A DNA stretch of 63,463 nt, taken from the NCBI RefSeq assembly GCF_027011145.1, contig NZ_JALVAO010000042.1:1-63463 (forward strand), in the 5' to 3' direction. A program made the position numbers and the translations under genes. The number at the start of each line of letters is the position of its first letter. Position 1 is the stretch's first letter. Positions 1-63,463 of this stretch are shown piece after piece. The notes under the pieces were generated by a model. It ran no database searches and had not been told where the DNA came from. It saw only the letters and a program-made list of their open reading frames with translations. The stretch is from Thermococcus sp. (GTDB lineage Archaea; Methanobacteriota_B; Thermococci; Thermococcales; Thermococcaceae).

Positions 1-17
1 GAATCGGTGGGTGAAGA

Positions 18-920
18 ATGGGACATCATCACCATCACCACGGCGAGCTTAAGGGCAGGATGGCCTTCTCGATAGTTCTCAACCTGGTCATCACGATTGC
101 CGAGGTAATCGGCGGAATCCTCTCGGGAAGCTTGGCTTTGCTCAGCGACTCCCTCCACAACTTCAGCGACAGCATGAGCTTACTCGCGAGCTACTTCGCG
201 ATAAAAATCGGTGAGCGGAAGGCCAACGAGAAGTACACCTTTGGCTACAAGAGGGCTGAAATCCTCGTGGCTTTCATAAACTCCGCCGTTCTCGTTGGCG
301 TTTCCCTCTTCCTCCTGGTTGAGGCTTACAGGCGCTTCAAAAACCCTGAGCCGATAGACGGCCCGCTGATGCTCGGGGTCGCGTTGATAGGCCTAGCCGC
401 CAACCTCCTCTCGGTTCTCCTCCTCCACAGTCATGCACACGAGAGCATTAACGTCCGCTCCGCCTATCTGCACCTCATGAGCGACACCCTCTCTTCCGTG
501 GCGGTCGTCATCGGCGGAATCCTGATAATCAAGTGGAACATCACATGGGTTGACCCGCTCGTAACAGTTCTGATCTCGCTCTACATCCTCAGGGAGGGCT
601 ACGAGATACTGAAGGAGAGCGCTGAGGTCCTCATGGAGGCCTCACCGGAGCTTGACCTTGAGGCGATAAAGGCAGAAATAGAATCCATTCCCGGCGTTAA
701 GAACGCCCACCACTTCCACGCCTGGCGCATAGGGGAGAAGGAAATCCACTTCGAGTGCCACGTTGAGGTTGACGACATGCCTATAAGCGAGGCGCAGTGG
801 ATAATAGACGAAGTCGAGAAAAGGCTGAAGAGGTACGGGGTAACCCACGTGACGGTTCAGCTGGAAGCGGACAGGTGCGCCAGCAAGAACGTGATATGTG
901 AGTATTTCCAAGTGCTCTGA
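18..920 (+). CDS. Cation diffusion facilitator (CDF) family metal efflux transporter
   Basis: Predicted 300-residue inner-membrane antiporter that exports a divalent metal (Zn, Fe, Mn or similar). About six membrane segments lie between residues 16 and 192. The transport-site motifs are visible as H47-x3-D51 in the second segment and H152-x3-D156 in the fifth. Residues 208-285 form the usual cytoplasmic metal-sensing domain, including a His-rich strand around residues 231-248. The start ATG follows a GGTG-type ribosome binding site. An oddity is a natural run of six histidines at residues 3-8. The metal specificity cannot be read from the sequence. The gene stands alone ahead of the ABC transporter operon. 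Confidence 0.93.
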   Translation: MGHHHHHHGELKGRMAFSIVLNLVITIAEVIGGILSGSLALLSDSLHNFSDSMSLLASYFAIKIGERKANEKYTFGYKRAEILVAFINSAVLVGVSLFLLVEAYRRFKNPEPIDGPLMLGVALIGLAANLLSVLLLHSHAHESINVRSAYLHLMSDTLSSVAVVIGGILIIKWNITWVDPLVTVLISLYILREGYEILKESAEVLMEASPELDLEAIKAEIESIPGVKNAHHFHAWRIGEKEIHFECHVEVDDMPISEAQWIIDEVEKRLKRYGVTHVTVQLEADRCASKNVICEYFQVL

Positions 921-1025
921 ATCCCTTGGTAGGTAAGTTCTCTAAGGTCTTCAACAGATGGTTGATAACATCAATGTACCAAAACCGTTAAAAGCGTGCT
1001 ACCTTTCTTGCTTTTGGTGATACGA

Positions 1026-2180
1026 GTGAGGAAGGTCCTCGCGCTCCTTGTGATTCTCCTTGTGGTCTCGGTCGCGGGCTGTATAGGGACTTCCAACTCA
1101 ACGGGGACAACCACTCCATCCCCGACAATGACGAGTTCAAGTTCGGTATACATCACGGTCACCGATGCCCTTGGAAGAACCGTAAAGGTTCCGAGAAACG
1201 TTACCCGTGTCGTCGCGGTCGGCCCAGGAGCGCTGAGGATTATCGTTTACCTCAACGCGACCAGTAACGTCGTCGGAATCGAGGAGTTCGAAAAGAAGTA
1301 TCCCTTCGGAAGGCCCTACATCCTCGCTCATCCCGAGCTTCTCAAACTGCCCGTTATCGGGCCCGGTGGCCCCGGAAAGCTCCCCGACATGGAGGCCATT
1401 ATCAAGGTTCACCCGCAGGTCATATTCATGTCATTCGTGAGCAAAAGCGAGGCCGATGAGGTCCAGAAAAAGACAGGAATTCCAGTAGTCGTTCTCAGCT
1501 ACGGGACGCTGAAGAACTTTACAGACCCCGTTTTCTTCAAGTCCCTTCTCCTGGCCGGAAAAATCCTCGGGAAGGAGAAGCGCGCTGAGGAGATCATTAA
1601 GTTCATAGAGGAACAGCAGAGCTACCTTGAGAACCTCACGAAGGGTTTGAAGAGCCCGAGCGTTTACGTTGGGGGAATAGGCTTCAAGGGCGCCCACGGG
1701 ATAACGAGCACCTTCACAGACTACGCTCCCTTCACGGTTCTGAACCTTGACAACGTCGCTTCAAACCTGAGTTCTAAAAACGGCTGGGTGCAGGTTGACA
1801 AGGAGTGGCTCCTCAAGGTGAACCCTGACTACATCTTCATAGACGAAGGCGGATTGAAGATAATCCTCGACGACTACAAGAGCAATCCGGATTTCTACAA
1901 CTCTCTGAAGGCCGTTAAAGAGGGCCACGTTTACGGGGTTTTGCCGTATAACTTCTACAACACCAACATCGGGATAGCGATTGCCGACGCCTATTACATC
2001 GGAAAGGTTATCTACCCGGAGCGCTTCAAGAACATAGACCCCGTTGAGAAGGCCAACGAGATATTCACCTTCCTTGTCGGAAAGCCGGTATACAACGAGC
2101 TTGCCAAGGAGTTCGGAGGGTTCGGTAAGATAAACCTTGCCAGCGGAAACGTTACCTACGGACTACCGACGAACCCGTGA
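1026..2180 (+). CDS. ABC transporter substrate-binding lipoprotein, iron/cobalamin type
   Basis: Class III periplasmic binding protein expected to capture a chelated iron or corrinoid ligand outside the cell for the permease and ATPase encoded next. From the GTG at 1026 it has a short basic N-terminus, a hydrophobic stretch and a VAGC lipobox (Cys19), then a Ser/Thr-rich linker typical of Thermococcales surface proteins. The body begins with [12 protein letters not shown], the standard opening of BtuF/FhuD-like proteins. I chose 1026 because GGTGAT lies at 1016-1021 and the TATA-like GTTAAAAG lies near 986-993, leaving no room for the upstream in-frame GTG codons. The ligand is not determined; iron, heme, B12 and tungstate-like oxyanions were considered, with iron/B12 best. 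Confidence 0.88.
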
Positions 2181-3220
2181 TGCAGATGGACTACAATGCC
2201 TACCTCAGGAGGAAAGTCCTCATAGGTCTCGCCCTTTTCCTTTCCCTGTTAGGGGTCTCCATTTTCTCGCTCTCAAGCGGGCCCTACCACGTCCCGGTTA
2301 AAGATGTCCTTGCAGTCTTCTTTGGAGGTGGAACTGAGGATGACAGGCTCGTTGTTCTGGGCATAAGACTCCCCCGAATCGTCGCCGGAATCCTTGTGGG
2401 GGCTTCAATGGGCATTGCTGGAGCGGTTCTTCAGGGCTATCTCAGAAACCCACTGGCCACGCCTTTCACGATGGGGGTCTCAAACGGTGCCATGTTCGGC
2501 GCGTCTCTGGCAATACTCCTTGGTGCTGGTTATTCCCTCAACTCCGGTCAGGTCTTTCTCAACAACCCCTACGTTGTCGTTCTCTTCGCTTTTCTCGGTG
2601 CCATAAGTGCAACCCTCGTAATTCTCGCCCTTGCAAGGCTTAAGGGGCTCTCACCGGAGGCGATAGTCCTAGCTGGCGTCGCGATGAGTTCTCTGTTCGT
2701 GGCCTTGACGACCCTCGTCCAGTACTTCGCCAACGAGCTTCAGCTTTCGGCAATGGTCTACTGGAGCTTTGGAAACCTCGCGAGAGCAACGTGGGGAGAG
2801 AACCTCATAATGGCCGTCGCATTCGCCTTCGTTTTTGCCTACTTCCTGCTCAAGAGATGGGATTTAAACGCATCAACACTCGGCGATGACGTCGCGAAGA
2901 GCATCGGGGTGAACATCGAGAGGGAGCGGTTGATTGGAACGCTCCTTTCGGCATTCATAACCTCTGTAACGGTGGCGTTTGTAGGCGTCATCGGCTTTAT
3001 CGGGCTCATAGCACCCCATTCGATGAGGCTAATAGCAGGAGGCGACTACCGCTCGCTGATTCCGCTCTCAGCCTTAGCTGGGGCCCTTCTCCTGGTTTCG
3101 GCTGATACCGTTGCGAGGCTTATAGTTTCACCGATGAACCTCCCTGTGGGCGTTATAACGTCTTTCCTCGGCGCACCGACGTTTATATACCTCCTCGTGA
3201 GGATGGAGGGAAGGAGATGA
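2180..3220 (+). CDS. ABC transporter permease, FecCD/BtuC family
   Basis: Integral-membrane permease of an iron/cobalamin importer. The roughly 346-residue protein has the multi-helix pattern of the FecCD family, with the conserved LPRIVAGILVGASMGIAGAVLQG block at about residues 65-87 (signature RLPR...G..LG..L...G...Q). The C-terminal part has the GxIGFIGLIAPHxxR motif that contacts the ATPase. The start overlaps the stop of the binding-protein gene (TGATG), and its own stop overlaps the start of the ATPase gene, so the three are translationally coupled. A GTG three bases upstream is an alternative start. Confidence 0.92.
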   Translation: MQMDYNAYLRRKVLIGLALFLSLLGVSIFSLSSGPYHVPVKDVLAVFFGGGTEDDRLVVLGIRLPRIVAGILVGASMGIAGAVLQGYLRNPLATPFTMGVSNGAMFGASLAILLGAGYSLNSGQVFLNNPYVVVLFAFLGAISATLVILALARLKGLSPEAIVLAGVAMSSLFVALTTLVQYFANELQLSAMVYWSFGNLARATWGENLIMAVAFAFVFAYFLLKRWDLNASTLGDDVAKSIGVNIERERLIGTLLSAFITSVTVAFVGVIGFIGLIAPHSMRLIAGGDYRSLIPLSALAGALLLVSADTVARLIVSPMNLPVGVITSFLGAPTFIYLLVRMEGRR

Positions 3221-3957
3221 TTAAAGGGGAGAACCTTCGCTTCTCCTACGGCGAGCGGGAAGTCCTCAGGGGGATAGACCTTGAGATTGGGGAAAGTGAA
3301 TTTGTCGCAATCCTCGGTCCAAACGGCGCCGGGAAGAGCACCCTTTTGCGCTGTCTGGCGGGAATTCTGAGATGCGGTGGAGTCTTTATCAAGGATAGGC
3401 CTCTTCACGATTACTCACAGCGCGAACTTTCCAGAATTCTCGCGTACGTTCCCCAGCGGACGGAGCCGGGTTTTCTGACGGTCTTTGACACGGTTCTTCT
3501 CGGCAGGAGGCCCTACATGGGACTGACGCCCTCCGAGAAAGACCTGAGGATTGTGGGGGAAGCCCTGAAAAGGCTCGGCATCGAGGAGCTGGCCCTCAAA
3601 AGGACGAACGAAATCAGCGGTGGGGAACTCCAGAAGGTCAGCATAGCGAGGGCACTGGCTCAGGAACCCCAGGTTCTGCTCATGGACGAGCCCACCAACA
3701 ACCTCGACTTAAGGAGCCAGCTCGAAGTTATGAGACTCGCGAGGGAGTTCTCAAGGGAGGGGAAGGCGGTTGTAATGGTCATGCACGACGTTAACCTTGC
3801 CCTGCGCTTCGCTAAAAGGTTCGTATTCATGAAAAACGGAAGGATTGTTGCCGACGGTGGTCTTGAAGTTCTGAGTGAGGAACTGTTCGAGGAGGTTTAC
3901 GGAGTTAAGGTTGAGATGGGAGAAATAAGGGGAGTCCCCGTTATAGTTCCCCTTTAG
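3217..3957 (+). CDS. ABC transporter ATP-binding protein, iron/cobalamin type
   Basis: Cytoplasmic ATPase that powers the importer formed with the two upstream products. The 246-residue protein shows Walker A (GPNGAGKST, about residues 34-42), a Q-loop within VPQRTE, the signature ISGGELQ, Walker B (VLLMDEP) and the switch His in VMHDVN. It closely follows the FecE/BtuD layout. It overlaps the permease gene by four bases. Its 3' end also overlaps the convergent TPR gene by four bases. Confidence 0.94.
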   Translation: MIKGENLRFSYGEREVLRGIDLEIGESEFVAILGPNGAGKSTLLRCLAGILRCGGVFIKDRPLHDYSQRELSRILAYVPQRTEPGFLTVFDTVLLGRRPYMGLTPSEKDLRIVGEALKRLGIEELALKRTNEISGGELQKVSIARALAQEPQVLLMDEPTNNLDLRSQLEVMRLAREFSREGKAVVMVMHDVNLALRFAKRFVFMKNGRIVADGGLEVLSEELFEEVYGVKVEMGEIRGVPVIVPL

Positions 3958-4913
3958 AGCTCGGCCTCCCCGAGTAATTCGAGCATCTCGAGAAGTCTCG
4001 GGTCCTTGACCTTTTCAATGGCCTTCTTGGCCTCTTCCTCTTCAATCTTGCCGTCCTTGAAGAGTGCTAGAGCTTTGACCGCCTCAAAGAATTCCTTCAT
4101 GTCCGGGAATGCGTTGATGAACATATCAACGTTCAGGTAAACCGTCTCGAAGTCATCGTCGAGGAAGAGTTGCCACAGGACGTCCATCAGGGAGCCGAAG
4201 GCTATGTCCTCGTAGTCTGTTCCCTTCGCCCTTATGAGGGCGTAAAGGCACTCCTGCAGGGCGGCATCGTAGTTCTCTTCCTCCTCGAAGATTTCCTCAA
4301 AGCTCAAGTGGGCCTCAACCAGAAGCTCGTTGTCGTTGAGGGCCTTTGGCAGGACTCCGGCTATTATTGCCTTGCCCTTGTAGGTGTCTCCCGCCTCGAA
4401 GGTTATGTAGCCCCTGTAAATCTCAATCCTCAGGAGTTCCCTCTCGTCTCCAAGCTTTTCGTAGAGTTCTTTGGCCTTCTCGATTAGCTCGAGGGCCTTC
4501 TCGTACTCCTGAAGTTCCTCGTGAATCATCGCCATGCTGTAGTATATCTTCGCGGCGTGCTCGACGTTGCCCTTTGCTACTTCCTCCTCCAGGAGTGCCC
4601 TGAACAGTTCGAGGCTCTTTTCGAGTTCGCCGATGAGGTAGTAAAGGTCAGCCAGGTGGAACTTGAGCTCGAAGTCGTCGCTCTCCTTTGCGAGTTTCTC
4701 AAACTCTGAAATCCTGTCCTCGTTGAGTATTTCGTGGTAGTAGTAGAGCACGAGCTTGTAAAGTTCCCAGTCCTTGCATTCCTTTGCCAGCTTTTCGGCC
4801 TTCTCAAGGACTTCTTTCAGCTCTTCATCGCTGAGTTCGTCAACCCTGTAGTAGAGAAGCCTCCTGAGCTTTTCGCAGTTCTTCTCCTCGATGGCCTTCA
4901 AAATCTCCTCCAT
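3954..4913 (-). CDS. Tetratricopeptide-repeat protein
   Basis: A 319-residue soluble, acidic, all-helical protein. Several degenerate TPR units can be seen, the clearest at about residues 80-110 (ADLYYLIGELEKSLELF) and 119-155 (YYSMAMIHEELQEYEKALELIEKA). It has no signal peptide or membrane segment, so it is a cytoplasmic protein-protein interaction scaffold. Its partner is unknown. A GGGGTGAAAAC sequence precedes the ATG. It is monocistronic and converges with the ABC operon. Confidence 0.82.
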   Translation of the reverse strand: MEEILKAIEEKNCEKLRRLLYYRVDELSDEELKEVLEKAEKLAKECKDWELYKLVLYYYHEILNEDRISEFEKLAKESDDFELKFHLADLYYLIGELEKSLELFRALLEEEVAKGNVEHAAKIYYSMAMIHEELQEYEKALELIEKAKELYEKLGDERELLRIEIYRGYITFEAGDTYKGKAIIAGVLPKALNDNELLVEAHLSFEEIFEEEENYDAALQECLYALIRAKGTDYEDIAFGSLMDVLWQLFLDDDFETVYLNVDMFINAFPDMKEFFEAVKALALFKDGKIEEEEAKKAIEKVKDPRLLEMLELLGEAEL

Positions 4914-4994
4914 GTTTTCACCCCCCGTCTCTAACGCGCCGGAGTATTTAACCGTTTGGCTACATTTTTAACCTCCAAATGAGAGTTCCAAAAC

Positions 4995-5939
4995 ATGCTT
5001 GAAGTCTTTTTCCTCGGAACCGGGGGTATAATGCCAACCCGTGAACGGAACGTGCCAGCGATAGCGCTCCGCTATAGGGGTGAGATAATCCTCTTTGACG
5101 CTGGAGAAGGCACGATACGGCAGATGAACACCGCGAAGCTCAGTCCGATGAAGGTTGACAAGATATTCATAACCCACTTCCACGGTGACCACTACCTCGG
5201 CCTCGGCGGTCTGATTCAGACGATGAACCTCTGGAACAGGGAAAGGCCCCTCCACATCTACGGGCCGAAGTACACCTTTGAGTTCCTCCAGAATTTCCTC
5301 AACAGCGGGTTCTTCAGGCCGGGCTTTGACATACACGTCCACGAGCTCGGGGAGGCGAGGCTAAAGTTCGGGGATTATGAAATCTGGAGCTTCAAGGTCG
5401 AACACGGGATTCCGGCCCTTGGCTACGTCTTCAAGGAGAGGGACAAGCGCGGGAAGTTCCTCCCTGAGAAGCTGGCAGAGTTCGGACTCAAGCCCGGGCC
5501 GATACTGGGGAGGCTTGAGAGGGAAGGTAGGGTTGAGGTTAATGGAAGGGTCATCCGCCTCGAGGACGTTACGGGACCGAAGAGGAAGGGACTCAAGGTG
5601 GTCTACACCGGCGATACCGAGCCGTCCAATAGGGTGAAGCTCTTCTCCGAAAGGGCAGATTTGCTAATCCATGACGCCACATACATTTCTCCCGAGGACA
5701 GGGGCGAGAGTTACCACTCCACCGTCGAGGAGGCCTGCGAGACAGCGAGAAAGGCCAAAGTGAAACTCCTCGCGCTCTTTCACAGGGCATTTCGCTACAC
5801 TTACGAGGAATACCTCGGAGCATCGGCGGAGACATGCGGAAAGCTTGGCGTGAACTTCATTGTCCCAAGGGACTTTGACGTCCTAACCTTCAAATCGGGA
5901 AAATGGCAACTTGGAAACGCTCTAGGTGAGGGGTCATGA
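4995..5939 (+). CDS. rnz: Ribonuclease Z (tRNA 3' processing endonuclease)
   Basis: Metallo-beta-lactamase-fold nuclease that removes 3' trailers from pre-tRNAs. The zinc-binding motif HFHGDH (H61, H63, D65, H66) follows FIT, and further ligands appear as the D in YTGDTEP and the His in LFHR near the C-terminus. The length (314 residues) matches the short bacterial/archaeal RNase Z class. The TATA-like sequence ATTTTTAAC at about 4965-4973 lies roughly 26 bases before the ATG with no ribosome binding site, so the mRNA is probably leaderless. The TraB-family gene follows with an ATGA overlap. Confidence 0.93.
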   Translation: MLEVFFLGTGGIMPTRERNVPAIALRYRGEIILFDAGEGTIRQMNTAKLSPMKVDKIFITHFHGDHYLGLGGLIQTMNLWNRERPLHIYGPKYTFEFLQNFLNSGFFRPGFDIHVHELGEARLKFGDYEIWSFKVEHGIPALGYVFKERDKRGKFLPEKLAEFGLKPGPILGRLEREGRVEVNGRVIRLEDVTGPKRKGLKVVYTGDTEPSNRVKLFSERADLLIHDATYISPEDRGESYHSTVEEACETARKAKVKLLALFHRAFRYTYEEYLGASAETCGKLGVNFIVPRDFDVLTFKSGKWQLGNALGEGS

Positions 5940-6604
5940 ACTACCTCCGCTACGTCAAAATCGTGGGCACGATGCACGTCTCCCCAAAAAGCAGGGAGGA
6001 GGTTGCGAGGATTATAATCAACGAAAGGCCCCACGCCGTTGCCATCGAACTTGACAGGGCCCGGTTTCTGGCGATGGAAACGAACGTCGAGCTGACGCTC
6101 CAGGATTCCCTCAGGCTCGGGAGGAGGGGGGTTATAAACTACGCCCTTGCGAAGGTCGAGGAGAAACTGGGAGAAGCCTTTGGAATGTCCCCCGGGGAGG
6201 AAATGAGAACTGCCATAGAGGTCTCTCGCTCTCTGGGGATTCCGCTTTACCTCATCGACGAGGACATTAACCTAATCCTCGCCAAAATAGCCTCGGCTCC
6301 GCTGAGGGAGAAGCTCCTCATGGCCCTCGAAGGGCTGAGCGTTTTCCTTCCGCTGGGAAGGGCAGAGCTGGGCGACCCGCTGGAGGAGTACCGGGCCATG
6401 ATGGTTGAATTTAAGCACAGGTATCCATACCTCTACCGCGTCCTGGTTGAGGAAAGAAACGAGATAATGGCGAGGAACCTGATGGCGATAGTTGATTCCC
6501 TTCTCTCAGCTGGGGTCAAAAAGCCGAGGGTTGTGGCCGTTGTCGGCCTCGGCCACAAGCCGGGAATAGAGAGGCTCCTCAACGGACGTTACTTTTATAT
6601 GTAA
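5936..6604 (+). CDS. TraB-domain protein
   Basis: A 222-residue protein with the TraB/GumN-family landmarks: GTMHVSPKS at about residue 11, AIELDRARF at about residue 36, and a C-terminal VVGLGHKPGIERL block. Bacterial members act in pheromone shutdown and some are predicted proteases with a erythromycin-esterase-like fold; the archaeal function is not known. Most archaeal TraB proteins carry C-terminal membrane helices, and this one lacks them, so it is the short form. It starts in an ATGA overlap with rnz and is co-transcribed with it. Confidence 0.8.
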   Translation: MNYLRYVKIVGTMHVSPKSREEVARIIINERPHAVAIELDRARFLAMETNVELTLQDSLRLGRRGVINYALAKVEEKLGEAFGMSPGEEMRTAIEVSRSLGIPLYLIDEDINLILAKIASAPLREKLLMALEGLSVFLPLGRAELGDPLEEYRAMMVEFKHRYPYLYRVLVEERNEIMARNLMAIVDSLLSAGVKKPRVVAVVGLGHKPGIERLLNGRYFYM

Positions 6605-6632
6605 AAGTGCGAAAAGTCCGTGGGGATTGGCT

Positions 6633-6815
6633 ATGAGGGACAGGCTTGAAAAGATGCTGAACGTGGAAATACTCGACATCGAGGAAACCGACGACAAGAT
6701 TATCGTTTACGTTCCGGCCGACAAGGTGAGGATTGCCGTGGGAAGCGGTGGTTCCGCAGTAAAAGCGGCGGAGCTCGTGATAGGGAAGAAGATTGAGGTT
6801 CGCCCCAAGGAGTGA
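6633..6815 (+). CDS. Small KH-domain RNA-binding protein
   Basis: A 60-residue protein containing one minimal KH-like fold. The GxxG loop is GSGGSAV at about residues 34-40, preceded by a beta strand and followed by the KAAELVIGKKIEV helix and strand. It resembles the KH repeats of archaeal NusA. The ATG at 6633 is chosen because TGGGGAT at 6621-6627 is well placed; an in-frame TTG six bases upstream is unlikely. RNA binding is inferred from the fold only. Confidence 0.72.
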   Translation: MRDRLEKMLNVEILDIEETDDKIIVYVPADKVRIAVGSGGSAVKAAELVIGKKIEVRPKE

Positions 6816-6832
6816 CATCACTCCCGGTGATA
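6816..6832 (+). promoter_or_regulatory. Thermococcales glycolytic motif (TGM) upstream of the pgiA TATA box
   Basis: CATCAC-N5-GTGATA matches the TATCAC-N5-GTGATA site of the TrmBL1/Tgr regulator with one mismatch. It lies just upstream of a likely BRE/TATA element (GTTAAATA, about 6845-6852). In the published model, sites upstream of BRE/TATA activate transcription and sites downstream repress it. Confidence 0.72.
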
Positions 6833-6882
6833 ACCCGGGGAAAGGTTAAATAATCTAAGGTGGATTTTCTTTGGTGGTTGCC

Positions 6883-7446
6883 ATGGAGTACAAGAAACCT
6901 TTTGGTGTTAGAATAGAGGAGAATGGTGTCATTCCGGGAGCAAAGAAGCTCGTTAGAAGGCTCAGCGACATGGAGGGCTACTTTTATGATGAAGAGGCCT
7001 ACAGGGAACTCCTGAAGGAGGACCCGATAGTTTACGAGGTCTACGCCATCGAGCAGGAGGAAAAGGAAGGCGACCTCAACTTCGCCACGACGGTTCTCTA
7101 CCCGGGCAAGGTCGGAAAGGAGTTCTTCTTCACGAAGGGTCACTATCACGCCAAGCCGGACAGGGCGGAAATCTACTATGCCCTGAAGGGCAGGGGTGGA
7201 ATGCTCCTCCAGACGCCGGAGGGAGATGTGGAATGGGTTCCGATGGAGCCGGGAACGGTTGTCTACGTCCCGCCCTACTGGGCCCACAGGACGGTTAACA
7301 CCGGCGACGAGCCCTTCATATTCCTCGCCGTGTATCCGGCAGATGCGGGCCACGACTACGGCTCGATAAAGGAGAAGGGCTTCGCCAAGCTCGTCGTTGA
7401 GGAAGACGGGGAAGTCAAGCTCGTTGACAACCCGCGCTGGAAGTGA
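6883..7446 (+). CDS. pgiA: Glucose-6-phosphate isomerase, cupin type
   Basis: Interconverts glucose-6-phosphate and fructose-6-phosphate in the modified Embden-Meyerhof pathway and in gluconeogenesis. The 187-residue product closely matches Pyrococcus cupin-type PGI. It contains the metal-binding cupin motif GHYHAKPDRAEIYYALKG at about residues 87-104 and the second motif PGTVVYVPPYWAHRTVN. The start at 6883 (MEYKKP) is preferred over 6871 because GGTGGTT at 6872-6878 is then the ribosome binding site. It is unrelated to the classical PGI family. It is followed by the ADP-glucokinase gene, which has its own promoter. Confidence 0.97.
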   Translation: MEYKKPFGVRIEENGVIPGAKKLVRRLSDMEGYFYDEEAYRELLKEDPIVYEVYAIEQEEKEGDLNFATTVLYPGKVGKEFFFTKGHYHAKPDRAEIYYALKGRGGMLLQTPEGDVEWVPMEPGTVVYVPPYWAHRTVNTGDEPFIFLAVYPADAGHDYGSIKEKGFAKLVVEEDGEVKLVDNPRWK

Positions 7447-7474
7447 GCGAAACCCTTATTAGTTCCCTCTTACT

Positions 7475-8860
<1,386 letters not shown>

Positions 8861-8918
8861 CCTTTTAATTTTCTTCACCTTATTTGGTTCTTGAAAAGTC
8901 GATTTTGGAGGTGATGCC

Positions 8919-10094
8919 TTGCTACTAGAGGCACCGGTTTATAAGGAGCTCTTCGGGGCAGTTGAAGTCTATGAGGTTCAAAAGGTAATAAAACTAGACA
9001 GCGAGACGAGGGACGTTGGAACCTTTACCGTTAAAAACGTCCCAAGGGAAGAAATCTACAGAATCCTTGAGGATATAGCCATAGTTGTCCCTATGAAGAA
9101 CGAGAAGCTTCAGCTCGTTGATGGCGTCCTTAAGGCGATTCCCCACCAGTGCCCCATAATAATAGTCTCAAACAGCAAGAGAGAAGGCCCGAACCTCTTC
9201 AAGCAGGAGGTCGACCTCGTTAAGCACTTCTACAACCTAACGCGCTCGAGGATAATCATGGTCCACCAGAAGGACCCGGGTCTGGCAGAGGCCTTCAGGA
9301 AGGTAGGTTATACCAACATACTTGACGGTGATTCAGTGAGGAGCGGTAAGGGAGAGGGCATGCTCATAGGTCTTCTTCTCGCGAAGGCCATTGGGGCAAA
9401 GTACGTCGGTTTTGTTGATGCCGACAACTACATCCCCGGTTCTGTGAATGAGTACGTTAAGGATTACGCCGCAGGTTTTCTCATGAGCGAGAGCGAATAT
9501 ACTATGGTGAGATTGAGCTGGCGCCATAAGCCGAAAGTAACTACTAGAGGGCTGTATTTCAAGAAGTGGGGTCGTGTGAGCGAGATTACCAACCGCTACA
9601 TGAACGCCCTCTTCGGAGTTGCAACTAACTTCGAGACCAACATAATAGCGACCGGAAACGCCGGCGAGCACGCAATGAGCATAAAGCTCGCAGAGATAAT
9701 GCCCTTTGCCACAGGTTATGCTATAGAACCCTATGAGCTCGTTTACCTCTTCGAAACCTTCGGCAGATGGGAGAGCAAGAGAGAAGACGTATATGAGCAG
9801 GGAATTGAGGTTTTCCAGATAGAAACCCTGAATCCGCATCTCCATGAAGACAAGGGCAAGGAGCACGTCAGGAACATGCTTTTGAGCTCCCTTGGAACGA
9901 TATATCACTCCAAACTAGCCACAAAGGACCTGAAGGAAAGAATACTCTACGAGCTGAAGCTCCACGGTCTCCTTGAAGAAGGGCAGGAACCCCCTAAGCC
10001 CCGCGTGATGCCGCCTGTAGAGGGAATAGACGTGGGGGAGTGGATGAAGGTCCTTGAAGATGAGACAGAAACTCTGCTGAGGTTCGAAGTATGA
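8919..10094 (+). CDS. mpgS: Mannosyl-3-phosphoglycerate synthase (GT55)
   Basis: Transfers mannose from GDP-mannose to 3-phosphoglycerate, the first step in making the compatible solute mannosylglycerate. The 391-residue protein matches the characterised P. horikoshii enzyme along its length. It has the nucleotide-sugar region [17 protein letters not shown] and the metal-binding FVDADNY. The start is TTG at 8919, supported by GGAGGTGAT at 8908-8916 overlapping just ahead of it and by alignment to the homologue's N-terminus (LLEAPVYKE). It heads a four-gene operon with the phosphatase, GDP-mannose synthase and phosphomannomutase. Confidence 0.96.
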
Positions 10095-10840
10095 CCACCC
10101 GGGTCATTTTCCTCGACCTCGATGGAACGCTCCTTGGAGACGACTATTCCCCGGAGAAGGCCAAACCCATAGTTGATGAGCTCGTAAAAAGGGGTTATGA
10201 GGTCATTATAAACACCTCAAAAACACGGTTTGAAGTCGAATACTACCTCTCGGCTTGGCGACTTGAAAAGCCCTTTGTTGTTGAAAACGGAAGCGCTGTT
10301 TACGTTCCCGAAGGCCACTTCCTGGGAGATATTATCAGGGACGTTACCAATCTTCACAGGGAGAACTACTGGGTAATGGAGCTTGGAAAATCCTACATAG
10401 AAATCAGGGCCGTCCTCGATGTCATAGCTGGAGATTATGGGCTAAAATACTACGGCAACTCGACTATAGGGGAAGTAATGGCTTTCACGGGTCTTCCGGA
10501 GAAACTGGCGAGGCTCGCGATGATGAGGGAATACAGTGAAACAATATTCCGCTGGAAAAAACAGGGGTTCGAGAGGGAACTCTCGAAAAACGGCCTCAAA
10601 ACAACGAGGGGGACCAGGTTCATAGGGGTAACTGGAAACACCGACAAGGGAAGGGGTGCAAAAGCCCTTCTTTCACTTTATTCCAGCCTTGAAAAGGTTG
10701 AAAGTTACGCTGTGGGAGACGGAGAAAACGACTTTCCACTCTTCGATGTCGTTGATAAAGCCTTCATCGTTGGAAACCTATCCCATCCCAAGGCTACTCA
10801 TATAAGCTCGATTGATGAATTGCTGGAGGTGATACCGTGA
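10091..10840 (+). CDS. mpgP: Mannosyl-3-phosphoglycerate phosphatase
   Basis: HAD-superfamily phosphatase that removes phosphate from mannosyl-3-phosphoglycerate to give mannosylglycerate. Motif I is FLDLDGTLL (about residues 7-15), the Lys motif is around [16 protein letters not shown], and the acidic motif is [11 protein letters not shown]. The 249-residue length fits the Cof/MPGP subfamily. It overlaps mpgS and manC by four bases at each end, so translation of the whole pathway is coupled. Confidence 0.95.
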
Positions 10841-12234
10841 AGACCGTTATCCTTGCCGGCGGAAAGGGGACGAGGCTCTGGCCCCTGAGCAGGGAACTGA
10901 TGCCCAAGCAGTTCGTCCGATTCCTCGACGAGAAAAGCCTCTTCCAGAAGACTGTTGAGAGGGCCTTGATGTTCTCAAAGCCCGGCGAGATATTCATTGT
11001 GACCAACAGGAACTACAGGTTTAGGGTTCTTGACGATTTGAGGGAGCTGGGAGTTGAAATCCCCGAGGAAAATCTACTCCTTGAACCCGCTGGAAAGAAC
11101 ACTTTACCCGCAATCCTCTGGGCGACGCTCCGAATAGAGGAGGAATTCGGGGATTCCGTCGTTGCCGTTCTGCCCAGCGACCACTTAATTGAAGTCAATG
11201 AGGCTTACGAGAGGGCCTTTGAGAACGCCGAAAAGCTGGCTAAGAGCTATCTGGTGACCTTTGGAATAAAGCCGACCCGACCCCACACGGGCTATGGCTA
11301 CATAAAACCCGGGGAGAAGATAGCTGAGGACGGAACGGTCATTGGTTACACCGTTGCCGAGTTCAAGGAAAAACCGGACTTTGAAACGGCAAAGAGGTAC
11401 GTTGAAAGCGGTTACTACTGGAACAGCGGAATGTTCGCGTTTTCGAGTTCCCTCTTCATCGAGGAAGTTCAGAAGCACGCGCCTCAGGTGTGGGAAGCCT
11501 TTGAGGAGAGCGGTGACATCGAGGAGGTTTACAACCGCGTTCCCGAGATAAGCATAGACTACGGCGTCATGGAGAAGACCGACAAAGCGGCAGTGGTTCC
11601 ACTCAACACGAGGTGGAGCGACCTGGGGAGCTTCGATGCCATCTACGAAGTTCTCGAAAAGGACGCCGAAGGGAATGCCATCAGGATTCGCGGAAAGAAC
11701 GGCTACCACGTCGGTGTGAACTCAAGGAACAACCTCATAATGACGGAGAGACTTACCGCGACGGTTGGAGTTGAGGATCTGATAATCATAGACACCGGCG
11801 ATGCCCTTCTCGTTGCCAAAAAGGGAGAGAGCCAGAGAGTCAAGGAGGTTTACAAGGCACTCAAAGAACTCGGCGACGAGCGTGTCGTTGTCCACAGAAC
11901 GGCCTACAGGCCCTGGGGTAGCTACACTGTCCTTGAAGAGGGCGACCGTTACAAGATAAAGCGCCTGACGGTTCTGCCGGGCAAGAAACTGTCGCTCCAG
12001 ATGCACTACCACCGCTCGGAGCACTGGGTCGTTGTCAGGGGTACTGCGAAGGTAATCGTTGGGGACAAGGAGATACTCCTCAGGCCCGGTGAGAGCACTT
12101 TCATTCCGGCTGGAGTCAAGCACCGCCTCGAAAATCCTGGGAAAGTTGTGCTGGAAGTTATAGAGACCCAGATTGGTGAGTACCTCGGTGAGGACGACAT
12201 CGTAAGGTTCGACGACGAGTTCGGGAGGGTCTGA
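10837..12234 (+). CDS. manC: Bifunctional mannose-1-phosphate guanylyltransferase / mannose-6-phosphate isomerase
   Basis: Makes GDP-mannose for MpgS. The N-terminal nucleotidyltransferase (about 1-350) starts with the loop ILAGGKGTRLWPLSR and contains EKPDFETAK and YYWNSGMF. The C-terminal cupin (about 365-465) carries LQMHYHRSEHWVVVRGTAKV and PAGVKHRLENPG, the type II phosphomannose isomerase module. The 465-residue length is normal for the fused enzyme. It is coupled by overlap to mpgP and followed after one base by the phosphomannomutase gene. Confidence 0.96.
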   Translation: MKTVILAGGKGTRLWPLSRELMPKQFVRFLDEKSLFQKTVERALMFSKPGEIFIVTNRNYRFRVLDDLRELGVEIPEENLLLEPAGKNTLPAILWATLRIEEEFGDSVVAVLPSDHLIEVNEAYERAFENAEKLAKSYLVTFGIKPTRPHTGYGYIKPGEKIAEDGTVIGYTVAEFKEKPDFETAKRYVESGYYWNSGMFAFSSSLFIEEVQKHAPQVWEAFEESGDIEEVYNRVPEISIDYGVMEKTDKAAVVPLNTRWSDLGSFDAIYEVLEKDAEGNAIRIRGKNGYHVGVNSRNNLIMTERLTATVGVEDLIIIDTGDALLVAKKGESQRVKEVYKALKELGDERVVVHRTAYRPWGSYTVLEEGDRYKIKRLTVLPGKKLSLQMHYHRSEHWVVVRGTAKVIVGDKEILLRPGESTFIPAGVKHRLENPGKVVLEVIETQIGEYLGEDDIVRFDDEFGRV

Positions 12235-12235
12235 T

Positions 12236-13606
12236 ATGGGGAGGCTTTTCGGGACCTTTGGGGTCCGCGGCATAGCGAACGAGAAGATAACTCCTGAGTT
12301 CGCCCTGAAAATGGGAATGGCCTTCGGAACGATGCTCAAAAGGGAGGGAAGGGAAAAGCCCCTCGTCGTTGTCGGCAGGGATACGCGCGTCAGCGGTGAG
12401 ATGCTCAAAGATGCTTTAATCAGCGGTTTGCTTAGTGTGGGCTGTGACGTTATAGACGTTGGCATCGCCCCAACGCCCGCTATACAGTGGGCCACCGCTC
12501 ACTTCAACGCTGACGGTGGGGCGGTGATTACCGCCAGCCACAACCCGCCAGAATACAACGGCATAAAGCTCCTCGAGCCGAACGGCATGGGTCTCAAGAA
12601 GGAACGTGAAGCCGTCGTTGAGGAGGTCTTCTTCAACGAGGACTTCGACAGGGCTAAATGGGATGAGATAGGCGAGGTCCGCGAGGAGGACATCATAAAG
12701 CCCTACATCGAGGCGATAAAGGCCAGGGTGGACGTTGAGGCGATAAAGAAGAGAAGACCCTTCGTTGTAGTTGATACTTCCAACGGTGCTGGCTCACTAA
12801 CCCTCCCCTACCTCCTCAGGGAGCTCGGGTGTAAGGTCGTGAGCGTTAACGCCCATCCCGACGGTCACTTTCCAGCGAGAAATCCCGAGCCGAACGAGGA
12901 GAACCTGAAGGAGTTCAAGGAGATAGTGAAGGCCCTTGGAGCGGACTTTGGCGTTGCACAGGATGGGGATGCAGACAGGGCAGTATTCATAGACGAAAAC
13001 GGACGCTTCATACAGGGCGACAAGACATTCGCTTTGGTTGCCGATGCCGTGCTGAGGGAGAAGGGTGGCGGGCTCCTCGTAACGACGATAGCAACATCCA
13101 ACCTTCTCGACGATATAGCGAAGAGGAACAATGCCAAAGTCATGCGCACAAAGGTCGGCGATTTGATAGTTGCAAGAGCTTTGCTTGAGCACAACGGGAC
13201 AATCGGTGGTGAGGAGAACGGGGGAGTTATCTTCCCTGACTTCGTCCTAGGCAGGGACGGGGCAATGACGACGGCAAAAATAGTCGAAATCTTTGCGAAA
13301 TCCGGCAAAAAGTTCAGCGAGCTTATCGATGAACTGCCGAAGTACTATCAGTTCAAGACGAAGAGGAAAGTGGAAGGCGACAGGAAAGCGATAGTGGAGA
13401 AGGTCGCGGAGCTTGCCAGGGCAAGGGGATATACCATTGACACCACCGACGGGACGAAGATAATCTTTCCCGACGGCTGGGTTCTCGTGAGGGCCAGCGG
13501 GACGGAGCCAATAATCAGGGTCTTCAGCGAAGCCAAGAGCGAGGAGAAGGCAAGGGAATACCTCGAACTGGGACTTAAGCTGTTGGAAGAGGCCCTCAGG
13601 GGCTGA
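12236..13606 (+). CDS. manB: Phosphomannomutase/phosphoglucomutase family protein
   Basis: Interconverts mannose-6-phosphate and mannose-1-phosphate, supplying ManC; archaeal members often accept glucose or glucosamine phosphates as well. The phosphoserine loop TASHNPPEYNGIK is at about residues 99-111, the Mg-binding DGDADR at about 242-247, the sugar loop GGEENGG, and the phosphate-binding RASGTEPIIRV near the C-terminus. The 456-residue length is typical. It is the last gene of the mannosylglycerate operon. Its stop lies inside the end of the convergent cbiO gene. Confidence 0.94.
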   Translation: MGRLFGTFGVRGIANEKITPEFALKMGMAFGTMLKREGREKPLVVVGRDTRVSGEMLKDALISGLLSVGCDVIDVGIAPTPAIQWATAHFNADGGAVITASHNPPEYNGIKLLEPNGMGLKKEREAVVEEVFFNEDFDRAKWDEIGEVREEDIIKPYIEAIKARVDVEAIKKRRPFVVVDTSNGAGSLTLPYLLRELGCKVVSVNAHPDGHFPARNPEPNEENLKEFKEIVKALGADFGVAQDGDADRAVFIDENGRFIQGDKTFALVADAVLREKGGGLLVTTIATSNLLDDIAKRNNAKVMRTKVGDLIVARALLEHNGTIGGEENGGVIFPDFVLGRDGAMTTAKIVEIFAKSGKKFSELIDELPKYYQFKTKRKVEGDRKAIVEKVAELARARGYTIDTTDGTKIIFPDGWVLVRASGTEPIIRVFSEAKSEEKAREYLELGLKLLEEALRG

Positions 13607-14408
13607 GTCTTTTTTTCTTTAGTATCTCAACGGCCTCCTCAACGCTGAGCGGTGTTTCCTTCAGTCCCAGCATGTGGAAAAGTTTCACAATCTCCGGGAC
13701 GTCAAGGTTAGCACTCTCTATCAGTTCCGGTCTTGAGAAAAGCTCTCTTGGTGTTCCCTCAAAAAGGACTTCTTCTTTGAGCACGTAAACCCTGTCGGCC
13801 AGGCGAATCAGCCTGAGGTCGTGGGTTACCACCACTACTGTTCTTCCCTCGGCCTTCCACTTCCCAATCATGTCAAGGACGAAGTTCCTGTTTCTCAGGT
13901 CTAGGTCTCTGGTCGGCTCGTCGAGGAGCAGGACTTCGGGTTCCATGCTCGTCACGCATGCTATAGAGGCCTTCTTCTTCTCCCCTCCGCTGAGGCTGTA
14001 GGGGTGCCTCTCGGCAAGCCTTTCTATTCCGAGTTTTCTGAGCTCTTCCCGGGCCCGTTTCAGTCCTTCCTCCTTCCCCCACAGGTGGACTGGACCGAAG
14101 GCCACATCCTCCAGAACGGTCGCGCTGAAAAGCATGACGTCCGGGTTCTGGAACAGGAATCCAACCTTCCGCCGAAACTCCGGGTCTGTCATGGTTTCCT
14201 CCGTTATCGGCTTTCCCTCGAAGAGTATCTCACCCTCACTCGGTAATACAAGTGCGTCCATCAGCTTCAGCAGAGTCGTTTTTCCCGCGCCGTTGGGGCC
14301 AACTATCGCCACGGTTTCCCCCTTCTCTATCTCCATGTTGATGTTTCTCAGCGCCCATTCCCCGGTTGGGTATCGGTATGAGACGTTTCTAAGCTCGTAA
14401 ATCTTCAT
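13596..14408 (-). CDS. cbiO: Energy-coupling factor ATPase for nickel/cobalt uptake
   Basis: Cytoplasmic ATPase of an ECF-type metal importer. The 270-residue protein has Walker A (GPNGAGKTT, about 37-45), Q-loop FLFQNPD, signature LSGGEKKKASIA, Walker B VLLLDEP and the switch His in VVTHDLRL. It begins in an ATGA overlap with cbiQ and is the last gene of the four-gene operon. Its terminal codons overlap manB by 11 bases on the opposite strand. Confidence 0.94.
   Translation of the reverse strand: MKIYELRNVSYRYPTGEWALRNINMEIEKGETVAIVGPNGAGKTTLLKLMDALVLPSEGEILFEGKPITEETMTDPEFRRKVGFLFQNPDVMLFSATVLEDVAFGPVHLWGKEEGLKRAREELRKLGIERLAERHPYSLSGGEKKKASIACVTSMEPEVLLLDEPTRDLDLRNRNFVLDMIGKWKAEGRTVVVVTHDLRLIRLADRVYVLKEEVLFEGTPRELFSRPELIESANLDVPEIVKLFHMLGLKETPLSVEEAVEILKKKRLSP
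13610..13616 (+). terminator. Oligo-T terminator of the mannosylglycerate operon
   Basis: A run of seven T, then C and three more T, starts four bases after the manB stop. Archaeal RNA polymerase terminates at such runs. The run lies inside the 3' coding end of the convergent cbiO gene, where it encodes its Lys-rich tail. Confidence 0.55.
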
Positions 14409-15217
14409 AGTAACCCCCTCGTGAAGGCCAGCGTAAGAAGGACAACAAGCGCTGTTACGATTGAGAAGGCGTAGTCCACCTTTCCAAGCCGGAACTCCCT
14501 TATGGGCTGGACTTCGTTGGTATAGCCCCTCGAAAGCATGGCGTAGTAAATGTCTTCTCCAAGGGCGTTTGCCTTTATGAAAGTTGCACCTATGTGCTTT
14601 CCTGCCTCCTTCCAGCTCTCCACCATGCCGAGCTCCCCCGCGAGTCTTGCCCGCCGGGAGTGCATGGCATCAAGGAGGAGCTTCGCGAGAAGGAATACGT
14701 ACCTGTAGGTGAGGGTGGCTATCGTTATCACCATTCCGGGAACCCTGAACGAGGCCAGGGCCGAAACTATCTCGTTCCACCTGCTCGTCATTGTGAACAG
14801 TATTGCATAGGAAACGGCCGTTGCAACCCTCAGCGTGAACAGAACCGCCCAGCGGATTCCCTCCCATGTCGCGGTAAGGCCAAGAACTTTGAAAGCAGTA
14901 TCACCGGGAACCATAAAAATCGATGGGACGGCAATTATCCCGGTGAATACCGGAATGAAAATCCAGACCCTTTTTGTGAACTCAACCACAGGGAGCTTTG
15001 ACATGACTGCAAGAACGAGGGCCAGGAAGTAGAACGCAACCACAACCCTGATGTCCTGAAGGGAAACAACGGTTGCCACGAGGACCACAAGGGAGACCGT
15101 TTTAAGCCGTGGGTCGAGGCGTTGAAGGAGGCCGTTCTTCCGGGCGTGTCTCTCCGAAAACACGGCCTCCGTTGTGAACTCCAGAACTTCCCTTGCTGTA
15201 TCCTCCAGGAACCCCAT
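14405..15217 (-). CDS. cbiQ: ECF transporter transmembrane protein CbiQ
   Basis: Scaffold T-component joining the CbiM/N substrate module to the CbiO ATPase. It has about five hydrophobic helices and an Ala-Arg-Gly coupling region (SRRARLAGELG and MLSRGYTNE) characteristic of CbiQ/EcfT. I placed the start at 15217 (MGFLED), which follows GGTGAGG closely; a GTG or TTG 9-12 bases upstream is possible. Coupled to cbiO by overlap. Confidence 0.9.
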   Translation of the reverse strand: MGFLEDTAREVLEFTTEAVFSERHARKNGLLQRLDPRLKTVSLVVLVATVVSLQDIRVVVAFYFLALVLAVMSKLPVVEFTKRVWIFIPVFTGIIAVPSIFMVPGDTAFKVLGLTATWEGIRWAVLFTLRVATAVSYAILFTMTSRWNEIVSALASFRVPGMVITIATLTYRYVFLLAKLLLDAMHSRRARLAGELGMVESWKEAGKHIGATFIKANALGEDIYYAMLSRGYTNEVQPIREFRLGKVDYAFSIVTALVVLLTLAFTRGLL

Positions 15218-15241
15218 TGCCCTCACCAAAATTGAAAGAAA

Positions 15242-15577
15242 TCAGGAAGAAGTGCCCTTCCCGACCGTGAACTTTACCAGGGCATAGTAGAGGAGCATCA
15301 CAAGTGCAGTCCCGACCACTGCTGAGATGATGTATCCAATGGATGCGTGCAGTTTGTCTTCCCAGCCGGGGACGTTGTAATCCGGAAGAACCGCGTGGTT
15401 CCAGATGTCTGCCAGCTTTTCCATTCCCGGAAGCTTGTGGCCGACCATCTGCTCGACGGTGTTGACGTCCCATTCACCCCACGCGTCACTGTAGTTCCAG
15501 ACGAGGAGTATTCCTATGGGGGAGAGGATTATCATGACGCCGACAATGGCGAGCAACGTTTTTGTGACCCTGTCCAT
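15242..15577 (-). CDS. CbiN/PDGLE-type accessory membrane protein
   Basis: A 111-residue membrane protein with two hydrophobic helices (about 8-29 and 82-104) around an extracytoplasmic loop. The loop ends in VLPDYNVPGWEDK, which resembles the PDYxVPG motif of NikN/PDGLE-domain proteins more than classical CbiN. It sits between cbiM and cbiQ as expected for the small subunit that CbiM/NikM needs for metal loading. The resemblance slightly favours nickel over cobalt. GGGGGTGATTGA precedes the ATG. Confidence 0.8.
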   Translation of the reverse strand: MDRVTKTLLAIVGVMIILSPIGILLVWNYSDAWGEWDVNTVEQMVGHKLPGMEKLADIWNHAVLPDYNVPGWEDKLHASIGYIISAVVGTALVMLLYYALVKFTVGKGTSS

Positions 15578-15581
15578 TCAA

Positions 15582-16247
15582 TCACCCCCTCGTCTTGGTT
15601 ATTGTCCTCATGGCAAAAAGGTCGGGTCTGCTCTTCTTGACGTACCACACAACTGCCGCGGTGACGACAGCCGCCGCTGGACCAGCGGTAACGAGGTGCG
15701 CTATTGCCATCGCGGGAACGGAAACTCTCAGTGGATACGGGCAGTAGCCGGGCTGTAGATAGGGCTGAATTCCGAGTTCAATTCCCGCCATAATCGCCGC
15801 AGTCACTATTCCCACGTAGGCCCCTATTCCAGCGGATACAATCTCGTTGAGTTTCAGCCTCTGTGTAAGGAAGCGGTAGGTGTAGTAGCCGACGAAGGGC
15901 AGGACAACGCCCATGTTGAAGACGTTTGCGGCGTAGGTCGTTATCCCACCATCGCCAAAGAAGAGGGCCTGTATCAGGAGCACTATTGTCAGGGAGACCG
16001 TTGCCGCCCATGGGCTGATTAGTATCGCTATTATCGTCCCTCCAACGATGTGGGCTGTCGTTCCCCCGGGAACTGGCATGTTGTACATCATCACAAGGAA
16101 CGAAAAGGCCGTCAGAACTCCCAGGAGGGGCACCTGGCTTGGCTTCAGGTTCTTGAGCCACCTGAAGGCCTTGTACCATATCGGTATCATTATCAGGTAG
16201 AAAAACGCACAGGTGTACGGACCGAGGTAGCCGTCTGGAATGTGCAA
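15582..16247 (-). CDS. cbiM: Nickel/cobalt ECF transporter substrate-binding protein CbiM
   Basis: Membrane S-component that binds Ni2+ or Co2+. I set the start at the TTG at 16247 so that the mature protein begins (M)HIPDGYLG. In this family the N-terminal amine and His2 are metal ligands, so position 2 must be His. GAGGTGGT at 16252-16259 is correctly placed for the TTG. An ATG at 16265 would add six residues and lies upstream of this ribosome binding site. The body has about seven helices, and a conserved GGTTAHIVGGT segment supplies further ligands. First gene of cbiM-cbiN-cbiQ-cbiO. Confidence 0.9.
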   Translation of the reverse strand: MHIPDGYLGPYTCAFFYLIMIPIWYKAFRWLKNLKPSQVPLLGVLTAFSFLVMMYNMPVPGGTTAHIVGGTIIAILISPWAATVSLTIVLLIQALFFGDGGITTYAANVFNMGVVLPFVGYYTYRFLTQRLKLNEIVSAGIGAYVGIVTAAIMAGIELGIQPYLQPGYCPYPLRVSVPAMAIAHLVTAGPAAAVVTAAVVWYVKKSRPDLFAMRTITKTRG

Positions 16248-16287
16248 TTTCACCACCTCTTTCATCGGTTGGTGTTATCAGAACTAT

Positions 16288-16301
16288 GAATAGTGCTATT
16301 C
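16288..16301. promoter_or_regulatory. Inverted repeat in the cbiM promoter, candidate metal-regulator operator
   Basis: GAATAG-TG-CTATTC is a perfect 6+6 inverted repeat, with partial extension outward as TAT/ATA. On the reverse strand the TATA-like element (TTTTTATAG, about 16303-16311) is immediately upstream, so the repeat lies between TATA and the predicted transcription start. A protein bound here would block initiation. Confidence 0.45.
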
Positions 16302-16371
16302 TATAAAAAATTTTCTAAAAACAGTGTTACAAACCTTTGGTTCCCAACCAAGTCCCAAAGAAAAGGGGGAA

Positions 16372-17172
16372 TCAGAGGTAACCCCTGTCCTCTTCCTCCG
16401 GGGCCGGGGGCATCTGCTGTTCAAGCATTGCCCTCTGCATCTCCTGAACCTTCCGGAGTATCTCCTCGGTTTCCTTTGCGCGCTCCTCAAGTGCTCTCAT
16501 GTCGAGCTCAATTCCGAGTATCTTCGTAACGGCGGTTAAAACGGCCTTCGCGGCCTTTGCATCGACTATGTACCCGAGACTCTCGCCGAGCAGACTTATG
16601 CCGTACATCGAGCGGAGCTTGCCCATGCCGAGGAGCAGTCCGGCCGCTCCGACTATCGCCCCTCCCTCGTCTTCCCTCCAGATGACTTCAACGGAACAGT
16701 CCTTGAGCTTCTCCTTGTAGTAGTCCACTAGCTCCTCATGGGTTACGGCCGCTAAAACCCTCGGTTCGCCCTGCAATTCTGGAACCTGATAGCCACCCAT
16801 GGTTATTATCTCCCTGACGCCGAGCTCCTGGACGAGGTCGAGCATCTTACCAACCACCTCGTAGTGGCCGGGGCTGTCGGTCGGAGGAACCTGCTGGTCG
16901 CCGGTGATTATGATTAGGTCCCTTCCATCCTCGTCAGGGTTTATCCAGTAGTAGAACTCGTTCTTCATGAGCTCAACGATTGAGCCTTTCTTTATGATAA
17001 CCTGATGCATGAAGTGTGGCGAATAAAGCTCCGCGAACTTAACGGCGTTGAGTTCCTGAATGAGGTGCTCGGCGGCGAGCTTTCCAACCAGCCCAATTCC
17101 GGGGAGGCCCTCTATAAAGACTGGATCCCTCAGCTTGGGCCTCTCAAGGAGATAAATGGTTGTTTCCTTCAT
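16372..17172 (-). CDS. PAC2-family protein (proteasome assembly chaperone-like)
   Basis: A 266-residue soluble protein of the PAC2 family. Family features are FIEGLPGIGLVGKLAAEHLI near residue 18 and IITMGGYQVPE near residue 145. The C-terminal 35 residues form a charged coiled-coil-like helix ending in a Pro/Glu-rich tail. Archaeal homologues include PbaA, which binds proteasome-related chaperone assemblies. The ATG at 17172 overlaps the stop of nop10 (ATGA). The open frame continues 52 codons upstream, but those codons belong to nop10 in another frame. Confidence 0.87.
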   Translation of the reverse strand: MKETTIYLLERPKLRDPVFIEGLPGIGLVGKLAAEHLIQELNAVKFAELYSPHFMHQVIIKKGSIVELMKNEFYYWINPDEDGRDLIIITGDQQVPPTDSPGHYEVVGKMLDLVQELGVREIITMGGYQVPELQGEPRVLAAVTHEELVDYYKEKLKDCSVEVIWREDEGGAIVGAAGLLLGMGKLRSMYGISLLGESLGYIVDAKAAKAVLTAVTKILGIELDMRALEERAKETEEILRKVQEMQRAMLEQQMPPAPEEEDRGYL

Positions 17173-17348
17173 TTTCTCACCCCTATCCCAAGGACTTCCC
17201 TCTTCCACCTGCGCCTGTACTCGCCGTAGGGGTCCTCGGGTGAAAAGCGCGGTGGGTGGGCCACCTTGGTCTTCGTGCCACAGACCGGACAGGTCTCCTT
17301 GAGGGTGTACCTGCCACAGTTGGGGCACTTCCTTATACGGAACTTCAT
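17169..17348 (-). CDS. nop10: H/ACA ribonucleoprotein component Nop10
   Basis: A 59-residue protein translated from ATG at 17348. It begins MKFRIRKCPNCGRYTLK and has a zinc ribbon with CPNC and CPVC pairs, followed by AHPPRFSPEDPYGEYRRRWKR, a near-diagnostic Nop10 signature. It stabilises Cbf5 in the pseudouridylation guide RNP. The gene lies between aIF2-alpha (two bases upstream) and the PAC2 gene (ATGA overlap), the usual archaeal arrangement. Confidence 0.96.
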   Translation of the reverse strand: MKFRIRKCPNCGRYTLKETCPVCGTKTKVAHPPRFSPEDPYGEYRRRWKREVLGIGVRK

Positions 17349-17350
17349 CG

Positions 17351-18175
17351 TTACCTCCTCTTCTTAATCTTCTTTATGCGTTTCTCTTTTCTAATCAGCG
17401 TGGCCTCTCCGCCGGCTTCTTTAATTACCCTGAGAATCTCCTCGGCTATGCTTTCGAGGACTTCTTCGGCCTTGTAGTAGTCCGGGGCCGTTATGTCAAT
17501 TCTATACCTCGGTGCCCCTTGATATGTGAATTTTACCTCTATGTCCTTTTCCTTGTTTGCCCTGTCGCGGGCTCTTATGAGGGCCTCCTTTATTATTTCG
17601 ATACCATTCGGCTTTGGAACAGTTATCTCGAACTCGGCATCTATCGTCACCGTCGGAATCTCGACGTAGGCTTCTATGATTGGCTTGAGAGCTTCGAGCC
17701 ACTCGTCGGGAATGAGGCCCTTCAGAACCTCGATGCCGTTCTGGGCGGCGTCTTCAAAGGCGGCGTAAACCTCCCCGTACTCCTCCTCCAGAGGAACCCA
17801 GACCTCTCGCCAGGCAGTCTCAAAGTCCTTGCCAATCCTCTCCGCGGCCATTTTGAGGAGGTTCTCGGCCTTCTGGGCGCGCTTGTACTCCTGGAGCTTC
17901 GCCTTTCTCTGTTGCTGATTGACGCGCTTGAGGCTCAAGTCTATGTGCCCCTTCTCCGGGTCAACCCTGATTACCTTGACGACAACCTTTTGACCCTCTT
18001 TCACGTAGTCCCTGATGTTCTTGACCCACGTGGGAGCAACCTCGCTTATGTGCATGAAGCCCTCCTTTCCGGGATACTCGTCAAGGGTGAGGAACGCTCC
18101 ATAGGGGTGAATGTTCTTGACGGTAGCAACGACGAATTCACCTTCCTCGGGGAACTCCTTGGCCTTCCTCGGCAT
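17351..18175 (-). CDS. eif2a: Translation initiation factor aIF2 alpha subunit
   Basis: Alpha subunit of the heterotrimeric initiator-tRNA carrier aIF2. It has an N-terminal S1/OB domain (about 10-85, including GEFVVATVKNIHPYGAFL and GFMHISEVAPTWVKN), a helical middle domain and a C-terminal alpha/beta domain that contacts aIF2-gamma. The start at 18175 (MPRKAK) follows GAGGTGGTT, and the GTG nine bases earlier is part of that ribosome binding site. It is in the operon with L44e, S27e, Nop10 and PAC2. Confidence 0.96.
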   Translation of the reverse strand: MPRKAKEFPEEGEFVVATVKNIHPYGAFLTLDEYPGKEGFMHISEVAPTWVKNIRDYVKEGQKVVVKVIRVDPEKGHIDLSLKRVNQQQRKAKLQEYKRAQKAENLLKMAAERIGKDFETAWREVWVPLEEEYGEVYAAFEDAAQNGIEVLKGLIPDEWLEALKPIIEAYVEIPTVTIDAEFEITVPKPNGIEIIKEALIRARDRANKEKDIEVKFTYQGAPRYRIDITAPDYYKAEEVLESIAEEILRVIKEAGGEATLIRKEKRIKKIKKRR

Positions 18176-18259
18176 TTCAACCACCTCTAAATTTTTCTCT
18201 CCGAAAGGTTTACGAGAAGAGGTTTTTAAAAGTTTGGCGGGATGGAAAAAGGAAGGGAA

Positions 18260-18457
18260 TCACTCAAGAACCTCAAGGATTTTGGCCTTGACGATTCCCT
18301 TACCGCCGGTTGGTTCGACCAGAGTTGCACCGCAGACGAGACAGCGAACCGGAGTGGCCGGGTGGCTGAAGACTATCTGCTCGTTTCCGCAGTCTATGCA
18401 CTTAACGCGGAGGAACCTTGAGCGTGGCATTGGAATCAGGTTCTTCGGGAGCGCCAT
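18260..18457 (-). CDS. rps27e: 30S ribosomal protein S27e
   Basis: A 65-residue zinc-binding ribosomal protein. The two cysteine pairs CIDCG and CLVCG form a C4 zinc ribbon, and the [18 protein letters not shown] opening is typical. It follows L44e after two bases and precedes aIF2-alpha by 84 bases, a conserved archaeal linkage. Confidence 0.97.
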
Positions 18458-18460
18458 GCG

Positions 18461-18745
18461 TCACACCTCCACCAGCTCAAACTTCTTAACGCGGAAGCCC
18501 TTTCCTCTGGTGTGGGCCTTACCGCAGACCGTACACCTAAACCTGAGGTCGAGCTTCTTGACAGGCTTCTCCCTTCCGGCTGGGTTCGGCCTCGGGAATC
18601 CGTGGTAACCCTTCATTATTCTGCGGAATCTCCTCTGGCCCTGGCTGAGCTCGCTCCTCGGCCTCTTCTTGACCTTCTCGACCTTGTGGATGGTGTGCTT
18701 TTTACAAAACGGACAGTATGTTCTTATCTGCTTCGGGTACTTCAT
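18461..18745 (-). CDS. rpl44e: 50S ribosomal protein L44e
   Basis: A 94-residue zinc-ribbon protein near the ribosomal E site. It opens [18 protein letters not shown] and has a second pair [10 protein letters not shown]. The ATG at 18745 is preceded by GGGGGTGAG. The open frame extends 19 codons upstream through the structured leader, but those residues are not part of L44e. First gene of its operon. Confidence 0.97.
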
Positions 18746-18821
18746 CTCACTCACCCCCAGCGAAAAGCCCGGTGGGCTCCTTTCCGGATACCCCCGAGCC
18801 ATGAGCCGATGACAGCTCGGG
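18746..18821 (-). promoter_or_regulatory. Structured 5' leader of the L44e operon
   Basis: On the reverse strand TATA-like TTTTTAAATATC lies at about 18838-18849, predicting a leader of about 70 bases, long for this genus. It contains AGCCC-N3-GGGCT (18766-18778) just before the L44e ribosome binding site, and a 7-base inverted repeat CCCGAGC/GCTCGGG (18793-18821) at the predicted transcript start. This may be an autoregulatory ribosomal-protein leader; that is inference. Confidence 0.4.
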
Positions 18822-18912
18822 TTTCCCGTTTGTGGGGATATTTAAAAAGCTTTTTCCCATTTCCCGAAACTTTTAAATACTAAATGTTACTAAAAAGTCC
18901 CGGTGATGGGAA

Positions 18913-19476
18913 ATGAAGAGGATGATTGACATCGTCAAGGAGGCAAAGAAGGTCGAAGGAAAGGCCGAGAAGGACTACAAAAAGCTACTCAAAAAGCTCG
19001 ACAAGCCCGAGTACGCGGATTTGAGGGGACTGATTCTTAGGATTGCGATTGATACGGCCTTCCACAAGAGACTGATGGAGGCCCTTGAGAAGGCCTACGA
19101 TGACGCCGTTAAGCTCGTCGAGGAGTATTCCATCGAGAAGCCCAACGAGGACTACGCACTAATCCCGGGCGTTCCAACGATGGTCATGCCCCTCGGTTTT
19201 GGGCCGGTGGGAGCCAGAATTCCGCCGGAGGAGGTAATAGAGGAGTTCCTCAAGGACTTCCCGACGGAGGTCGTTCTTCCTGAGGACGGCAAGAAGCTGG
19301 TCGAACTGCTCAGGAAGTACGCCGAGGAGGAGGCCAAGATGAGGGAGCTCTACGAGGAACTCTCAAAGCGGGCATTCCACCCGGTCGTCAGGGAACTCGT
19401 CAGAGAGCTGAGGAGAAACGAGGAACAGCACGAGAGCTTCATTAAGGGCCTCATTGAGAAGTACGCTAAAGAGTGA
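18913..19476 (+). CDS. Ferritin-like helical protein of unknown role
   Basis: A 187-residue, highly charged protein made of two pairs of long helices separated by a Pro/Gly-rich loop (about 78-105, including GFGPVGARIPPEE). ExxH-like and EE pairs occur near EGKAEKDY, DTAFHKRL, YAEEEAKM and NEEQHESF, a pattern compatible with a rubrerythrin/ferritin-like di-iron bundle. I do not recognise a named family, and the metal site is inference. GGTGATGGGAA precedes the ATG; TATA-like CTTTTAAATA is at about 18870-18879. Its 3' end overlaps the convergent LysO gene by 11 bases. Confidence 0.6.
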   Translation: MKRMIDIVKEAKKVEGKAEKDYKKLLKKLDKPEYADLRGLILRIAIDTAFHKRLMEALEKAYDDAVKLVEEYSIEKPNEDYALIPGVPTMVMPLGFGPVGARIPPEEVIEEFLKDFPTEVVLPEDGKKLVELLRKYAEEEAKMRELYEELSKRAFHPVVRELVRELRRNEEQHESFIKGLIEKYAKE

Positions 19477-20047
19477 GTATCAGGGGAAGGAGGAAGGGAA
19501 CCAAAGCTGTAAGGACGAACCCGTGGACAAAAGCAACGAGCGCGACTTCCCTTCCTCCAAATTTGGTTATTATCGGCAGGGTCGTGTCCATAGTTGTTGC
19601 CCCTCCCATGGCGACGGCTTTTTTGGGGTCAATCCTTTTTGTTGCGATTGGATATATCAGAATAGTCAGGATTTCCCTCATAAGGTTCCCAAGGAATCCA
19701 ACGGCACCGTAGAGCGGGGAATACTGCGCTATCAACGGCCCTGTGAGGGAATACCACCCACATCCGGCCCCGATTGCCAGACCCCACTTCGGTTCTATGC
19801 CGAGGAGGAGCGAAGCAATAAGACCTCCAAGGATTGAGCCAATCAAGGTCAAAAACGGCAGGAGGAGGGCTTTTCTGCCAACCTTCATGAGCTCTTCCTT
19901 CCTGAAACTCAAACCGAGGTCCATTCCGATTAGGAATATCAGGACGTAGAGCATAACTTCATAGGCGTTCCCAAAGTTCGGGGAGAGGAAACGCCCGACG
20001 AGTACACCCAATGTGAGGGAGGTAAGAACGAGGTAGAGGAACCTCAC
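19466..20047 (-). CDS. LysO-family amino-acid exporter, C-terminal half
   Basis: A 193-residue membrane protein with about six helices matching the C-terminal part of the LysO/YbjE (DUF340) lysine exporter. The family segment GAGCGWYSLTGPLI is present at about residues 93-106, as is MGGATTMDTTLPII. The N-terminal helices are supplied by the separate upstream gene, with a four-base overlap. The amino-acid substrate is inferred from the family. Confidence 0.82.
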   Translation of the reverse strand: MRFLYLVLTSLTLGVLVGRFLSPNFGNAYEVMLYVLIFLIGMDLGLSFRKEELMKVGRKALLLPFLTLIGSILGGLIASLLLGIEPKWGLAIGAGCGWYSLTGPLIAQYSPLYGAVGFLGNLMREILTILIYPIATKRIDPKKAVAMGGATTMDTTLPIITKFGGREVALVAFVHGFVLTALVPFLLPLILTL

Positions 20048-20280
20048 CCAACCACCTCCGCGAGGAGAAGGCTTCCCGCTATCGTCAAAACTGCAAAAAC
20101 CGTAGAGGCAAGGAGGAGCCAGAGGCCGTTTACCTGGACTTCCCCGGTTTTCACTCCCAGGAAGAATATCATAGCTAAGAGGGCAACGCTAACCGGGGCC
20201 TCAAGACTGGGCTTTTTCCCACTTCGCCGGAGCAGGTAGCCAAGAAGAAGGCCGAGGGTTAGGGGTATGAAGACGTTCAT
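20044..20280 (-). CDS. LysO-family exporter, N-terminal half
   Basis: A 78-residue protein with three hydrophobic helices, corresponding to the N-terminal domain that is fused to the rest in bacterial LysO. The two products probably assemble into one transporter. The mRNA is likely leaderless: TTTTATTAA on the reverse strand is about 25 bases before the ATG, with no ribosome binding site. Confidence 0.75.
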   Translation of the reverse strand: MNVFIPLTLGLLLGYLLRRSGKKPSLEAPVSVALLAMIFFLGVKTGEVQVNGLWLLLASTVFAVLTIAGSLLLAEVVG

Positions 20281-20324
20281 GCCCGAGATTCCACTCTGAA
20301 GGTTAATAAAAGTATCGAAGGGGC

Positions 20325-20376
20325 TCGGAGGGTGTTCACGTCATCACATCTCAGCGTGCTTGCTATTCTTCATCGC
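20325..20376 (-). ncRNA. Candidate C/D box guide sRNA
   Basis: Reading the reverse strand: C-like box GCGATGA (20370-20376), 15 bases, D' box CTGA (20351-20354), 3-base spacer, perfect C' box GTGATGA (20341-20347), 12 bases, D-like box CCGA (20325-20328). The 12-base C'-D distance and 3-base D'-C' spacer are typical of archaeal 2'-O-methylation guides. The C and D boxes each deviate by one base and the terminal stem is weak. Confidence 0.33.
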
Positions 20377-20503
20377 CCGGTGGAGATTTGGACGGTCGGT
20401 TTTAAACGTTTCCGAAAATATACTGGATTTCAACGGCTTTTCATGAAACCTCTCGGCTCAAGGTTTTTATTGTGAACGCCCAAGCTTTGGGGTGGTGGTT
20501 GTC

Positions 20504-21706
20504 ATGATTAGGGCATCTGAAAGGGCCATGGGCGTGGAGTACGCCATCAGGGACGTTGTTCTTCCCGCCAGAGAACTTGAAAAGAGGGGGATAAAGGTCA
20601 TCAGGCTCAACATAGGTGACCCCGGAAAATACGACTTTCAACCGCCGGAGCACATGAAGGAGGCTTACTGTCGTGCAATAAGGGAGGGCCACAACTACTA
20701 CGGTCCCAGTGAGGGTCTCCCCGAGATGAGGGAAGCGGTTGTTAGGAGGGAGAAATGGAAGAACGGGGTTGATATAACACCAGATGACGTCCGCGTTACT
20801 ACCGCCGTTACCGAGGCTCTCCAGTTGATTTTCGGTGCACTCCTGAACCCCGGCGACAACATACTCGTTCCAAGTCCCAGTTATCCGCCCTACACGGGCC
20901 TCGTCAAGTTCTACGGTGCCGAGCCAAGGGAGTATCTGACGATTGAGGAAAACGGCTGGCAACCTGATTTGGACGACATGAGGAAGCTGATTGACGAGAG
21001 AACTAAAGCCATAGCGGTTATAAACCCCAACAACCCGACGGGGGCACTCTACGAGAAGAAAACGGTAAAGGCAATTCTCGACTTGGCGGGAGAATACGAT
21101 TTGCCAGTCATAAGCGACGAGATATACGACCTGATGACCTACGAGGGTAAGCACGTTTCTCCGGGCTCGCTCACAAAGGACGTTCCAGTTATAGTCATGA
21201 ACGGCCTCTCGAAGGTTTACTTTGCCACCGGCTGGCGTCTGGGCTATTTCTACTACGTCGACCCAGAGAACAAGCTCGCCGAAGTCAGGGAGGCAATAGA
21301 CAAGCTCATGCGCATAAGAATCTGCCCGAATACACCAGCTCAGTTCGCGGCGATAGCAGGTCTAACCGGGCCGATGAACTACCTTGAAGAGTACATGGCA
21401 AAGCTACGCGAGAGGAGGGACTACATCTACAAGCGCATCAACGAGATACCCGGTGTAAGCGCCGTCAAGCCTCAGGGAGCTTTCTACATCTTCCCCCGCA
21501 TAGAGGAGAGGTCAAAGTGGAAGAACGACAAGGAGTTCGTTCTGGACGTTCTCCACAATGCCCACGTGCTCTTCGTCCACGGTTCTGGCTTCGGCAGGGC
21601 CGGGGACTGGCACTTCAGGATAGTGTTCCTCCCGCCGGTTGAAGTACTTGAAGAGGCCATGGACAGGTTTGAGGCGTTCATGAAGGCGAGGCTCTCATCC
21701 ACCTGA
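20504..21706 (+). CDS. Alanine aminotransferase
   Basis: PLP-dependent class I aminotransferase that converts pyruvate and glutamate to alanine and 2-oxoglutarate, an overflow route for fermentative electrons in Thermococcales. The roughly 400-residue protein closely matches P. furiosus AlaAT. It includes the cofactor region VINPNNPTGALY, the SDEIYDLM segment and the Schiff-base lysine in NGLSKVYFATGWRLG. The start at 20504 (MIRASERA) follows GGGGTGGTGG, and TATA-like TTTTTAT is at about 20464-20470. The 3' end overlaps the convergent MoaD-like gene by 12 bases. Confidence 0.95.
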   Translation: MIRASERAMGVEYAIRDVVLPARELEKRGIKVIRLNIGDPGKYDFQPPEHMKEAYCRAIREGHNYYGPSEGLPEMREAVVRREKWKNGVDITPDDVRVTTAVTEALQLIFGALLNPGDNILVPSPSYPPYTGLVKFYGAEPREYLTIEENGWQPDLDDMRKLIDERTKAIAVINPNNPTGALYEKKTVKAILDLAGEYDLPVISDEIYDLMTYEGKHVSPGSLTKDVPVIVMNGLSKVYFATGWRLGYFYYVDPENKLAEVREAIDKLMRIRICPNTPAQFAAIAGLTGPMNYLEEYMAKLRERRDYIYKRINEIPGVSAVKPQGAFYIFPRIEERSKWKNDKEFVLDVLHNAHVLFVHGSGFGRAGDWHFRIVFLPPVEVLEEAMDRFEAFMKARLSST

Positions 21707-21898
21707 GACCACCGGGATGACCTCAACTTCCGTTCCATCTTCCACTTTTTCGTCTTCCAAAACGACCCTTCCGTTGATTCTCGCTATCGCGCTCTCAGTG
21801 TTGAAGCCAACTTCCCTTAGGATGTCCTTAACGGTTATCCCTTTCCTCCATTCCACTTCCTTCTCGATTCCCCTTCCAAGGACCTTTACCCTAATCAT
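21695..21898 (-). CDS. MoaD/ThiS-family ubiquitin-like protein
   Basis: A 67-residue beta-grasp protein ending in Val-Val-Ser-Gly-Gly. The diglycine tail is the substrate for E1-like adenylation in sulfur carriers (MoaD, ThiS) and archaeal SAMPs. The GITVKDILREVGF and VIPVVSGG segments fit the fold. The start at 21898 follows GAGGTGAT. It lies ten bases downstream of the P-loop kinase-like gene and should be co-transcribed with it. Whether it serves molybdopterin, tRNA thiolation or protein conjugation cannot be told from the sequence. Confidence 0.85.
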   Translation of the reverse strand: MIRVKVLGRGIEKEVEWRKGITVKDILREVGFNTESAIARINGRVVLEDEKVEDGTEVEVIPVVSGG

Positions 21899-21908
21899 CC
21901 CAATCACC

Positions 21909-22826
21909 TCACCTGAAGAGAACTGTCCTCCTAAAGACGTCCCTGTGGTTTCCGAAGGCCTCGAACATCCTTCCCGAGTAGTGTTTTACAGCAGAATCGA
22001 GGAGTTTGTTGAGGTTGTAGTTTATCTCGTCGCTCATCGGCATGTAAAGCGGGGCCGGCTCGTAGTAGTCCATTCCCTTGAGGAGGGACGTTGCGAAGTA
22101 CCAGAGCGTCTTCTTGATTTTCCTTCCCCTAAGGGGTGAAAAGCTCGCATTTCCACCCCCAAAAGACGCATGGAGGACGACAATCTTCTCAACTTCCACA
22201 CCCTTTTTGAGAAGTCTCCTCCTCTCGGTGCTTTCCAAATCCACTATCCTGTACCCGCTCCTCGTCGTTTCGTCGTAGTCAATGGAAACCCCGTAAATCT
22301 CTTCAATTTTCGGGTCGTAGACCAGAACCTCGGTTCCGCCGATGACGTACAGCCTATCGTCCCTGACGTCGAGAACTGTGTTTTCCGTGCTCAAAACGTC
22401 CATCCCCTCCGAGACTGCCAGAGCTGACATCGTGCTCTTTCCCGTGTGGGGATAACCAACGAAGAGAACGGCCCTCCCCTCAAGGTTGACGACGCTCACC
22501 GAATCCGTCACGAAAATCCTGCCCTTCCTTGCACCGGCCCTCGCAGTTGCCTGTAGGAGGAAGAAAACCGGTGCCTCGTTCTTATATGCCGATGGGACGG
22601 CCGACTCGAGCTTGTAACGGTCCTTCCCGTTCACGTCGTACATGGCGCTGAATACCCTGAAGGAGTCCCCTTTAAAGCGCTCTATCAAAACGTCGGGCTT
22701 TATCTCGGCTCTGAGGACGTCCGGAAGATAGCGTCGGGCAAAGAGGTTTCTAAAACCCTCGACGAAGCCGTCGTTTAGTTCGCCACTGAAGAGAACACCG
22801 ACACCTCCGACGCTCAGCATCGTCAT
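21909..22826 (-). CDS. P-loop protein related to HPr kinase/PEPCK-type kinases
   Basis: Roughly 305 residues. A Walker A motif GYPHTGKST sits in VLFVGYPHTGKSTMSALAVSEGMDVLSTENTVL, which resembles the core of HPr-kinase-like proteins in layout. I recognise no specific family. The start is uncertain: the frame is open to 22934, across the topA promoter, but a TATA element on this strand (TTTATAA, 22850-22856) puts the transcript start near 22828, so ATG 22826 or 22820 on a leaderless mRNA is more likely. Substrate unknown; the linked MoaD-like gene is the only clue. Confidence 0.6.
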   Translation of the reverse strand: MTMLSVGGVGVLFSGELNDGFVEGFRNLFARRYLPDVLRAEIKPDVLIERFKGDSFRVFSAMYDVNGKDRYKLESAVPSAYKNEAPVFFLLQATARAGARKGRIFVTDSVSVVNLEGRAVLFVGYPHTGKSTMSALAVSEGMDVLSTENTVLDVRDDRLYVIGGTEVLVYDPKIEEIYGVSIDYDETTRSGYRIVDLESTERRRLLKKGVEVEKIVVLHASFGGGNASFSPLRGRKIKKTLWYFATSLLKGMDYYEPAPLYMPMSDEINYNLNKLLDSAVKHYSGRMFEAFGNHRDVFRRTVLFR

Positions 22827-22902
22827 CAACGACGGTTTTGTTAGACCGTTATAAACCCTTCGCAGGGTTTTTATATCCACTCTCAAAGACAACTTGAGGC
22901 CT

Positions 22903-25029
22903 ATGGTAACGCTAATAATAGCGGAGAAGCCCAACGTCGCCAGAAAAATCGCCTATGCCCTGGCCGAGGGTAAACCCGTTAGGAAAACCATAGGAAAGGT
23001 AAGTTATTACGAGTTCACCCGCGACGGGAAGAAGGTTATAGTTGCACCCGCAGTTGGGCACCTGTTTTCCCTTGCGCCAAAGACAAAAACCTACGGTTAT
23101 CCAGTTTTCGACATCGAGTGGGTGCCGGTTTATGTCGCCGAGAAGGGGAAAAGCTACGCGAAGGACTACATAAAGGCCTTAGCCACGCTGGCGAAGAAAG
23201 CGGATGAGTTCATCGTCGCCTGTGACTACGACACGGAAGGAGAGGTAATAGGCTATACCGCCCTCAAATACGCCTGTGGCGTTGACCCCTCCAAGGCAAA
23301 GCGCATGAAGTTCTCGGCCTTAACCAAGAAGGACCTCCTAAAGGCCTGGTACAACCTCGAGCCGACCATAAACTTCGGCATGGCGGACGCTGGAATAGCG
23401 CGCCACGTTTTGGACTGGTACTGGGGCGTAAACCTTTCGAGGGCACTTACCTCGGCCATAAAAAGGGCCAGCGGTAAGTGGATGGTTCTCTCGACAGGTA
23501 GGGTTCAGGGGCCAACGCTAAAGTTCCTCGTTGAACGCGAGAGGGAAATCCAGAACTTCCAGCCCAAACCATACTGGGTCATCAAGATGCTCCTTGAGAA
23601 GAACGGTGAGAAATACACGGCCAGCTATGAGAAGGACAAAATCTGGGACGAGGAAGAGGCCAAGAGAATAGTTCAGGAAGCCAAGAAGGGGCCTGCCTTC
23701 GTTGAGAAAGTCGAGGTTAAACAGCAGAAGAGGAATCCCCCCGTTCCCTTCGACCTCGGAACCCTGCAGAGAGAGGCATACTCAGCTTTCGGCTATAGCC
23801 CGAAGAAGACATTGGAGCTTGCACAGCGCCTGTATGAGCGAGGCCTATCCTCATACCCCCGCACCTCATCGCAGAAGCTTCCCAAGAACCTTAACTTCCG
23901 CTCGATAATTCAAAACCTCGCCAAACTTCCCCAATACAAGCCCTTTGCACACGAGCTTCTGGGCAAAGAAAAACTCAAACCCGTCGAGGGCAAGAAGGAG
24001 GACCCGGCACACCCTGCAATATATCCTACGGGCGAACTTCCCAAGCCGGGGGAGCTTACCAAGGACGAGCAGAACCTCTACGATTTGATAGTCAGACGCT
24101 TTTTAGCTCTGTTCATGGAACCGGCAGTTAGGGAGAGCATGAGGGTTGTGATAAACTCCAACAACCACCGCTTCATCCTCAGTGGCTCGAGAACGGTCAA
24201 GGAAGGCTGGCTGAAGGTTTACGGCAAATACGTCAAGTTCGACGAGGTTATTCTCCCGCCTTTCAGGGAGGGTGAGCCCGTAAAGGTTCTCCAGATAAAG
24301 CGCGAGAAGAAGAAGACGAAACCCCCAGCTAGGTATTCGCCTGCATCGGTCATCAAGAAAATGGAGGACTTGGGAATTGGAACGAAGGCAACGCGTGCCC
24401 AGATACTTGAAACCCTATACCAGAGGGGCTACATAGAGGGCAAGAAGAAGATAAAGGTGACCCCCCTCGGAATGAAGGTCGTGGAGGCCCTCGAGAAAAA
24501 CGTGCCCGACATAGTGAGCGTTGAACTGACGAGGGCCTTCGAGGAGAAGATGGAGGAGATAATGGCGGGAAAAGCCAAGAAGGATGAGGTCATCGAGGAG
24601 AGCAAAGAGCAGTTGATAAAAATCCTCAAGGTCTTCAAGGAGAAGGAGCTCGACATAGGGAAGATGCTCCTTGAGACGACCGGAACGGGAGTTACAACTT
24701 CAAAGGAGTCCGCGAAGGTTGAAAAGTCCGGGGGTTCTTCAAAAGCCACTGAAAACAAAAAGGTCCAATCGAGGGAAAAGCTCGTCCTCGGAAAGTGTCC
24801 GAAGTGCGGTGGCGATTTAGTGCTCAAATACAACAGGAAAACTGGAAAGAGGTTCGTGGGTTGCTCCAACTGGCCGAAGTGTGACGTAACTTACCCAATC
24901 CTCCAGCGCGGGGAGGTCATCCCGACCGGAAAGACCTGCTGTAACGGTGCTCCCGTTGTGAAGATTCGCGAGAAGGGCAGGGAGTACGAGATATGCCTTG
25001 ACATGAACTGCAAGAACTGGAAGCGATAG
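22903..25029 (+). CDS. topA: DNA topoisomerase type IA
   Basis: Single-strand-passing topoisomerase. The Toprim domain opens the protein ([14 protein letters not shown], then [12 protein letters not shown] with the acidic triad), and the catalytic tyrosine is in LSSYPRTSS. The C-terminus has a four-Cys zinc finger (CPKCGG and CSNWPKC) and a second Cys-rich segment (TCCNGA and CLDMNCKN). The 708-residue length fits archaeal topoisomerase I/III. The start at 22903 (MVTLII) is preceded by TATA-like TTTTTATAT at about 22870-22878. It is divergent from the P-loop gene. Confidence 0.94.
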
Positions 25030-25059
25030 TCTTATTTGCTTTCCTCCCCAACTTTAAAC

Positions 25060-25860
25060 ATGGACGACTGGGAAAGGGCCTCAAAGGTTCTTATCGACAA
25101 CGCCCGCGAGTTTCTTGAGAGGCTGAGGGACGAGGTCAGGTTAAACGAGGTGACGCTGGCGACCCTCCTTGAGGTTCAGTCAACCTTCGTCCTCGGCCTG
25201 GCTGACGCGAGCCTGTATGCCTTTTCTTTATGCAACGATGACGACGTTGAGCTCTCCTACAGGCTCTTCCTTGAAGGTCTCGACGTGCTCAAAGCCGGCC
25301 ATCTGTTTATCAGCGAACCGGAACTTGACCTGTGGCTTTCCCCGTTGAGGGGACTAAACCCCGAAAGGGGGTTTTCCCTCGACAGAAGGTTCTCCCTCCT
25401 CGGTGAGCCTAAGCCAACCATGGTGTGGGCCAACAGGATAGTCCAGCTCAGGAATGCACTCCATGGAAGGCCCGTTAGGGACCCCTTGAGGAACATCGGT
25501 TACGGGATAGGCGAGGAGGACAGACGCTTTCCAGTCCTTTTAAAGGCCGTTAGGAGGCTTTACAGGCTCTACCCCGCTCCAATGGAGGAAGTTGCCAGAT
25601 TACTCACCCTTGAGCTCAGCGCTGGACTAGACGAGAGACCTCTGGAGTGCTCGGACGGAACCTGCGACGAGATAACCGAGCTCCCAGACGTTTCAGGTTT
25701 CAGAAAAACTGTTTCCGGAGAAGTTGAGCTCTACTACCTCATCGAGAACTCCAAGGGTATAAGCTCTCCCTGGGGAAGCCTGAGCGTTGGAAGGGCGAGG
25801 GAGATAGTCGTGTTCTCAAGGAAGAAGGGAAAGGGATTCAGGCTCAGAGAAGTTCCTTGA
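25060..25860 (+). CDS. Conserved-looking protein of unknown function
   Basis: A 266-residue soluble protein that I do not recognise. It is mainly helical, with an N-terminal [26 protein letters not shown] helix, no membrane segments, and Cys residues at CNDDD and CSDGTCDE. The TATA-like CTTATTTGC at 25031-25039 lies about 25 bases ahead of the ATG, which lacks a ribosome binding site, so a leaderless mRNA is likely. The end overlaps the convergent reductase gene by 17 bases. Confidence 0.6.
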
Positions 25861-27031
25861 GAAGGCTGAGTCTCCTCTTGCTCATAAGGACCTTCGGGTG
25901 CTTGAGGAGGGCCTTTATGACCTCGGTGTAGTCTCCAGAGGCAATTTTCTCGGCGTCTGCACCTCTGAGTATCTGGATGAACAGGTCGAGGTCTTCATCG
26001 GTGAGCTTTTCCGTAACGCGCCTAACCTTAAGAACCTTCTCAAGCCTCTTTCCGTCGGTCTCCCACCACTCCTTTGTGTAGTTCTGGAGGAGTGAGAGGT
26101 TTTCCTCTTCCAGGGCCTTTACAATCCACTTGCTCGCTATGGTTCCTGCCTCCATCGCTTCTGCCATTCCACCGCCGTGCATCGGGTTTACCTGTCTAGC
26201 TGCATCGCCGACAACCAAAACGTTGTCCTTGACAAGCTCCTTCACGAAGCCTCCAACCGGAACCACTCCAACGTTTACCTCAAGGATTTTCCTCATGGGT
26301 ATGTTGTTCTCCTTCAGCCACTTGTCGAGGTAGTACTTTGCCGTCTCCGGGTGGTCGGAGGCTATGCCTATTCCCACATTAGCTCTATCCTCGTCCTTCG
26401 GGAAGACCCAGACGTAGCCCCTTGGCGCTACCTCGTTGCCGAACCAGAGGTGGATTAAATCTGGGTCAAACCCCTCTATGAGCATCTCGTATTCATAGCT
26501 CGAGTCGAACTCGTGTGGCGGAGCGTATGTGTTTATGCCGGCCTTTCTTGCTATCGTGCTTTCGACTCCATCTGCCGCAACGATTATGTCCGCGTATATC
26601 TCAACAGGCTCGTCCTCGTGCTTGGCCTTTATTCCGGCCACCTTGCCGTCCTTCCTTATGACGTCCAAAGCCTCCGTTCTAGCTAAAACGTCCGCCCCGG
26701 CCTTGGCCGCGTAGTAGGCCAGCATCTTGTCGAAGACCTTCCTCTCGAGGATTACACCGCTGACCTCCTTATAGCGGAGCTCGAGCTCGTAACCGCTTGG
26801 AGAATAGAGCTTTGCACCGTAAATCTCGCGGTTGATGAATCTTTTATCATAGGGGATGTCGTACTTATCGAAGACCTTTATGCTTATCCCCTCGGCGCAC
26901 TGTTTCGGCGTTCCAATTGCCCATTTCTTATCAATGAGCAGAACCGAAAAACCGGCCTTGGCAACGTTTCTCGCTATTATAGGCCCGGCTATTCCGGAAC
27001 CAACGACGACAACGTCGTACTTCCAGCTCAT
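25844..27031 (-). CDS. Geranylgeranyl reductase family FAD protein
   Basis: Flavoprotein that saturates geranylgeranyl chains of archaeal ether lipids. The FAD-binding fold is evident as [20 protein letters not shown] at about residues 9-28, with the ribose-binding acid in LLIDK. The family motif around KQCAEGIS and the FAD-binding [17 protein letters not shown] are present. The 395-residue length is typical. The upstream ferredoxin gene overlaps by four bases and is a plausible electron donor. Confidence 0.93.
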
Positions 27032-27231
27032 TCGCTCACCTCCAGGGGTTCAGCGCTCAGCGCTCCAACCGGGCAGGCGTTAATGCATATCTTACAGCTG
27101 ATGCACTTGTCCTGGAGAAACTCCCAGCCCGTGGAGTGGACCTCTATGGCGAGGGTCGGGCACACTCCAGCACAGCCACCGCAGAGGTAGCACCTGTCCT
27201 CGTTAACGACGATTTTAATCTTCTCCGGCAT
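27028..27231 (-). CDS. Ferredoxin-like protein with two [4Fe-4S] clusters
   Basis: A 67-residue protein with two cluster motifs, [12 protein letters not shown] and [12 protein letters not shown]. It probably passes electrons to the geranylgeranyl reductase encoded immediately downstream. The start at 27231 (MPEKIK) follows GGTGA; an upstream in-frame start lies within the surR 3' end. It overlaps surR by 17 bases. Confidence 0.92.
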
Positions 27232-27907
27232 GGTCGTCACCGCCGAGCTTTGCCTTCAGTCTTTCGTCATCTATCGTTATGGTGTCGTCTTTTATCCTTA
27301 ACGGAACGAACTTGTCCAGCTCACTAACTTTCGCGAGCACTTCCCTCTCCTTAAGGTTGAGCCTGTCGCTCAGTTCTTCAACCGTGGCTTTTCCGTTGAG
27401 GAGGACGTAATGTAGAATGGCTAACTGCGTCATGTCGCCGATTTCCTTTAGATATTTTTCCTTAATCATAGCCATGAGCCTGTCTCTCTTGTTTTCTATG
27501 CTCTGCAGGGTTCTGAGGACGTTTTCAAGTTCTTCACTCAGGGTTCTGAAGGTCAGAATCATCTCTCCCAGGGTTTTCTGCTCCTCCAGATGGTCTGAAC
27601 TCTCCGAGTTAGCTCTAAGGTCAAGCCCGCGATACCAGAAGATGTTCGGAGTGATAGTTACCACATATGTCTTGGCGATGTTTATGTCGTAGTACTTTCT
27701 CGCGGGTCCTATGAAGGGCCCCTCCCTCTCGTAGGATTTCAGGATTCCCTCTCGTTCCATTATTTTAAGGTGCTTTGCCACGGCCGTTGAGGAGACACTA
27801 ACCTTACTGCTCAGAAAACTGAAGTAGCATTCGGTGCAGGTGAGGTGACTCAGCAAATCGCGCCTCACCTTGTTTCCAAGGATGTAAAAAATGTCTGGTT
27901 CATCCAT
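27215..27907 (-). CDS. surR: Sulfur-responsive transcription regulator SurR
   Basis: ArsR-type winged-helix regulator that switches Thermococcales from hydrogen to sulfur metabolism. The 230-residue protein closely matches P. furiosus SurR, opening MDEPDIFYILGNKVRRDLLSHL. The redox switch CTEC (about residues 23-26) is present: oxidation of this CxxC by sulfur releases DNA. A second winged-helix domain lies at about 170-225. The ATG at 27907 is preceded by GGTGGTG. The reverse-strand open frame runs on to 28792, but that extension is antisense to pdo. TATA is at about 27940-27947. Confidence 0.95.
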   Translation of the reverse strand: MDEPDIFYILGNKVRRDLLSHLTCTECYFSFLSSKVSVSSTAVAKHLKIMEREGILKSYEREGPFIGPARKYYDINIAKTYVVTITPNIFWYRGLDLRANSESSDHLEEQKTLGEMILTFRTLSEELENVLRTLQSIENKRDRLMAMIKEKYLKEIGDMTQLAILHYVLLNGKATVEELSDRLNLKEREVLAKVSELDKFVPLRIKDDTITIDDERLKAKLGGDDHAGED

Positions 27908-27964
27908 GGCCCACACCACCCAAACCTGTGACGTAAAGCTTATATATTGGACATTAAACTTAAG

Positions 27965-27973
27965 GTTGCAAAC
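27965..27973. promoter_or_regulatory. SurR-binding site between surR and pdo
   Basis: GTTGCAAAC matches the published SurR core GTT-N3-AAC exactly, and the symmetry extends one base further on each side to AGGTT-N3-AACCT. It lies between the divergent promoters (surR TATA at about 27940-27947, pdo TATA at about 28011-28017), so SurR can act on both genes. The third half-site of the extended motif (GTT five bases further) is not present. Confidence 0.8.
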
Positions 27974-28039
27974 CTGGGGATTTTCACCCAGAGAAGATGG
28001 TTTGTGATGATTATAAACCTTTAGATGGGGGTGTGATTG

Positions 28040-28720
28040 ATGGGACTGATTAGCGACGCCGACAAGAAGGTAATAAAGGAGGAGTTCTTCTCCAAGCTCA
28101 CCGAGCCGGTTAAGCTCATGGTCTTCACCGGAAAGGACCACTGCCAGTACTGTGACCAGCTCAAACAGCTCGTCCAGGAGCTTGCCGAACTCAGCGACAA
28201 GCTGAGCTATGAGTTCATAGACTTCGACACAGAGGAGGGCAAGAAGAAGGCCGAGGAGTACAGGATTGACCGCGCTCCGGCAGTCAGCATAACCAGAAAC
28301 GGTCAGGACGTTGGGGTTCGCTTCTTCGGCCTTCCCGCCGGCCACGAGTTCGGTGCCTTCCTTGAGGACATAGTTGACGTCAGCAACATGAGCACGGACT
28401 TGATGCCCGAGAGCAAGGAGGAGCTCGCCAAGATTGACAGGAACGTTAGAATACTCGTCTTTGTCACTCCGACATGCCCGTACTGCCCGCTCGCAGTTAG
28501 AATGGCCCACAAGTTCGCCATCGAGAACACCAAGGCAGGTAAGGGCAAGATTCTTGGAGACATGGTCGAAGCCATTGAGTACCCTGAGTGGGCCGACCAG
28601 TACAGCGTCATGGCGGTGCCGAAGATAGTCATCCAGGTGGACGGCGAGGACAAGGTCCAGTTTGAAGGTGCTTATCCTGAGAAAATGTTTATGGAGAAGC
28701 TCCTCCAGGCCCTGGAGTGA
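28040..28720 (+). CDS. pdo: Protein disulfide oxidoreductase (Pdo)
   Basis: A 226-residue protein with two thioredoxin/glutaredoxin units. The N-terminal redox site is CQYC (about 35-38) and the C-terminal site is CPYC (about 146-149). It forms or reduces disulfides in the cytoplasm and, with an NADPH-dependent partner, can act on the SurR CxxC. The start at 28040 (MGLISDADKK) follows GGGGGTGTGAT; a TTG one codon upstream is not needed. It is divergent from surR and shares its SurR site. Confidence 0.96.
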   Translation: MGLISDADKKVIKEEFFSKLTEPVKLMVFTGKDHCQYCDQLKQLVQELAELSDKLSYEFIDFDTEEGKKKAEEYRIDRAPAVSITRNGQDVGVRFFGLPAGHEFGAFLEDIVDVSNMSTDLMPESKEELAKIDRNVRILVFVTPTCPYCPLAVRMAHKFAIENTKAGKGKILGDMVEAIEYPEWADQYSVMAVPKIVIQVDGEDKVQFEGAYPEKMFMEKLLQALE

Positions 28721-28881
28721 CCTTTCCTTTCTTTTCTGTCCGGCTCTTGTCGGTGTTTTTAAAACTTCCGAAGTTTGAATGAACAACTTCATACATCAAA
28801 GAACCAAAAAGGGCTGGAAATCGGTTCTTAAACTTTACGCAACCGATATAAAGCCTTTCCACCGAGCTACCACTCGAAAAG

Positions 28882-28889
28882 CTTATATA
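28882..28889 (+). promoter_or_regulatory. Promoter of the RNA polymerase/ribosomal operon
   Basis: CTTATATA preceded by purine-rich CGAAAAG (BRE-like) stands alone in the 232-base gap between pdo and rpoH. It predicts a transcript start near 28914. No other element stands out in the gap. Confidence 0.6.
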
Positions 28890-28952
28890 CCGGAACCCGC
28901 AGGTGGGGGTAGTGATATCGTTCTATAAAAAACGTTAAGGGGGCAATTCTCG

Positions 28953-29201
28953 GTGGCGGCGAAAAAAGAATTTAATATATTCACTCACGTGCTGGTTCCC
29001 GAGCACAGAATCCTTAGTGAGGAGGAGAAGGAGGAACTCCTCAAGAAGTACAGGATTAAGATTTCCCAGCTTCCACAGATTAAGGCTTCTGACCCTGCCG
29101 TTGTTGCTCTCGGAGCAAAACCCGGCGATGTTATCGAGATAAAGAGGAAGAGCCCCACGGCGGGTTACTACTACTATTACCGCCTCGTTGTGGAGGACTG
29201 A
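28953..29201 (+). CDS. rpoH: DNA-directed RNA polymerase subunit H
   Basis: An 82-residue small subunit, the counterpart of the C-terminal domain of eukaryotic Rpb5. Characteristic segments are [19 protein letters not shown] and [18 protein letters not shown]. It starts with GTG, with AAGGGGGC about nine bases upstream. It leads the rpoH-rpoB-rpoA'-rpoA'' operon. Confidence 0.97.
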
Positions 29202-29219
29202 TTTTAGGGGTGAGAGTTT

Positions 29220-32200
29220 ATGAGCAGAGGAGTTACCGTTAACGAGCCCACTCTAACTCCTGACGAGCTCTGGCTTGTTATGGAGTCATACTGGAAGGAG
29301 AAAGGCCTTGTGAGACAGCACCTCGATTCTTACAACGCCTTCATTGAGCATGGCCTTCAGGAGGTCGTCAATGAGTTCGGTGGCGTTAAACCGGACATCC
29401 CCGGTTTGGAAGTCAAGTTTGGGAGGATTAGGCTCGGTGAGCCCGAGTTTCAGGAAGCCCAGGGGCAGAGAAGACCCCTCTATCCAATGGACGCGAGAAT
29501 TAGAAACCTGACCTATTCTGCTCCCCTTTACCTCGAAATGATTCCTGTCGTCAACGGCATCGAGCAAGAACCCGTCGAGGTTCGCATCGGTGAGTTACCG
29601 ATAATGCTCAAATCCAAGGCCTGCCGTCTCTACGGTCTCAGCGATGAGGAGCTCATAAAGCTCGGCGAGGACCCGAAGGACCCGGGAGGATACTTCATCA
29701 TAAACGGCTCCGAGAGGGTTATAGTCTCTATCGAAGACCTCGCTCCAAACAAGACACTCGTGGAGAGGGACGAGAGGCAGAACCGCGTTATTGCCAAGGT
29801 CTTCTCCTACAGGCACGGTTACAGGGCTCTGATTACCGTTGAGAGGAAGAAGGACGGAATCCTCTACGTGTCCATTCCGAACGTCCCCAAGCCCGTCAAG
29901 TTCGTCTACGTAATGCGCGCACTCGGCCTTCTCAGCGATAAGGAGATAGTTGAAGCCGTCAGCGACGACCCGAGGATTCAGCAGATTCTCTTCGACAACC
30001 TCGAGGATGCAAGCGACATAAGAAGCCAGGAGGAGGCACTTGACCTCATAGGAAGGCTCTCCCTTCCGGGCCAGCCGAAGGAGTACAGGCTCAAGAGGGC
30101 GGAGCACATCATAGACAACAACCTCCTCCCCCACATGGGAGTCGAGCCCGGGAGGAGGAAGGCTAAGGCCTACTACCTTGGCATGATGGCCCTGAAGGTC
30201 CTCGAACTTTCGCTCGGCCTTCGTGGTGAAGACGATAAGGACCACTACGCCAACAAGAGGCTCAAGCTGGCCGGAGACCTTCTCAAGGATCTCTTCAGAA
30301 TAGCCTTCGGTCAGCTCGTCAAGGACATGCAATACCAGATGACCAAGACCTACCAGAGGAAGGGTGAGAGATACACCTTCGAGAACGTCCAGCGCTTTGT
30401 TAGAAACTCGATAAGGCCCGACGTCCTGAGCGAGAGGATTGAGCATGCCCTAGCTACCGGTGCCTGGCCCGGTGGAAGAACCGGTGTGAGCCAGCTCCTT
30501 GACAGAACTAACTACATCTCAACGCTCTCCCACCTCAGGCGCGTGACTTCCCCGCTCAGCAGGGACCAGCCCCACTTCGAGGCGCGTGATTTACACGGAA
30601 CCCACTGGGGTAGAATCTGTCCCACCGAGACGCCCGAAGGTCCCAACTGTGGTCTGGTTAAGAACTTAGCTTTGATGTCCCAGATAACCACCGGCGTTCC
30701 GGAGGAGGAAGTCCGCGAGTACCTCATGAAGCTCGGCATAGTCCCGATTGAGGAGAGAAGGCCAGCTCCGGGTCTCTACCGCGTTTACCTCAACGGTGTC
30801 CTTATCGGAACAATCGAGGATGGACGGGGTCTCGTGAAGAGAATAAGAACCGACAGGAGGAGCGGTAAGATAAGCGACGTCATAAACGTGGCCATCTACG
30901 AGGACGAGGAAGTTAAGGAAATCTACGTCAACAGCGATGACGGTAGGGTTAGGAGGCCCCTCATAATAGTCGAGAACGGAAAGCCCAAGCTCACCCGCGA
31001 GCACATTGAGGGTATAAAGAACGGAACCCTTACCTGGAGCGACCTCATCAAGATGGGCGTCATCGAATACCTCGATGCCGAAGAAGAGGAGAACGCCTAC
31101 GTTGCCACCTGGCCATGGGAAGTAACCGAGGAGCACACCCACCTAGAGCTGATGCCGGCCGCGATACTCGGTATACCGGCTTCACTCGTTCCTTACCCGG
31201 AGCACAATGCTGCACCTCGTAACACCTACGGTGCCGGTATGGCCAAGCAGAGCCTCGGCCTCGGCTGGTCAAACTTCAGGATTAGGGTTGATACCAGAGG
31301 TCACCTCATGCACTACCCGCAGGTTCCGCTCGTCAACTCGAGGATAATGAAAGCAGTCGGTTTCGAGGAGAGGCCCGCTGGTCAGAACTTCGTTGTGGCC
31401 GTCCTCAGCTACCACGGTTACAACATGGAGGATGCCGTAATCATCAACAAGGCCTCAATCGAGCGCGGATTGGCCAGGTCAACCTTCTTCAGAACCTACG
31501 AAGCTGAGGAGAAGAGGTATCTGGGCGGTCAGAAGGACGCCTTCGAAATCCCCGACCCGACGATACAGGGCTACCTTGGTGAAAAATACTACAGGCACCT
31601 CGACGAGGACGGTCTCATCTTCCCCGAATCGAAGGTCGAAGGAAAGGACGTCCTCGTTGGTAGAACCTCTCCGCCTAGGTTCCTTGAGGAGCAGAGTGGC
31701 CTTGGAGGTGTCGCCCTCCAGGGTAGGCGCGAGACGAGCGTGACGGTAAGGCCGAGTGAGAGGGGTATAGTTGACAAGGTCATCGTCACCGAGACCGGCG
31801 ATGGAACCAAGCTCGTTAAGGTTACTGTTAGGGACCTCCGCATTCCTGAGCTGGGAGACAAGTTCGCTTCAAGACACGGTCAGAAGGGTGTTATCGGTTT
31901 AATCGTCCCGCAGGAGGATATGCCCTGGACCGAGAGCGGTATCGTTCCAGATTTAATCGTCAACCCGCACGGTATTCCAAGCCGTATGACCGTTGGACAG
32001 CTCATAGAGGCAATAGGCGGAAAAGTGGCTTCTCTCAAGGGCAGGCGCGTTGATGGAACGGCCTTTATCGGTGAGCCAGAGGAGAAGCTGAGGAAGGAAC
32101 TTGAAGAGCTCGGCTTCAAGCACAGCGGAAGGGAAATCATGTACGACGGTATAACCGGCAGAAGACTTGAGGCGGATATATTCGTCGGCGTTATCTACTA

Positions 32201-32591
32201 CCAGAGACTGCACCACATGGTCGCCGACAAGATGCACGCGAGAAGCAGAGGTCCGGTTCAGGTCCTCACCAAACAGCCAACCGAGGGAAGGGCCAGGGAA
32301 GGTGGTCTTCGCTTTGGTGAGATGGAGCGTGATGTCTTAATCGGTCACGGTGCGGCAATGCTACTCATAGAGCGTCTCCTGGAGGAGAGCGACAAGACTG
32401 AGGTGTGGGTCTGCGAGAACTGTGGACACTTAGCTTTAGAGGACAAGCGTCGCGGTAAGGTCTACTGTCCGGTCTGTGGCGAGGAGGAGAGGATAAGCAA
32501 GGTCGAGATGAGCTACGCGTTTAAGTTGCTCCTCGACGAGCTGAAGGCGATGGTGATTAGGCCTTCCCTCAGGTTGAAGGATAGGGTGTGA
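29220..32591 (+). CDS. rpoB: DNA-directed RNA polymerase subunit B
   Basis: The second largest subunit, 1123 residues and uninterrupted, whereas methanogens split it into B'' and B'. Conserved blocks include [51 protein letters not shown] and [17 protein letters not shown]-terminal zinc site appears as CENCG and CPVCG. No intein is present. The stop overlaps the start region of rpoA'. Confidence 0.98.
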
Positions 32592-32596
32592 TGGCC

Positions 32597-35314
32597 ATGC
32601 AGTCGATGAAAAAGGTCATCGGAAGTATTGAGTTTGGTATACTCTCACCCCAGGAAATCAGAAAGATGAGCGCCGCCGAGATAACAGTTCCAGACACCTA
32701 CGACGACGATGGTTATCCAATAGAAGGGGGCCTCATGGACAAGAGGCTCGGCGTCATTGACCCCGGTCTTAGATGTGAGACCTGTGGTGCAAGAGCAGGA
32801 GAGTGTCCGGGCCACTTCGGCCACGTCGAGCTTGCCAGGCCGGTAATTCACGTGGGCTTTGCCAAGACCATCCACCGCGTTCTGGAGAGTACATGTAGGG
32901 AGTGCGGAAGGATAAAGCTCACAGATGAGGAGATTGAGGAATACATGAAGAAGTTCGAAGTTGTCGGCGACAGAAAGAAGGCCAAAGACAGGCTCATCAA
33001 GGAGATACACAAAAAGGCCAAGGAGAGAATGGTCTGCCCGCACTGTGGGGCACCGCAGTTCCCGATTAAGTTCGAGAGGCCGACCATCTACTGGGAGCTC
33101 AGGAAGGACGAGGAGGGCAACGAGTACAAGCACAGGATGATGCCGAGCGAGGTTAGAGACAGGCTTGAGAAGATACCCGACAAGGACCTACCGCTCCTCG
33201 GCCTGCACCCCGAGAAGGCCCGTCCCGAGTGGATGGTTCTCACCGTCCTTCCAGTTCCGCCCGTTACCATGAGGCCATCCATCACGCTTGAGAGCGGTAT
33301 TCGCGCTGAGGACGACCTCACTCACAAGCTGGTCGATATCATCCGTATCAACAACCGCCTCAAGTCCAACATCGAGGCCGGAGCGCCACAGCTGATTATA
33401 GAAGACCTCTGGGACCTTCTGCAGTACCACGTGACAACTTACATCAACAACGAAACATCTGGAATTCCCCCGGCCAAGCACAAGAGCGGAAGACCGCTGA
33501 AGACCCTCGCCCAACGTTTGAAGGGTAAAGAGGGTCGCTTCCGTGGAAACCTCAGCGGTAAGCGTGTTAACTTTTCAGCGAGAACTGTCATCAGCCCTGA
33601 CCCGATGATAAGCATCAACGAGGTCGGCGTTCCTATACCTGTGGCAATGGAGCTAACCGTTCCTGAAAAGGTTACGGAGTTCAACTACGAGAAGCTCAGG
33701 CAGAGGGTTCTCAATGGCCCCGATAAGTATCCTGGCGCCAACTACGTTATCGATCCCGAGGGAAGGAGAATTCGCCTCATGGAAACCAACCGCGAGCTCA
33801 TAGCTGAAAAGCTCGACATCGGCTGGACGGTTGAGAGACATCTCGAGGATGGTGACATCGTTCTCTTCAACAGACAGCCATCGCTCCACAGGATGAGTAT
33901 CATGGCCCACCGCGTTAGGGTAATGCCCTACAGGACGTTCCGCCTTAACTTGGCAGTCTGCCCGCCCTACAACGCTGACTTCGACGGTGACGAGATGAAC
34001 CTCCACGTGCCACAGACGGAGGAAGCTCAAGCAGAAGCGAAGATACTCATGGAAGTCCAGAACCACATAATCTCGCCGAGGTATGGAGGCCCGCTCATAG
34101 CTGGAATCCAGGACCACATCTCCGGAGGTTATCTCCTCACGCGCGAGGGGGCGTACTTTACGAGGAGTGAAGTCGAGCAGATGCTTATGTTTGCCGGCGT
34201 TGATGTTGACGAGCTTCCAAAGCCCGACAAAGTCGAAAACGGCGTTGAACTCTGGAGTGGAAAGACTATCTTCTCGCTCCTCCTTCCGGATGACCTGACC
34301 ATATGGTACCGCAATAAGCTCTGCGATGAACCCGAGAGATGTGAGGCACTAGAAAAGCTCATCGAGGAGAAGCTCGTTCCCAGCGAGGAGGAAGTCAGAA
34401 AGCTCGCCTACGACGGCTTCGTCTACATACAGAACGGAAAGCTCCTCAGCGGTGCAATAGACAAAAAGGCCTACGGCAGGGAGGACGGAAAGCTCCTCGA
34501 CATCATAGTGAGGGAGTACGGCGTCGAGAGGGCCAGGCAGTTCCTTGACCAGGTTACCAAGTTGACAATCTGGGTAATAACCCACAAGGGCTTTACCACT
34601 GCGATAGACGACGAAGACCTGCCTCAGGAGGCCCTTGACAGGATTAAGGAGATAATCCGCGAGGCTGAAGAGAGAGTTAACAGGCTCATCGAGGCCTACA
34701 AGCGCGGTGAGCTCGAACCTCTCCCGGGTAAGACCCTGGAGGAGACCCTTGAGAGCAAGATAATGGCCGTTCTCGCTGAAGCGCGTGATAACGCCGGTAA
34801 GGTCGCTGAGAAATACCTTGGTATGAACAATCACGCGGTGATAATGGCCAAGACCGGAGCGAGGGGTAAGATACTCAATATCACCCAGATGGCAGCTTTA
34901 CTTGGCCAGCAGTCCATTAGAGGAAAGCGTCTCTACCGTGGCTACCGCGGAAGAGTTCTGACTCACTTCAAGCCCGGGGATTTGGGAGCCAGAGCCAGGG
35001 GATTCGTAGTAAACTCCTACAAAAGCGGTCTAACGCCTCAGGAATACTTCTTCCACGCGATGGGTGGTAGGGAAGGTCTCGTCGACACCGCGGTAAGAAC
35101 TGCCCAGAGCGGTTACATGCAGAGGAGATTGATAAACGCCCTCCAAGACCTCAAGGTAGACTACGATGGAACCGTTAGAGAGCCCACCGGAATCATCGTT
35201 CAGTTCCGCTATGGAGAGGACGGCGTTGACCCGATGAAGAGCTGGGGCGGAAAGACCGTTGATGTGGACAGGATTATAATCAGAACCCTGTTGAAGACCC
35301 GTGCTAAGGGGTGA
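32597..35314 (+). CDS. rpoA1: DNA-directed RNA polymerase subunit A'
   Basis: N-terminal part of the largest subunit. The zinc-binding clamp core is CETCGARAGECPGHFGH (about 57-73), and the catalytic Mg2+ loop is YNADFDGDEM, with all three Asp residues. It ends in the bridge helix region FFHAMGGREGLVDTAVRTAQSGYMQRRL. No intein. The start is uncertain among ATG 32591, 32597 and 32606; I used 32597, since GGTGTGAT at 32585-32592 is best spaced for it. P. furiosus annotations begin at the equivalent of 32606. Confidence 0.97.
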   Translation: MQSMKKVIGSIEFGILSPQEIRKMSAAEITVPDTYDDDGYPIEGGLMDKRLGVIDPGLRCETCGARAGECPGHFGHVELARPVIHVGFAKTIHRVLESTCRECGRIKLTDEEIEEYMKKFEVVGDRKKAKDRLIKEIHKKAKERMVCPHCGAPQFPIKFERPTIYWELRKDEEGNEYKHRMMPSEVRDRLEKIPDKDLPLLGLHPEKARPEWMVLTVLPVPPVTMRPSITLESGIRAEDDLTHKLVDIIRINNRLKSNIEAGAPQLIIEDLWDLLQYHVTTYINNETSGIPPAKHKSGRPLKTLAQRLKGKEGRFRGNLSGKRVNFSARTVISPDPMISINEVGVPIPVAMELTVPEKVTEFNYEKLRQRVLNGPDKYPGANYVIDPEGRRIRLMETNRELIAEKLDIGWTVERHLEDGDIVLFNRQPSLHRMSIMAHRVRVMPYRTFRLNLAVCPPYNADFDGDEMNLHVPQTEEAQAEAKILMEVQNHIISPRYGGPLIAGIQDHISGGYLLTREGAYFTRSEVEQMLMFAGVDVDELPKPDKVENGVELWSGKTIFSLLLPDDLTIWYRNKLCDEPERCEALEKLIEEKLVPSEEEVRKLAYDGFVYIQNGKLLSGAIDKKAYGREDGKLLDIIVREYGVERARQFLDQVTKLTIWVITHKGFTTAIDDEDLPQEALDRIKEIIREAEERVNRLIEAYKRGELEPLPGKTLEETLESKIMAVLAEARDNAGKVAEKYLGMNNHAVIMAKTGARGKILNITQMAALLGQQSIRGKRLYRGYRGRVLTHFKPGDLGARARGFVVNSYKSGLTPQEYFFHAMGGREGLVDTAVRTAQSGYMQRRLINALQDLKVDYDGTVREPTGIIVQFRYGEDGVDPMKSWGGKTVDVDRIIIRTLLKTRAKG

Positions 35315-35319
35315 TGCTC

Positions 35320-36495
35320 ATGGTTTCCAAGAGGACTATCAAAAGTCTTGTTGATAAAGCCGACCTTCCTCCAAGTGTTAAGGAGGAGCTTTACCAGAAG
35401 CTTGTGAAGTACAATGAGAAGTACGACCTCAAGAAGGCCGAGGTTGAGGCCATAATCGAGGAGACTGTTAAGGAATACCAGAACGCCTTGGTCGAACCTG
35501 GGGAGGCCATAGGAACGGTCGCGGCCCAGTCAATTGGCGAGCCATCAACCCAGATGACCCTTAACACCTTCCACTACGCGGGTGTCGCTGAGATAAACGT
35601 TACCCTCGGTCTGCCGAGAATCATCGAGATTGTTGACGCTAGGAAAAACCCATCAACGCCCATTATGACCGTTTACCTCGACGAGAAGCACCGCTACGAC
35701 AGGGAGAAGGCCCTTGAAGTCGCGAGGAGGATAGAAGGAACAACCCTTGAGAACCTCGCGAGGGAGGAGACGATAGACATCCTCAACTTTGAGTTCATAG
35801 TCGAGATTGACCCAGAGAGGCTTGAGAAGGCCGGCCTCGACATGGATAGGGTTAAGAGAAAGCTTGAGAGCTCCTTTAAGAGTGCTGAGGTCGAGGTTGA
35901 TGGATATACCCTCATAGTGAGGCCAAAGAAGGCAACGAAGCTTTCAGATTTGAGAAAGCTTGCCGAAAAGGTTAAAAAGCACCGTCTTAAGGGTCTCTCT
36001 GGCGTTGGGAAGACCATCATAAGGAAGGAAGGCGACGAGTACGTAATCTACACCGAGGGCTCTAACTTCAAGCAGGTCCTCAAGGTTCCGGGCGTTGACC
36101 CCACGAGAACCAGAACCAACAACATCCACGAGATTGCAGAAGTTCTCGGAATTGAGGCAGCGAGAAACGCCATCATCGAGGAAATCGTCAACACGATGCG
36201 CGAGCAGGGTCTTGAGGTTGACGTCAGGCACATCATGCTCGTCGCCGATATGATGACCCTCGACGGCGTAATCCTGCCGATAGGCAGGCACGGTATCGTC
36301 GGGGAGAAGGCGAGTGTCTTAGCGAGGGCGGCCTTTGAGATTACAACTCAGCACCTGTTCGAGGCCGCCGAGAGGGGAGAGGTTGACCCGCTCAACGGTG
36401 TCGTTGAGAACGTCCTCATCGGCCAGCCGGTTCCAGTCGGGACCGGAATAGTCAAGCTGGCAATGAATCTCCCCCTGAGACCGAAAAGGGAGTAG
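35320..36495 (+). CDS. rpoA2: DNA-directed RNA polymerase subunit A''
   Basis: C-terminal part of the largest subunit. It contains the trigger loop region GEAIGTVAAQSIGEPSTQMTLNTFHYAG (about 64-91) and the conserved cleft segment MTLDGVILPIGRHG. The start at 35320 (MVSKRT) follows GGGGTGATG; a GTG and ATG just upstream overlap the rpoA' stop. The 391-residue length is normal and no intein is present. Confidence 0.97.
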   Translation: MVSKRTIKSLVDKADLPPSVKEELYQKLVKYNEKYDLKKAEVEAIIEETVKEYQNALVEPGEAIGTVAAQSIGEPSTQMTLNTFHYAGVAEINVTLGLPRIIEIVDARKNPSTPIMTVYLDEKHRYDREKALEVARRIEGTTLENLAREETIDILNFEFIVEIDPERLEKAGLDMDRVKRKLESSFKSAEVEVDGYTLIVRPKKATKLSDLRKLAEKVKKHRLKGLSGVGKTIIRKEGDEYVIYTEGSNFKQVLKVPGVDPTRTRTNNIHEIAEVLGIEAARNAIIEEIVNTMREQGLEVDVRHIMLVADMMTLDGVILPIGRHGIVGEKASVLARAAFEITTQHLFEAAERGEVDPLNGVVENVLIGQPVPVGTGIVKLAMNLPLRPKRE

Positions 36496-36508
36496 GGAGG
36501 TGTAGTTA

Positions 36509-37254
<746 letters not shown>

Positions 37255-37264
37255 GGTGATGTTC

Positions 37265-37708
37265 ATGCCCGGAAAGAAGGCTCCGTATGGTGAATTCGCT
37301 GGTAGAAAGCTTAAGCTCAAGAGGAAGAAGTTCCGCTGGAGCGACATAAGGTACAAGAGAAGGGTCCTCAGGCTTAAGGAGAAGAGCGACCCGCTTGAAG
37401 GCGCTCCGCAGGCCAGGGGAATAGTCCTTGAGAAGATAGCGGTCGAGGCCAAGCAGCCGAACTCGGGAATGCGTAAGGCAGTTCGTGTTCAGCTCATAAA
37501 GAACGGTAAGGTCGTTACCGCCTTTACACCCGGTGACGGTGCCATAAACCACATCGACGAGCACGATGAGGTCATAATCGAGGGAATCGGCGGTCCTAAG
37601 GGTGGTTCTATGGGTGATATCCCCGGAATCCGCTACAAGGTCGTCAAGGTGAACCGCGTTAGCCTCAAGGAGCTCGTCAAGGGAAGAAAGGAGAAGCCGA
37701 GGAGGTGA
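37265..37708 (+). CDS. rps12: 30S ribosomal protein S12
   Basis: A 147-residue decoding-centre protein. The [20 protein letters not shown] block corresponds to the region where streptomycin-resistance changes occur in bacteria. The start at 37265 (MPGKKAPYG) is preceded by GAGGTGATG; the open frame begins nine bases upstream. Confidence 0.97.
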
Positions 37709-37713
37709 ATGGG

Positions 37714-38361
37714 ATGGCCAAGCCACTCAGTGAGCGCTTCTTCATCCCGAAGGAGCTCAAGGTCATGGGAAGGTGGAGCGTTGAGGATGTCGTTGTCAAC
37801 GACCCCTCTCTGAGGCCCTACATAAACCTCGACGCCAGAATCCTCCCGCACAGCCACGGCAGGCACGCCAAGAAGCCCTTTGGCAAGGCCAACGTTCACA
37901 TCGTTGAAAGGCTCATCAACAAGGTCATGAGGAGCGGTGCCAGCCACTACAAGGCCGGCGGTCACTTCATGAGGAGGGAGCACCGCTCGATAATGAGCAA
38001 GAAGATGAAGGCCTACGAAGTTGTTAAGGAGGCCTTCATGATTATCGAGAGAAGAACCAAGCAGAACCCGATTCAGGTACTCATAAGGGCAATCGAGAAC
38101 TCCGCCCCGAGGGAGGACACAACCACCATCGCCTTCGGTGGAATCCGCTACCACATGGCTGTTGACGTTTCTCCCCTCAGGAGGCTTGACGTCGCCCTCA
38201 AGAACATAGCCCTTGGAGCTAGCATAAAGTGCTACCGCAACAAGACCACCTACGCCCAGGCCCTCGCCGAGGAAATTATAGCTGCTGCCAACAAGGACCC
38301 GAAGAGCTTCGCCTACAGCAAGAAGGAAGAAATCGAGAGGATTGCCCAGTCCTCACGCTGA
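37714..38361 (+). CDS. rps7: 30S ribosomal protein S7
   Basis: A 215-residue head protein of the small subunit. Conserved regions are [20 protein letters not shown] and the [22 protein letters not shown] block. The start at 37714 (MAKPLS) follows GGAGGTGAATGGG. It ends the operon; elongation factor genes, which follow S7 in many archaea, are not next here. Confidence 0.97.
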
Positions 38362-38465
38362 GGGCTGGAAGTTTTTCTCATTCATTTCTCCATTTGTACG
38401 TTTCCAGATTTCTGTCCCAAAACGTTTTTATGCTCGTTGAGTAAGACAATTTTGGTGGATGTAAG

Positions 38466-38702
38466 ATGGTAACAGTCAAAGTTTCCTCAAAGGGCCAGAT
38501 AGTCTTACCCAAGGCAATTCGCGAGAAGTTTGGCATCAAAGAGGGCGACGAGCTTGAGGTTCTTGACTTTGGAGACGAGATTGTGATCGTTCCGGTAAAG
38601 AAAGACCTGAAGCTCAGGGGGCTTGTAAAGTTCGAGAAACCTGTCAGAGAGATACTCCAAGAAATCCGGAAAGAGGAAGAGGAGCTGGAGGCCAGAGAAT
38701 GA
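38466..38702 (+). CDS. vapB: AbrB/VapB-type antitoxin
   Basis: A 78-residue swapped-hairpin DNA-binding protein. VSSKGQIVLPKAIREKFGIKEGDELEV (residues about 6-32) is the SpoVT/AbrB domain, and the acidic tail (IRKEEEELEARE) is the usual toxin-binding segment. It should neutralise the PIN toxin encoded next and repress their promoter. The partner gene overlaps by four bases. Confidence 0.9.
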   Translation: MVTVKVSSKGQIVLPKAIREKFGIKEGDELEVLDFGDEIVIVPVKKDLKLRGLVKFEKPVREILQEIRKEEEELEARE

Positions 38703-39094
38703 GGGTCGTCTTGGATAGCTATGCAGTTTTGGCTTACATAAATGACGAAGCGGCCGCGGAGAGAGTTGAGGAGTATCTCAACCTCGGGAGGAGAGGGAAG
38801 GCAGAACTTTACATGAACGTGGTGAATCTCGGCGAGGTTTACTATGTCATCTCAAGAAAGAGGGGAACGGATATAGCAAATCTTGCAGTTGCCCTTATCA
38901 GGAGGGAACCGATCAAACTCGTGGTTGTCGATGAGAGGCTCGCTCTCATAGCCGGAAGGATAAAAGCCTTCCACCGGCTCAGCTACGCCGATGCCTTCGC
39001 CGTTGCAACGGCAATAGACCTGAACGCAACTCTCCTAACCGGAGATGATGAGTTTAGGAGCGTTGAGGACAAGGTCAAAATAGAATGGCTTTGA
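38699..39094 (+). CDS. vapC: VapC-family PIN-domain toxin
   Basis: A 131-residue PIN-domain ribonuclease. The acidic residues expected in the active site are present in VVLDSYA (D5), NLGEVYY (E), SYADAFAVA (D) and LLTGDDEF (D). It is paired with the VapB-like antitoxin through an ATGA overlap. RNA target unknown. Confidence 0.9.
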   Translation: MRVVLDSYAVLAYINDEAAAERVEEYLNLGRRGKAELYMNVVNLGEVYYVISRKRGTDIANLAVALIRREPIKLVVVDERLALIAGRIKAFHRLSYADAFAVATAIDLNATLLTGDDEFRSVEDKVKIEWL

Positions 39095-39188
39095 GTTCCC
39101 CATTGTTTTTCAGGTCTTCTACAGCCAAAAGGGAAATGCTGGATTTACTACCACTTACCGTGCTGTTGTAGGTGTGTGCAACTCTCTT

Positions 39189-39252
39189 CCCAGTATTATA
39201 CCCTCCGGGAGGAGGGAAATCTATAAGTACCCGGAGGGAGGAGGGAAATGGG
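39189..39252 (+). repeat. 64-base duplicated promoter/leader, copy 1
   Basis: Matches 39994-40057 at 59 of 64 positions. It carries two TATA-like elements (GTATTATAC and CTATAAGTA), a purine-rich ribosome binding site (GGGAGGAGGG) and the ATGGG of a downstream gene. It also contains internal partial symmetry (CCTCCGGGAGG). Confidence 0.9.
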
Positions 39253-39627
39253 CGACGCGGATTTAATCTTGGTCTTGTTGGATTTTTTTCATTGTTTGGA
39301 GCTTGGTTGAGATTCAGTGATTTATACAATACAATAAATCCTGAGGACTGCAAAACTAAGAGCTGCGCGAAAGATGGAATGGACAAGGGACTGCAGGTGG
39401 TAATCCTCTCAGTTATTTCATTCTGGTTACTTTCCTTCGAAATTATAACAAAAGCGGAAAAAGACAGCACCACGATCATAACCGCTCTCGGTCTATTGAC
39501 ATTTGGATTTACTGTGTACGGTCTCTACAAATGGCGTGCATACAGGGAAAGATACAAGGAGCTCCTCCTCCAAGAAGCCATCGCCAAGGGCGTCGAAATC
39601 GGCATGAAGAAGGCGAAAAAAGCCTAA
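39248..39627 (+). CDS. Small membrane protein gene needing a -1 shift from its ATG (or frameshifted)
   Basis: The body, in the frame that ends at 39627, encodes two or three hydrophobic helices and a basic/acidic C-terminal tail (GMKKAKKA). The only ATG with a ribosome binding site, at 39248 within the duplicated leader, is in the +1 frame. That frame encodes 20 residues (MGDADLILVLLDFFHCLELG) and stops at 39308-39310. At 39283-39289 lies T-TTT-TTT in the codon phase required for -1 slippage. A slip there yields MGDADLILVLLDFF-SLFGAWLRFSDLYN and reads through. The alternatives are a frameshift mutation, a sequencing error in T7, or a non-canonical start. Base composition is AT-rich relative to its neighbours. 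Confidence 0.5.
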
Positions 39628-39638
39628 AGCTCTCCTGC

Positions 39639-39947
39639 TTATCTTAGAATTCTTTTTACAACCTCATCCGAGATCCTGAAGCCGTTTCTTCTCAGCTCTT
39701 CCACGTAGGGAGCAATCTGAGATATAAAACCTCTTCTCTTCGCGAGGAGGAGTAAGCCAAGCGTTCCCGTTATCCTCACCCCAAAGCCCCTCGCGACTTT
39801 TCTCGCGTCCTTGTCATCGAGAACGATCAAATCAACCTCATTTTCGAGGGCAAACGCTATCGTCTCGGCCTCTCCGTGGTCAATCATCTCAAGCAGAAAC
39901 TTCATCTTCACCATTCCGGGTAGCTCAACAACTATTTTCTTTCCCAT
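39639..39947 (-). CDS. Truncated PIN-like (DUF3368-type) protein
   Basis: A 102-residue product matching the C-terminal two thirds of DUF3368 PIN-like proteins. HGEAETIAFALE, LIVLDDKDARKVA and GTLGLLLLAKRRGFI are all family segments. The usual N-terminal 45-50 residues with the first catalytic Asp (SDTSPL-type strand) are missing and are replaced by a short unrelated stretch. It has its own ATG, a GGTGGG ribosome binding site and a TATA-like GTTAAATAT, so it may be expressed. It is likely nuclease-dead: either a remnant or a repurposed protein. Confidence 0.7.
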   Translation of the reverse strand: MGKKIVVELPGMVKMKFLLEMIDHGEAETIAFALENEVDLIVLDDKDARKVARGFGVRITGTLGLLLLAKRRGFISQIAPYVEELRRNGFRISDEVVKRILR

Positions 39948-39993
39948 CTTCCCACCGGGTTAGCGATTGGTGTCATGATATTTAACGCCTTCG

Positions 39994-40057
39994 CCCAGTA
40001 TTATACCCTTCGGGAGAAGGGAAATCAATAAATACCCGGAGGGAGAAGGGAAATGGG
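39994..40057 (+). repeat. 64-base duplicated promoter/leader, copy 2
   Basis: Second copy of the segment at 39189-39252, with five substitutions and no gaps. TATA-like elements are GTATTATAC and AATAAATAC, the ribosome binding site is GGGAGAAGGG, and it ends in the ATGGG that opens the 195-residue membrane protein gene. Confidence 0.9.
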
Positions 40058-40640
40058 AAGCAGGGTAGAGGCTCTTGAAAAAGAGCTTAAAGGAAGTAAT
40101 CTTCCTTTAACCTTGTTTATCCTGTTAATATCCACTCCAATTTTGGGAATATATTACTTTTGGGATGCATTCAGGAACACAGAATCTACTTTAGGGATTA
40201 TAGCAGGATTGGTAAGTACCATTGGAGTTCCAATAGCATTAGTAGTTGTTGCATATGACCTTCTCAAGCTAAAAGCTGATCCCCAAAAGTTCGTCGAAGC
40301 TTACAGGAAAGATGAAGCCCAAACCTCAGAGATAGAGATTCTGGAGAAGGCTTATTCAAAGGCACATGACTACGTTTCAGAGGCGTTCAGGGATACACTA
40401 ATACTCTGGCTTGGCCTCGGATTCATAACGGCACTCGTAGAGATTGCCGTGATAACGGGAAGCCTTGAGGTAAAAGACTCCACCAGGTTCTGGGTGTTAA
40501 TAGGACTCTCCTCCCTCTTGTCCGTAGTGAGCTTTATCCTGATGATAATCTTCTACCTCCGCAAGCGTTCCATCGAGAAGGCCCTCTTCGCAATCCAGCT
40601 CAAGAAGACTGACAAGGCAGAGCTTTCGATAAAGCTCTGA
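40053..40640 (+). CDS. Membrane protein of unknown function
   Basis: A 195-residue protein with four predicted helices: two N-terminal (about 20-38 and 46-70) and two C-terminal (about 115-138 and 145-170), with a charged cytoplasmic-looking middle. I recognise no family. Its promoter/leader is the second copy of the 64-base repeat, so it should be regulated like the gene at 39248. The 5' third is AT-rich and uses ATA and TTA codons more than the neighbouring genes, consistent with recent acquisition. Confidence 0.72.
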   Translation: MGSRVEALEKELKGSNLPLTLFILLISTPILGIYYFWDAFRNTESTLGIIAGLVSTIGVPIALVVVAYDLLKLKADPQKFVEAYRKDEAQTSEIEILEKAYSKAHDYVSEAFRDTLILWLGLGFITALVEIAVITGSLEVKDSTRFWVLIGLSSLLSVVSFILMIIFYLRKRSIEKALFAIQLKKTDKAELSIKL

Positions 40641-40642
40641 TT

Positions 40643-41767
40643 CTATCTTTTTATCAAACTCCTCCCCACCATATTGTTTGGCTTCTCAACGCCGAAGAAA
40701 TCAAGTATCGTCGGCGCTATGTCCATGAGCGAGGCCTTCTCAAGGTTTATACTCTCAAAGCCCCATAGAATGAGCGGAACTTTAACGACGGGCTCGTTCA
40801 TTGACCCGTGCATGCCCCTGACCCAGTGGCTTACTCCCTTTACCCCCTTACACATCCTGTGGGAGCAGAACCAGTAGCCGGGCTTGGCCGAGACAATCAG
40901 CTCGCCACTGTTTGGCGTGTCCAGGTGAGGAAGCTCATCGCGGAAGAAGACCTCTCCAACACCTGGCGCTCTCCTCAGAATCTCAAAGGCTTCCTCGGCC
41001 TCGTTGGGGTTCCTCAAATAGACGTGAACTCCCCCACCCGACGAAACCCTAAGCGTCTCAACCCCGTGCTCCCTGAGGTAGGTTTTCAGGTTCACCCAAG
41101 TATGAACATCCTCCTGCCCGTGGTCGGCAAAGATTATGAATGCGTACTCCTCTTTGAGGCACTCCCACAGGGTTCTGACGGCTGTATCAACGGTTTCCAC
41201 GGCCTTAAGAGCACCTTCGCTTTCCGGCCCGTGGTCGTGGCTCATTCCATCAATCGAGGCGAAGTGAACGAGGAGCAGGTCAGGTTTACATTCTTCGTAG
41301 ATGTAGAGGGCCGAATTCAAAACCCAAACGTCCTTCCTCCAGTCCCTTCCGTGTTGTCTGTACAGCTCGTTGCTTGCAAAGAAAGGCGGGAAAATCCTCA
41401 TGTCCGTTCCGCTGAAGGGAGGCATAGTATAACCGGTGACCGAGCCCGTTCTAATGCCTTTCTGACGGAGTATGTCCACGACAGTCGGAGCCTTTATGAC
41501 CTTGTGGGGGTTGAATGCAATCTCGTAATCGTAGAAGTTAACCTTTCTGTCGCTTAGCCTGTCGTAGTAGCCGTTCTCAACGACGCCGTGGTCCCTGGGC
41601 CAAACCCCCGTCATTACGCTCGTGTGAACCAAATCTGTGAGCGTTGGGAAGATGGAATCAACGACCGCGAAGTCACCGCTTTCAGCTAACTCGCTCAGGA
41701 AGGGCATGTGCTTTAGGTTGTAAACCCCGTTCCCGTCGAGGCTTATAAGGGCGAGCTTCTTTCTCAT
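40643..41767 (-). CDS. Alkaline phosphatase-superfamily phosphodiesterase/nucleotide pyrophosphatase
   Basis: A 374-residue metalloenzyme of the type I phosphodiesterase/NPP family. The catalytic Thr lies in FPTLTD (about 40-45). Metal ligands are visible as the D in LISLDG, the DGMSHDHG segment, FADHGQ and the C-terminal GMHG. It has no signal peptide, so it is cytoplasmic. Substrate unknown. Confidence 0.88.
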   Translation of the reverse strand: MRKKLALISLDGNGVYNLKHMPFLSELAESGDFAVVDSIFPTLTDLVHTSVMTGVWPRDHGVVENGYYDRLSDRKVNFYDYEIAFNPHKVIKAPTVVDILRQKGIRTGSVTGYTMPPFSGTDMRIFPPFFASNELYRQHGRDWRKDVWVLNSALYIYEECKPDLLLVHFASIDGMSHDHGPESEGALKAVETVDTAVRTLWECLKEEYAFIIFADHGQEDVHTWVNLKTYLREHGVETLRVSSGGGVHVYLRNPNEAEEAFEILRRAPGVGEVFFRDELPHLDTPNSGELIVSAKPGYWFCSHRMCKGVKGVSHWVRGMHGSMNEPVVKVPLILWGFESINLEKASLMDIAPTILDFFGVEKPNNMVGRSLIKR

Positions 41768-41785
41768 GGTTCAAACCCCATGGGC

Positions 41786-41965
41786 TTAATTCAAACTCCC
41801 GTAAATGTCGGGCTCGTCTTCGAGGAAATCTTTTAGGGATTCCTCCGAGAGCTTCATTATAGCGTAATTCTCCTCCGCTTCGAGTAACTCGTAAAGGAGC
41901 TTCTCTATGTTCTCAAGTTTCCTCTCAATTCTAATGAGTTCCCTAACGACATCAATCCCTTCCAC
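41786..41965 (-). CDS. Small antitoxin-like protein without an adjacent toxin
   Basis: A 59-residue acidic protein with a long helix (VVRELIRIERKLENIEKLLYELLEAE) followed by KLSEESLKDFLEDEPDIYGSLN, a tail pattern seen in many archaeal type II antitoxins. The GTG start at 41965 is supported by GGGGGTGAT just upstream; the frame runs 12 codons further without another ribosome binding site. No toxin gene is adjacent. The assignment is tentative. Confidence 0.5.
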   Translation of the reverse strand: MEGIDVVRELIRIERKLENIEKLLYELLEAEENYAIMKLSEESLKDFLEDEPDIYGSLN

Positions 41966-42031
41966 TTTATCACCCCCAATCGGTGTCAGCCTGACGTGCA
42001 CTCATCACTCTTCAGTGGGATGGAGTGGTCG

Positions 42032-43297
42032 TCATCCACCGCGATTTTCTCCGTTTAGCAGGTATATATTCCTTCCGAGCCATTCATCAAGGATCTTCTG
42101 CCTCGTTAGATTACCCAGTATGTAGCTCCTCCTGAGATATTCCTCGAGGGGATGTTCAAGGCGTCTCCCAACGGCTTCAAGTGCTTCACTGAGGGTCTCA
42201 AAGCGACCTATCGGGTTGTTAAGGGCCTTCTTCACACCGAGCCTTATCTGCCACACTCCTACCGGGGCGTAGTATTCTGGCGTAACCTCTCTGAACACGA
42301 CTGCTCTCGCCTGTCTCCTTCTCCCGCGCAAAGCTTCGAGAACGCTTAAACGCGCCGCGTGATAGGCACCGGCCGTTTCTTTCACGTACTCTTTCCTTCC
42401 TCTGAAGTCCTCGTAGTCGTGGATAACGCTCGGCCTCTCGCTCCCGAAGAGGGAACCCCTAAGCCAGACCTCTAAAAGCTCGAAGGCGTAAGTTTCAGGC
42501 ATCAAAAGAACAGCATAGCGGTTTCCAAGAAAGCGGTAGAAGTAAACTTCATAGTTGTTTATCTCAGGGTAATGCAGAATTTCGCGCCTGAGGTTCTTCC
42601 CAATCGTGTCCTGGACAGCTGTGATGCTCCACCTCGTCGGGACGAGCTTTTTCTCGACGCCTAAAAGGCCTGCGGAGAGAAGCCTTATGATGTAGTATTC
42701 ATCGAAGCCCCAGTTGTAGAGTCTCATTATTGCTTCCTCTGCCTTAAGCTCGTCGCTAACCACGTAGTCCGTTTTTCTTGGAATTCTCGGGTTCTCCGTT
42801 AGTTCAAAGTCCAACAGTTCCGCCTTGGGACCCAGTGGGGGAGCGAACTCGCTCGGGAGGACTTTGAGGACCGGCTTCTTCTTGAGAATTACCTCGCTGT
42901 CAACGGGCTTAACGCTCATCGCCAGTTCTTGAACTTCGCTCAGTATTCTGCCGCTCTTCCTGACGTTTACATCCGCCCTTGTCTCACCCATGACCAGGAG
43001 GGAGCGGTAGTAGAGAATATCGCGTATCGTCTTGTTCTCCCATTTAATGGGGCTGTCGAGATAACTTGTATTTCCCTCAATCGGAGGGACTAGTGGGCCG
43101 ATTCTAACCTTGGGGTAGCCGTGCTCGCCTACGAAGATGCTTGGCGGAGAGGAACCAAAGAGGTGGCGCTTGTTTAACCTCTGCTCAACGGTTCGGGCTA
43201 CCCTAAAGCGCTCTAGAATGGGACAGGTTGGCCTGCCACAGAGCAGTTTCCTGCCCTTGCAGATGGCACAGAGTCTTGAGTTGAATAGCTCCACCAT
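42032..43297 (-). CDS. nreA: Archaeal DNA repair protein NreA
   Basis: A 421-residue member of the archaeal Nre family, which acts in DNA repair and binds PCNA. The N-terminal zinc-binding segment is CAICKGRKLLCGRPTC. A PCNA-interacting motif QKILDEWL (Q-x-x-L-x-x-W-L) is present near the C-terminus, as described for the family. The start at 43297 (MVELFNS) is preferred; the frame runs upstream through the tRNA-Ser gene, which is antisense. The promoter probably lies around 43320-43350. Confidence 0.9.
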   Translation of the reverse strand: MVELFNSRLCAICKGRKLLCGRPTCPILERFRVARTVEQRLNKRHLFGSSPPSIFVGEHGYPKVRIGPLVPPIEGNTSYLDSPIKWENKTIRDILYYRSLLVMGETRADVNVRKSGRILSEVQELAMSVKPVDSEVILKKKPVLKVLPSEFAPPLGPKAELLDFELTENPRIPRKTDYVVSDELKAEEAIMRLYNWGFDEYYIIRLLSAGLLGVEKKLVPTRWSITAVQDTIGKNLRREILHYPEINNYEVYFYRFLGNRYAVLLMPETYAFELLEVWLRGSLFGSERPSVIHDYEDFRGRKEYVKETAGAYHAARLSVLEALRGRRRQARAVVFREVTPEYYAPVGVWQIRLGVKKALNNPIGRFETLSEALEAVGRRLEHPLEEYLRRSYILGNLTRQKILDEWLGRNIYLLNGENRGG

Positions 43298-43381
43298 TAT
43301 GGGTGACTCGCTCCGGGAATGTAAAAGCTTTGTCCCTCCAAAAAACTTAAAAACCCTCTTCCGCTCATATACCTCGGGCGT

Positions 43382-43467
43382 GCCGCGGTAGCCTAGCCTG
43401 GTAGGGCGCCGGCCTGCTAAGCCGGTGGGCGGTGCCCACCGGGGTTCAAATCCCCGCCGCGGCGCCA
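43382..43467 (+). tRNA. tRNA-Ser (anticodon GCT)
   Basis: The acceptor stem GCCGCGG pairs with CCGCGGC, followed by discriminator G and an encoded CCA. The anticodon stem CCGGC/GCCGG frames the loop CTGCTAA, giving anticodon GCT (AGC/AGT codons). A long variable arm (GGGCGGTGCCC) identifies a class II serine tRNA. The T loop is GGTTCAAATCC. Confidence 0.97.
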
Positions 43468-43487
43468 TTAATTTCTCTTGGTTCAGT

Positions 43488-43562
43488 GCCGGGATAGCCT
43501 AGAGGCGAGGCGAGGGACTGCAGATCCCTTCCACCCGGGTTCAAATCCCGGTCCCGGCTCCA
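43488..43562 (+). tRNA. tRNA-Cys (anticodon GCA)
   Basis: The acceptor stem GCCGGGA pairs with TCCCGGC, followed by discriminator T and encoded CCA. The anticodon stem AGGGA/TCCCT frames the loop CTGCAGA, giving anticodon GCA. The T loop is GGTTCAAATCC. It lies 20 bases after tRNA-Ser and is probably co-transcribed with it. Confidence 0.97.
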
Positions 43563-43648
43563 ACCTACTTTTCAGGGAGTTAATGCCCAAAAAAGCATTT
43601 TCAAAGAATGTTCGTGTGGTAAGTTTCAGTATTTAAAGAGAAGAAAAA

Positions 43649-44347
43649 TCAGAGAAGCATTCTGGCATCGACGGCAACGGCGCCGTCTTCGTAGGCGAAA
43701 ATCGGGTTGATGTCGAGTTCCTTAATCTCTGGAAGTTCTAGTGCAAGTTCGCCAACCTTGACGATGATGTCGGCAAGGGCCTCTATATCAACTGGCTTCT
43801 CACCGCGTGCTCCGGCGAGAATCGGGTAGGCCTTTATCTCCTTTATCATCTCAAGGGCCTCTTCCTTCGTTATTGGCGCAACACGGAATGAAACGTCCTT
43901 GAGTATCTCGACGAATATTCCACCGAGACCGAACATCACAGCCGGACCGAACTGCGGGTCGCGTATCATACCGACGATGACTTCCTTGCCGAGCGGGAGC
44001 ATCTTGTATATTATGACTCCCCAGAGGTCGGCATCTGGCTTATACTTCTTGGCGTTCTCCATGATCTCTCTGAATGCCTTTCTTGCTTCTTCGTCGTTCT
44101 TTATGTTGATCTTAACTCCACCGGCGTCGCTCTTGTGGATAATCTGTGGAGAAACTATTTTCATAACCACAGGATAACCGATTTCACGGGCAAACCTAAC
44201 GGCTTCTTCTTCGTTAGTTGCAACTTTAAAGTCTGGGACAGGAATACCGTAAAGGCGAAGGATTTCCTTCGCTTCGGGTTCAACAAGGGGCCTGTTTTCT
44301 GCTTTGGCCTTTTCGATTATCTTCTTTGCTTCTTCAACACGGTTCAT
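43649..44347 (-). CDS. acdB: Acetyl-CoA synthetase (ADP-forming) beta subunit
   Basis: A 232-residue ATP-grasp subunit of the ADP-forming acetyl-CoA synthetase, which makes ATP from acyl-CoA at the end of peptide and sugar fermentation. The sequence is nearly that of the P. furiosus ACD I beta subunit: VVMKIVSPQIIHKSDAGGVK with the phosphohistidine-accepting region, GLGGIFVEILKDVSFR and ELDINPIFAY. The alpha subunit is not in the window. The start at 44347 (MNRVEE) follows GGGGTGATTGAG. Confidence 0.96.
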   Translation of the reverse strand: MNRVEEAKKIIEKAKAENRPLVEPEAKEILRLYGIPVPDFKVATNEEEAVRFAREIGYPVVMKIVSPQIIHKSDAGGVKINIKNDEEARKAFREIMENAKKYKPDADLWGVIIYKMLPLGKEVIVGMIRDPQFGPAVMFGLGGIFVEILKDVSFRVAPITKEEALEMIKEIKAYPILAGARGEKPVDIEALADIIVKVGELALELPEIKELDINPIFAYEDGAVAVDARMLL

Positions 44348-44501
44348 CTCAATCACCCCGTAAGCCTGACGTTTATCACTCAGAGGGAAAGGTTAAAAGG
44401 GTTTCCATTTGCAAAGTCTCTATTTTCCCATGTTTTGAATCTGCAACAATCCAAAATTAATGAATTTTAGAATTTAAAACAACTGAAAATAGGAGAGTTT
44501 C

Positions 44502-44738
44502 TTAGCTCTTTCTCAGCGTTATTTCAAAGTTCTTGTCTCCTTTCGTTATGTCCATCACGAGACTTTTGTCATAATCTATAAACTTAGTGCCCACTATGTT
44601 ATAACCCTCCTTTTTGAGAAAGTCTGCAATCTTGAGGCCGAGGTCGTCGAAGAACTCAGCTGCCATAGTCGCGAGGCTTGGCTCCTTTATTCCAAGTTCA
44701 TCGTGGTACCTCCGGGCCAGCTCGAAAACGTCTTCCAT
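44502..44738 (-). CDS. Small protein of unknown function
   Basis: A 78-residue protein starting MEDVFELARRYHDELG, with two helices followed by a short beta sheet (NIVGTKFIDYDKSLVMDITKGDKNFEITLRKS). It has no membrane segment or known motif. The start at 44738 follows GGTGGTT. It is monocistronic and divergent from the SWIM gene. Confidence 0.65.
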   Translation of the reverse strand: MEDVFELARRYHDELGIKEPSLATMAAEFFDDLGLKIADFLKKEGYNIVGTKFIDYDKSLVMDITKGDKNFEITLRKS

Positions 44739-44832
44739 GGTAACCACCGGGAATAGTATTTTTCCCCAACGTTAAAAACCCTTTCGCCGAAAGGCTTAAA
44801 TCCACACGGTCTAACCCTCGGGAGTGGTAACG

Positions 44833-45333
44833 ATGGCGAAGGTTCTCTGGGTTCTCAAAGCTGGAAACAAACTCTACTCAAAGGTCCTTGACGATTACCC
44901 CTACTACGTTGAGGCTGACCTTTTCTCTGACGAGAGCCTCTGCACCTGTCCCCTCGGGGGAAACTGCGGGCATGTCTCAGCTGTTAGAGACGCCTATGAG
45001 AAGGGGCTCTACTTCGATGCTGGCAATGTTGAGCCGAGAAACTCTGAGGCCGTTGCGTGGAGCTATCTCTCCCAGGTTCCAAGACTTGCACTCGAAGTCA
45101 CTATCGCGGAGCTTTTTAGTTCCCTTAAGCGGGACGAGAGCGGGAGCGAGAGTGCCATGCTCTTTCTCCGTGCGCTTAGGCTCGTTCGCGAGACGGGTGC
45201 CAGAGAGTATCTTTACCCCCTCGGTGAAGCCCTTGAGGAATACTCCTCCGTTTTTCATGATTATCTCCTTGTGGAGAAGTTGTGGAAGGCTTACGAAGAA
45301 GTCAAAAACACCCTCGAAAAGGAACCCTTATAA
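44833..45333 (+). CDS. SWIM zinc-finger protein upstream of reverse gyrase
   Basis: A 166-residue protein with an N-terminal SWIM motif [15 protein letters not shown] (pattern CxC...CxH, about residues 37-51) and a helical C-terminal part. SWIM fingers bind DNA or proteins and occur in archaeal repair-linked proteins. The start at 44833 follows GGAGTGGT. It lies 37 bases ahead of the reverse gyrase gene, on the same strand, and no strong promoter separates them, so they may be co-transcribed. Confidence 0.8.
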
Positions 45334-45370
45334 GGGCTCGCTGGCCGAAATAAACTTAGAGGGTGGGAAT

Positions 45371-48300
45371 ATGAAGGCGATTTACAGGGAAGTTTGTCCC
45401 AACTGCTCGGGTAGAATCTCCGATGAGAGGCTTGTGATGAAAAACCCATGTGAGAACTGTCTCGATAATCCCGTCACCGCTGAAAACTACTTCGAGCTCG
45501 TCAGGGCCGTGAGGGAAGCTCTGAAGGAAAGAAAGAGACTCAAGGCGTGGGAGGAGATATACTCCCTCGAGAAGGGCCTTAGAGATGTCGAGGAGTTCTT
45601 CACAAAAGCCACTGGATTCACCTTCTGGAGCGCCCAGAGGACATGGGTCAAAAGGCTCTTGAAGGGGAGGAGTTTCTCGATTATAGCGCCGACGGGAATG
45701 GGTAAGAGCACCTTTGGAGCTTTCATGTCCGTTTATTATGCAAAGAGGGGCAGGAAGAGCTACATCGTTGTCCCCACAACTCCCCTCGTCGTCCAGACCG
45801 TGAAAAAGATTCAGGCTATTTTAGAGAGGACCGGTCTCAACGTAAGGCTCGCTTATTACCATGGCAACCTGAGGAAGAAGGAAAAGGAGGAAATGGTTTC
45901 ACTTATCGAGTCCGGGGAATACGACATCCTCGTAACCAGCGCTCAGTGGCTCGCTAGGAACTTCGATGAAAAGCTTAAAGGAAGGCACTTCGACTTCATT
46001 TTTGTTGACGATGTTGATGCCTTCCTCAAGGCGAGCAAGAACATAGACCGCTCCCTTCTCCTGCTGGGCTTCACGGAGGAGATAATAGCCAAGGCATGGG
46101 AGATAATTAGACTGAAGAAGCAGATGAGCAGGTACCTGAACGGTAGAGCCGAAGACAGGGAAGAGAAGCTGAAGGAGCTTAACCGAGAAATAGAGAAGCT
46201 CCAGCGCGAGATTGAAAAGTTCAAGCGAAAAAACAGAATAGGGATAATGATTATTGCCTCGGCCACAGGAAGCGCGAGGGGAGACAGGATAAAGCTCTAC
46301 CGTGAGTTGCTCGGCTTTGAAGTTGGCTCTGGGAGAAGCGCCCTCAGAAACGTCGTGGACAGCTACCTAAAACCGAGCAAAGACGTTAAGGAGCACGTTG
46401 AGGAACTTCTCAAGAGGCTCGGAAAGGGTGGTCTAATCTTTGTCCCGATAGACCAGGGGCTGAGCTATGCGGAGGAGCTTGTCAACTATCTCCGGGAGCG
46501 CGGGTTTAAGGTCGAGCTCGCGAGCTCAAAGAACAAGAAGGCTGTGGAGAGGTTTGAGAACGGGGAGGCCGATTATCTCGTCGGTGTCGCAACCTATTAC
46601 GGCTCAATCGTTAGGGGCCTCGACCTGCCCCATCTAATCCGCTATGCCATTTTCACCGGCGTGCCAAAGTTCCGATTTTCCATAGATCTCGAGAGGCCAA
46701 CCATATACAGAGCACTGGGTCTGCTCAGTGAGGTTATGGACTTCCTCGATGATGAAGACAGAAGAAAGGCCGAAAGGCTCTACGCGAGGCTCAGGAGGCT
46801 CATAAGGAACATACCCCAGTTTGAGCTTATGAAGATTGAGGAGGCTCTGGCGGAAGGCCTTCCAATAGAGAACGACTTCCACAAGACGGTTCTCAACGTA
46901 TTTCGCGAGCTCGTTGAGTTCCTGCGCGGGGTTTTGAGAAAGGAGGAAGTACTTAAGAGGCTCGCCGAGGACCCCTTCGTCAGCCTTGTGAAAGAAGGTG
47001 ACAAGTGGTTCATTGAGATTCCCGATGTCAGGACGTACATTCAGGCGACTGGAAGAACGAGCAGACTTTTCGCCGGTGGAATAACCAAGGGTTTGAGCGT
47101 CCTTATAGTTGACAACGAGAAGGTCTTCAACGGTTTAGTAAGACAGATGCGCTGGCGCTTCACGGAGTTTAAGATGGTCCCCTTTGAGGAGCTTAACCTC
47201 GATGAGATCCTCAGGGAGATAGACGAGGACAGGGAAAAGGTCAGGCTCGTGATGGAGGGCAAGATAAGCTCGAAGGTTAAAGACCTCGTCAAATCCGCCC
47301 TCATGATTGTTGAGAGCCCCAACAAGGCCAGAACCATAGCAAACTTCTTCGGTCAGCCGAGTAAAAGACGCATCGGCGATTTGGTGGCTTACGAGGTCAG
47401 CATAGGTAACAGACAGCTAACTATTCTCGCGAGCGGTGGGCATATGTTCGACCTCGTGACCAACGAAGGCTACCACGGGGTTCTCATTGAACGCGACGAA
47501 GACATGCTTAAGTTCATCCCCGTTTACGACACCATAAAGCGCTGTCGCGACTGTGGTTACCAGTTCGTTGACTGGGAGAAGAAAGGAGTCTGCCCGCGCT
47601 GTGGAAGCCGGAACGTTCGCGATGCCATGGAGAACGTTATGGCCATGAGGGATATCGCCCAGGAGGTTGATGAGATACTCATAGCTACGGATCCGGATAC
47701 GGAGGGTGAGAAAATAGCGTGGGACATCAGGAACATCCTCAGCCCATACACGCCGAACATCAAGAGGACGGAGTTCCACGAGGTCACGAGGCCGGCCATA
47801 CTGAAGGCCATCGAAGAAGCCAGGGATGTCAACGAGAACCGCGTCGAGGCCCAGATTGTAAGGAGAATCGAGGACAGGTGGATTGGCTTCGAGCTGAGCG
47901 GTGAGCTCCAGAGGGTTTTCGAGAATAGGAACCTCTCCGCCGGAAGGGTTCAGACACCAGTTCTCGGCTGGATTATCGAGAGATACAAAGAGTTCAGCGA
48001 GAGCGAGGTTTACTACCTTGGTTTGACCCTTGAGAACGGCCTTCAGATTACTGTTGAGCTTGGAAAAGATGGAAAAGACATCGAGCCACCTGAATACGTC
48101 ACCGTTGAGGAGGTTCAGCTGGAGGAGAAGGAATTAAATCCGGCTCCGCCCTACACGACCGATGCCATGCTCCGCGATGCTTCTACCTTTCTAAAGTTAT
48201 CGGCGCCCGAGACGATGCGCTTGGCTCAAGACCTCTTTGAGATGGGTCTAATCACATACCACAGAACCGATTCAACCCACGTTAGCAACACTGGAATAGA

Positions 48301-49045
48301 GATAGCGAAGGAGTACATAACTCAAGAACTCGGGGAGGAGTACTTCAAACCGAGACACTGGGGTGAAGAGGGAACCCACGAGGCCATAAGGCCAACGAGG
48401 CCGATAGACACGGGAAGATTAATGCAACTGATTAGGGACGGAATAATTCAGCTACCCCGGGGCCTGACAAGAGACCACTACCGTCTCTATGACATGATAT
48501 TCAGACGTTTTATGACGAGCCAGATGGTTCCGGCGAAGGTGCTCTACGAAAGGGCCGTTATAAACGCGGGCGTTGGAAAGGTTGAGGTTGAGGGTTACGT
48601 TGAGATAATCAGAGATGGCTGGACGAGGCTGAGGAATCCCCCGCTGAGACAGTTACCGAAGCTGGAACCTGGAGCTAAGCTTAAGGTCGTTGAATCGAAG
48701 AAGTGGAAAGCTCCAAAAGTTTCACTCTATACTCAGGGTGACATAATAGCCCTGATGAAGGAGCGTGGCATTGGAAGGCCTTCAACTTACGCCAAAATCG
48801 TTGAGACGTTGATAAGACGCGGTTATGTTGTTGAGACAAGGGGTAGGAAAAAGCTCGTTCCGACGGAGAAGGGAATCAAGGTCTACCACTATCTTGTGAG
48901 CAAGTACCGCGACCTCGTCAGTGAGGAGCGCACGAGGGAGCTTGAAAGGATCATGGACCTCATCGAGGAAGGGAAGGAGGACTACATGCGGGTCTTAAAT
49001 GATCTTTACTTTGAAATTCGGCGTTATGTGTACGGAGAGGAGTAA
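45371..49045 (+). CDS. rgy: Reverse gyrase
   Basis: A 1224-residue fusion of a helicase-like module and a type IA topoisomerase that introduces positive supercoils with ATP; a hallmark of hyperthermophiles. It has an N-terminal zinc finger (CPNC, CENC), Walker [10 protein letters not shown], the DEAD-like VDDVD, then a Toprim domain ([18 protein letters not shown] and ATDPDTEGE) with a second zinc finger (CRDCGYQ, CPRCGS). The catalytic tyrosine is Tyr963 in [11 protein letters not shown]. The length shows no intein. The ATG at 45371 follows GGGTGGG. Confidence 0.98.
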
Positions 49046-49289
49046 CATTTAGCCCTAGTCTATATCTATGCCTCTTGGTGATTTTTCCTGTTTTGTTTTC
49101 CTGAACATAAGAACTTTCTGCAGAACGCTTCTTTATGGTTGTTGTTTTATCTGATTGTAAAACCAAAAACCTTAAAATCAAGATAGGAGTAATACTGTTG
49201 CACAATCATGCAATCTCCATCTCATTTGCTGAAGTCACTAATTGCAATTTAAGTATGTTTTGATAAAACACTTTCAATATTTGGAAAAA

Positions 49290-49298
49290 GTTTATAAC
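49290..49298 (+). promoter_or_regulatory. trmBL2 promoter
   Basis: GTTTATAAC, preceded by GGAAAAA (BRE-like), lies 46 bases before the trmBL2 ATG and predicts a short leader with GGTGGTGG. It is in the AT-rich 298-base gap after reverse gyrase, in which I see no other gene or strong structure. Confidence 0.65.
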
Positions 49299-49343
49299 TA
49301 TATTCTTCCAAAAACTAAGATAGAAAATTTGGTGGTGGTAAAC

Positions 49344-50138
49344 ATGGTCAAGGACAGGATGGTGGAACTCCTTCAAGAACACTTTGAGTTGAACCTCTAC
49401 GAAGCTAGGGCGTATGTGGCTCTCGTCGGCTTCGGCGTTCTTACTCCAGCCGAGCTTGCCAGCGTCTCCGAAGTTCCTGCACCGAGGACCTACGACGTCC
49501 TCAGGAGCCTCGAAAAGAAGGGCTTTGCCATAAGCCAGCCGGGTAAGGTCAACAAGTACAGGCCCGTTCACCCGGAGAACATCCTCGAGAAGTTCATCGA
49601 GGAGTGGCAGGAGCGCGTTAAGGAAGAGCTTGAGGCCAAGAAGCAGGCCAAGGAGGAGCTCCTCCAGCTCATGAAGCCCCTCATCGAGACCGAGATTCCG
49701 AAGTACGGCGTTGAGCGCGTATGGGTCGTCCGCGGAATCAGGAACGCCACGCTGAAGACCAAGGAGATGTTTGAGGACGTGAAAGAGAAGATTCTCCTGG
49801 CTGACGATGGATACATTGCAATCAACCTTGAAAACGACCTCATTAAGGCCATTGACAACGGCGCCAAGGCCAAGATAATCGTCACTGAACCTGTCCTCAA
49901 GAGGATTGAGGGCTCAAAGATTCTCGACTACGCCAAGAAGGGCAAGCTTGAACTGAGGGTTCTCGACAAGTTCGACCTCCCGATGCTCATCTGCGACGAT
50001 GAAGTCTTCTTCGCCCTCGAGGACATGGCGGCAAGGTACTTCAACTACGAGACCCAGGTCTGGATTAAGGACTTCAGGATAAGGGACCTCTTTGAGGCCA
50101 AGTTCAACGAGTACTGGGAGAAGGCCAAGAAGGTCTGA
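49344..50138 (+). CDS. trmBL2: TrmB-like chromatin protein TrmBL2
   Basis: An abundant DNA-binding protein of Thermococcales that coats chromosomal DNA and represses genes broadly. The 264-residue length and sequence match P. furiosus TrmBL2. The N-terminal winged helix (about 1-75, with LNLYEARAYVALVGFGVLTPAEL) is followed by a coiled-coil linker of about 85-125. The sugar-binding C-terminal domain of true TrmB is absent. The start at 49344 follows GGTGGTGG. Confidence 0.96.
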   Translation: MVKDRMVELLQEHFELNLYEARAYVALVGFGVLTPAELASVSEVPAPRTYDVLRSLEKKGFAISQPGKVNKYRPVHPENILEKFIEEWQERVKEELEAKKQAKEELLQLMKPLIETEIPKYGVERVWVVRGIRNATLKTKEMFEDVKEKILLADDGYIAINLENDLIKAIDNGAKAKIIVTEPVLKRIEGSKILDYAKKGKLELRVLDKFDLPMLICDDEVFFALEDMAARYFNYETQVWIKDFRIRDLFEAKFNEYWEKAKKV

Positions 50139-50192
50139 CGTTCCTTCTTCTTTCAATTTGGCTTTTGTTTTGAAAGATGTGTTAAAAAAGCG

Positions 50193-50405
50193 TCAAACGT
50201 ACTTGAACTCCTCTTCGAGCTCGTCCTTCTCCTTCAGCTTCCAGTATAGCTTTCCGTCCTTCTGGTAGCTCTCAACCTTCCCGCTCTCGGCAAAGCGGAG
50301 CAAATAGCGCCTTACCTCCATCGGTCCGATACCGGTCTCTTCGGCTATTTCCTCCACCGTTTTCGGACCATTTTCGAGGGCCTTGAGAACCTTCACGTTC
50401 TTCAT
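50193..50405 (-). CDS. Small winged-helix DNA-binding protein
   Basis: A 70-residue helix-turn-helix domain: VLKALENGPKTVEEIAEETGIGPMEVRRYLLRFAESGKVE, followed by a wing. It overlaps the end of the UPF0148 gene by four bases and is the last gene of a three-gene reverse-strand operon. Target unknown. Confidence 0.8.
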   Translation of the reverse strand: MKNVKVLKALENGPKTVEEIAEETGIGPMEVRRYLLRFAESGKVESYQKDGKLYWKLKEKDELEEEFKYV

Positions 50406-50722
50406 TCCCCTCCCTCCAGCTGTTTATAGCGTTCCAACAGGTTTATTATGAGCTCCATTACCCTTAAGTGTTTCTCAAGCTCGTTGATGTCATCCGGTAG
50501 TGAGTTGGCAAGCTCGGTGAGCTTCTCCATCAGCCTCTCTTCTACTCCCTTCATCTCGTTGGCTTTCTGCCTCTTCCTGTGCTCGCAAACGGGACAGAAG
50601 ACTTTTCCGTCCTTTTCGAAGAGAGGTGAACCACACTTGGGGCAGTGTCTGTCGAGCATCTTGGCGCCAGAGAGCATGAGGGGCATTATAATCTTCCTGA
50701 TCTCCTCGTCGCTGATTGACAT
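50402..50722 (-). CDS. UPF0148/SSSCA1-family zinc-ribbon protein
   Basis: A 106-residue protein with a zinc ribbon (CPKCGSPLFEKDGKVFCPVC, about 28-47) followed by long helices. This matches the family of the human Sjogren/scleroderma autoantigen 1 in layout. The archaeal function is unknown. It is in an operon with the winged-helix protein and the arginase-fold protein. Confidence 0.85.
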   Translation of the reverse strand: MSISDEEIRKIIMPLMLSGAKMLDRHCPKCGSPLFEKDGKVFCPVCEHRKRQKANEMKGVEERLMEKLTELANSLPDDINELEKHLRVMELIINLLERYKQLEGGE

Positions 50723-50726
50723 CGAA

Positions 50727-51452
50727 TCACCCCACTAGGAGCTGAAATACCTCGAAGAGGGCCTTCTTTCCGAGCCTTGAGCGTCTGAGTCTATCCGAGA
50801 TTTCAGCTATGTCAAATGCCACAATCCGGAAGTTCTCTTTTATAGCCTCTAGGATTTCCAGGAGCTGTTCAAGGGTGAGTTCACCGTGCTGGAATCGGGC
50901 TATTTTGTATTCAGGCCTTAGAACGTCCATATCAACGGTTAAGTAAACCTCCTCGCCGAGATACTTCTTTGCTTCATCGATTATCTCCTCAACGGAGTTC
51001 GTCTGGAAGTTCTTATATGCCCTCCACTTACCTCTCATTTTTCTGCTCCTGAGCGTTGCCGGATAGACTTTGACACGCCTCGTCCAGAGCTGGGTTCTCT
51101 CGGTTGTCGGAATCATAAGGACTGGCGCCATAACGACTGCCCTATCAACGAGCCTTCGCTCTAGGGCGTAAGCAAGCCAGGAACCGTGGTCGAGGTAGTC
51201 GTGCATCAAATCCGTGTGGGCATCAACGCTGATTAGAGCTTTGGGCCTCAACTTCTCAATTATCCCGTATGTGGCAAGGTGTTCGCCGATTATGTATGAG
51301 CTATCTTGAGGAACCCTGTCCGGAAGTAGCTCAACCCTGCTGGCTTCAACTATGACGTAATCATCAATCAGCTTGTTCCTCTTTAAAAGCTGGAGCGCAT
51401 ACAGCACTCCCTCTCGATTTGGCTTCTCACCAAAGGGGATGAAAGTAACCAT
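50727..51452 (-). CDS. Arginase-fold protein, divergent
   Basis: A 241-residue protein of the ureohydrolase/arginase superfamily. Two metal motifs are recognisable: SVDAHTD (about residues 93-99) and TVDMDVLRPEY (about 172-182). The first motif GGDH is replaced by IIGEH, and the last metal Asp position in DxDxxDP is changed to Arg. It may be a hydrolase with altered metal binding rather than an arginase or agmatinase. First gene of its operon. Confidence 0.68.
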   Translation of the reverse strand: MVTFIPFGEKPNREGVLYALQLLKRNKLIDDYVIVEASRVELLPDRVPQDSSYIIGEHLATYGIIEKLRPKALISVDAHTDLMHDYLDHGSWLAYALERRLVDRAVVMAPVLMIPTTERTQLWTRRVKVYPATLRSRKMRGKWRAYKNFQTNSVEEIIDEAKKYLGEEVYLTVDMDVLRPEYKIARFQHGELTLEQLLEILEAIKENFRIVAFDIAEISDRLRRSRLGKKALFEVFQLLVG

Positions 51453-51590
51453 TCAACTCACCGAAAAGGATTAGGTCGTTCTTTTTTAAACCTTGGCGGA
51501 ATTTTTTAACATCTTTTTGTTCATTTTTATAGTCAAACTTTAAAAAGTCGACCCGAAACCATAAATCGAAAACCTTTCGGAGGTCTCGCC

Positions 51591-52811
51591 ATGATACTTC
51601 AGGTTGCCCTTGATTTAACTGACATTGAGCAGGCCATTTCTATAGCCGAGAAGGCCGCTCGTGGTGGCGCTCACTGGCTTGAGGTAGGAACGCCCCTCAT
51701 TAAGAAAGAGGGCATGCGCGCGGTTGAGCTTCTCAAGAGGCGCTTCCCGGACAGGAAAATCGTTGCCGACCTCAAGACCATGGACACCGGTGCCCTTGAA
51801 GTCGAGATGGCGGCGAGGCATGGAGCTGATGTCGTTTCCATCCTCGGCGTTGCGGACGACAAGACGATAAAGGACGCCGTTGAAGTTGCGAGGAGGTATG
51901 GAATCAGGGTCATGGTTGACCTTATAGGGGTCAAAGACAAGGTCAAGAGGGCAAAAGAGCTCGAGAAGATGGGCGTCCACTATATACTCGTCCACACTGG
52001 TATAGACGAGCAGGCCCAGGGTAAGAGTCCTCTCCAGGACCTTGGGGAGGTTGTTAAGGCCGTTAAAGTTCCCGTTGCTGTTGCAGGTGGCCTAAACCTT
52101 GAGACGATTCCGAAGGTCATAGAGCTCGGCGCGACGATAATAATCGTTGGAAGCGCGATAACTAAGGCAAAGGACCCCGAGAAAGTTACGAGGCAGATAA
52201 TCGACCTCTTCTGGGGCGAATACATGCAGACCATTAGAAAAGCTATGAAGGATATTGTTGAGCACGTCAATAACGTCGCCGACAGCCTCAAGCTTGAGCA
52301 GGTCAGGGGCTTCGTGGATGCGATGATTGGGGCGAATAAGATATTCATCTACGGTGCCGGGAGGAGCGGTCTCGTTGGCAAGGCATTCGCGATGAGGCTC
52401 ATGCACCTTGACTTCAACGTCTACGTCGTCGGTGAGACGATAACTCCTGCCTTCGAGCAGGGGGACTTGCTCATAGCCATCAGCGGTTCAGGTGAGACAA
52501 CAAGCATAGTCGATGCGGCTAAGATAGCGAAGAAGCAGGGTGGAAAAGTTGTTGCGATAACGTCTTACGCCAACTCTACCCTTGGTAAACTAGCCGATGT
52601 TGTCGTCGAGATTCCTGGAAGGACAAAAGCCAACATCCCAACAGACTACATAGCTAGGCAGATGCTCACCAAGTACAAGTGGATTGCCCCGATGGGAACT
52701 CTCTTCGAGGACTCGACAATGGTGTTCCTCGATGGAATAATAGCCCTCCTCATGGCGACGTTCCAGAAGACCGAAAAGGATATGAAGAAGAAGCACGCGA
52801 CCCTCGAATGA
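51591..52811 (+). CDS. hps-phi: Fused 3-hexulose-6-phosphate synthase / 6-phospho-3-hexuloisomerase
   Basis: Runs the reversed ribulose monophosphate pathway that supplies ribulose-5-phosphate in archaea lacking the oxidative pentose pathway. The N-terminal half (about 1-210) is an OMPDC-like barrel with LQVALDLTD, ADLKTMD and VAVAGGLNLETI. The C-terminal half (about 215-406) is a SIS domain with IFIYGAGRSGLVGKAFAMRLMHL and ISGSGETTS. The 406-residue fusion is characteristic of Thermococcales. It starts a five-gene overlapping cluster. The ATG follows GGAGG. Confidence 0.95.
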   Translation: MILQVALDLTDIEQAISIAEKAARGGAHWLEVGTPLIKKEGMRAVELLKRRFPDRKIVADLKTMDTGALEVEMAARHGADVVSILGVADDKTIKDAVEVARRYGIRVMVDLIGVKDKVKRAKELEKMGVHYILVHTGIDEQAQGKSPLQDLGEVVKAVKVPVAVAGGLNLETIPKVIELGATIIIVGSAITKAKDPEKVTRQIIDLFWGEYMQTIRKAMKDIVEHVNNVADSLKLEQVRGFVDAMIGANKIFIYGAGRSGLVGKAFAMRLMHLDFNVYVVGETITPAFEQGDLLIAISGSGETTSIVDAAKIAKKQGGKVVAITSYANSTLGKLADVVVEIPGRTKANIPTDYIARQMLTKYKWIAPMGTLFEDSTMVFLDGIIALLMATFQKTEKDMKKKHATLE

Positions 52812-53581
52812 TAGCTATGCGCTCTTTCACCCATCTTTTCGTTGGAGTTGGCAACGCAGGAGCTAGGATAGTTGACAGGATAAGTGCCGATGGAGTAGTT
52901 AAGGTAACGATAAACCCCGGCCACTACCTCCTTCGTCCCAAACGATATACGGGGAGGATTAGGGAGTTTTTTTCTCACCTCCTAGAGGATACGTTCCTCT
53001 GGTTTGTGTTTGAGGACAAGCCGGTGAACCTTGAACTGGTTGATTTGATTCTTGAGAGTAGCCCATCCGATGCCATAAGGCTCGCCTACGTTTTAACTCC
53101 CAGGCGAGAGCTCGTGCATGAGAAACCGCCCTGGGCGGATAACTTTGAAACGGTCTTCTACGACTCCCTCTGGGACTTCCTTACCGAGGACGTTCCCCTC
53201 GGAATTGCCTTTGAGAGGGCATCTGTTTCGATAGCCGAGCTCTTTTCACGGCTGTACTACTACCTTGAAAACCAGATGCTTGTGAACATTGACTACGCCG
53301 ACCTGTTCAACATGATTCGCGGAGGGAACGTTGGGATAATGCGCCTCCTAGATAGAGTTGATTTCAGCTGGCACTGGGGGATATGGGAGAGGGGGCTCAT
53401 AGGAATCCTCGTCGGCAACGACTTCCCGCTCAGGGGGGCCCACGAGATTCTGTCCCGCTTTCAAGAGTTGTTAGCCGAGAAAGATGTAATATGGGGTATA
53501 ATAACCGACGAAACCGTTAGAGGGGTCGAGATACTGGCTCTCCTCGTGAAGGGGTGGGACGATGAAGGCGGTGCTGTTTGA
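52808..53581 (+). CDS. FtsZ-like protein lacking the GTP-binding signature
   Basis: A 257-residue protein that can be aligned by eye to archaeal FtsZ over its full length. FVGVGNAGARIVDRI (11-25) matches the FtsZ glycine-rich first loop, and VKVTINPG (31-38) matches VKxxAINTD. VPLGIAFERASVSIAELFSRL (129-149) followed by LVNIDYADLFNMIRGGNVGIM (158-178) corresponds to the H7 helix and T7 loop, and VIWGIITDETVRGVEILALLV matches the C-terminal sheet. The tubulin signature GGGTGTG is missing: its place (about 66-85) holds FVFEDKPVNLELVDLILESS. The T7 residues N160, D162 and D165 are intact. It overlaps the HPS-PHI stop (ATGA). Confidence 0.68.
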   Translation: MIAMRSFTHLFVGVGNAGARIVDRISADGVVKVTINPGHYLLRPKRYTGRIREFFSHLLEDTFLWFVFEDKPVNLELVDLILESSPSDAIRLAYVLTPRRELVHEKPPWADNFETVFYDSLWDFLTEDVPLGIAFERASVSIAELFSRLYYYLENQMLVNIDYADLFNMIRGGNVGIMRLLDRVDFSWHWGIWERGLIGILVGNDFPLRGAHEILSRFQELLAEKDVIWGIITDETVRGVEILALLVKGWDDEGGAV

Positions 53582-54206
53582 CGTCGATGGAACCCTACTC
53601 ACTGAGATGCCCCTGATTCAGCTCTTCCTTCCCCGGGTCTACGATGAGCTTTCAAAGAGGCTCGGCATCACAAAGGAGGAAGCGAGAAACCGCTTTTTGA
53701 ACGAAATCATGGCAAGGAAGGACACCTATGACTGGCACGACTGGAACTTTTTCTTCGAGCTCTTCGGTGTGAACCTGAAATACGAGGACCTCCTTAGGGA
53801 ATACCCCCACAAGCTTCATGTATACCCTGACGTTCGTCCAACCCTGGAGTGGCTCAGGGAAAGGGGTTACAGCCTCGCGGTGGTTACCAGCGGGCCCTCC
53901 TACCAGAGGCTCAAGCTCCAGCTTACGGGTCTTGAGGGATATTTCGATGCAATCGTCACGAGGGAGGACGTCAAGGCAATCAAACCCGAGCCTAGGATTT
54001 TTCTCCACGCCCTTGAAAAACTTGGTGTTAGCCCTGGAGAGGCACTCTACGTCGGTGACTCCCTCAGCCAGGACGTTTACGGGGCAAAGCACGTTGGGAT
54101 GACGGCCGTCTGGATTAACCGGGAAGGAGCGGACGGCTACCATATGGCTGATTACGAGATTAGGACCCTTCATGAGCTTAGAAAAATACTGGAGGGGTTG
54201 GAATGA
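53562..54206 (+). CDS. HAD-superfamily hydrolase
   Basis: A 214-residue phosphatase-like protein. Motif I is LFDVDGTLL (about 4-12), motif II is VVTSGPSYQR, the Lys motif is AIKPEPRIF, and the acidic motif is YVGDSLSQDVYGAK. The cap domain is helical (about 18-85), as in phosphoglycolate phosphatase relatives. The substrate is not known. It overlaps the FtsZ-like gene by 20 bases and the next gene by four. Confidence 0.88.
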   Translation: MKAVLFDVDGTLLTEMPLIQLFLPRVYDELSKRLGITKEEARNRFLNEIMARKDTYDWHDWNFFFELFGVNLKYEDLLREYPHKLHVYPDVRPTLEWLRERGYSLAVVTSGPSYQRLKLQLTGLEGYFDAIVTREDVKAIKPEPRIFLHALEKLGVSPGEALYVGDSLSQDVYGAKHVGMTAVWINREGADGYHMADYEIRTLHELRKILEGLE

Positions 54207-54382
54207 GGGAGATTTTCAATGGGGAGGGAGTTTTTGTTAAATACATGGAGAAGGAGGTCGAGATAAGGCCCGGCGATAAGCTTGTCCATAGGGTTGAAGA
54301 ACCGACGGAACTCTGGTGGAAGCTGAAGGAAACCTTAAAGGGCAAGAAGGTTCGTGTTGTGGTTTACGAGGTGGAAGAATGA
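54203..54382 (+). CDS. 59-residue protein of unknown function
   Basis: A short gene translated MREIFNGEGVFVKYMEKEVE... through to ...RVVVYEVEE. It has mixed strand/helix content, and the spacing of charged residues looks like that of a real protein. It begins in an ATGA overlap with the HAD gene and ends in an ATGA overlap with the D-glutamate cyclase-like gene, which strongly supports translation. GGAGGGG lies just upstream. No family recognised. Confidence 0.75.
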   Translation: MREIFNGEGVFVKYMEKEVEIRPGDKLVHRVEEPTELWWKLKETLKGKKVRVVVYEVEE

Positions 54383-55197
54383 TTGCCCACCTAATCAACA
54401 CCGATGCGGGTAAAAGGGGCGTCCTCAAGCTCTACCTCGACTACCGGCGGAGAAATTTTAATTTTTTACATAATTCTGCAAAGCTGTTTTTAGACAATTA
54501 TGGGAAAGTGTTAATCGTTACTGGCTTTCCGATTCCTCCAGACAACATTCCGGAAACGGATGGTCCACCCGGGGCTCTCGCACTTTACAGGGCAATAAAC
54601 GAGCTCGGGGGAGATGCCGAGATTCTAACGCAGGAGGAAGTGATTCTGGCAATGATGCCCTTTCAGAAGGCCCTCTCGTTAAAGTTTGCGCGAGAGCCCG
54701 ACGTCTCTTCCTACGATTTGGTCATCTTCATTGAGACCCCGGGTAGGGCAAAGGATGGCAACCATTATTCAATGTTTGGACTTCCAGTGGGGGGAGAGAC
54801 CTTTGACTGGGTGGCGGAAGAGGCCAGAGCCTACGGTGTTCCCACGATTGGAATAGGCGATGGGGGCAACGAGATTGGCATGGGTAAGGTCAGGGACCTG
54901 GTAGTTAAGCACGTCCCCTATGGTGAGAAGATAGCGAGCGTCGTTGAGACCGATGAGCTGATTCTCTCGGCGGTTTCCAACTGGGGTGCCTACGGCCTAA
55001 TCGCTCAGGCCTCGCTGGAACTTGGGCGGAACCTGTTGCCTGACTGGGAGGAGGCGTTTGTCGTTAGGATTCTCGTTGAGAACGGCCTTATAGACGGGGT
55101 AAGCAAAAGGGGAGAAATCAGCGTCGACGGTATTCCGATTGAAGTGCACAGGGCTTTTATTGACGCTATATTTAAACTTGTTGAAATGTCCCTGTGA
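54379..55197 (+). CDS. D-glutamate cyclase-like protein (DUF4392)
   Basis: A 272-residue protein of the DUF4392 family, whose vertebrate members are D-glutamate cyclases. The hallmark GIGDGGNEIGMGKV is at about residues 160-173, with PETDGPPGALALYRAI and IFIETPGRAKDGNHYSM upstream. The start at 54379 (MIAHLINTDAGKRG) overlaps the 59-residue gene. A short AT-rich stretch near residues 25-40 (around 54450-54490) contrasts with the rest of the gene. The archaeal substrate is not established. Confidence 0.82.
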   Translation: MIAHLINTDAGKRGVLKLYLDYRRRNFNFLHNSAKLFLDNYGKVLIVTGFPIPPDNIPETDGPPGALALYRAINELGGDAEILTQEEVILAMMPFQKALSLKFAREPDVSSYDLVIFIETPGRAKDGNHYSMFGLPVGGETFDWVAEEARAYGVPTIGIGDGGNEIGMGKVRDLVVKHVPYGEKIASVVETDELILSAVSNWGAYGLIAQASLELGRNLLPDWEEAFVVRILVENGLIDGVSKRGEISVDGIPIEVHRAFIDAIFKLVEMSL

Positions 55198-55563
55198 TTA
55201 GATGCCGAACTCCTTTTTCGTTTCATCAACTATCCTGTTTATCTCCTCTTGGGAGAGCTTTTTGGTCGCCTCCGCCAGAAGGAGCACTTCAGGTGTAATC
55301 CTCAGGAGGAGATAAGTTTTCTCAGCCCCTGATATTATGTATCTGTCTGAGGCCTCGAGTCCCGAAAGTGCCCTAAAAATTTCGGGGGTCTTTGCAGACA
55401 GTTCCTCGTATTTCTCAAAGTTACCCATTATCGGCAGTCCCTCCGAAGTCGCGTAGAGGTATTTTCTAAGTCCGTACTTTTTGGAGAGAGCCTCCTCAAA
55501 ATTTTCAATCTCTTCCGTTGTTTTTGTTCTCAGGAATTTTTTTATCCTCTCCATTATACCCAT
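55198..55563 (-). CDS. Roadblock/LC7-like small protein
   Basis: A 121-residue protein with a helix-strand-helix-strands pattern of the Roadblock fold: YGLRKYLYATSEGLPIMG, a helix, DRYIISGAEKTYLLLRITPEVLLLAEA, and a C-terminal helix. It belongs to the same fold class as the product at 57010. It overlaps the upstream DNA-binding gene by 59 bases. It may start at 55563 or 55554. The Roadblock assignment is from pattern only. Confidence 0.58.
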   Translation of the reverse strand: MGIMERIKKFLRTKTTEEIENFEEALSKKYGLRKYLYATSEGLPIMGNFEKYEELSAKTPEIFRALSGLEASDRYIISGAEKTYLLLRITPEVLLLAEATKKLSQEEINRIVDETKKEFGI

Positions 55564-56326
55564 GTCTGCGTGCCTCCAATATTTTTTTGCACAGTCCTTC
55601 TATATCAGTTATGATATTTTCAGGACAGTTACCTGTTTCCCTAAAAAGTTTTTTGATCATTGTGAACTTCTCCCAGCATCTCTTTTTTATCTCATTTGGA
55701 ACCCACAGGTAGTCTATTCCAAGGTTGTTCAAATGCCTGATAAAGCGGTTTTCAAATCCGTTTGTTGGAACTAATGGTGAAACTGGAAATATCATCACAA
55801 GCTGAGGCCTTAAAACACTAAGTACAAAGGAGTCGAATATTTCGATAATGTCTTTGAGTTTTGGATTGTCCAGCACGCAACAGTATAAAACTTTACATTC
55901 GGAAATATTGCAGATTAGGAGGAGTCTCCGCCCTTTTTCAATCCTAGGGGATACTCCAATAAACACCACGGGAACGTTTCTGTTGCAGAGAACGTTGAAT
56001 TCTTCAACTATCCTCATAAACTCAGCTTCTTTGTATTCGTTTATTGTTCTCCAGATTTTGTACCTCGATATTTTGATATTTTCTTTTTTTAAATGCTCTT
56101 GTATCCTCGATATTGTGTATCCCTCTTCTCTAAGACGCAGTATTTTCTTTTTAATATCTCCTGCCAGTTCTTCTCTTTTCCGTCCTGGCTTTTTGAGGTG
56201 CGGATCCTTTATTATTTGAAGAACCCTTCTAGGGGTTATGCCGAATCTTTCGGCTATTTCCATTGTACTAACTCCATTTTCCCATAGGTGAAGTATTTCG
56301 TTAACCTGATTTTTATCAAGTTTCAT
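55505..56326 (-). CDS. Transposase-like HTH protein, possible domesticated regulator
   Basis: A 273-residue protein. Residues 1-85 carry two helix-turn-helix units (LHLWENGVSTMEIAERFGITPRRVLQII and LREEGYTISRIQEHLKKENIKISRYKIWRTI), the pattern of IS630/IS-type transposases. Residues 95-235 resemble an RNase H-like integrase core, but the DDE acids are not visible. There are no inverted repeats or target duplication around it. The start at 56326 is inferred from TATA at about 56350-56358 on a leaderless mRNA. It is divergent from the Roadblock operon and shares an inverted repeat with it. It is AT-rich relative to its surroundings. Confidence 0.62.
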   Translation of the reverse strand: MKLDKNQVNEILHLWENGVSTMEIAERFGITPRRVLQIIKDPHLKKPGRKREELAGDIKKKILRLREEGYTISRIQEHLKKENIKISRYKIWRTINEYKEAEFMRIVEEFNVLCNRNVPVVFIGVSPRIEKGRRLLLICNISECKVLYCCVLDNPKLKDIIEIFDSFVLSVLRPQLVMIFPVSPLVPTNGFENRFIRHLNNLGIDYLWVPNEIKKRCWEKFTMIKKLFRETGNCPENIITDIEGLCKKILEARRHGYNGEDKKIPENKNNGRD

Positions 56327-56381
56327 AACAATACATAGGGCAATAAACAATTTAATATTTTTTGGATAATATGTCCAGTAA

Positions 56382-56406
56382 CCGAAATAATTATCGAATA
56401 TTTCGG
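56382..56406. promoter_or_regulatory. Inverted repeat between the divergent HTH and Roadblock genes
   Basis: CCGAAATA (56382-56389) and TATTTCGG (56399-56406) form a perfect 8+8 dyad with a 9-base spacer. It sits directly upstream of the forward TATA (GTTTATAAT, 56413-56421; BRE-like GGAAAAAA) and about 30 bases upstream of the reverse-strand TATA. It is a candidate operator for the adjacent HTH protein. Confidence 0.55.
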
Positions 56407-56521
56407 AAAAAAGTTTATAATGCCAACATGAATATAATTAGAATGGCCTTGGCAGTTCCCCACCCGATGAGGAAAACTGCAAAGATTTAGAATATGCTCA
56501 ACGAGGGGGGGTGCATCTTCG

Positions 56522-57004
56522 ATGACGGAGGCGAAGGTCGTGGAGAGAATGAACGAGAGGTCTGAGGAAATGGCAACAAAGGTTAACAATCTTATATTGT
56601 ATGGCATTTACAAGGTTCTTGGTGCCGGTGCGAGGGGACTAGGTAATTCCATTGGCGAGGAACTACTCCATGCCATGATGGATGAGTATGGATTGAACTT
56701 TGAGGGTAGCAACGACCCGCAGGAACTGCTCAACCGTTTCACAGAGGTCATGATAAACACCCTTGGCTTTGCCGAGAAGGGTGAAATAGACGTTGATGGG
56801 AATAAGGTAACACTAAAGCTTGATAACCCAATGGATCTTTACGCCCTTCAGTTGCTTGAGAAGAAGGGGATGAAGCCAGTTCTCTATCCCATGGCAAATG
56901 CAGTTGCGGTAGCTATCAAGAAGTTTTCCGGTAAAAACGTCTTGATCAAGGAAATACGCGTTCATGAGAAACATGTTGAGGTTGACATGCTAATTCTGGG
57001 GTGA
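56522..57004 (+). CDS. Protein of unknown function in the Roadblock operon (V4R/Bet3-like pattern)
   Basis: A 160-residue soluble protein: N-terminal helices (LILYGIYKVLGAGARGLGNSIGEELLHAMMDEYG), a short sheet (EIDVDGNKVTLKLDNP), a Pro-Met-Ala-Asn-Ala helix and a final sheet. The arrangement recalls V4R/Bet3-like domains, but I cannot confirm the family. The next gene starts within a few bases of its stop. The ATG follows GAGGGGGGG. Confidence 0.6.
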   Translation: MTEAKVVERMNERSEEMATKVNNLILYGIYKVLGAGARGLGNSIGEELLHAMMDEYGLNFEGSNDPQELLNRFTEVMINTLGFAEKGEIDVDGNKVTLKLDNPMDLYALQLLEKKGMKPVLYPMANAVAVAIKKFSGKNVLIKEIRVHEKHVEVDMLILG

Positions 57005-57009
57005 TGAAG

Positions 57010-57363
57010 ATGTTTGAGAACGTTATAGCCGACCTTCTCAGAGTTGATGGTGTTAAGGGTGTTGCTGTTGTTAGCAAAGACGGCCTTCTCATCGAAGGGC
57101 AGGCGAGCGATAGAACGATTGACGTTGAAAACGTTGCAGCGATGGTCGCTACCATATACGGTACTGCATTAAACGTTTCCAAAGAGGTGTTCCATGAAGA
57201 GGCAGTTGACATGGTTACCCTCGAGTCACCAAAGGGCAAGATAATAACCGTTGAGGCGGGTGAAAACGCCGTTCTTACTGTCCTTACAGACCCAAAGGTC
57301 AACCTGGGTCTCGTGAGAATTTACCTCAAGAGGAATGCTCAAAAGATCGCTTCAATGCTCTGA
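57010..57363 (+). CDS. Roadblock/LC7-domain protein
   Basis: A 117-residue Roadblock protein. IADLLRVDGVKGVAVVSKDGLLIEGQ (about 5-30) is the diagnostic first part, followed by AAMVATIYGTALNVSKEV and a sheet containing KIITVEAGENAVLTVLTD. Roadblock proteins commonly act as dimeric GAP partners of small GTPases such as MglA, or as scaffolds. No GTPase gene is adjacent here. The start at 57010 follows GGGGTGATG. Confidence 0.88.
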   Translation: MFENVIADLLRVDGVKGVAVVSKDGLLIEGQASDRTIDVENVAAMVATIYGTALNVSKEVFHEEAVDMVTLESPKGKIITVEAGENAVLTVLTDPKVNLGLVRIYLKRNAQKIASML

Positions 57364-57395
57364 GATTCTTTTCTATTATTTTTGAGGTGGTTTAA

Positions 57396-58055
57396 ATGCT
57401 TCCGGGAAAGTTTGTTGGCGTTATTACGAACTTTGACGATCCGTTGGAGCTAACTGGAAAGACTAGGGAAGGTTATCTTAAACTAGCATGGAGGAGTGAT
57501 TCCAGTATAAAAGTTGGGTACATTATAATGAAAAAGGGCAAAATATTGGGGGCTATTGTCGAAGATGTTCTTAATAATACCTCAATTCAAGGCGACATTG
57601 CATTCGTTGAGATAGTTGAGGCGATAAAACAGGGTCTTGTGAAGTCTGTCGAGATATATGAAGCAAACGTTGAGGAAATCCTAAATGAAAATCCCAAGGC
57701 ATACATCACCGAAGTCTCCACTATCCCAAGCTCTGGAAACGACTTGGAAAGTTTCTTATCCCTCCTTAAGATGTATAAGGGAAGCATAGAGATACAAGAT
57801 GGCTCAAAAGCGTGGATTCTTTACGTGGAACATGGAATAGTAAAGGCCGCTAGAGGCATCAGGGGATCAAACCTCCGGGGTGATAGCGCAATTAGGGAAA
57901 TATTCCGTGAGATGGGCCATCTTCTGAAGGAGGGCAAATATACAACTAGCGATAGGGTTCAATTTTCTTCCTCAGACACCGTTAAAAAGGGAGAAATTTT
58001 TATCGAAGGTTTAGAACTCCTGAAGGAAAAAAGACGGCTGGAGAAAGGCTTTTAA
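57396..58055 (+). CDS. DUF2226-like protein following the Roadblock gene
   Basis: A 219-residue soluble protein. The N-terminal half opens FVGVITNFDDPLELTGKTREGYLKLAW and resembles the DUF2226/DUF4388 module; a second, similar unit begins at KMYKGSIEIQDGSKAWILYVEHGIVKAARG. The two halves look like an internal duplication. It is AT-rich and probably co-transcribed with the two preceding genes. Function unknown. Confidence 0.62.
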   Translation: MLPGKFVGVITNFDDPLELTGKTREGYLKLAWRSDSSIKVGYIIMKKGKILGAIVEDVLNNTSIQGDIAFVEIVEAIKQGLVKSVEIYEANVEEILNENPKAYITEVSTIPSSGNDLESFLSLLKMYKGSIEIQDGSKAWILYVEHGIVKAARGIRGSNLRGDSAIREIFREMGHLLKEGKYTTSDRVQFSSSDTVKKGEIFIEGLELLKEKRRLEKGF

Positions 58056-58087
58056 TCCCTTCCCAGCTTTTTACCCCCGGTGAGTTC

Positions 58088-58708
58088 ATGAGGCTCGAGG
58101 AGTTCATACCAGATGCTAAAACGAAGGCGCTCATAGAGAGAACGCGCGAGTTTGCGAGGGGCTTCTTTGAGAGGGAGGGAACGCACGGCTTCAGCCACGT
58201 TGAGAGGGTGTTCAACCTCTGCATGCACATAGGCAGGGAGGAGAACGCTGACCTTGAAGTTCTGGCACTATCTTCTCTCCTCCACGACATAGCGAGGCCC
58301 CTTGAGGACAGCGGAAAGGTCGAGGACCACGCCGTTGAAAGTGCTAGGATAGCCAGGCGCTTCCTTAAAAGCCTCGGCTATCCAGAGGAGAAAGTTGAGG
58401 CGGTTGTCCATGCAATCGAGGCCCACCGCTTCTCCCGTGGTCCAGAGCCGAGAACACTCGAGGCTAAAATCCTCAGCGACGCGGACAAGCTCGATGCAAT
58501 AGGCGCGATAGGAATAGCGCGCGTTTTTATGTATTCCGGCGAGCACGGAAGGGACATTGAGGCTTCCCTCAGGCACTTCGAGGAGAAAATCCTCAAGCTC
58601 AAAGACCTCATGTACACCGAAACGGCAAAGCGTATCGCCGAAGAAAGGCACAACTTTACGGTGGAATTCATCGAGAGGATAAGGCGGGAAATCGAGGGCG
58701 AGCTTTGA
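58088..58708 (+). CDS. HD-domain phosphohydrolase
   Basis: A 206-residue metal-dependent phosphohydrolase. The HD signature is complete: HGFSHVERVFNL (His), SLLHDIARP (His-Asp) and the C-terminal ILSDADKLDAIG (Asp). It is related to YedJ/YfbR-type HD proteins; nucleotide substrates are likely but unproven. A short spacer separates it from the Roadblock operon, and it has a GGTGAG ribosome binding site. Confidence 0.9.
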   Translation: MRLEEFIPDAKTKALIERTREFARGFFEREGTHGFSHVERVFNLCMHIGREENADLEVLALSSLLHDIARPLEDSGKVEDHAVESARIARRFLKSLGYPEEKVEAVVHAIEAHRFSRGPEPRTLEAKILSDADKLDAIGAIGIARVFMYSGEHGRDIEASLRHFEEKILKLKDLMYTETAKRIAEERHNFTVEFIERIRREIEGEL

Positions 58709-58801
58709 GTTCTTTCTCTTTTCGCCTCGCATAATAACCTTTTTAAAGGGCTTCCTGAATTAAGGGTTAGCCCATCAAGGTCATTCTAAGGAGGTGAGAA
58801 C

Positions 58802-59314
58802 GTGAAGGCGCCAATCTGTGAGGTTTGTCTCAAGACCGACGACATTCTTTGCCCCGCTGATGAAAAGAAACTTCAAGAGGGTATAATCTCCGAGCTGGAC
58901 GTTAAGGTCGCACGCTTACTCTACAAGCTTCTTGGAGATGTGGACATCGAGTTTAAGAAGGCCGTCGAGGCTGGAGATCTTATCGTCATAGTCGTTGGCG
59001 AGGGAGACGTACCCATAACCATAGGCAAGGGCGGAAAGAACATAAAGACCCTCATTAGGGAGCTTGGTAAGCGCGTCAGGGTCATCGAGGGCATGAAGGC
59101 TGAGAGCACCGATGAACTCAAGAAGCTCGCCTCCGACCTGCTTTATCCCGCCGGCGTTTTCGGCGTTAACGTCGTTTACAGGCCCGGTGGCGAGACCTAC
59201 TATAAAGTCCTCGTCTTCGGCAGGGACAGGAAGAAGCTCCCGGAGAAGCCGGAAATCCTTGAGAGCGTTCTCAGCCAGATAGTTGGCAAGGAAGTCAAGA
59301 TTTCCTTCGTTTGA
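58802..59314 (+). CDS. KH-domain RNA-binding protein with an N-terminal zinc motif
   Basis: A 170-residue protein. An N-terminal CEVC...C cluster (CEVCLKTDDILC) precedes a helical segment and a NusA-type KH domain with the GKGGKNI loop at about residues 77-83. A small C-terminal domain follows (VVYRPGGETYYKVLVFGRD). It is related to archaeal NusA-like proteins encoded near tRNA synthetase genes. It starts with GTG after GGAGGTGAG. Confidence 0.85.
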   Translation: MKAPICEVCLKTDDILCPADEKKLQEGIISELDVKVARLLYKLLGDVDIEFKKAVEAGDLIVIVVGEGDVPITIGKGGKNIKTLIRELGKRVRVIEGMKAESTDELKKLASDLLYPAGVFGVNVVYRPGGETYYKVLVFGRDRKKLPEKPEILESVLSQIVGKEVKISFV

Positions 59315-59374
59315 TTTTTCTTCTCCTTATCGAATACATTTAAAAGCTCGCCCCTACTCCTTCTGGGGATGGCC

Positions 59375-60691
59375 ATGTATAGGACGCACTACTCGAGCGA
59401 GATTACGGAAGAGCTCAACGGCCAGCGCGTTAAGGTTGCCGGCTGGGTGTGGGAAATAAAGGACCTGGGCGGAATTAAGTTCCTCTGGATAAGGGACAGG
59501 GAGGGAATAGTCCAGATAACGGCGCCAAAGAAGAAGGTAAGTCAGGAGATATTCAAGCTCATTCCAAAGCTCAACAGCGAGGACGTCGTTGCGGTTGAAG
59601 GCATCGTTAACTTCACGCCCAAGGCGAAGCTCGGCTTTGAGGTTCTCCCGGAGAAGCTCGAAATACTCAGCAGGGCTGAAAGCCCGCTCCCGCTCGACCC
59701 CACCGGAAAGGTCAAGGCGGAACTCGACACGAGGCTCGACAACCGCTTCATGGACGTAAGAAGGCCCGAGGTAATGGCCATATTCAAGATACGCTCGAGC
59801 GTTTTCAAGGCAATCAGGGACTTCTTCCACAGTGAGGGCTTCATCGAGATTCACACGCCGAAGATTATCGCTACAGCAACTGAAGGTGGAACCGAGCTCT
59901 TCCCGATGAAGTACTTCGAGAGAGATGCTTTTCTGGCCCAGAGTCCGCAACTCTACAAGCAGATTATGATGGCGAGCGGTCTGGACAGGGTCTACGAGAT
60001 AGCGCCGATTTTCAGGGCTGAAGAGCACAACACGACTAGGCATTTAAACGAGGCGTGGAGTGTTGATGCCGAGATGGCGTTCATCGAGAGCGAGGAGGAG
60101 GTAATGGAGCTCCTTGAGAGGCTGGTAGCTCACGTAATCAACTACGTCCGCGAGCACAATACCAAGGAACTTGAAACCCTTAACTTCGAGCTTGAAGAAC
60201 CGAAACTGCCCTTCCCGAGGCTGAGCTACGAGGAAGCCCTTGAAATCCTGTCTGACCTTGGAAAAGAAATCCCGTGGGGAGAGGACATAGATACGGAGGG
60301 AGAAAAGCTCCTTGGAAAGTACATGGTTGAGAACGAAAACGCTCCCCTCTACTTCCTCTACCGCTACCCGAGCGAGGCGAAGCCCTTCTACATCATGAAG
60401 TACGACGACAGGCCTGAAATCTGTCGCGCTTTCGACCTTGAGTACCGCGGTGTGGAGATAACATCCGGTGGCCAGAGGGAGCACCGCGTTGATGTCCTCG
60501 TCGAGCAGATAAAGGAGAAAGGACTGAATCCAGAGAGCTTCGAGTTTTATCTCAAGGCATTCCGGTATGGCATGCCGCCCCACGGAGGCTTTGGTCTCGG
60601 GGCGGAGAGGCTGATAAAGCAGATGCTTGACCTTCCCAACATCAGGGAGGTCATCCTATTCCCAAGGGACAGGAAGAGGCTTATACCGTAA
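59375..60691 (+). CDS. aspS: Aspartyl-tRNA synthetase
   Basis: Class II aminoacyl-tRNA synthetase of 438 residues. The N-terminal OB-fold anticodon domain ([18 protein letters not shown]) precedes the catalytic core. Motif 2 appears around [22 protein letters not shown] and motif 3 as [10 protein letters not shown]. The sequence is nearly that of T. kodakarensis AspRS, a structurally characterised discriminating archaeal enzyme. The start at 59375 (MYRTHYS) is chosen over an ATG six bases upstream. Confidence 0.97.
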
Positions 60692-60761
60692 GGCCTTTAT
60701 ACCTTCTCCCCTTTCATTGTGTAGGCAGTTGTGTACATATTGGTGTGTGGAGGTATGCATA

Positions 60762-62807
60762 ATGAGAAAACCTGTGGCTTTAATCCTGATAGTGCTCCTG
60801 TCTTTGTCAATGCTTCATATCCATCGAGTAAGTGCTTCGGAAATTAAATACGCCAGTGTTACTGGTATCAGCCTGCCCTTGGGAGGAAGTGTTCAGCTTG
60901 GTCCATACACCATCAAGTTCACGGATGCCAGCATTACTTGGGACAGCGTATATCTTACTGTAGAGGGACCGGACGGTCAGATAAGCGCAGTCCTCAAAGT
61001 GGGCGGTTCTTTGGCTTATCCCTCCGGCGACCCCACTAAGATGCTCCTCAACGTTTCCGTGCTGTGGATAAGGAGTGACACGAAATCCGTGCTCCTAACA
61101 ATAAGCTCCCCTCTAACAAAGCTTTATTCGGATAAGGCGATACCGGTTGGAACCGAGTTCTCACTCCCATCGGGATTTCCTCCGATAAAGATAAAACTGG
61201 TTTCCGCCTCTGACACAGATGCAACCTTTACAGTTACAATGCCGTATGGCGCTACCTACACACTGGAAATCCCGAAGGGTGAGTCGAGGTCTGTATCCTA
61301 CAAGCTTGATGAGATTCACACCTACGTTAACTACCTGTCTATTGAAGTTCTCAACACTACCAAGAACAGCGGTGCTGTAATTAACCTATACGTTCCCAGG
61401 GTTGCATCCACGACCCTCAAGATAACAACGCCCGGAGAAACGAATCCCGAAAACCCAGTTACTCCCGTTGTTAAAACGACACTCCTCTACGACGACATCA
61501 TTTACGTTGGCGAGAGGCTTCCTGTTAAGTACAACGGCACAACCTACTACTTCAAGCTCCTCTCGGTGATTCCTGACCTGGCGAGGGTTGAGGTTTACAC
61601 CGCAAACGAAACCTATGCAAACTTTACCCTCGAGGCCGGCGACGTCCCCAAGGCCGTTCCCGGAACACCTTTCCTCGTGGCAATCTCAAAGACCCAGCCC
61701 GACTACAAGAGGGCCGTCCTCAAAGTTTACGGCCCCATTGAGGCCCAGGTAATTCCGATACTCCGCTCGGCTAAAGTAGTTGCCAACATAACCGCTGTGC
61801 CGAAGAAAGTCCTCCTTGGTCAGGACATAGTGCTCTCGATAGGCGTTGAGAACCTCGGTAGGGGAGATGCCTACCAGCTGAACGTCGCGGCGCCGATTCC
61901 AAACGGCTTCCAGCTGGTGAGCATGACGAAGAGCTGGCAGATAAAGAACCTTCCCGCCTTCACAAAACTTCCAATGCTCGTCTACGTCCTCAGGCCGACG
62001 AAGGTTGGAAAGTTCGACATCGGTAAGGTTCTCGTGACTTACTACGACGACCAGAGCCTCGAAACCGGAAAGATGAAGACCATTTACTCGGCTCCACTCA
62101 CCGACATCGAGGTTTACGCTGTGCCAAAGCTCTCCCTTAACGCCCTTGCTTACAACGGTACATGGAACAACTACGTTACCGCTAAGGTAAACGATACCGT
62201 AACAATTGCCCTGACCCTTCAGGCTTCAAAGGGCAACCCCGCCTACGAGTTCATAAAGAACGCCACACTCATACTGAGTTATCCGAAGTCCCTGAAAGGA
62301 CAGAGCGTCATAAACCTGGGCACAATAAAGGCAGGGGAAACAAAGACTGTCAAAGTTCCACTACAGGTTACGGGTGAAAACCTGTCCCTCGTGAAGGCCA
62401 CGCTCAGATACCTTGACCCTCTCGGCAACCAGCACGAGCTGAGCTTTGGCACGGTTGCAACAATCAACAGCGTGCCTCCTGAGGTAGTCGTGAAGACCGT
62501 CAAGGTCTGGCCGAACCCGGAGGAGCTCCCGGCTTATATCAACCAGACCCTCTCGAAGGTGAACAACGCCACTCCCTTGGCGGAGCAGATACTTGACGTG
62601 GTTTCACCCTACGTCCCCAAGAAAAGCAACCCCTGGAAACCCCTGGCGATAATTTTCCTCATAGCGACCATCGTCCTCGCTGGATTCAGCTACAACTACT
62701 GGCGCGAACTTGAGGCCCTCAAAGAAAAAGTCCTCAGGAAGAAGCAGAGACGCCCTGGAGGACTGCCCAAGAAGGAGGAAGAGGAAAGCGAGATTGAGCT
62801 TCTTTAG
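60762..62807 (+). CDS. Secreted, membrane-anchored surface protein (COG1361-like)
   Basis: A 681-residue protein with a signal peptide (about 1-25), a long beta-rich extracellular region with many N-x-S/T sites, and one C-terminal membrane helix (about 627-650) followed by a charged tail ([22 protein letters not shown]). CARDB/DUF11-like segments ([33 protein letters not shown]) indicate repeated immunoglobulin-like folds typical of archaeal S-layer-associated proteins. GGAGGT lies ahead of the ATG at 60762; the frame is open further upstream into the aspS end. Function unknown. Confidence 0.82.
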
Positions 62808-62841
62808 TCAATTTTTTAAACCCTTCTCAAAACTTTTTCCC

Positions 62842-63204
62842 ATGAGCCCCTTTAAGTACAAGCAGGTTATTGTTTCACGGAAGGATTTAAAGCTCAGCAA
62901 GGGGAAGTTCGCGGTTCAAGTGGCCCATGGAGCTGTCACGGCAACTCTCAAGGCTCAGAAGGAGAAGCCGGAGTGGTTCAAGGCCTGGTTCAACGAGGGA
63001 CAGAAGAAAGTTGTTGTAAAGGCCGAGAACCTTGAGGAACTCTTCCAGCTGAAGGAGAAGGCAGAGAGGCTCGGACTTCCGACTGCCCTCATAAGGGATG
63101 CCGGTTTAACCGAGGTTCCACCCGGAACGATTACGGTTCTGGCGATTGGTCCAGCCCCTGAGGAGCTCGTCGATAAGGTCACCGGACACCTGAAGCTGGT
63201 GTGA
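62842..63204 (+). CDS. pth2: Peptidyl-tRNA hydrolase, archaeal Pth2 type
   Basis: A 120-residue enzyme that releases peptides from prematurely dropped peptidyl-tRNAs. It has the Pth2 motifs [46 protein letters not shown] and the C-terminal [20 protein letters not shown]. The start at 62842 (MSPFKYK) is taken from homologue length. The surface-protein gene ends 34 bases upstream; TTTTTTAAA at about 62812-62820 may be its promoter. Confidence 0.96.
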
Positions 63205-63207
63205 GAC

Positions 63208-63463
63208 ATGGACTACCGCGAGTTCTTCTCCCACTTTGGTTATCTGAGCGAAAAGCCCGGGATAGGGGGGAGGATAAAGGCTTTTCCAGAGGACTTCGTG
63301 GTTATCGAGGAGCCGTTGCCTTCAGTCTTTGAGGGGAAGAGGTACGCTATCTTCCTTCTGAAAAAGCGCAACTGGGACACCATGACGGCTATAAAGGAGA
63401 TAGCGAAGCGCGCTGGAATAAGCCACCGCGATATAGGCTTCGCCGGAACCAAGGACAGGCACG
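63208..63463 (+). CDS. truD: tRNA pseudouridine(13) synthase TruD, 5' part
   Basis: The first 85 codons are in the window; the gene runs off the right edge. [21 protein letters not shown] opens it, and [12 protein letters not shown] and the TruD signature IGFAGTKDR are present. In TruD the Asp before RxA catalyses U13 modification in tRNA. It begins three bases after the pth2 stop. Confidence 0.93.

Follow-up and report, generated by a model that had tools for sequence, protein, structure and literature searches.

The five genes at positions 55,198–58,055 of Thermococcus sp. contig NZ_JALVAO010000042.1 (the window analyzed here comprises 63,463 nucleotides) are a gain/loss island at one fixed Thermococcus site, with parts that have recombined, a property missed by the earlier sequence-only reading of this DNA. 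That reading holds in part: its description of a bidirectional module with its own DNA-binding protein and no GTPase is borne out and strengthened by conserved synteny, by a promoter element that is unique in the genome and by a search of 18 genomes in which no Ras-like GTPase exceeded the Roc cut-off. We propose, and consider the case evenly balanced, that the block is a self-regulated module for sensing a ligand, independent of any GTPase and under the control of a domesticated transposase. The dead transposase (P0001) would bind a single candidate element and control the operon encoding the V4R-like, Roadblock and DUF2226 proteins, with P0002 as its partner subunit. The V4R-like protein would presumably bind a small hydrophobic ligand, the DUF2226 protein could serve as a variable adaptor or output, and no GTPase would be needed. 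P0002 may also pair with the Roadblock protein, P0004, by which the state of the V4R-Roadblock complex would be fed back to the regulator. A further proposal, which we put forward only tentatively, is that the dead IS481 transposase and its Roadblock-like companion are a swappable cassette sensing the state of a GTPase-independent V4R-Roadblock complex, that the hypervariable parts are specificity determinants for self-recognition or conflict exchanged between species at one locus, and that the whole represents an undescribed archaeal module.

Distribution of the block and exchange of its parts

The five open reading frames have the coordinates and strands originally given for them, and their description as a compact unit holds well beyond the window. 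Examination of neighborhood conservation in Thermococcales found the block to be syntenic, with gene order and orientation kept, in 13 of the 94 Thermococcaceae genomes searched. The five genes stay together, and their chromosomal site is one and the same in every carrier genome; in genomes lacking the block its two neighbor genes are adjacent (20 of 20 examined). In a pair of genomes whose flanks are 93% identical, one has a 2.75-kb block where the other has 23 bp, with no evident terminal repeats or target duplication at the junctions. The block was also correctly noted to be more AT-rich than its flanks (GC content of 41.7% versus 51.6%), a contrast that recurs in all 12 loci measured.

The genes of the block evolve at two speeds. 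The V4R-like and Roadblock core is conserved to the same degree as AspRS (91–94% mean identity) and is under strong purifying selection (dN/dS about 0.02–0.06), while the HTH protein, P0002 and the DUF2226 protein are hypervariable (34–48% identity). The DUF2226 proteins of loci L070 and L072 are only 33% identical though the dS of their flanks is 0.15–0.54, and between L064 and L070 the HTH protein and P0002 are 30 and 46% identical, respectively, though flank dS is 0.13–0.79. Conversely, the HTH protein and P0002 of L073 and L074 are nearly identical (dS of 0.16–0.17) where measurable flank dS exceeds 1.5. The clade defined by the flanks is rejected for the HTH protein and P0002 (p = 6e-13), and genomes with and without the block are interspersed on the flank tree (8 changes versus 8.5 with shuffled labels). 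As judged from these sequence comparisons, the HTH protein, P0002 and the DUF2226 protein are exchanged between species. With genes evolving at two speeds and cassettes being swapped at a single locus, allele swaps offer a direct test of function.

It is feasible, if rather unlikely, that the block serves in conflict or self/non-self discrimination, as a module of the defence, addiction or kin-recognition type in which V4R and Roadblock proteins form a scaffold and the HTH-P0002 pair and DUF2226 protein are specificity parts in an arms race. The scattered distribution, the allele swaps between the three pairs of loci above, the rejected flank clade and the low GC content are all consistent with this. 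However, the block was not found to encode any effector domain such as a nuclease or toxin, a PADLOC search produced a single spurious match (E = 0.04) and nothing else, viral, plasmid and phage relatives were looked for and none found, and the block is surrounded by ordinary housekeeping genes and not by a defence island.

The transposase-derived protein P0001 and its putative partner P0002

Profile alignments and structure prediction show P0001 (273 residues, 55,505–56,326, reverse strand) to descend from an IS481-type transposase and to have lost the catalytic residues. It has the part order of IS481 and other DDE enzymes, two N-terminal HTH domains followed by an RNase H-like integrase core, and aligns end to end (hhalign probability 98.3%, E = 1.1e-14) with an intact IS481-like transposase from another Thermococcaceae genome (G012, L029:844–1821, reverse strand); the C-terminal domain alone also aligns (P = 1.8e-4). 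The same core fold is predicted for P0001, as its AF2 model (pLDDT 82.7) has integrase topology and its best Foldseek matches are the IstA transposase (2.8e-6), Mu transposase and retroviral integrases. Unlike IS481-family transposases, however, P0001 lacks the D-D-E triad: across 13 members no conserved D, D or E was found at the expected positions (the end of beta1, after beta4 and the last core helix), and an invariant PT motif (SPLVPT in the window, PP[LM][VA]PT or similar in orthologs) stands in place of TDNG. P0001 is, on its sequence, a domesticated transposase predicted to be catalytically dead.

The reverse-strand gene had been called a transposase-like HTH protein, and its HTH was verified; its IS481-type ancestry and the loss of the catalytic residues had been overlooked.

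Ancestry from IS481 together with low GC content and a patchy distribution could also mean that the block is what remains, in degraded form, of a mobile element of IS481 or integrative type that carried passenger genes. We regard this as highly improbable. Although D-D-E is missing in all members, 14 residues are invariant and the reading frame is open in nearly all of them, and the V4R and Roadblock genes are under the strong purifying selection described above. Hallmarks of transposon-style insertion (terminal repeats, target duplication and varied sites) were not seen: the site is the same in all genomes carrying the block and replacement is clean, a further difference from IS481 elements. 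Regulators domesticated from transposases are well documented in eukaryotes; to our knowledge, they are little described in archaea. In this instance a relative retains an enzyme resembling the ancestor, and the candidate target is one defined site.

The gene for P0002 (121 residues, 55,198–55,563, reverse strand) overlaps that of the HTH protein. In one species the two are fused into one open reading frame (G066, L067:2449–3699), and their distances are correlated (r = 0.76). The two proteins behave as a single cassette. P0002 was initially described as Roadblock-like. Its top PDB match is a Robl structure (7f8f) at a weak E-value of 0.022, with no match in Pfam, and it is possible that P0002 has a divergent Roadblock-like fold. 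Homology between P0002 and P0004 was considered and received no support, in that hhalign profile comparison of P0002 with P0004 and with a second Robl family gave no match.

The promoter element of the V4R operon

A conserved element of ~15 bp, CGAAATAATTATCGA (56,383–56,397, forward strand), lies immediately upstream of BRE/TATA in the promoter of the V4R operon. Its start and the TATA-like box of this operon, GTTTATAA (56,413–56,420, forward strand), are separated by ~30 bp. The sites were initially chosen by eye, and a leave-one-out scan recovers the same ones: each of the 12 loci whose HTH protein is intact has the element, its score being reached in none of 300 shuffles for 10 loci and in 2 and 5 of 300 for the other two. 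The same scan does not detect the element in loci L064 and L068, where the HTH protein is missing or truncated, without its first HTH; natural loss of the HTH protein is accompanied by loss of the element. In its exact form the element occurs once in this genome, and it is probably the binding site of P0001.

The perfect inverted repeat reported between the divergent promoters does exist (56,382–56,406, 8-bp arms and a 9-bp spacer), but is perfect in no ortholog, and 6% of dinucleotide shuffles yield one as good, which is near chance. We therefore ruled it out as a conserved operator. The conserved element is asymmetric and overlaps the left half of the repeat.

Archaeal activators typically have binding sites upstream of BRE/TATA (PMC6737238) and, because the element is in this position, P0001 is probably an activator that, by analogy with these proteins, would recruit the basal machinery. 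The position relative to BRE/TATA resembles that of TFB-RF1 and the TK0271 protein (PMC6737238), whereas the candidate regulator here is derived from a transposase and has a single exact genomic target. A somewhat unlikely, but serious, alternative is that P0001 represses the divergent promoters or does no more than autoregulate there. The divergent gene arrangement is compatible with repression, as is the presence of the element 47–151 bp upstream of the HTH gene, and the operon persists in two genomes that have dispensed with both the HTH protein and the element. Conversely, the element is just upstream of the V4R operon's BRE/TATA and covers neither this nor the start site, and its spacing is constant solely to the V4R promoter, with the distance to TATA maintained across orthologs. 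Whether activator or repressor, the regulator is not indispensable, because the two genomes without a functional HTH protein retain P0002 and the V4R operon.

The V4R-Roadblock-DUF2226 operon and the GTPase question

The identity of P0004 (117–119 residues, 57,010–57,363, forward strand) as a Roadblock/LC7 protein is confirmed by its match to PF03259 (4.5e-17; 62 bits against a curated cut-off of 23) and to solved Roadblock and MglB structures. A longer frame begins at 57,004, and the methionine at 57,010 is the start conserved in orthologs. P0004 is clearly homologous to MglB and to other Roadblock proteins of archaea and bacteria. The gene for an MglA-type GTPase usually lies beside that for MglB (PMC4316618); in contrast to MglB and other Roadblock/LC7 proteins (archaeal Robl_LC7, CvnB), no such partner was found for P0004. 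None is among the block's neighbors, as originally noted, and a search of 18 Thermococcaceae genomes with the single GTPase profile PF08477 yielded no Ras-type GTPase scoring above the Roc cut-off. Matches to PF08477 below the cut-off were all weak and in large frames (427–673 residues), and judged by length are probably translational or other multidomain GTPases.

P0003 (160 residues, 56,522–57,004, forward strand) is 89–96% identical to its orthologs and has no relatives outside the genus in 115 genomes of the phylum. Its earlier description as V4R/Bet3-like receives no support from sequence matching, as there is no Pfam match to V4R or TRAPP and no PDB profile match to either, and its low-confidence model (pLDDT 54.5) gives weak fold matches that include V4R and Bet3/TRAPP (Bet3-Trs31 and the TRAPP core) as well as H-NOX and YslB. 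The predicted secondary structure fits V4R/Bet3 (TRAPPC3), with a helix-rich N-terminal part and two beta hairpins around two helices. Helices 2 and 5 carry the V4R/Bet3 signature, two Gly-x3-Gly pairs (Podar et al., 2008, PMC2253512); the first is invariant in P0003 (G41-x3-G45), but the second is replaced by alanine (A125-x3-A129), and P0003 differs from the family also in having no cysteine zinc site. Collectively, the fold matches and layout only suggest a V4R fold.

V4R and Roadblock proteins encoded together could form a TRAPP- or Ragulator-like complex, acting as GEF, GAP or tether for a GTPase encoded elsewhere. The clear homology of P0004 and the weak matches of P0003 to Bet3-Trs31 and the TRAPP core are in its favor; against it are the absence of a GTPase both beside the Roadblock gene and, over the cut-off, in the 18 genomes searched, the lack of a longin protein in the block and the alanines at the second Bet3 glycine pair. 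We consider such a complex very improbable, and the parallel to TRAPP drawn in the first reading, with a V4R fold that is only suggested and P0002 only a possible Roadblock protein, is not supported. A Roadblock-V4R pair with no detectable Ras-like GTPase bears on the roles of these folds before eukaryotic TRAPP and Ragulator.

The last gene encodes P0005 (219 residues, 57,396–58,055, forward strand), the hypervariable protein of the operon. A literature search found no paper on DUF2226, and the only one on DUF4388 concerns a Chloroflexi nitrite reductase. The proposed DUF2226-like assignment stands, while profile evidence for the internal duplication is weak (P = 7e-4, probability 26%). All 14 orthologs match DUF2226 (PF09987) and 12 of the 14 match DUF4388 (PF14332); P0005 is a short, stand-alone protein of ~220 residues, whereas other frames with these domains in the same genomes are ~550–640 or 270 residues long.

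Distribution of the block and its insertion site

All five open reading frames proposed in the sequence-only reading were found where stated. P0002 (55198-55563) and the HTH protein P0001 (start methionine at 56326) are encoded in overlapping frames of the minus strand; P0003 (56522-57004), the Roadblock protein P0004 (start at 57010, conserved) and the DUF2226-like P0005 (57396-58055) are encoded on the plus strand. The block is indeed AT-rich, with a GC content of 41.7% versus 51.6% in 10 kb of flanks, and GC was below that of the flanks in 12/12 orthologous blocks measured. P0003 is present at 89-96% identity in 13 of the 94 Thermococcaceae genomes searched, all of a single genus, Thermococcus, and P0001, P0002, and P0005 have essentially the same distribution. 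The five genes had been read as one unit, and their order and orientation are kept in all 13 genomes as far as the contigs extend, with the same neighbors within contig reach, a glutamate-cyclase-like gene and an HD-domain hydrolase gene; the exceptions are G019 (locus L068), in which the HTH gene is absent, and G044 (locus L064), in which the first HTH is absent. Pieces of the block lie at contig ends in three more genomes (G053, G054, and G063). Each part of the block belongs to a known superfamily, and we found no description of the combination. No relatives of the core (P0003 and P0004) were found beyond Thermococcus in the collections searched. Outside the genus, the only sign of the block is a contig-end fragment in genome G088 (L077:3079-3270) that shares 40% identity with P0002 over the latter's C-terminal half.

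The neighbor genes are adjacent, ~10-70 bp apart, in all 20 block-less genomes examined. When locus L064 (with block) was compared to L084 (without), the flanks were 93% identical, 23 bp stood in place of 2.75 kb, and neither terminal repeats nor a target duplication was evident. The block is scattered on a tree of two flanking proteins (8 changes, versus a mean of 8.5 under shuffled labels). This shows that the block has often been gained and/or lost but does not fix how many times, as the tree has two genes and the block-less genomes were picked by neighbor-gene similarity.

P0001 and the promoter element

The suggestion that P0001 is transposase-like was borne out, although its Pfam matches were to HTH domains only. 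In an AF2 model built from 13 sequences (pLDDT 82.7), the two HTH regions are followed by beta1-beta2-beta3-alpha-beta4-alpha-beta5-alpha, the order of the DDE integrase core, and Foldseek matched the model to IstA (2.8e-6), Mu transposase, and retroviral integrases; whole-chain TM-scores were low (about 0.2-0.36), as expected from flexible domain orientation. The related genome G012 encodes an intact IS481-type transposase with D-D-E (L029:844-1821, minus strand; motifs QMDWK, TDNG, and GKVERF), apparently near the ancestor of P0001, with which the P0001 profile aligned end to end, over residues 1 to 209 (hhalign 98.3%, E=1.1e-14). The C-terminal domain alone also aligned in register, and its P=1.8e-4 is the fairer value to use because the transposase was picked up via its HTH similarity. 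No conserved acidic residue was found at the three catalytic positions in the P0001 family, and TDNG has given way to a loop in which a PT motif is invariant (PP[LM][VA]PT or similar in orthologs, SPLVPT in the window). P0001, with its predicted transposase fold and profile alignment, is thus a domesticated transposase that lacks the catalytic triad.

A perfect inverted repeat had been noted between the divergent promoters. It exists in the window, but is near chance (6% of shuffles) and imperfect or absent in orthologous loci, which rules it out as a conserved element. An asymmetric element, CGAAAT(AA/CT)TnTYCRA, was present in 12/12 loci whose HTH protein is intact. It invariably points the same way as the V4R operon (P0003-P0004-P0005) and keeps a constant distance of about 30 bp from the operon's TATA-like box, whereas its spacing from each of the two start codons differs greatly among loci. 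A leave-one-out weight matrix recovered every site, and the site score was attained by 0/300 shuffles in ten loci and by 2 and 5 of 300 in the remaining two. The element was undetectable at L064, where the HTH protein is truncated, and at L068, where it is absent; the best match was within the shuffle range at the former and inside coding sequence on the other strand at the latter. The exact element occurs once in the window's genome, inside the block, and had no match outside the locus in 17 genomes, although some loci have more divergent sites that fall outside the exact pattern. Its position matches that of known archaeal activators, upstream of BRE/TATA (PMC6737238). Because the element and the intact HTH protein co-occur, the element is a candidate target of P0001. 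The two natural losses, of the first HTH at L064:7523-8215 (G044) and of the whole HTH gene at L068:8681-9996 (G019), both retain P0002 and the operon.

Roadblock and V4R-like products

P0004 is a Roadblock protein, as claimed (62 bits to PF03259; MglB and Robl structure matches). For P0002 the top PDB match was Robl (E=0.022), but neither Pfam nor profile comparisons confirmed the assignment; it may be a divergent Roadblock protein. A possible parallel to this pair is encoded elsewhere in the window's genome (L129:4241-5064, contig C67, minus strand), where a second Roadblock protein lies beside a 121-residue protein that resembles a divergent Roadblock partner; no GTPase is adjacent there either.

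P0003 had been read as V4R/Bet3-like. It had no match at the sequence level. A low-confidence model gave weak fold matches, ranked behind designed proteins, to V4R (PoxR), Bet3-Trs31, the TRAPP core, H-NOX, and YslB, which share a fold or have related ones. Two Gly-x3-Gly pairs mark Bet3/V4R (PMC2253512); in P0003 the first is invariant, whereas the second is replaced by Ala-x3-Ala, and we provisionally regard the protein as V4R-like. P0005 matched DUF2226/DUF4388, and its proposed tandem internal duplication is plausible but weakly supported.

As had been remarked, no small GTPase is encoded among the neighbors of the block, in contrast to prokaryotic MglA GTPases, the genes of which usually lie beside those of MglB (PMC4316618). 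As a search of 18 genomes with Roc, the single GTPase profile used, also gave nothing above cut-off, the module is likely GTPase-independent.

Divergence and a working model

Among block-bearing genomes, P0004 and P0003 average 94% and 91.5% amino acid identity, respectively, similar to AspRS (91%), whereas P0002, P0005, and P0001 average 48%, 45%, and 34%. The core is under purifying selection, with synonymous sites largely saturated. The other three genes have diverged partly through allele exchange: P0005 is 33% identical between L070 and L072 despite flank dS of 0.15-0.54, and P0001 and P0002 are 30% and 46% identical between L064 and L070 despite flank dS of 0.13-0.79, while between L073 and L074 these two genes have dS of 0.16-0.17 versus measurable flank dS >1.5, with one flank gene saturated. 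The flank grouping of the window, L064, L070, and L072 was rejected for P0001 and P0002 together (p=6e-13) but not for the core (p=0.12). In nine genomes P0001 and P0002 distances correlated with one another at r=0.76, and neither correlated above 0.47 with those of another gene. In G066 both are fused in a single 416-residue ORF (L067:2449-3699). The pair is thus most likely a single functional cassette.

Such hypervariability and allele exchange would suit a function in conflict or self-recognition, the main rival to the regulatory role that we propose. In the regulatory model, P0001 with P0002 would bind the single element and drive the P0003-P0004-P0005 operon. There are V4R domains that bind hydrophobic molecules (PMC2253512), and by analogy the conserved V4R-Roadblock pair would form a sensing core. 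P0002-P0004 pairing would let the regulator respond to the state of this core, and P0005 would be the variable output. The identity of the regulator and the element are supported by sequence evidence; we infer the binding, activation, ligand, and feedback.

A further hypervariable gene near the block (60753-62804) encodes a large BatD/DUF11-like surface protein that is 32 to 96% identical between otherwise similar loci. The NusA-like KH protein at 58802-59314 has two allele classes (about 92-100% and 77-86% identity) discordant with the neighbor genes, which suggests that recombination here reaches past the block.
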